A program made the position numbers and the translations under genes. A stretch of 22,352 nucleotides of DNA from positions 1 through 22,352 of the IMG/VR virus record IMGVR_UViG_3300040751_000658. One strand, written 5' to 3'. Position 1 is the stretch's first letter. Each line of letters starts with the position of its first letter. Under the pieces are notes generated by a model, which worked only from the letters and a program-made list of their open reading frames with translations, was not told where the DNA came from and ran no database searches. This stretch comes from a virus. Shown here piece after piece: positions 1 to 22,352 of the stretch.

Positions 1-1110
1 ATTATAAATCGCTCTATAGAAATGGTTATAAGTGGTTGTGTAGAAATACCTCTTATAGTAGAAGGTGGAAGTCCTGCTAAAAAAGTAAATAAACTCTTAA
101 ATATACGCCCTAATCCTTTTGAGGATAGGGTGCGTTTTTTTAGGCGTGCTATACTAGATTTTATGCTCGATGGCAATATATTCTTTTACTATGATGGGGA
201 TAATATTTTTCTATTACCAGCTAACGATGTAGAAGTAGTACCTGATAGAAACTTATTTGTATCGCATTATAATTATTTAGTAAGTAATCAACAATCACAA
301 AACTACTTTGGTTATAATAAAGAAACCAGAAAAGCAGAGGCTATACAGTTTGAGCCTCACGAAATAATCCATATAATGGCTGAAAACGAAGAATCTATAT
401 TTAGAGGTACTTCTAGAATAAAATCTATACTAAGGCTTATTGAGCTTTATTATTATATGATAGACTTTCAACGCCAGTTCTTTAAGAATAATGCTGTGCC
501 AGGCATAGTTCTTCAAACTGACAACATTCTTTCAAAACGTGTAAAAGATAGATTACTAGATTCTTGGAGAGCTAACTACTCTACCATATTTAGTGGTGCG
601 CGTAATCCTGCTATCTTAGACGGCGGTTTAAAAATAGATAACTTTTCTAATATAAACTTTAGTCAGTTAGATTTTGAAGGTTCTATAGAACGTATACAAC
701 AGGATATGGCTAAAGCTTTAGGTGTTCCTTATGTTCTTCTGAAGTCTGGTAATAATGCGAATATCGACGCCAATCAGAAACTATTTTATCTACATACAGT
801 ATTACCTATATTGTCTAGAATATGTTCAGCTTTTTCTCATTTCTTTAACTCTGTAAATATAAGACCAGACAGGTTAGCAGTGCCTGCGCTTCAGCCTGAT
901 AACAAAACACAAGCAACATACTATTCTACTCTCGTGAATACCGGAATTATCACTCCAAATGAAGCTCGTGAAGGATTAAGATTTGCAAAAATTGATGGAT
1001 ATGATACTATAAGAGTACCACAGAATATTACTGGCAGTGCTACAGACCCTTCTCAGGGTGGAAGACCTCCAGATTCTGATTCTACGGACGAGGATAAAAC
1101 AAATGAATAA
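1..1110 (+). CDS. Phage portal protein, HK97-like (5' partial)
   Basis: The portal is the dodecameric ring at the capsid vertex through which DNA enters and leaves. The frame is open from base 1 with no start signal there (the first ATG is at 22), so the N-terminus lies upstream of the window. Family hallmarks of HK97/SPP1-type portals visible in the translation are the 'FQRQFFKNNAVPG' helix region (about residue 150 from the first ATG), the 'NPAILDGGLKIDNFS' strand, and the 'QQDMAKALGVPYVLL' segment that follows it. The C-terminus is Gly/Pro/Asp-rich and probably disordered ('GGRPPDSDSTDEDKTNE'). The stop overlaps the next gene by 8 bases (ATGAATAA), which implies translational coupling to the protease. 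The terminase genes would be expected just upstream. The family call is firm; only the missing N-terminus is unknown. Confidence 0.93.
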   Translation: MINRSIEMVISGCVEIPLIVEGGSPAKKVNKLLNIRPNPFEDRVRFFRRAILDFMLDGNIFFYYDGDNIFLLPANDVEVVPDRNLFVSHYNYLVSNQQSQNYFGYNKETRKAEAIQFEPHEIIHIMAENEESIFRGTSRIKSILRLIELYYYMIDFQRQFFKNNAVPGIVLQTDNILSKRVKDRLLDSWRANYSTIFSGARNPAILDGGLKIDNFSNINFSQLDFEGSIERIQQDMAKALGVPYVLLKSGNNANIDANQKLFYLHTVLPILSRICSAFSHFFNSVNIRPDRLAVPALQPDNKTQATYYSTLVNTGIITPNEAREGLRFAKIDGYDTIRVPQNITGSATDPSQGGRPPDSDSTDEDKTNE

Positions 1111-3745
1111 AGATATATTCTATATAAATAGCTCTTTTGAGACTAAATCCTTTAGTAAAGGAAAGAAAAGTCTAAGAATCTCAGGATACGCTAATACAAT
1201 AACTAAAGATAGATCTGGAGATATTGTTACTGCGGAAGCTTGGGCAAAAGGCGTAGAGAATTTTAGAAAAAACCCTGTTATGCTTTATCAGCATAAGCAT
1301 GACCAGCCTATTGGTCGCTTTGATAAGATAACAGTAGATAAAAAAGGTATATATGTAGAGGGTAGCGTAAGCGAGGCTGCGGAAAAAACTCACGGCATAC
1401 ATACACTAATAAAAGACGGAGCACTAAAAAGTTTTAGTGTAGGTTTTAGAGTAAAAGACGCTAAATTCAACAGAACAGACGAATCTATGATAATAACAGA
1501 CGTAGAATTATTAGAGATTTCTGTTGTTAGCGTTCCTTGTAATCAAGATTCTCTGTTTAGTATTAAAAAGAGTTTTGATAGCAATGATGATTATAAGCAA
1601 TTTATATCATCTTTCGAAGAAGCTTCTGAAGAAGAAGTAAATAAAGCTCTTGGTATAAGAGCTGGATATACAACTATGTCTGATGGACACTACCATTCGT
1701 TAGAGATTGACGAAAACGGTAATGGTGTAACTACTTATGCTTCTCATATGCAGAATCATACACACAAAATATTAAATGGTAAACTTTTAGAGGCTGATGG
1801 GCATACTCACTCTATTAGTGTTATTGGTGTTCCTACAGGCAATGATGAGGAGAGTTCAATGGCTAATGAAAGACCATTATCACCTTCTGAACTAGAAGCA
1901 GTTGCTGATAAAGATGAGCAGGCTGAGACTATAAAAAGTGAAGAGGTGATCGCTGAGGAAGAAACCTTAGAGCAAAAACATGAAGAAACTATAGTAGAAA
2001 AAACAGAGGAACTAGTTCAGGATACTTCAGAGGTAGAAGAGCTAGGAGAAGAAGTAGAGGAGTTTGTATCAGTTGATCCTAACGAGCCTATTCCTTTCAT
2101 AAATCTACTATCTGCTAGTGTAGCAGTAGACACTGTTGTTACATATGAAAGTAAAACTTACAAAGTTTTAGAAGCTCCTTCTGCCCAAAACCCGTTCTTT
2201 AAATTTTTAGAAATTGACGCATCGGGTAATTCCTGTGATAATACTATTAATGTGAATGCAGAAGAAATTCTAAACATAAAAAATTCTACAACTGATATTA
2301 GTGAAGACGAGATGTCTACAGATAACCTGACGGAAAAGCTTCACAAAGATTCAACAAAGGAGAACGACACAATGGCTGAACAAGTCGTAGAAACAATCAA
2401 CCTAGAAACTGCTAAAGGGCAAGTTGAGGTTGAGGCTAAAAAAGAAGTAGCTCCGGCTACAGTCGCTGAGCCTAGAGTTGCAGATCTAGTTGAAAAAACT
2501 GGTGAAGCTCTTATTAAAGAGGCAGACGCAAAAGATAAGTATGGTGAGTACACACCTGTAGAAAGCGAAATGGTAGCTGAGCTAAAAGCACAAGTATCTA
2601 AGTACAAAGATGAGATTAAATCTCTACAAACTAGCAAAATGCAGTTTTCAGAGAACTCTCGCACTACTTCTCAGTTTAACGAGAAAGAAATGGCTAATGC
2701 CGTTCTTCTAGCTAAGATGCTAAATAAGCGCGACGTATTTGATACCAAGTATGGTTCTCGCATGAAGGCTGTTACAACTGTTGATCAGTTCCTATCTAAC
2801 TTCTCTTCTAATATTTATACTGAAATGGAACAGCAACTAGTTATTGCTCCTATGTTTAACCGCATGGCAGTAGATGCTAAGACTTTCCGTGTACCAGTAG
2901 CAGACGAAGATACTGATGGTGATGTTGCAATGTTCCGTTCTGGCACTTATGCAACTGGAATTGGTGATACTACTAATGTTCCAACTTCTAACCAAAATAC
3001 TATTAGCTCTGTTGAGTTTACTCCACACAAGTTCATGGCAACTACTCACCTAGCAAAAGACGAAGAAGAAGATACTGTTCTTCCTCTACTAGACTTCCTA
3101 CGTGCAGCAGCTACTCGCCGTCTGGCTCGTGCTATTGATAAGTCTATCCTAAGAGGTACTGGTGCTCTAACAGGCTTCACTGCTTCTCCTACTAATACTA
3201 TTACAGCAGGTACTGGTTATGCTTCTGTTATCGAAGGTATCACTAATCTAACTGGTGACGCTTCTCTAACAGTTTCTACTGGTTCCTCTACAGATAAAGC
3301 AGACCCAAGCGATATCGCAGCTGCACGTACCCAAATGGGTAAGTATGGTCTTCAGCTAGGTAATGATCTAGTGTTTGTTACTTCTATCGAAGGTTACAAC
3401 AACCTAGTAACTACTTCTGATTTCCAGACTGTTGATAAGTTCGGTCCTAACGCAACTTACCTAACAGGTTCTGTAGGTGCTGTATACGGTATTCCTATAG
3501 CTATTTCTGAGTTCCTAGATGGCGTAGGTTCTACTGGTAACCACCTAGGTGTTCTACTTTATAAGCCAGGCTTTATGATCGCAGAACGTCGCGGTATTGA
3601 GATTGAAAGCGAATACGAACCACGTCAGCAGGTAACTGCAATGTACATGAGCACTCGTTTTGACTTCAAGGCTCTAACTACTAACTCTAGTGCAGCACTA
3701 GACGCAACTAAGTATGCTTATGCATCTACTATCGTTGCAGGCTAA
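1103..3745 (+). CDS. Prohead protease / linker / major capsid protein fusion (880 aa)
   Basis: A single uninterrupted frame joins three parts. Residues 1-160 are an S78-type prohead protease (HK97 gp4 family): 'LYQHKHDQPIGRF' carries the likely catalytic His near 64-66, 'LKSFSVGF' the likely Ser near 110-112, and 'LLEISVVSVP' is the conserved closing strand. Residues 190-240 are His-rich with a repeated DGHxH motif. Residues 260-320 are strongly acidic, and 325-395 look like a small beta-rich domain. From residue 424 on it is an HK97-fold major capsid protein. I chose ATG 1103 (GAGG at 1090-1093, 9-base gap, coupled to the portal stop) over an open-frame ATG at 1037 that lies inside the portal gene. 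No stop or frameshift separates protease from capsid. In relatives these are usually two genes; protease-capsid fusions are known but less common. Free MCP probably comes from the internal start at 2372. Confidence 0.88.
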   Translation: MNKDIFYINSSFETKSFSKGKKSLRISGYANTITKDRSGDIVTAEAWAKGVENFRKNPVMLYQHKHDQPIGRFDKITVDKKGIYVEGSVSEAAEKTHGIHTLIKDGALKSFSVGFRVKDAKFNRTDESMIITDVELLEISVVSVPCNQDSLFSIKKSFDSNDDYKQFISSFEEASEEEVNKALGIRAGYTTMSDGHYHSLEIDENGNGVTTYASHMQNHTHKILNGKLLEADGHTHSISVIGVPTGNDEESSMANERPLSPSELEAVADKDEQAETIKSEEVIAEEETLEQKHEETIVEKTEELVQDTSEVEELGEEVEEFVSVDPNEPIPFINLLSASVAVDTVVTYESKTYKVLEAPSAQNPFFKFLEIDASGNSCDNTINVNAEEILNIKNSTTDISEDEMSTDNLTEKLHKDSTKENDTMAEQVVETINLETAKGQVEVEAKKEVAPATVAEPRVADLVEKTGEALIKEADAKDKYGEYTPVESEMVAELKAQVSKYKDEIKSLQTSKMQFSENSRTTSQFNEKEMANAVLLAKMLNKRDVFDTKYGSRMKAVTTVDQFLSNFSSNIYTEMEQQLVIAPMFNRMAVDAKTFRVPVADEDTDGDVAMFRSGTYATGIGDTTNVPTSNQNTISSVEFTPHKFMATTHLAKDEEEDTVLPLLDFLRAAATRRLARAIDKSILRGTGALTGFTASPTNTITAGTGYASVIEGITNLTGDASLTVSTGSSTDKADPSDIAAARTQMGKYGLQLGNDLVFVTSIEGYNNLVTTSDFQTVDKFGPNATYLTGSVGAVYGIPIAISEFLDGVGSTGNHLGVLLYKPGFMIAERRGIEIESEYEPRQQVTAMYMSTRFDFKALTTNSSAALDATKYAYASTIVAG
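1847..1861 (+). promoter_or_regulatory. Candidate internal ribosome binding site and ATG (1859)
   Basis: GAGGAG at 1847-1852 lies 6 bases before ATG 1859, in frame with the fusion protein. Starting here ('MANERPLSPSELEAV') would skip the protease and begin with the acidic linker, then run into the capsid protein. The arrangement recalls lambda C/Nu3, where the scaffold is an in-frame internal start in the protease gene. Here no stop ends the linker before the MCP. The purine-rich context is only suggestive. Confidence 0.4.
2356..2374 (+). promoter_or_regulatory. Strong internal ribosome binding site for free major capsid protein
   Basis: AAAGGAG at 2356-2362 is a near-perfect Shine-Dalgarno sequence 9 bases before ATG 2372, and that ATG is in frame with the upstream protease. 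It is among the best ribosome binding sites in the window. It sits exactly where capsid homology begins and where codon usage becomes biased, so it is probably functional. Confidence 0.82.
2372..3745 (+). CDS. Major capsid protein, HK97 fold, nested start (457 aa)
   Basis: This is the free capsid protein expected from the internal ATG, the main subunit of the head shell. Residues 1-95 are charged and helical ('ELKAQVSKYKDEIKSLQ' near 70-86), like the HK97 delta (scaffold) domain that the protease removes. The mature shell domain follows, with 'APMFNRMAVDAKTFRVPV' (N-arm/E-loop region), the Thr/Ala-rich A-domain and the closing 'GIEIESEYEPRQQVTAMYMSTRFD' type ending. The length is typical for a capsid protein with a delta domain. 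By hand count only 1 of 21 Ile codons is ATA here, against 16 of 30 in the preceding protease/linker part, consistent with very high expression. The gene ends in tandem stops TAA-TAG and is followed by a GC-rich hairpin. The exact cleavage site is not visible. Confidence 0.9.
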   Translation: MAEQVVETINLETAKGQVEVEAKKEVAPATVAEPRVADLVEKTGEALIKEADAKDKYGEYTPVESEMVAELKAQVSKYKDEIKSLQTSKMQFSENSRTTSQFNEKEMANAVLLAKMLNKRDVFDTKYGSRMKAVTTVDQFLSNFSSNIYTEMEQQLVIAPMFNRMAVDAKTFRVPVADEDTDGDVAMFRSGTYATGIGDTTNVPTSNQNTISSVEFTPHKFMATTHLAKDEEEDTVLPLLDFLRAAATRRLARAIDKSILRGTGALTGFTASPTNTITAGTGYASVIEGITNLTGDASLTVSTGSSTDKADPSDIAAARTQMGKYGLQLGNDLVFVTSIEGYNNLVTTSDFQTVDKFGPNATYLTGSVGAVYGIPIAISEFLDGVGSTGNHLGVLLYKPGFMIAERRGIEIESEYEPRQQVTAMYMSTRFDFKALTTNSSAALDATKYAYASTIVAG

Positions 3746-3771
3746 TAGTTAACTACATAACTAAGACTAAA

Positions 3772-3801
3772 AGGGGGAGGCGGTAAACGTCTCCCCTTAT
3801 T
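3772..3801 (+). terminator. GC-rich hairpin after the capsid gene (terminator or attenuator)
   Basis: GGGGAGGCG (3774-3782) pairs with CGTCTCCCC (3788-3796) as a 9-bp stem with one G-U pair and a GTAAA loop. G3773-T3797 and A3772-T3798 can extend it. TTATT follows, so the T-run is weak. It begins 28 bases after the capsid stop. A leaky terminator or an mRNA 3'-end stabiliser is likely, since the downstream genes still need transcription and no promoter is visible after it. Confidence 0.65.
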
Positions 3802-3821
3802 CGTATATAAGGTAGGCTGTC

Positions 3822-5144
3822 ATGACAGATAAATTTGAAGAAAACCTAGGTAGAAATACTTATATAACATTACCACAAATAAAAGATTATTTAAGTATTA
3901 GCAGCAATACTCAAGACGCTAGATTGTCTAATCTAGTGTATTATGCTACAGGCGTTATAGAGCATTACATAGGTCAAGAAATATTAGCTAATGACTATGT
4001 AGAGATATATGACGGAGGTAAGTCTTCTGTATTTTCTGCTAGACTACCTTTAAATAATGTTTATCAGGTGAGCGAGTTTAACGGTGTAGATTTTGATATT
4101 CTTGATGACCCTACAACAATAGGGGCTCCTGTAATAACAGATACTGACTCTGTGATATTTAATTTTGCAGGAGATGCTAGATGCACTACTAAAGTAACTA
4201 AGTTTGGCAAATCATGTTTAACTCTTGATAACGATGATTTTATATATTCGGGCACTGTTCCTGAGTCTATGATATTTGAAGATGGTGACTTTACTATAGA
4301 AGCTTTTGTCCGCGTTACTGAAGCAACGCTTCAGGATAATGTAGTATTTTCAGTAAGTACTGATGATTCTAATTATATGAAGCTATCTTTAGCAAATCAG
4401 TATGGATTATCCTTTGAAGCTAATAATTCAGGAAGCTCTACTGTAGTGCGAGGTGATAATGTTAGTATAGAAACTCAGCAGTTTGTATCAAGACAGTGGG
4501 CACATATAGCCGCCGTTAGAGACATAAGCGATGATACTTTAAAACTTTTTTATAACGGTAATCTAATAGCAAATAGCTCTTATACTATTAATAATCATAA
4601 TTTTACTTCTAACGTACTAATCGGAGAAACTTTTAAAGGTCAATTAGATGAAATAAGAGTATCTTCAATGCCTAGATATACACAAAACTTCTCTGTGCCA
4701 GAGCATAGATTTAGGCCAGATAACGACACATCTATGCTAGTGCATTTTGATGAAAAACACAATGCTACTATTGCTAAAGATGTTCATGCGCAACCTAGTG
4801 AGTATAGTTATTCTATAGATAGTGGAGAAATAACAAAGAATATAGGAACCAAAGCTAGCTATATTAGTGTTAATAAGTCTTATCCTTCTATCTCTTTGTT
4901 TGGTTCTCCTACTTTTAATCCATACCCTAACGGAGTAAAGATAGAGTATAACGCAGGCTACTCTGCAGATAGCATACCTTACGATTTGCAATTAGCTACT
5001 CTCGACTTTATAAAACTGCTATACAAACAAGATCAAGAGAAGAAAGGTTTTAGTTTTGAGGGCGAAAAAGGAGATTCTTTTCCTCTTGCAGGCAACTTTC
5101 CTCCACACGTTCGCCGTATTTTAGACTTATATAGAATTATTTAA
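3822..5144 (+). CDS. Head-tail connector (HK97 gp6-like) with inserted LamG-like domain (440 aa)
   Basis: Residues 12-88 match the first half of the gp6-like adaptor family ('LSNLVYYATGVIEHYIGQ', then 'RLPLNNVYQVSE'). Residues 365-440 match the second half ('VKIEYNAGYSADSIPYDLQ', 'ATLDFIKLLYKQ', 'PPHVRRILDLYRII'). Between them, about 90-350, sits a concanavalin/LamG-type beta sandwich with the usual phage signature: 'TKFGKSCLTLDNDDF', 'GDFTIEAFVRV', 'WAHIAAVRD', 'LKLFYNGNLIA', 'GQLDEIRVSSMPRYTQNF' and 'SMLVHFDEK'. The adaptor binds the portal and seals the neck; ordinary members are about 100-200 residues, so the insert explains the size. The insert probably projects from the neck and may bind glycans. 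The start follows AAGG/TAGG at 3809-3816. The adaptor call rests mainly on its two ends and its position. Confidence 0.8.
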   Translation: MTDKFEENLGRNTYITLPQIKDYLSISSNTQDARLSNLVYYATGVIEHYIGQEILANDYVEIYDGGKSSVFSARLPLNNVYQVSEFNGVDFDILDDPTTIGAPVITDTDSVIFNFAGDARCTTKVTKFGKSCLTLDNDDFIYSGTVPESMIFEDGDFTIEAFVRVTEATLQDNVVFSVSTDDSNYMKLSLANQYGLSFEANNSGSSTVVRGDNVSIETQQFVSRQWAHIAAVRDISDDTLKLFYNGNLIANSSYTINNHNFTSNVLIGETFKGQLDEIRVSSMPRYTQNFSVPEHRFRPDNDTSMLVHFDEKHNATIAKDVHAQPSEYSYSIDSGEITKNIGTKASYISVNKSYPSISLFGSPTFNPYPNGVKIEYNAGYSADSIPYDLQLATLDFIKLLYKQDQEKKGFSFEGEKGDSFPLAGNFPPHVRRILDLYRII

Positions 5145-6337
5145 TGAAATACTCTTATAAAATAACTTCTAGTGTAGTAGGCCCACGCGTTAATGTGCGT
5201 AGAAAAGATGCTAGTGCTTTTGCGCAAGCATTAAGGCAGGCTAGAACTAGCACTTCATATAAAAAAGCAATTTTAGGCTTATTAAAGGATGTAGAGAAAA
5301 AAATAAACTCAGCAGTAATTAGTGCGTTTGGTGGTGGTACATTATCTGTAGGCAAACCTGTTGCTACTCCTGTATTTACGACTACCTTAGATATAACTAC
5401 TGATCCTAGTACTGAGAAAATAACTTCTTTAAATAGAAGTATAGTTAGTAGAGTGTCTATTTCTAACCCTATACCTATATCTAATATAGAAACAGAGAGT
5501 GGTGATGAATTTCGTTATAATCAAGAACTAGTAGACTATATACGCTCTAATAAAAATAATAGTGCTGCTCTCTATACATACCTATCCCAAAATAAGCTTA
5601 CTAGAAGACTTGTAACTAACTTTAATGATATAGGCATAGAGTATAGACGTGGCTCTAGAACTATGTATAAAAAGATATCTTTTAAAGAATATGAAGTTAT
5701 GAGAGCTATTTCTAGCGGTAAAGCCAAGATTAAAGTTGAAGAAAACGCCAATAGTATAGGTATATACATATATTTTAGCGAATCTACTATGGCTTCTGCT
5801 ATTAGTGCAGCAAATGCAAAAATGCAGCAAGAACTAACAGGAACTACTGGTCAAAAAATAATACAGATTATCGCAGAAGAAACTGCGTTACCTAGCGGTT
5901 CAGTAATGAGAGATGTTAAAGGCTTTTTAGAAAGCTTAGGAATATCTTATATGCTTAAGTATGTTAACAAAGGCACTTTAAATAGGGCTAATGTTTTGTT
6001 AAATACTATAGGAGATGCAAGACCTAACTATCAGTCTTTTTTGTCTTCTATACAATGGACAGCTCTTGTTCAAGCTAGGTTAGGAGACACAATGGAACGT
6101 ACTGGAGAACCGGAGCCTCCTGATCTCAAAGAGAGGACTGGTCGTTTTAGAAGCAGCGTTTCAATAACTGCTAACTATAGAAAAAATTTAATATACTATA
6201 CTTATTTGCCTTTATACTCTTCTTTAGAGCGTTACGGTTATATGCCAAACCTACAAGTAGAAACAGCAATACGAGAAGTAGCGCAGCGACAATTCGCAGA
6301 CGAGTTTAGATTTACAGCTATAAAAGGTCCACGATGA
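5144..6337 (+). CDS. Putative neck / head-closure or tail-completion protein (397 aa)
   Basis: The start ATG shares one base with the preceding stop (TAATG), so translation is probably coupled; there is no clear Shine-Dalgarno sequence. I do not recognise the N-terminal 300 residues: a basic start ('GPRVNVRRKDASAFAQALRQAR'), a Ser/Thr/Ile-rich middle and mixed helices. The last 70 residues ('KERTGRFRSSVSI', then 'YYTYLPLYSSLERYGY' and a terminal helix) look like the C-terminal part of HK97 gp10-type tail-completion/neck proteins, where an 'RTG.L..S' motif is followed by a Tyr/Pro-rich segment and a helix. Position between connector and tail terminator agrees. It is two to three times longer than typical neck proteins and may combine stopper and neck roles; that is inference. 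Function confidence is moderate at best. Confidence 0.5.
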   Translation: MKYSYKITSSVVGPRVNVRRKDASAFAQALRQARTSTSYKKAILGLLKDVEKKINSAVISAFGGGTLSVGKPVATPVFTTTLDITTDPSTEKITSLNRSIVSRVSISNPIPISNIETESGDEFRYNQELVDYIRSNKNNSAALYTYLSQNKLTRRLVTNFNDIGIEYRRGSRTMYKKISFKEYEVMRAISSGKAKIKVEENANSIGIYIYFSESTMASAISAANAKMQQELTGTTGQKIIQIIAEETALPSGSVMRDVKGFLESLGISYMLKYVNKGTLNRANVLLNTIGDARPNYQSFLSSIQWTALVQARLGDTMERTGEPEPPDLKERTGRFRSSVSITANYRKNLIYYTYLPLYSSLERYGYMPNLQVETAIREVAQRQFADEFRFTAIKGPR

Positions 6338-6789
6338 TATTTAACAGACGAACAGAAATAGTAAACTTTTTAGTAGAACGATTAAAAGAAATTGACGGAG
6401 ATATCTCTCCATATGACCCAACGTATACGTTCAATAGTAACATATTTAATAACGCTTTCCGTAAATTAAAGTTTTTAGATGAGGTTAATGATTTCCCATC
6501 TCTTTACCTATCTGCCGGAACCGAAATTAGAAATTTTCAATCAGAAAGTTTGACGGAAGCCACACTAAACGTTATTATAAGAGTATACGTATATGGAGAG
6601 GATAATTCTCAGTCTCTAGCTGAAGATTTAGTCGAAGATATAGAGCATATTATATACTCTATCGGAGACGAACCCGAAAAAGGAATATTCGATATAACAA
6701 TAGAGAGTAGTACTTTAGACGAAGGGTTAGCGCTTCCTTATGGTATAGCAGAAATCGAATTATCTGTGGTCTATAGACTAGAAAATTAA
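6334..6789 (+). CDS. Putative tail terminator protein (151 aa)
   Basis: The start overlaps the previous stop by 4 bases (ATGA), with AAAAGG at 6322-6327 as ribosome binding site. Pattern: an N-terminal helix ('RRTEIVNFLVERLKEIDG'), a central beta region ('ATLNVIIRVYVYGED'), an acidic helix ('SQSLAEDLVEDIEHIIYSI') and closing strands ('AEIELSVVYRLEN'). This is the alpha-beta layout of tail terminators of the lambda gpU / DUF3168-like group, which cap the tube and join it to the head. Size and location directly before the tube gene fit. No catalytic motif is expected. Other small neck proteins share this fold, so the exact role is inferred from gene order. Confidence 0.66.
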   Translation: MIFNRRTEIVNFLVERLKEIDGDISPYDPTYTFNSNIFNNAFRKLKFLDEVNDFPSLYLSAGTEIRNFQSESLTEATLNVIIRVYVYGEDNSQSLAEDLVEDIEHIIYSIGDEPEKGIFDITIESSTLDEGLALPYGIAEIELSVVYRLEN

Positions 6790-6799
6790 GGAGAATAAA

Positions 6800-8068
6800 A
6801 TGACATCTCTAAACTTACAAAGAAACTCAGAAGTATTCTTCTCTACTGTTGATTTAATAAACGGTGGGGCGGTTACTTCTATTACACCATCTAATACTTG
6901 GAAGCTAGAAGTACTAGCAGGTTTTGCTGCTTCCTCTTCATCTGCTACACAAGATATCACTTCAATGGAATCTGGCACTAACCCTGACAGATCTCAACAA
7001 AGATTTAATACCGCAATCAACCCTGTTGATTGGAACTGCCAAGTGTATCTACGTCCTACTGGCGTAATAACAGGCGCAGCGTCTGGAGGAACTAGTGCTG
7101 GTACAACAGCTACTGGTAATGTTCGTCCTGTAGCTGATTGGTTCATGTGGCAGGCTCTAGTGTCTAACACAAAAGCTACTGACGGCACAGCTGAACAGTC
7201 TGTATGGGAAACTGGCGGAAAATTAAGAACTACAAATGTAGCTGCTGGAGTAGGATCTCACGCAACTCGCTCTAACTTCTCTACTGCTGCTGAGTATCAT
7301 ATGTATTTTAAACTAGATAATGTTATTTATCAGGTTTCAAACGCAACTGTTAATCAGACTACTGTTGATGCAGGAATAGAAGAAATTGCTACTGCAACTT
7401 GGACTGGTTTCGGTACTACAATGAAAGAACTAACCGGTACTCCGCGTGATAACGCTGTATCTGTATTTGGCGGAGTTCTAAATAGTGGTAGTGCTGTTCT
7501 AGCTAATGCTAACGTAGTTACAGCTGACGCAGCTGCTTCTTATCACCCATTTAATCAAGCTAACGTTGCTGGTCCTGTAGGTACTAACTCTTTCATTAAG
7601 AACAGACTAAGTGCTATCGAGTTCCATCACAAGCCAAGTGAAGGTGGAACTGATGTAAAATACACATTCCCAGTAACAGCACTAAGCTTTGATTATAACA
7701 ATAACATTACCTATCTAACTCCAGAAGAACTAGCAAACTTAAATGAACCTATTGGTCAGTTTACTGGTACTCGTGCGGTTACAGGTAGTGCTACTATGTA
7801 TCTACGTGCTGGGGATAATGAGTCAGCTCAGTTCCTACGTAACATTTCAAATGATAGCAGAACTAACTCTGCACAAACTTCTAATGCAAACCTAATAATT
7901 GGTGGTTCTACTGCTCCGTATGTAGCTTTCCAGCTAGACGCAGTTCAGTTTGAATTCCCACAACTTGCTGTAGAAGATGTTATCTCTATGAGTGTTAACT
8001 TTGTGGCGCAAGAGCCAACAGCAAGCAAAGGCGGCGGCGGAGAAGTAACTATATTCGCAGCTAAGTAA
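6800..8068 (+). CDS. Major tail tube protein (422 aa)
   Basis: The tube subunit polymerises into hexameric rings around the tape measure. Evidence: AAGGAG at 6788-6793 with a 6-base gap, position between tail terminator and chaperones, Gly/Thr/Ala/Asn-rich beta composition with no long helices, and compact beta-sandwich ends ('PSNTWKLEVLAGFAA' near 30-45; 'YVAFQLDAVQFEFPQLAVED' and 'VISMSVNFVAQE' near the C-terminus). Like the MCP it has an expression-biased codon pattern with fewer ATA codons than its neighbours, and it ends with TAA-TAG. At 422 residues it is longer than lambda gpV (about 250), so extra surface loops or an added domain are likely. A Ser/Thr/Gly-rich loop lies near residues 90-110. 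I cannot place it in a named tube family. Confidence 0.75.
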   Translation: MTSLNLQRNSEVFFSTVDLINGGAVTSITPSNTWKLEVLAGFAASSSSATQDITSMESGTNPDRSQQRFNTAINPVDWNCQVYLRPTGVITGAASGGTSAGTTATGNVRPVADWFMWQALVSNTKATDGTAEQSVWETGGKLRTTNVAAGVGSHATRSNFSTAAEYHMYFKLDNVIYQVSNATVNQTTVDAGIEEIATATWTGFGTTMKELTGTPRDNAVSVFGGVLNSGSAVLANANVVTADAAASYHPFNQANVAGPVGTNSFIKNRLSAIEFHHKPSEGGTDVKYTFPVTALSFDYNNNITYLTPEELANLNEPIGQFTGTRAVTGSATMYLRAGDNESAQFLRNISNDSRTNSAQTSNANLIIGGSTAPYVAFQLDAVQFEFPQLAVEDVISMSVNFVAQEPTASKGGGGEVTIFAAK

Positions 8069-8077
8069 TAGTGTTCT

Positions 8078-8173
8078 TGAGGGGGAACAAGTTTAACCAC
8101 AGGCGAACGCCCACTAACTTGCAAATCAAGGTTTCCCCTCACCTTAGATGAGCAGATATGTTAGTGGGCGTTC
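8078..8173 (+). ncRNA. Structured intergenic RNA with two interleaved stems (possible pseudoknot)
   Basis: Stem 1 pairs 8078-8088 with 8131-8141 (11 bp, one G-U). Stem 2 pairs 8105-8118 (GAACGCCCACTAAC) with 8160-8173 (GTTAGTGGGCGTTC), 14 bp without mismatch. The order 1-2-1'-2' is pseudoknot topology, so the stems form either one knotted fold or two exclusive states. Smaller alternatives lie inside (CTTG/CAAG at 8118-8130; CTCA/TGAG at 8138-8152). It starts about 7 bases after the tandem stops of the tube gene and ends 13 bases before the next Shine-Dalgarno. ACTTTATTC after stem 2 makes a terminator-like role possible, though the 41-base loop is large. I recognise no known RNA family; a tRNA is excluded by geometry. 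Confidence 0.6.
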
Positions 8174-8196
8174 ACTTTATTCTTTAGAGGGAAAAT

Positions 8197-8628
8197 ATGA
8201 GTAAATTAAAAAATCTTATTGTAAAAGAATCATCTACCTGGGTCGAGTTCCCAGACATTGACGGTTTTGAAGTATGTCTACGCTTTTTAAGCCGTGAAGA
8301 CATGCTAAAAATCCGTAACAGAAGCTTAGCTTTTAAATTCAATAAACGCACTAGACAGCGTGAAGAAGAACTAGACAGTGCGAAGTTCATTGAGAACTAT
8401 GCAGATGCTGCTATAGAAAACTGGAGAGGCTTGAAGATCAAACATCTTCCTATGTTACTGCCAGTTGATATTTCTTCTATGGACGGTGATGAAGAAGTAG
8501 AGTTCACAAAAGAAGATGCAGTAGACCTAATCAAAAATTCTACTGTATTTGATAACTTTGTTACTGATTCTCTAAGCGACTTTGAACAGTTTTCTAGACA
8601 AAAACAAGAAGAAGACGTAAAAAACTAA
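8197..8628 (+). CDS. Tail assembly chaperone, G-like (143 aa)
   Basis: This is the shorter chaperone product that coats the tape measure during tail assembly and is absent from the mature virion. It starts after AGAGGG (8186-8191) with a 5-base gap. The protein is charged and mostly helical: 'EVCLRFLSREDMLKIRNRS' near 25-45, a basic patch 'KFNKRTRQREEELDS', and an acidic C-terminus ending 'DFEQFSRQKQEEDVKN'. The opening pattern ('FPDIDGFEVCLRFLSREDM') resembles chaperones found in siphophages between tube and tape measure. The gene ends in A AAA AAC TAA, a canonical -1 slippery heptamer directly before the stop, with a stem-loop after it; some ribosomes should continue into the 8625-8987 frame. 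Confidence 0.86.
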   Translation: MSKLKNLIVKESSTWVEFPDIDGFEVCLRFLSREDMLKIRNRSLAFKFNKRTRQREEELDSAKFIENYADAAIENWRGLKIKHLPMLLPVDISSMDGDEEVEFTKEDAVDLIKNSTVFDNFVTDSLSDFEQFSRQKQEEDVKN

Positions 8629-8665
8629 CAGAATACCTTCGCCATAGTTTAAATGGCGGGGGTAT
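8619..8665 (+). promoter_or_regulatory. -1 programmed ribosomal frameshift signal
   Basis: The slippery heptamer A AAA AAC occupies 8619-8625 in the reading phase of the G-like gene, and the TAA stop follows at once. After a 7-base spacer, 8633-8645 (ATACCTTCGCCAT) pairs with 8653-8665 (ATGGCGGGGGTAT) as a 13-bp stem with two G-U pairs and a 7-base loop. The -1 frame is open from 8598, so the shift joins it cleanly. Heptamer, spacer and stem are all present in standard order. Confidence 0.9.
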
Positions 8666-8987
8666 GACCGTAGACCAATATTTGTTGATGTGTGAGCAGA
8701 TGGGTTGGGAACCTAACGAAGAGGAAATTCCTCGTGACGCTTCTGAATTGTCTATTGAGGCTCAACAAGCATTAATTCTACTAAATGTTTTACCTGACAA
8801 GTGGGACGGTATGAGTGGTAGTTGGTTTGGTAAAGACTATAGTGGCTTATCTTCTATCATAGACATTTACGAAATAGAGGATAAACGAACCGTTTTTGAA
8901 CTATTAAAAGTAGCGGAAGGCGAATTAGGTAAATACTACGCACAAAAGCAAAAAGAGCAGAAGGCGTTATCAAAGAGAGCAAAGTAA
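8625..8987 (+). CDS. T-like extension of the tail assembly chaperone (made by -1 frameshift)
   Basis: Reading resumes at 8625 in the -1 frame and adds 120 residues, giving a G-T fusion of 263 residues. The extension begins 'LTEYLRHSLNGGG' and continues 'MTVDQYLLMCEQMGWEPNEEEIP'. In lambda-type systems the T domain binds the tube protein while the G part binds the tape measure. The ATG at 8664 could open a free 107-residue product, but it lies in the frameshift stem and has no Shine-Dalgarno sequence, so I treat it as internal. Features: a 'GMSGSWFGKDYSGLSSIIDIYEI' core and a basic Lys/Gln-rich C-terminus ('KQKEQKALSKRAK'). The stop directly precedes the tape measure start. Confidence 0.83.
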   Translation, partial: LTEYLRHSLNGGGMTVDQYLLMCEQMGWEPNEEEIPRDASELSIEAQQALILLNVLPDKWDGMSGSWFGKDYSGLSSIIDIYEIEDKRTVFELLKVAEGELGKYYAQKQKEQKALSKRAK

Positions 8988-11900
8988 TTGGGCATAGTTA
9001 ATGACTTAAAAATTATTTTTAGTAGCCAAGGTGCTAGCGATGCAGCTAGAGATGCTGATAGAGTGGGTCGCTCACAGACACGCTTAGGTAACTCTGCTAC
9101 TAATGCTGGAAGGCAGTTTGCTGCGCAATCAGCAGGTTTAGGTGGCTTAGTTGCTGCTTATGCTGGTGCTGCAGCAACTGCTTTTGCTTTAGAAGCTGCT
9201 TTTAGCGGCTTAGCAAAGGCTGCCCGCTCTATGCAAACGCTAGAGGGTTTAACTGCTATTGCAGCACAGACTGCTCAAGACGGTCAACGCATTGTTCAAA
9301 GTGTTAGAGAAATTACTAATGCGCAGATGACGCTAGTAGAAAGTGCAGAGTTAGTTAACCTTTCTTTGAGTGCTGGGTTTAATACTGCACAGATTGAAGG
9401 TTTAGCAGATGTAGCACTAAGAGCTTCTCGTGCTCTAGGACGTGACTTAACAGACGCTTATACTCGTGTTATTCGCGGTTCTGCTAAGCTAGAAACCGAA
9501 CTATTAGACGAACTAGGTATTTATACTAAAATTGCACCTGCTACTCGTGCTTACGCTGCTGCCACTGGTCAAGCTGTTAGTGATTTATCAGAATTTGAAA
9601 GACGCCAAGCGTTTGTTAACTCTGTTATTGCAGAAGGATTACGTAAGTATAGTGCGATTAGTACTACTGTACCGACTGCTTCAGAGAAGATTGAGGCTTT
9701 TGGTACTAAAATCTTGGATCTTGCTACGCAAGTCGGTTCTTTTTTAGCGCGAGTAGTAGCTCCTATAGCTGAATTTTTCACTGAAAACTTTGGTGCTTCA
9801 TGGGGTGCGTTAGCGGCAGCAGGTTTCTTAGTATTACGTAAAGGTGTTCAAGAACTATCTAGCACCTTATCTAACTCTATTGCTAATATAGAAGCAAAAG
9901 TAGCAAGCGTTAGAGATAGATTAGGTAGTATAAATGAGCAAGCACAGGTATCAGGACAAGCAGCTGCAAGGAGTGTAAATCTAGCTTCTGCAGGTTTAGG
10001 CGGCGGTTTAAGAAAAGAAGTTAAAGACTTAAGAGATTTAGCTCGTAGTCGCGCTCTTTCTAATGCAGAACTAGGTAGAATGAATAGTCTGCTACAAACT
10101 AGGGCTACAAGGCTTACTGCGTCTAGACAAGCCATACTACAACAGATTGTAACTCTAAGACAACAAAGAGCAGCTCTTAGAAACTCAGGACAAAGCGTTG
10201 CACAGGTAAACGCAGCTCTAGCTGTTCAAGCTCGTAGATTACAAAATAATAGAAGCGTTATAAACGCTAACACAGCTAGTATGAATGCTCTTACTGCTGC
10301 TACTACTAAAACAACTAGCGCTTTTGCGGCTCTTGCTGCTGCTGGATATTCTAGTATGCTAAAACTAGGCGCTGCAGTAGCCGCTGTAGGTTTAAAATTT
10401 TTGAGTTTTGGTGGTATTATATTAGGAGCAGTTTCGTTAGTTGGGATATTTGGTACTGCTATAGCAAGTTTGTCTGGGACTACCGATGAGTGGGGTGCAT
10501 ATCTACAACAGTTACAAGCTACTATAGCCAGCCTATTTAACTCGGTAGAAAATAGAAGACGTTCTACAGTAAATCTAGGACTGGCTAACGCAGCTTTGCA
10601 AGAAGCTGAGGCTGCTGACTCAGCTTTAGCACAGGTAGAAGAGTTTACTTTTACTACTAAATACTTAGGTATAGAAATAGAAATAACTAAGACTAAAGAA
10701 GATATAGTAAGAGAAGTATCATCTATATTAGATGGCGCTACTAGGGAGTATGCAGGTTTTACAGACGCGCTAATTTCAGGTCCGGGCATGGCCGGAGCTA
10801 TTGAGGGTGCTATATCAGGCGCCGTTATGGGTGGAGTCGTAGGCTCAGGCGCAGGGGGCATAGGCGCTATTCCAGGAGCAATAGGTGGTGCTGTAGTAGG
10901 GGCAGTAATAGGTGGAATAACTTCAGCGTTTAATGCACTTGACGACGAAGTTCAAGTCCCAGAGAACGTTATAAATCGTTTTAGAAACCAGTTTTCTGAC
11001 GCTTTATCTGGTGTAGGAGATGGTGCAGCTACCGAAATAGCAAGTATGTTAGCAATTTTAGAACAAACTAGTTCAGCTGCTAGATCACTAGATCCAGCAG
11101 CTAGGGCTGTTTATCGACTACAGCAGCAGCTATTAATAGATAGCGCTCTTCAGCTTGATAATGTGGAAGCTATATCTAGAATTATACAAGCTACAGGAGC
11201 AGATGCTGCTCAGGTTTCTCAGCAGTACACATTTCAAGAAGGCGTTTCAGATTCTGCTGTAATAAGAGATAATTTACGTAATGCTCAGTTACCTATTGGT
11301 AACTATAGAACTGCTATAGATATACTAGATACTTCTGCTGAAGAGATAAGAAGTATTATTGAGAATCCTATAGTTATACCAGCTGGTTCTATCTCAGGAA
11401 CAATATTATCTGTGCGTCGAGAATTAAATAGTTTACAGCTTGCAGGTAGTGAGCTTCCTAATAATGTAGAGCAATATCTTACTAACTTTACAGATAGAAA
11501 TCTAACTTTAATACAAGACATAAACACTGTATTATCTGGGGCTTATGCTGAAGGAGCAGATTTAATAGATGAAGCTCAGTATAATGCCTTTATAGCTGCT
11601 ACTACAGCAACAGGAGTTTCAATGGCTGGGCTAAGCGGTTCTGTAGTGTCTATATCTTCTGAATTTAACAATTTAAATACCTCTATAGAACAAGCCCAAA
11701 ACACTTTATTTGCTATACAAGGAGTACTTTTCTCTACTCAAGAAGGGCTAAACAATAATACTATAAGTCTTGAGCAGTTTTCTCAAAATATAGTTAGTTC
11801 TACTGATGCGTTAGCTAGACAAGTTCCTGAAATACTAGCAGCTCAAGACGCGCTAGCAGTATTGGACGAGAGACTGGCACAAGCTAGTGCTCGCGGAGCA

Positions 11901-14900
11901 GAAGATTTAGGAGCTATCCAAGATTTAAGAGATCAACAAGCTGCTATTGTTGATCAGTTATTCGAGCAATTTGCTTTAAACAACAGAATCTTAGATGCTC
12001 AAAGAGCGCAGGAAGATACTCTTAGAGATAGAATAGCTTTAACTGAGTACTTAAACGAGTTAACAGAGGACGCAGCTAATATCTATCAAGTTGTTGGTAA
12101 TATTTCTACTGCTGCAGGAGGTTCTACAGAAGATTATTTAACAGGTCTTATCGAACAAAATACCCAAGATATTGAGCGTTTTAGTAGGTATAGAGAGGCT
12201 GTCCAAGGTTTGGAAATACCTGAAGCGGCAAGACAAGCTTTACTTTCTACTGGTATGGAAGATTTTGAACAACTACAAGCAGTGCTAGCAGAATACGGAA
12301 TCACTATGGAACGTATCCTAGGCAATACTAATGACGTAATACTAGTTGGAGAGACTATTAACAAACAAACAGGTGAAAGATTAGAACTTGAACGACGAGT
12401 AGCCTTAGTAAGCAACAATACTATTGCTGCTAATGCTAGAGCAGAAGAAGTGGAGCAAGCATTATTGTCCATAACGCAGGCTAGAGCGGACGAAGTTGCT
12501 ACTTTCTTAGCATCTTATCAAGATATATTAAGCGTTTTAGATCAGCAAGTTAGTATATCTGAACAAGAACTTGATATAGCACGAGCGCAGGCTAGTGCTG
12601 CAGCTACAGCTTTAGAGCATTATGAAGATCAATTAGAACTACAAAGAGATATTACTGAGCTAGAGAGAGATGTTAGCGCTACAGAGGCTAGAGTCGAGTT
12701 AGCCGGGTTATTAAATGACTCTATACAGAATGAATATGACTACTTAATTCGAACAAGAGAACTTAATCAAAGAATAGCTGAAGAAGAGAACGACAGACTA
12801 ATAGCTAGAATAGAATCTGCACAAGAGTTATACGATACTTACGTGGATATAAGTAACTTAATTAGTAATATCCAGAGCATTTCTCAAGGTGCATCAGAAG
12901 CTGACTTGGCTGGTGCAGAAGTAGAGGCTAGATTAGAGGCTATATCTAGACAATATAATAATGAAGTAGCTGTATTAAGAGCCCAAGAACAGGCAGATAG
13001 AGAGAGAATAGAAGCAGAGCAAGGATTAGCTTTAGCTAGAACTATGGCTGCGATTGACGAAAGAAATATGTTAAGAGATACTTTAGCAGATAGGCTAGCT
13101 ATAGTAAGACAAGAACAAGAGCTTGCTAATCTTAACAGACGCAATGATCTATTAGCTTTACAAGAGCGTAGGGACGCTGCCGAATCCGACTTAACAATAT
13201 TAGAGAAAACTACTGCACTAGAACAGACACAGCTCAACGCTAGGATAGACGCTGATAGAGAGCGTGCTATGGCTGAGGCTAGAAATCTGCAAAACTATTT
13301 TAGTGTTGTAGAAGGTCAAGATACAGTGCAAACAAACTTTGTTAACAGGTTTGGTACTATTGTTACTATGCTAGGCACTATAATGGGTGAAACTCCAGAA
13401 GGGTTAACAGGTTTTGATACTAGTGACTTTGGTGCTATAGGTACTCAAGTCGCTAATGCTGTAAGTTCTATAGATGCGGTATACGATCAGCTTAGAAACA
13501 ACGCTGTTGAAGCTTCAGAACTAGCAGCTACCGCTTCTAGAGAGCGATTAGAGGCAGAGATAGAATCTTTAGATGCACAAATTGCTGCACAGAGAATGTA
13601 TAACGTAGAAGCTGCGTTATTAGGCAGTGAACGAGTCCGTGCTCAGCAGGCATTAATTATGTCTGAGCTTGAACTTGCTAATGCAGGTGTTAGGGAGGCG
13701 CAAGCTGCTGCTTCTGCTTTGAGTACTGAGCTAGACGGTCTAGCTTCTGAGTATGCAGAAAGAGGAATGCAAGCACAGGCTAACGCTGTTCGAGCTGTAG
13801 CACAAGAGCTAAACAGAATAGCGGGAGTAGTTCGTGCACAAGTAGAATCTTTTAGGGAAGATGTAGAATCAGCTTTAGATGAGGTATCAGCTATTGCCGA
13901 CCAAGAGATACTATTAGAAATGCGTTTTGAGTTAGATAGACAGAACCTGCAAGATCAGATAGACATGGCTAGGCAACAATTTGTACTGGATCAGCTACAA
14001 GCAGATATAGAACTTACAAATGCTCAAGAGTCTAGTGGTTCTATTGACGCTATAACAGCAGCAGAGCGTGTTAATGAATTACAACTACAAGTATTAGCAC
14101 AACAAGAAAATATGCTGGCCCTAGAAGTAGAACAGTATGCTCAACGTCGTTCCGATGAAAGAGCTATAATAGAACAAGAAACAGCGCAAAGACGACAGGC
14201 TCTTGTCCAAGACCGTCAAAACACTGAGGCTAGAATTAGGGCAGAATATGCAGTAGTAGACGCGCAAATCCAGCAAGGACAAGACTTTTTACAAGGTCGC
14301 CAAACCTTAGACTCTGGTTTGATAACCGGTTTAACTACTGTATTTAACGGTTTAGGTAATGGGTTGCGAGACGTTTTTGCTAGTGTAATAACGTCTTTTA
14401 ATACTATGTTTGCGGGAGTAGAAGGTTTTAGCGCGGCCGGTGGTGTAGATGCTTTTACAAACATAGACACTCCAGAGCTTAATGAAGATATAGCAGGTAT
14501 ATTTACCAATTTAAGAACTAACTTAGGCGACAGCTATACTGCAGCTATAAGAGCTAATAATAGATTATTTACTGAGCGTAATGCAGCTTTAAGCAGAGAA
14601 GAGACTAGAACACTTCAACTATTTGATTTACAAACTAGGCTAGATACAGAAGCCTTTGAAAATCGCGCTACTTTAGCTGAAAGAGAGCGTTTAATAGAAG
14701 AAGAAAACGCTGCGGCACGAATAGCTTCTGCAGAAGAAGCAGGCGGTGCCGCTGAAGAGGTGACCGATACTCTTCGTGAAAGGCTACTAGCTATATATGA
14801 CTCTATACAAAGCAATTTAGAAGATGCCTTTATGGAGCTTAATGACTTAATATTCTACGGAGAAGGTGACTTTGGTGAAATATTAGGTAATTTATTCCGT

Positions 14901-15692
14901 AGTATACAAACAGACATATTCCAAACTACTATTGCAGAGCCGCTATCTAGATTAATAACAGATAATCTATTTTCAGCTTTTGGGTTCGAAGGTGGTAGAC
15001 AAGGCATTGAAAATGCTAGAATTGACCCTGTTTCTGGTGCCCTATTTGTTCGTCCTGTTGAAAGCGCTTTCGGTATACAAGGCGTTATTGATAAGAGTGG
15101 TGAATATTTAAATCAACAAAACCAGGGTTTCTTAGGCGGACTATTTAGCCAAACTCGTTCTGAAATGAGCGGTATCTTTGGCGGAGGCGGTTTCCTATCT
15201 AACCTTATGCAAAGTTTATTTGGACAAGGCGGTCTATTTGCTGGCCTATTACGTGGACTAGGAAATTTAATACGTAGTATCTTTGGCGGAGGAGCTGGAG
15301 GCAGCGGAGGCTTATTTGGCGGTTTATTCTCTGGCATCTTTGGTGGAGGTATTGGTAAAGCTTCTGGCGGTTTAGTTCATATGGCTCAGGGCGGTCTACT
15401 AAACGCGTCTGCTATGCAACGTGACCGTGTTCCAACCATGTTGGAGCCTGGAGAATTTGTAATACGTAGAGCAGCAGCCCGTAATATTGGCGTAAACAAT
15501 CTACAGCAAATGAACGCTACTGGACAAGCTGGAGGAAACGTGCAAGTTAATGTCACAAATAACGGTACTCCTCAAGAAGCGACAGCCTCACCTCCTAAGT
15601 TTGATGGTGAAAAGTTTGTTATTGATATTGTAACTCGTGATTTAGCAAACAATGGTCCTATTAGAAGAAGTATTAGAGGAGGAGCAATCTAA
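8988..15692 (+). CDS. Tape measure protein (2234 aa)
   Basis: This sets tail length, occupies the tube lumen and is ejected ahead of DNA. The TTG start at 8988 immediately follows the chaperone stop in the same frame, with GAGAG at 8975-8979; the first in-frame ATG is about 80 codons later and would remove a typical N-terminus ('NDLKIIFSSQGASDAARDAD'). Order: Ala-rich helix 49-78; hydrophobic segment about 459-495 ('LSFGGIILGAVSLVGIFGTA'); a Gly-zipper stretch about 598-648; long Glu/Gln/Arg/Ala coiled-coil regions over much of 850-1900; a Gly/Phe-rich region about 2061-2125; and the tape-measure C-terminal motif 'MLEPGEFVIRRAAARNIG' near 2151. I see no lysozyme or peptidase motif. At about 1.5 angstrom per residue it predicts a tail near 335 nm. 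Hydrophobic segments probably insert into the host inner membrane during ejection. Confidence 0.93.
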   Translation: MGIVNDLKIIFSSQGASDAARDADRVGRSQTRLGNSATNAGRQFAAQSAGLGGLVAAYAGAAATAFALEAAFSGLAKAARSMQTLEGLTAIAAQTAQDGQRIVQSVREITNAQMTLVESAELVNLSLSAGFNTAQIEGLADVALRASRALGRDLTDAYTRVIRGSAKLETELLDELGIYTKIAPATRAYAAATGQAVSDLSEFERRQAFVNSVIAEGLRKYSAISTTVPTASEKIEAFGTKILDLATQVGSFLARVVAPIAEFFTENFGASWGALAAAGFLVLRKGVQELSSTLSNSIANIEAKVASVRDRLGSINEQAQVSGQAAARSVNLASAGLGGGLRKEVKDLRDLARSRALSNAELGRMNSLLQTRATRLTASRQAILQQIVTLRQQRAALRNSGQSVAQVNAALAVQARRLQNNRSVINANTASMNALTAATTKTTSAFAALAAAGYSSMLKLGAAVAAVGLKFLSFGGIILGAVSLVGIFGTAIASLSGTTDEWGAYLQQLQATIASLFNSVENRRRSTVNLGLANAALQEAEAADSALAQVEEFTFTTKYLGIEIEITKTKEDIVREVSSILDGATREYAGFTDALISGPGMAGAIEGAISGAVMGGVVGSGAGGIGAIPGAIGGAVVGAVIGGITSAFNALDDEVQVPENVINRFRNQFSDALSGVGDGAATEIASMLAILEQTSSAARSLDPAARAVYRLQQQLLIDSALQLDNVEAISRIIQATGADAAQVSQQYTFQEGVSDSAVIRDNLRNAQLPIGNYRTAIDILDTSAEEIRSIIENPIVIPAGSISGTILSVRRELNSLQLAGSELPNNVEQYLTNFTDRNLTLIQDINTVLSGAYAEGADLIDEAQYNAFIAATTATGVSMAGLSGSVVSISSEFNNLNTSIEQAQNTLFAIQGVLFSTQEGLNNNTISLEQFSQNIVSSTDALARQVPEILAAQDALAVLDERLAQASARGAEDLGAIQDLRDQQAAIVDQLFEQFALNNRILDAQRAQEDTLRDRIALTEYLNELTEDAANIYQVVGNISTAAGGSTEDYLTGLIEQNTQDIERFSRYREAVQGLEIPEAARQALLSTGMEDFEQLQAVLAEYGITMERILGNTNDVILVGETINKQTGERLELERRVALVSNNTIAANARAEEVEQALLSITQARADEVATFLASYQDILSVLDQQVSISEQELDIARAQASAAATALEHYEDQLELQRDITELERDVSATEARVELAGLLNDSIQNEYDYLIRTRELNQRIAEEENDRLIARIESAQELYDTYVDISNLISNIQSISQGASEADLAGAEVEARLEAISRQYNNEVAVLRAQEQADRERIEAEQGLALARTMAAIDERNMLRDTLADRLAIVRQEQELANLNRRNDLLALQERRDAAESDLTILEKTTALEQTQLNARIDADRERAMAEARNLQNYFSVVEGQDTVQTNFVNRFGTIVTMLGTIMGETPEGLTGFDTSDFGAIGTQVANAVSSIDAVYDQLRNNAVEASELAATASRERLEAEIESLDAQIAAQRMYNVEAALLGSERVRAQQALIMSELELANAGVREAQAAASALSTELDGLASEYAERGMQAQANAVRAVAQELNRIAGVVRAQVESFREDVESALDEVSAIADQEILLEMRFELDRQNLQDQIDMARQQFVLDQLQADIELTNAQESSGSIDAITAAERVNELQLQVLAQQENMLALEVEQYAQRRSDERAIIEQETAQRRQALVQDRQNTEARIRAEYAVVDAQIQQGQDFLQGRQTLDSGLITGLTTVFNGLGNGLRDVFASVITSFNTMFAGVEGFSAAGGVDAFTNIDTPELNEDIAGIFTNLRTNLGDSYTAAIRANNRLFTERNAALSREETRTLQLFDLQTRLDTEAFENRATLAERERLIEEENAAARIASAEEAGGAAEEVTDTLRERLLAIYDSIQSNLEDAFMELNDLIFYGEGDFGEILGNLFRSIQTDIFQTTIAEPLSRLITDNLFSAFGFEGGRQGIENARIDPVSGALFVRPVESAFGIQGVIDKSGEYLNQQNQGFLGGLFSQTRSEMSGIFGGGGFLSNLMQSLFGQGGLFAGLLRGLGNLIRSIFGGGAGGSGGLFGGLFSGIFGGGIGKASGGLVHMAQGGLLNASAMQRDRVPTMLEPGEFVIRRAAARNIGVNNLQQMNATGQAGGNVQVNVTNNGTPQEATASPPKFDGEKFVIDIVTRDLANNGPIRRSIRGGAI

Positions 15693-16111
15693 TGGCAATT
15701 TATCCAAGTGATGCTGTAGGCCCTTTTACTACAGAGCATTTTTCTTCGATGGCTGATAAAAAACCCGATAAAGGATTTACTGAGCAGCGACAATATAATT
15801 CTGTTATATTTGAAAGTGAAGGCGGCTATGAAAAACGTAGGTTACGTAGCCGCCGTTCTAAACGTAATTTTGATTTAAAATATACAAATATAACTGGTCT
15901 TGAAAAAGCTGCTATAGAGAGTTTTTATAATGAGAGGGCAGGAGACTTTGAGGCTTTCAGTTTTGACCTAACTCACGTAAATCAAAGCGGCAATCTTACT
16001 GTTCGTTTTGATGGTCCTTTACAAATTACTCAGGTGCTATCTGATACTAACGCTAATCTGCTTTCTAACTTTTACACTATTAGCTTTAAATTACAAGAGA
16101 CTTACGATTAA
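15692..16111 (+). CDS. Minor tail / distal-tail-like protein, lambda M-like (139 aa)
   Basis: A strong AGAGGAGGAG (15675-15684) precedes the ATG by 7 bases, and that ATG shares a base with the tape measure stop. Visible pattern: 'SVIFESEGGYEKRRLRSRRSKRNFDLKY' (written here as strand, Arg-rich turn, strand), then 'ITGLEKAAIESFYNERAGDFEAFSF' and beta strands to the end. The 'EGGYEKR...F.LKY...FYNERAGDFEAF' layout matches the gpM/distal-tail group, where a conserved Gly-Tyr turn precedes a strand and a 'F....G....F' helix-turn. Position just after the tape measure and before the L-like gene supports M. It would form the ring at the tube end onto which the tip assembles. M and distal-tail proteins are related folds, so the exact label is uncertain. 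Confidence 0.78.
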   Translation: MAIYPSDAVGPFTTEHFSSMADKKPDKGFTEQRQYNSVIFESEGGYEKRRLRSRRSKRNFDLKYTNITGLEKAAIESFYNERAGDFEAFSFDLTHVNQSGNLTVRFDGPLQITQVLSDTNANLLSNFYTISFKLQETYD

Positions 16112-17686
16112 ATGACAGCTAGAACATACGATATAATACTTACTGTAGACGATGCTTCCCCTTTTAGAGCTTCTAACGTAGTTACTGGTAATACCTCTGG
16201 AACTAGTGGAGTTATTGCAGGTATCGACTATGATAATAACTTACTCAAAGTTCGTTTAGCGAATACTATACAAGAATTTAGGGATAGCGAGGTAATACAC
16301 TCTAATGCTGCTGTGTTTACTGGTAGTACTAGTGGACAGCTAAATAGTGGCGAGTTACCTTTCTACTCTAATGTAAAAATAGGAGATATAACTACTGCTA
16401 TAGCTAGCATAACGGCTACAGCTCCTAGTCATTTTATAGCCGAGAAAAACGCATTTACTCAAAATCCTATTGTACGTCTTTATAGCATATACTATCCAGG
16501 AGAGTGGTTTCCTACTAATGAGTATGGAAATCCTACAAATCAAGGAGAAGGCCGCGCTTGGCCTAACGAATTTCCAATTCGATTTGCAGAATTTGTCGGA
16601 GATACTGCTGAAGATCTTAGTTATAATGTAGTTCACGCAGGAGAGAGTTATACTCCTTTTCCTGTTAACCTAAGCGGTATGGATCAAGGCGCAGACGGTA
16701 AAATAAACGAACTATCACTTACAATATTTAACGTGGACAATATAATCTCTAGACTTGTAGAAGACCCTTATTTGTTAGGTAATAATACTTCAAACTCTGT
16801 TATTGCTAGTGTTAACGGTGAGCTAGTGCACGGAATTGATCCTAGAACTGTGGATGCTACTCCTTCTGCTTTAGGTAGTGAAGGTGATTTAGCTTTTGAT
16901 CTTCTAACTCGTGCACGAGCTAATGGCTTAGCTTATGATGCTAGTGTGGAGGCTTATTATGGCAGAGCAAATGCTAGTTTTAATAAATTGCAGACTGAGC
17001 TAGTAAACGGTGTGTGGCAGAGACAAAAAGAAGATACTCGTGATCTTCAAGGCGGTGTAGTAACAATTAAGACTACTTTTGCTAACTTCTTAGACTTTTG
17101 GCCTGAATATAGCTTAGTTACTGATGTTTCTTCTAATGTTCTTGAAGTAAGAAATGCTATTGCATATAGAATAGGAGATAACGTAGTGTCTTCTAGAGGC
17201 GGAGTAGAAGCTACTGTACAGCGAATAGAAGATAACTATAAGCTGCATTTATCTAATGCCTTAGATGCTAGCACAGCTGTAGGAGATGCTGTTTATATTG
17301 TAAACGTAGATAAAGATTCTGAAAGCTATTTAGAAGACACTTTTAAAATAGACCAGCTAGAGAGCCTAAGTGAGTATGTAGCTACTTTTGGGTTAGTTTC
17401 TTGGTTGCAGTATTTTAAGATTGTAGTCCCTAAGAGAAAGTATTATAAAAATACTTGCCAATGGAAATACAAAGGTGAAGAGTGCCAATATCCAGGGCCT
17501 GGACGTTTACCTATACCAGGAACTAATAAAGTATCTAACGCTAATCCTATAGCTGCAAATAATGAAGCTATGCTTAGTGAAACAGATGATGTTTGTGGTA
17601 AATCTTTTGCAGCCTGTAGAGCACGCAATAACGAAGTGCACTTCGGAGGTTTTCCGGGGACCGGCAGAACAATTCCTAGAGCATAA
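16112..17686 (+). CDS. Minor tail protein L-like, enlarged, with four-Cys cluster (524 aa)
   Basis: The start abuts the previous stop; the ribosome binding site is weak (AAGAG, 12-base gap). Core L-like segments are about 165-235 ('AGESYTPFPVNLSGMDQGA', 'ELSLTIFNVDN') and 405-524. The C-terminus holds Cys449, Cys458, Cys495 and Cys502 in 'CQWKYKGEEC' and 'CGKSFAACRARNN', then 'FGGFPGTGR', which is the lambda gpL pattern; in lambda those cysteines bind an iron-sulfur cluster. Lambda gpL is about 230 residues, so this protein carries extra material: about 15-80 ('SGTSGVIAGIDYDNNLLKVR'), a second similar-looking stretch about 335-400 ('YRIGDNVVSSRGGVEATVQ'), and a helical region 240-300. The two extra stretches look like small SH3-like barrels (inference). 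It sits in the tail tip under the J-type protein. Confidence 0.85.
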   Translation: MTARTYDIILTVDDASPFRASNVVTGNTSGTSGVIAGIDYDNNLLKVRLANTIQEFRDSEVIHSNAAVFTGSTSGQLNSGELPFYSNVKIGDITTAIASITATAPSHFIAEKNAFTQNPIVRLYSIYYPGEWFPTNEYGNPTNQGEGRAWPNEFPIRFAEFVGDTAEDLSYNVVHAGESYTPFPVNLSGMDQGADGKINELSLTIFNVDNIISRLVEDPYLLGNNTSNSVIASVNGELVHGIDPRTVDATPSALGSEGDLAFDLLTRARANGLAYDASVEAYYGRANASFNKLQTELVNGVWQRQKEDTRDLQGGVVTIKTTFANFLDFWPEYSLVTDVSSNVLEVRNAIAYRIGDNVVSSRGGVEATVQRIEDNYKLHLSNALDASTAVGDAVYIVNVDKDSESYLEDTFKIDQLESLSEYVATFGLVSWLQYFKIVVPKRKYYKNTCQWKYKGEECQYPGPGRLPIPGTNKVSNANPIAANNEAMLSETDDVCGKSFAACRARNNEVHFGGFPGTGRTIPRA

Positions 17687-17705
17687 TGTAAAAAGAGTAA
17701 CAGTT

Positions 17706-18095
17706 TTGAACTTAGATAATTACTTATTTATCCCACATAACTATGATAGCATAAATTGTGTAAGCCTAATCCAGCTTTACTACAAAAACGAGTTAAACAT
17801 AGATTTAATTATACCAGAGTATAAGAAAAGCAGGCGATGGTCTGCTTTTTTTAATACTGCATCAGCAGATGCGTGGGCAATTGATAATGCAATAAAAGTG
17901 CAGTTGACAGACGCTAAAAATTATGATTTAATGATATTTAAGTCAGGAAATAAATTGACCCATTTTGCTATGTATGTGGAAAGTAATAGGATGCTTCATA
18001 TTGAAGAGCAAAGCGTGTCAAAAGTAGAGCTACTATCTGATTATTGGATTAAACAACTGTATGGGGTTTATAGGCATGAAGCCTTGGTATTATAA
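17706..18095 (+). CDS. NlpC/P60-type tail-tip peptidase, first copy (129 aa)
   Basis: Corresponds to the C-terminal half of lambda gpK. Motifs: 'YDSINCVSLIQLYY' with the likely nucleophile Cys18, and 'KLTHFAMYV' with the likely catalytic His86, followed by 'NRMLHIEEQ' (His98). Members cut peptidoglycan peptides or act in tip assembly. The frame is open from 17562, but that ATG lies inside the L-like gene and encodes unrelated residues; the TTG at 17706 ('MNLDNYLFIPHNYDS') matches the usual N-terminal start of the family and follows AAGAG after about 9 bases, so I chose it. It lies 19 bases after the L-like stop and overlaps the next gene by 20 bases. Confidence 0.76.
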   Translation: MNLDNYLFIPHNYDSINCVSLIQLYYKNELNIDLIIPEYKKSRRWSAFFNTASADAWAIDNAIKVQLTDAKNYDLMIFKSGNKLTHFAMYVESNRMLHIEEQSVSKVELLSDYWIKQLYGVYRHEALVL

Positions 18096-18507
18096 ATATG
18101 TAGGATTACCCTACAAACATTTAGGCAGCGATCCGGAGTCTGGTATAGATTGCGGTAACTTAATGAAACTAATCTATAAAGAAGAGCGAGGTATAGATAT
18201 ACCTTTTTATACTTCTGATTTTTGCAACATAGTTGACGAAGATTGGTATAATAAGACTACTGATCAGCTTTTTGAAACAGGTATTAAGATAGAGCGAGAT
18301 GATTTTAAGTGGCAAAAAGTTAGTACACCGCGTGTGTATGATCTAGTACTTATGAGTATTGGAGGCACTAATGTCACTAATCATTGTGCTGTATACGTAG
18401 ATAAAGGTAAAATATTACATACTATGTGTGGAAAAGATAGTTGGGTAGCTCCTTATGGAAATTATTATAAACAGTATACTACAGGAATATACAGATGGGC
18501 ACTATAG
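18076..18507 (+). CDS. NlpC/P60-type tail-tip peptidase, second copy (143 aa)
   Basis: A second, divergent member directly after the first. Motifs: 'YVGLPYKHLGSDPESGIDC' with likely nucleophile Cys26, 'NHCAVYV' with likely catalytic His103, then 'GKILHTM' (His115) and 'PYGNYYKQYTTGIYRW'. The 'GLPYKHLG....GIDCGNL' opening is the standard NlpC/P60 form and closer to bacterial members than the first copy. I took ATG 18076 over ATG 18061, since the extra five residues fall outside the family start. It overlaps both neighbours by 13-20 bases. Both copies keep Cys and His, so neither looks inactivated; different substrates or one structural copy are possible. Confidence 0.8.
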   Translation: MKPWYYKYVGLPYKHLGSDPESGIDCGNLMKLIYKEERGIDIPFYTSDFCNIVDEDWYNKTTDQLFETGIKIERDDFKWQKVSTPRVYDLVLMSIGGTNVTNHCAVYVDKGKILHTMCGKDSWVAPYGNYYKQYTTGIYRWAL

Positions 18508-18866
18508 ATAAGTTAAAGCAAGACATGAATGATCACGCTATGCGCGAGTATCCTCGCGAGTGTGTAGGCATAATAACAAAAGATTTTAAATACGTTCCTT
18601 GTAGAAATATAAGTGAAATGCCTAAAATCACTTTTTACTTAGATCCTGCTGATTTAGTGCGTCATGACGGTAATATATGGGGTATCTTTCATTCACATCC
18701 TGGATCAGATAATCCTATACCGAGCAGTGAAGATAAGGTTAGCGCAGCTTTCAGCCAGTATAAGTTTTTAGTAGGTTTCAATAACAAGTTTTATATATAC
18801 TGGTTTGAGAAAAACGTAGATGCGTTAAAATTCGAACCTCTTGAGGGAAGACATCTTGTTAATTAA
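18495..18866 (+). CDS. JAMM/Mov34-type metalloprotease domain protein, gpK N-terminal-like (123 aa)
   Basis: The JAMM zinc motif is complete: Glu22 in 'YPRECVGII', His66 and His68 in 'FHSHPG', and Ser77 and Asp80 in 'IPSSED'. In lambda gpK this domain precedes the NlpC/P60 domain in one polypeptide; here it is a separate gene downstream of two NlpC/P60 genes. Its likely job is proteolytic processing or assembly at the tail tip; the target is unknown, and the following I-type protein, which starts with a ubiquitin-like fold, is a reasonable candidate because JAMM enzymes elsewhere act on ubiquitin-like partners. AGGA about 9 bases before the ATG is the ribosome binding site. It overlaps the previous gene by 13 bases and the next by 11. 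Confidence 0.87.
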   Translation: MGTIDKLKQDMNDHAMREYPRECVGIITKDFKYVPCRNISEMPKITFYLDPADLVRHDGNIWGIFHSHPGSDNPIPSSEDKVSAAFSQYKFLVGFNNKFYIYWFEKNVDALKFEPLEGRHLVN

Positions 18867-20793
18867 AATTAAGCCGCACTCAGCTTTAGTACAGTTTTTT
18901 ACTGAAGAAGAGTTATACGTAGATATAAACTCTTACACAGATATACCTCGCTATTTAGATTCTATGCAACCTGCGTTTTTTAACTACGTTAAAGAGCAGA
19001 AAAGCAACTTAATAGAAGAAGGCTACGTTCTTCTAGATAAGAATCTAAAAGAACTTACTTATGATGATCTACTAATACGAGCAGTTCGAGAAGGCGATGT
19101 TATACATATAGTTCCTGCTGTTTTTGGCGGTGGTGGTAAACGTGGCGGGCTTCTTGCTGTTGCTGCGTTGTTTGCTATGTTCGTGTTTTTCCCTGTCGGT
19201 GCTGGAGCTCTTGGCGGTTTAGGCGGTGGTGCTGCTGGCGCTACGGCTACCGCTGCTGGTAAAACTGCAGCAGCAGCTGCTAGCGGTGCTGCCGGTGGCG
19301 GTTTATTTTCTAATTTACCTCCTTTTTTATCTAATATCCTTGTTAATGTAGGGTTATCTATGCTCAGCGCGCTATTCACTAAAAAACAAGATGACGCTGA
19401 TAGTGCTTCAAGACAGAACGATATGTTTGGCTCTTTACAAAACTCTACTTCTAGTGATACACCAGTTGCTCTTCATTATGGACAGGTAAGAGTAGCTGGG
19501 CAGTTAGTGAGTGGATATATTCAAACTATAAATCATGCAAGAAATGAGACTGTAACAGTAGACGGTGTTATACAAGGTCTACGTTATGACGGTGGAGGAT
19601 CTAAAGGTAAAGGTTCTTGGTTGTTTTCTTCTTCTTCTGCGTCGGATAGCGGAATTTACAATGATAAATATGGATATGTAGACTCTCAATATTATAGCCA
19701 AAACGCTACTTACGGCTTAATAGGTTTTAGTAATGTAAATAGTAGCGTTGCCACTTTTGACATTACGACAGCTAATCCAGGATTTAACGGTTATTATGTA
19801 GACGAGACCTATTTAGAAGATGTAAAAAAGCCTGTTTTAGAATCTACTTATATAGGCGCTGATAGACTGTATATGTATACGTTAAGTCCTGCTAGTGATA
19901 CTGTAGTATCTTATGATTTAGGTTCAGTAAACGCTTCAGTAGCAGGTATTATTTCAGACAGCACAGCCCTGCAAGGTGTTCACGATATCACGCTTGATAC
20001 TTATTATAAGATTGCTTATGTAGTTAGTAAAGATTCTAACACTGTTACTTCTATTGATATTACTGATCCTTATAGTATGTTTATAATTGACTCATACACT
20101 GATAATACTTTATTAGCAGACGTAACAAGTATAGCTCATGATCTTTATTCTAATACTGTGTATGTTATTAGTAGTAGTAGTAATACTATTTCTGCTATAG
20201 ATGTGAGCGAGGGTTCTTTTGGCCAAGTTTTATGTAGTTTACAAGATAACACAGCCTTTGCTTCCAGTACTAACTTAGTTCTGGACACTCAAAATAAAAG
20301 ACTATACGTAGGATCTACTAGCCAAGGTAAAATACATGCTATAGACGTTAGTGATCGCGATAATATATTCTTAGCAGATAGTTTTAACGCTGGAGGGTAT
20401 AGTAGTACAGCACCTGTAAAAGAATTAGTATTATTCTCTGTTAGTGGAAGACCGCATATAGGCGCCATCTTTGAAGCAAGCCCTACTATACGAGTGTATG
20501 ACATAACCGATGCTGGGGTTACTAGGTTTGGTCAGTATATAGGCACTCCTGTCGCTGCTACTAACGCTCCTGCTAATTGTTCTAGCTTGTCTAACAGGGG
20601 TAGCATTTTAATTGTTAGTTGTGCAAGTTCTGATACGATATTAGGTTATAAATATTTATACTCTGTAGAGAGAATTGACGAAGACGAGGGGCCAGACACT
20701 ATAAGGACTATTAGAACTTTATCTAATATATTAACGGTAACAAGCGATGAATACTTAGACGGTGTATCAAGCGCTGTAATTATGGGGGCATAA
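18856..20793 (+). CDS. Tail assembly protein I-like with C-terminal beta-propeller (645 aa)
   Basis: Residues 1-90 form a ubiquitin-like beta-grasp ('MLIKIKPHSALVQFF', ending 'EGDVIHIVPAVFGGGG'). A hydrophobic Ala/Gly stretch follows (about 98-175), then the usual I-protein ending 'DTPVALHYGQVRVAGQLVSG' (about 201-220). Lambda gpI is about 220 residues and stops near there. This protein continues 400 residues with repeated units of the form 'lYvvs..sntv.siDitdp' (for example 'IAYVVSKDSNTVTSIDITDP', 'VYVISSSSNTISAIDVS', 'LYVGSTSQGKIHAIDVS'), about six units over 330-605, typical of LVIVD/YVTN-type propellers. I chose TTG 18856 because GAGGG (18843-18847) lies 8 bases before it; an upstream TTG at 18841 has no such site. 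The fusion is in frame without breaks. Confidence 0.82.
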   Translation: MLIKIKPHSALVQFFTEEELYVDINSYTDIPRYLDSMQPAFFNYVKEQKSNLIEEGYVLLDKNLKELTYDDLLIRAVREGDVIHIVPAVFGGGGKRGGLLAVAALFAMFVFFPVGAGALGGLGGGAAGATATAAGKTAAAAASGAAGGGLFSNLPPFLSNILVNVGLSMLSALFTKKQDDADSASRQNDMFGSLQNSTSSDTPVALHYGQVRVAGQLVSGYIQTINHARNETVTVDGVIQGLRYDGGGSKGKGSWLFSSSSASDSGIYNDKYGYVDSQYYSQNATYGLIGFSNVNSSVATFDITTANPGFNGYYVDETYLEDVKKPVLESTYIGADRLYMYTLSPASDTVVSYDLGSVNASVAGIISDSTALQGVHDITLDTYYKIAYVVSKDSNTVTSIDITDPYSMFIIDSYTDNTLLADVTSIAHDLYSNTVYVISSSSNTISAIDVSEGSFGQVLCSLQDNTAFASSTNLVLDTQNKRLYVGSTSQGKIHAIDVSDRDNIFLADSFNAGGYSSTAPVKELVLFSVSGRPHIGAIFEASPTIRVYDITDAGVTRFGQYIGTPVAATNAPANCSSLSNRGSILIVSCASSDTILGYKYLYSVERIDEDEGPDTIRTIRTLSNILTVTSDEYLDGVSSAVIMGA

Positions 20794-22352
20794 ATGACAG
20801 ATAACTTAGTAACATATAGAGGTATAACAGTTCCTAAAATAATAGGAGCTGGTGGAGGTAAAGGTGGTGGCGGAAAAATCGCTCCTAACTCTCTTTTCTC
20901 TACTGACATACTTTTTATAACAAATGCTATTGGTGAAGGTCCTGTATATAGAATTAATCCTAATGGCCCTCAAGACATTCAGATACAAGATAGTACTATT
21001 GATGACTTAATAAATTTAGATGGTGACGGTAATACTAACACAGATAAGTTTGTTGTAGCTACAACATCAGGCACAACTGTACAAGACCCTCTACCTTATT
21101 TTGGGGATGCTATTACTACTCCTCAAGTATTTTCTTCGTCTGTTAGCTTAAAAAAGGGTAATTTAGAAGGAGTACCTTCCTCTGGTGTAACTTTACAAGA
21201 GACCAGCGCAAATGACTGGGATGCTATACGTTTTAACTTCCTTATAGACTCTCTAGTAAAATTTGATAAAAAAGGGAACGCTTCTGCTTATAATGTAGGT
21301 ATAAAGCTAACTTTATATAACAGAATAGGTGATGTTGTATTAGGAACCTTTACTCGTACCATCTCAGGTAAGAGCGACACAGCTTTCAAAATAAGTTTTC
21401 TAGTAAATATTGCATACGGAAGCCGTTCTAGCGATGGTTATCGTTTTAGCGTAGAAAAAACTACTAATGATAACGAAGATCCTAAGATTCAAGATGAAAT
21501 AAAACTAGTCGGTTGGGATGAAATAAAAAATATACCACAAGCTTACCCTAGAACCGCTCTTATCGGTTATGCTATAAAAGCTATTGACGAGCACACTGGT
21601 GGCGTGCCTAACTTTACAAATCTAGTAAAAGGCTTAATTGTAAAAGTTCCTTCTAATTATAATCAACCTATTTTAAGTGACGGGCAGATTGACTGGAGAG
21701 AGCTAGAAGTAGGTTTATCAGCAGATCCCACTTTATTCTTATCTTTTAGCGAGGCAGAAAATAGTTATACTAATGATACTCAGAATAAGTTTGATTATAC
21801 TACCTCTGGATATAAACTACAACTAAGCGGCCCCACTAATGTATTATACGATCCATATCCTGCTATATATAGAGGCACTTGGGACGGTACTTTTGTTTAT
21901 TCTTGGTCTCAAAATCCTGTATGGATACTATATGATATTCTAACTAATAATACTTATGGGTTAGGAATAGCTGAGGAGAACATAGATAAGTTTAAATTCT
22001 ATCAAGTAGCTCAGTATTGTGATGGTTGCGATAGTGTTACTGGGCGTTTCTACGGAGTTAAAGGTGTAGCAGATGGGTCTTTCCGTTATAAGCCTAACGG
22101 TTACTATACTGACGTAAGAGAAAATCAGGTAGGCATAGCTAATGGATATACTATAAACGAGCGTAGATTTATAACTGATATATCATTAGTAGACCAAGAA
22201 AAAGCCGTAGATGTTGTAAACAAAATAGCTGCTACTTTTAGGGGTATGCTGATATACTCTGGCGGTAAAATAAGTTTAGCAGTCGATATGCCAGAAGAAT
22301 ACCCAGTAATGTTATTCAATGATACCAACATAAAAGTAGGGTCAATGCAGAT
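20794..22352 (+). CDS. Tail tip attachment (host specificity) protein J-like, 3' partial
   Basis: The ATG directly follows the previous stop (TAAATG) with GGGGG at 20784-20788. The frame stays open to the end of the window (519 full codons), so the C-terminal receptor-binding part is missing. Recognisable J-family segments: a Gly-rich N-terminus ('IIGAGGGKGGGGK') followed by 'LFITNAIGEGPVYRI'; a central 'NPVWILYDILTNNTYGLGI' (374-392), which is the J hallmark; 'YCDGC' (Cys409, Cys412); and 'EKAVDVVNKIAATFRGMLIYSGGKI' type strands near the end. The protein trimer forms the tip fibre and binds the outer-membrane receptor. No receptor can be inferred from the part visible. Confidence 0.92.
   Translation, partial: MTDNLVTYRGITVPKIIGAGGGKGGGGKIAPNSLFSTDILFITNAIGEGPVYRINPNGPQDIQIQDSTIDDLINLDGDGNTNTDKFVVATTSGTTVQDPLPYFGDAITTPQVFSSSVSLKKGNLEGVPSSGVTLQETSANDWDAIRFNFLIDSLVKFDKKGNASAYNVGIKLTLYNRIGDVVLGTFTRTISGKSDTAFKISFLVNIAYGSRSSDGYRFSVEKTTNDNEDPKIQDEIKLVGWDEIKNIPQAYPRTALIGYAIKAIDEHTGGVPNFTNLVKGLIVKVPSNYNQPILSDGQIDWRELEVGLSADPTLFLSFSEAENSYTNDTQNKFDYTTSGYKLQLSGPTNVLYDPYPAIYRGTWDGTFVYSWSQNPVWILYDILTNNTYGLGIAEENIDKFKFYQVAQYCDGCDSVTGRFYGVKGVADGSFRYKPNGYYTDVRENQVGIANGYTINERRFITDISLVDQEKAVDVVNKIAATFRGMLIYSGGKISLAVDMPEEYPVMLFNDTNIKVGSMQ

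Follow-up and report, generated by a model that had tools for sequence, protein, structure and literature searches.

We found that a single head gene in the window (the whole stretch of 22,352 nucleotides of viral DNA analyzed here) probably supplies two kinds of capsid precursor, few that bear a protease and many plain ones, by means of an internal promoter and an internal Shine-Dalgarno (SD) sequence. From the conservation of these signals across relatives, we estimate the probability of this reading at about 0.83. The full-length gene (1103..3745; all features of this gene given below lie on the + strand) is one uninterrupted frame of 880 codons, which begins at ATG 1103 and ends with the stop at 3743-3745, and its product is ordered as S78 protease, His-rich domain, acidic linker, small beta domain, delta domain and HK97-fold capsid. 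The prohead protease domain (1139..1570, residues 13-156) matches Pfam Peptidase_S78 with an E value of 2e-21 and the protease part passes the S78 cut-offs of both PF04586 (77 bits, cut-off 21) and TIGR01543 (80 bits, cut-off 59), while Phage_capsid of Pfam is matched at residues 566-861 (E 7e-15) and NCBIfam TIGR01554 is also matched by the capsid part. The original prediction that no stop separates an S78 protease from an HK97-fold capsid protein is thus borne out by the open frame and by the two Pfam domains, and the gene is a protease-capsid fusion in the general sense that a protease (S78, or else ClpP/S49) and an HK97-fold capsid share one open frame. It was not assigned to the family NF045541 (prohead protease/major capsid fusion), with which it scores 38.9 bits against a curated cut-off of 525, and in the N-terminal residues 51-201 only.

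The AlphaFold model of the whole fusion has a mean pLDDT of 54, and only its protease and a portion of its capsid domain are usable. In this model, residues 1-146 resemble the protease fold of T4 gp21 (5jbl, Z 12.5, rmsd 2.8, 142 aligned residues) and show a weaker likeness to herpesvirus proteases (Z ~7), and modelled residues 705-880 resemble T5-like capsid proteins (8ho3, Z 12.5, rmsd 3.2, 119 aligned residues). No fold is claimed from the model for the His-rich and linker domains. The His-rich domain (1661..1837, residues ~187-245), which carries a GHYH...HTH signature conserved in most members of A2, is possibly a metal-binding accessory domain; tblastn gave weak matches to proteins annotated as XkdF/protease in Vibrio phages of 80 kb. 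As for the adjacent gene, the product of the frame that follows the capsid (3822-5144) combines a head-tail adaptor (PHROG 442, residues 363-439) with a central region (~105-338), in which matches to families of virion structural and baseplate-wedge proteins are found and which possibly represents a laminin-G-like insert. Further downstream in the window, a 177-aa frame (17562-18095) shares ~125 bases, read in a different frame, with the end of the 524-aa frame that precedes it. Another short protein, encoded at 18061-18507, comes next and looks similar; the two are possibly tandem peptidase-like tail genes.

The phage family is uncultured and known from metagenomes only. Our scan of IMG/VR returned 80 loci of 66-76% identity, nearly all spanning the full 880 residues, and lineages at a greater distance were obtained from two additional scans. 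The original prediction had proposed to look in relatives for a stop between the two parts; none occurs in the 80 close relatives (metagenomic contigs), whose frame is open across the junction in every case, nor in the distant lineages that span the junction, all of which are fused and share the same capsid-start site. No relative was found among the genome contigs, which were searched for a link to a host or prophage. Of the cultured phages, the T5-like Demerecviridae come closest, with identities of 36-37% for the portal, ~28% for the capsid and 43-54% for the protease. These phages carry two separate genes at this place, as would be expected if the fusion were an artefact of sequencing or assembly, or the outcome of a recent stop-codon loss between two genes. 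Such an origin is contradicted by the 80 contigs which retain the open frame at this level of divergence and by the ~260 extra residues that separate the protease and capsid domains in the fused relatives, and we consider it extremely improbable.

The second claim of the original prediction, namely that a strong SD (2356-2362) and an ATG (2372) sit exactly at the capsid start, was confirmed. The site (2356..2374) consists of AAAGGAG, placed nine bases before ATG 2372-2374, and is conserved in 54/54 members; AAGGAG or AGGAGG plus ATG is found at the capsid start in all 80 close relatives. We calculated the anti-SD energy, i.e., that of hybridization to the 16S 3' end, for each in-frame ATG of the 54 members. 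An energy of -8 kcal/mol or better is attained by the capsid ATG in each of the 54 members, compared to 1 of the 898 in-frame ATGs that lie neither at the capsid start nor in the linker zone, which argues that the SD at the capsid start is not there by chance. In the window itself, the energies are -9.4 for ATG 1859 (discussed below), -8.7 for ATG 2372 and -6.1 for the next-best in-frame ATG. The internal SD and ATG, which lie in frame with the fusion, are conserved beyond the constraint on the protein: the SD survives a change of the residues encoded over it from TKEN to DEEE (L077, L079) as well as the loss of one codon in L048. The predicted nested product is a capsid precursor of 457 aa (2372..3745), composed of a delta (scaffold-like) domain (2372..2767), which is helical in the model and predicted to be removed at maturation, and of a predicted mature capsid subunit of 325 aa (2768..3742).

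The region upstream of this start is constrained at the nucleotide level. For 43 non-redundant members aligned by codon, we set the observed synonymous identity against the expected one in 21 disjoint pairs. The synonymous excess extends from 2183 to ~2395 (z 3.3-7.1 per 10 codons) and fades over the first 40 capsid codons, with a weaker stretch to ~2512; in the remaining blocks of the gene, it is near zero or negative almost everywhere. Within the constrained stretch lie, in this order, a promoter-like sequence, an inverted repeat, the ribosome-binding site and the start codon. The first of these is a predicted sigma-70-like internal promoter (2214..2242), AAATTTTTAGA..TTGACG-17-GATAAT, with TTGACG at 2214-2219, a spacer of 17 nt and a TG-extended GATAAT at 2237-2242, preceded by an A/T-rich sequence. 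We searched the records of 15 relatives, up to 173 kb in size, with the strict motif TTGAC-N15-TG-NN-ATAAT and found it once per genome in 11 of them; in 10 of these 11, it is located in the protease-capsid gene (the copy of G010 lies at an unrelated place), and the reversed motif used as a control does not occur in the 15 records. In turn, the promoter scanner alone revealed no excess (25 found, 25 expected), so that the case for a promoter rests on conservation. In the related lineages of L112 and L113 (both with a frame of ~1036 aa) and of L117, the stretch from the promoter-like site to the capsid start is longer, the site being located 405-423 nt upstream of the latter; the linker of these loci is apparently evolving by insertion, with both signals, the promoter-like site and the capsid start, retained.

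One could argue that the two products are made by translation alone and that the promoter-like motif owes its conservation to a role in the protein or in the RNA. The segment which bears it also encodes the conserved beta domain, and in L121, L136 and L141, which form one lineage, the internal SD is present but the motif is not. However, the same three loci retain the homologous protein segment with no promoter-like sequence found in it, which indicates that the protein does not dictate the DNA motif. Moreover, the hexamers themselves are under synonymous constraint (z 4.5-6.9), the -35/-10 spacing is exactly 17 nt in 43/43 members, and the -10 element outlasts changes of the neighboring residues in L080, L092, L112 and L117. 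In view of these observations, we regard an origin of both products by translation alone as unlikely and favor the internal promoter.

The inverted repeat of the predicted capsid mRNA leader, AGTGAAG ... CTTCAC (2296..2346), is present in 42 of the 43 members with a loop of varying length, forms part of the predicted minimum-energy fold of the leader and is a possible stem-loop. A structured RNA leader as such was not adopted and is kept as a lead, as the leader folds no better than its shuffles (z -0.73) and the halves of the repeat are also conserved as protein; a search of Rfam for a structured leader gave no match.

Codon usage also shifts within the gene (LLR 73.6 versus a maximum of 38 among 100 synonymous shuffles). 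With the major tail protein of the window as a high-expression reference (codon score of +0.135), the mature capsid part scores +0.20, the delta domain 0.00 and the protease -0.11, the latter resembling ordinary genes such as the portal and tape measure. This difference fits more translation of the capsid part. The codon change point was rejected as a proof of the exact start: in the window, it falls in the delta domain, up to ~110 codons downstream of ATG 2372, where the boundary is not sharp, and in the relatives it scatters. The proposal of few fusions and many free capsid subunits, put forward in the original prediction, is supported by the absence of junction stops, by the conservation of the site at the nucleotide level and by capsid codon usage; the site is conserved beyond the need of the protein, and high-expression codon usage is seen in the capsid part and not in the protease part. 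As a description of two products it is well supported by sequence evolution, yet it was incomplete, for it missed the promoter at 2214-2242 and a probable further start at 1859.

This second internal start (1847..1861) is composed of GAGGAG (1847-1852), a spacer of 6 nt and ATG 1859, and would yield a linker-capsid protein of 628 aa. It is positioned between the protease part and the acidic linker, just past the His-rich domain, and has the best anti-SD energy of all in-frame ATGs of the window's gene. The site might be a mere by-product of the acidic, GAG-rich codons of the linker and remain unused, in which case the gene would have two products only. Consistent with this are its absence or weakness in 15 of the 54 relatives, the modest synonymous constraint found there (z 3.0) and the position of the window's site away from that common to most relatives. 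On the other hand, the remaining 39 relatives possess a linker-zone ATG at -8 kcal/mol or better, a frequency far above the background seen elsewhere in the frame, and the site is often rebuilt from a different sequence in each lineage (AAGGAGGTTATCATCATG in L121, AAAGGAGATCGTTCTTATG in L136), which argues for selection acting on it. We consider the by-product explanation a serious one, though somewhat the less probable of the two, and hold the existence of the third, 628-aa product to be slightly favored, a caution that reflects the 15 members with a weak or missing site and the unusual position of the window's copy.

Comparison with phage T5 provides a candidate maturation site. The mature chain of T5 pb8 starts at residue 160 (299 of 458 residues). 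In the alignment, Lys159-Ala160 of pb8 falls on Lys132-Ala133 of the nested product, numbered K555|A556 in the fusion, and neither residue varies among the 46 members aligned. Cleavage at K555|A556 would give the same 325-residue mature subunit from any of the starts. The capsid part is of the T5 (pb8) type with regard to its similarity to 8zvi (E 9e-29), the aligned K|A site and the fold likeness to 8ho3, but the protease, separately encoded in the T5 type, is here part of the fused gene. Accordingly, T5-like phages (Demerecviridae) share with the fused family a related protease, portal and capsid, and by alignment the same cleavage site, whereas their protease and capsid are two genes separated by a stop and devoid of the linker. 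From start codon to stop, it is the nested product, aligned from M1, and not the fusion that their separate major capsid gene matches.

Protease-capsid fusions were already known, and it turns out that the one of Lactococcus phage c2 appears to share the same, previously unremarked internal start. In the c2 l5 gene (L182; NC_001706, 9418-10860), AAAGGAG and an ATG, AAAGGAGAACAAGAACAAATG, are found at codon 131, which is the best in-frame ATG and coincides with the protease/delta boundary; the predicted capsid precursor would have 350 aa. Equivalents of this start are present in bIL67, vL_14A, 74001 and LG75P1 (56% identity to c2), and in c2, bIL67 and LG75P1, which represent independent fusions, the best in-frame ribosome-binding site is located at the same protease/delta boundary as in the window. 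Like the window gene, l5 of c2 and of other ceduoviruses fuses an S78-type protease in frame to an HK97-fold capsid, but it lacks the His-rich domain and acidic linker and shows no close sequence relation to the window beyond the shared families. Salmonella phage Gifsy-2, a prophage with virulence genes, possesses a tripartite capsid gene according to the title of Effantin 2010 (listed in the references of PMC8538268). In this gene, the protease, a central domain and the capsid are reportedly encoded together, but, unlike in the window, the protease is said to be of the ClpP type. Fused protease-capsid genes have also been described in Arthrobacter phages of clusters AM, AU and AN and in Rhodococcus phage RRH1 (PMC5513430), and a ClpP-type protease-capsid fusion, presented with reference to Lactococcus c2, in Paracoccus prophages (PMC6536676). 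Among fusions of the Arthrobacter/Rhodococcus type, which differ from the window by their high-GC hosts and weaker SDs, we found the best in-frame SD at the protease/delta boundary in Rahul, McGonagall and KylieMac and weaker sites there in GE1, RRH1 and BlueFeather; the same in-frame scan detected no such SD site at this boundary in EricDab, Idaho and SallySpecial. Genes of this fused kind may therefore often contain an internal capsid start. In the open-access literature, to which our search was confined, no nested capsid start in a protease-capsid fusion was found described.

Existing annotations suggest another arrangement, i.e., a polyprotein in which every subunit is born as the 880-aa fusion and then processed, the internal SD and promoter being unused. 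The GenBank record of c2 lists one long l5 gene with the mature capsid from codon 206, and in records such as those of Gordonia phage Rahul and Arthrobacter phage KylieMac one product is annotated for the entire fusion. Such a scheme gives no reason for the conservation of the SD, ATG and promoter at the nucleotide level, the c2 gene itself carries the same internal start, and ~47 kDa of extra protein per subunit would presumably crowd the prohead. We thus find exclusive synthesis as a polyprotein quite improbable, and retain the production of separate protease-bearing and plain precursors as the preferred reading.

In the design that we propose, translation of the long polycistronic head transcript from ATG 1103 would produce the complete fusion; its N-terminal protease, hung from the delta domain, would end up inside the prohead. 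The sigma-70-like promoter, written in the codons of the linker, would provide extra capsid mRNA from ~2249, and on either transcript the ribosome-binding site at 2356-2362 would direct synthesis of the 457-aa precursor from ATG 2372. A third start, present in most relatives and here probably ATG 1859, may add a protease-free linker-capsid precursor. Once the prohead has assembled, all precursors would be cut by the protease at K555|A556 to yield identical mature subunits. From the signals described above, we infer the use of the promoter and starts, the ratio of products, protease packaging and cleavage. In its widest form, the proposal is that of a triple-nested head gene, with products of 880, 628 and 457 aa from three domain-boundary starts, a capsid promoter of its own, and internal starts as a general rule that includes c2; for this wider version we see the odds as even.

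Nested genes of this kind have well-known counterparts. In lambda C/Nu3 and herpesvirus UL26/UL26.5, a protease is fused in frame to the scaffold, and the abundant scaffold arises from a nested start with the same 3' end, which in herpesviruses is served by an internal promoter. In the window gene, the conserved promoter-like sequence may play a comparable part in driving the shorter mRNA. In both known systems, the shorter product is a scaffold, and the capsid protein has a gene of its own, whereas in the window the predicted nested product is the capsid protein. The trick of nesting protease and scaffold would thereby be extended to the capsid protein itself. Protease-capsid fusions pose a puzzle of stoichiometry, as a head contains hundreds of capsid subunits and would scarcely offer space for an equal number of proteases, and a conserved internal start together with a promoter would be a simple answer to it. 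The capsid annotation of many phages, in which one long product is listed, may need correcting. If the triple-nested reading is true, internal capsid starts would be a general and overlooked rule of phage protease-capsid fusions, c2 included.
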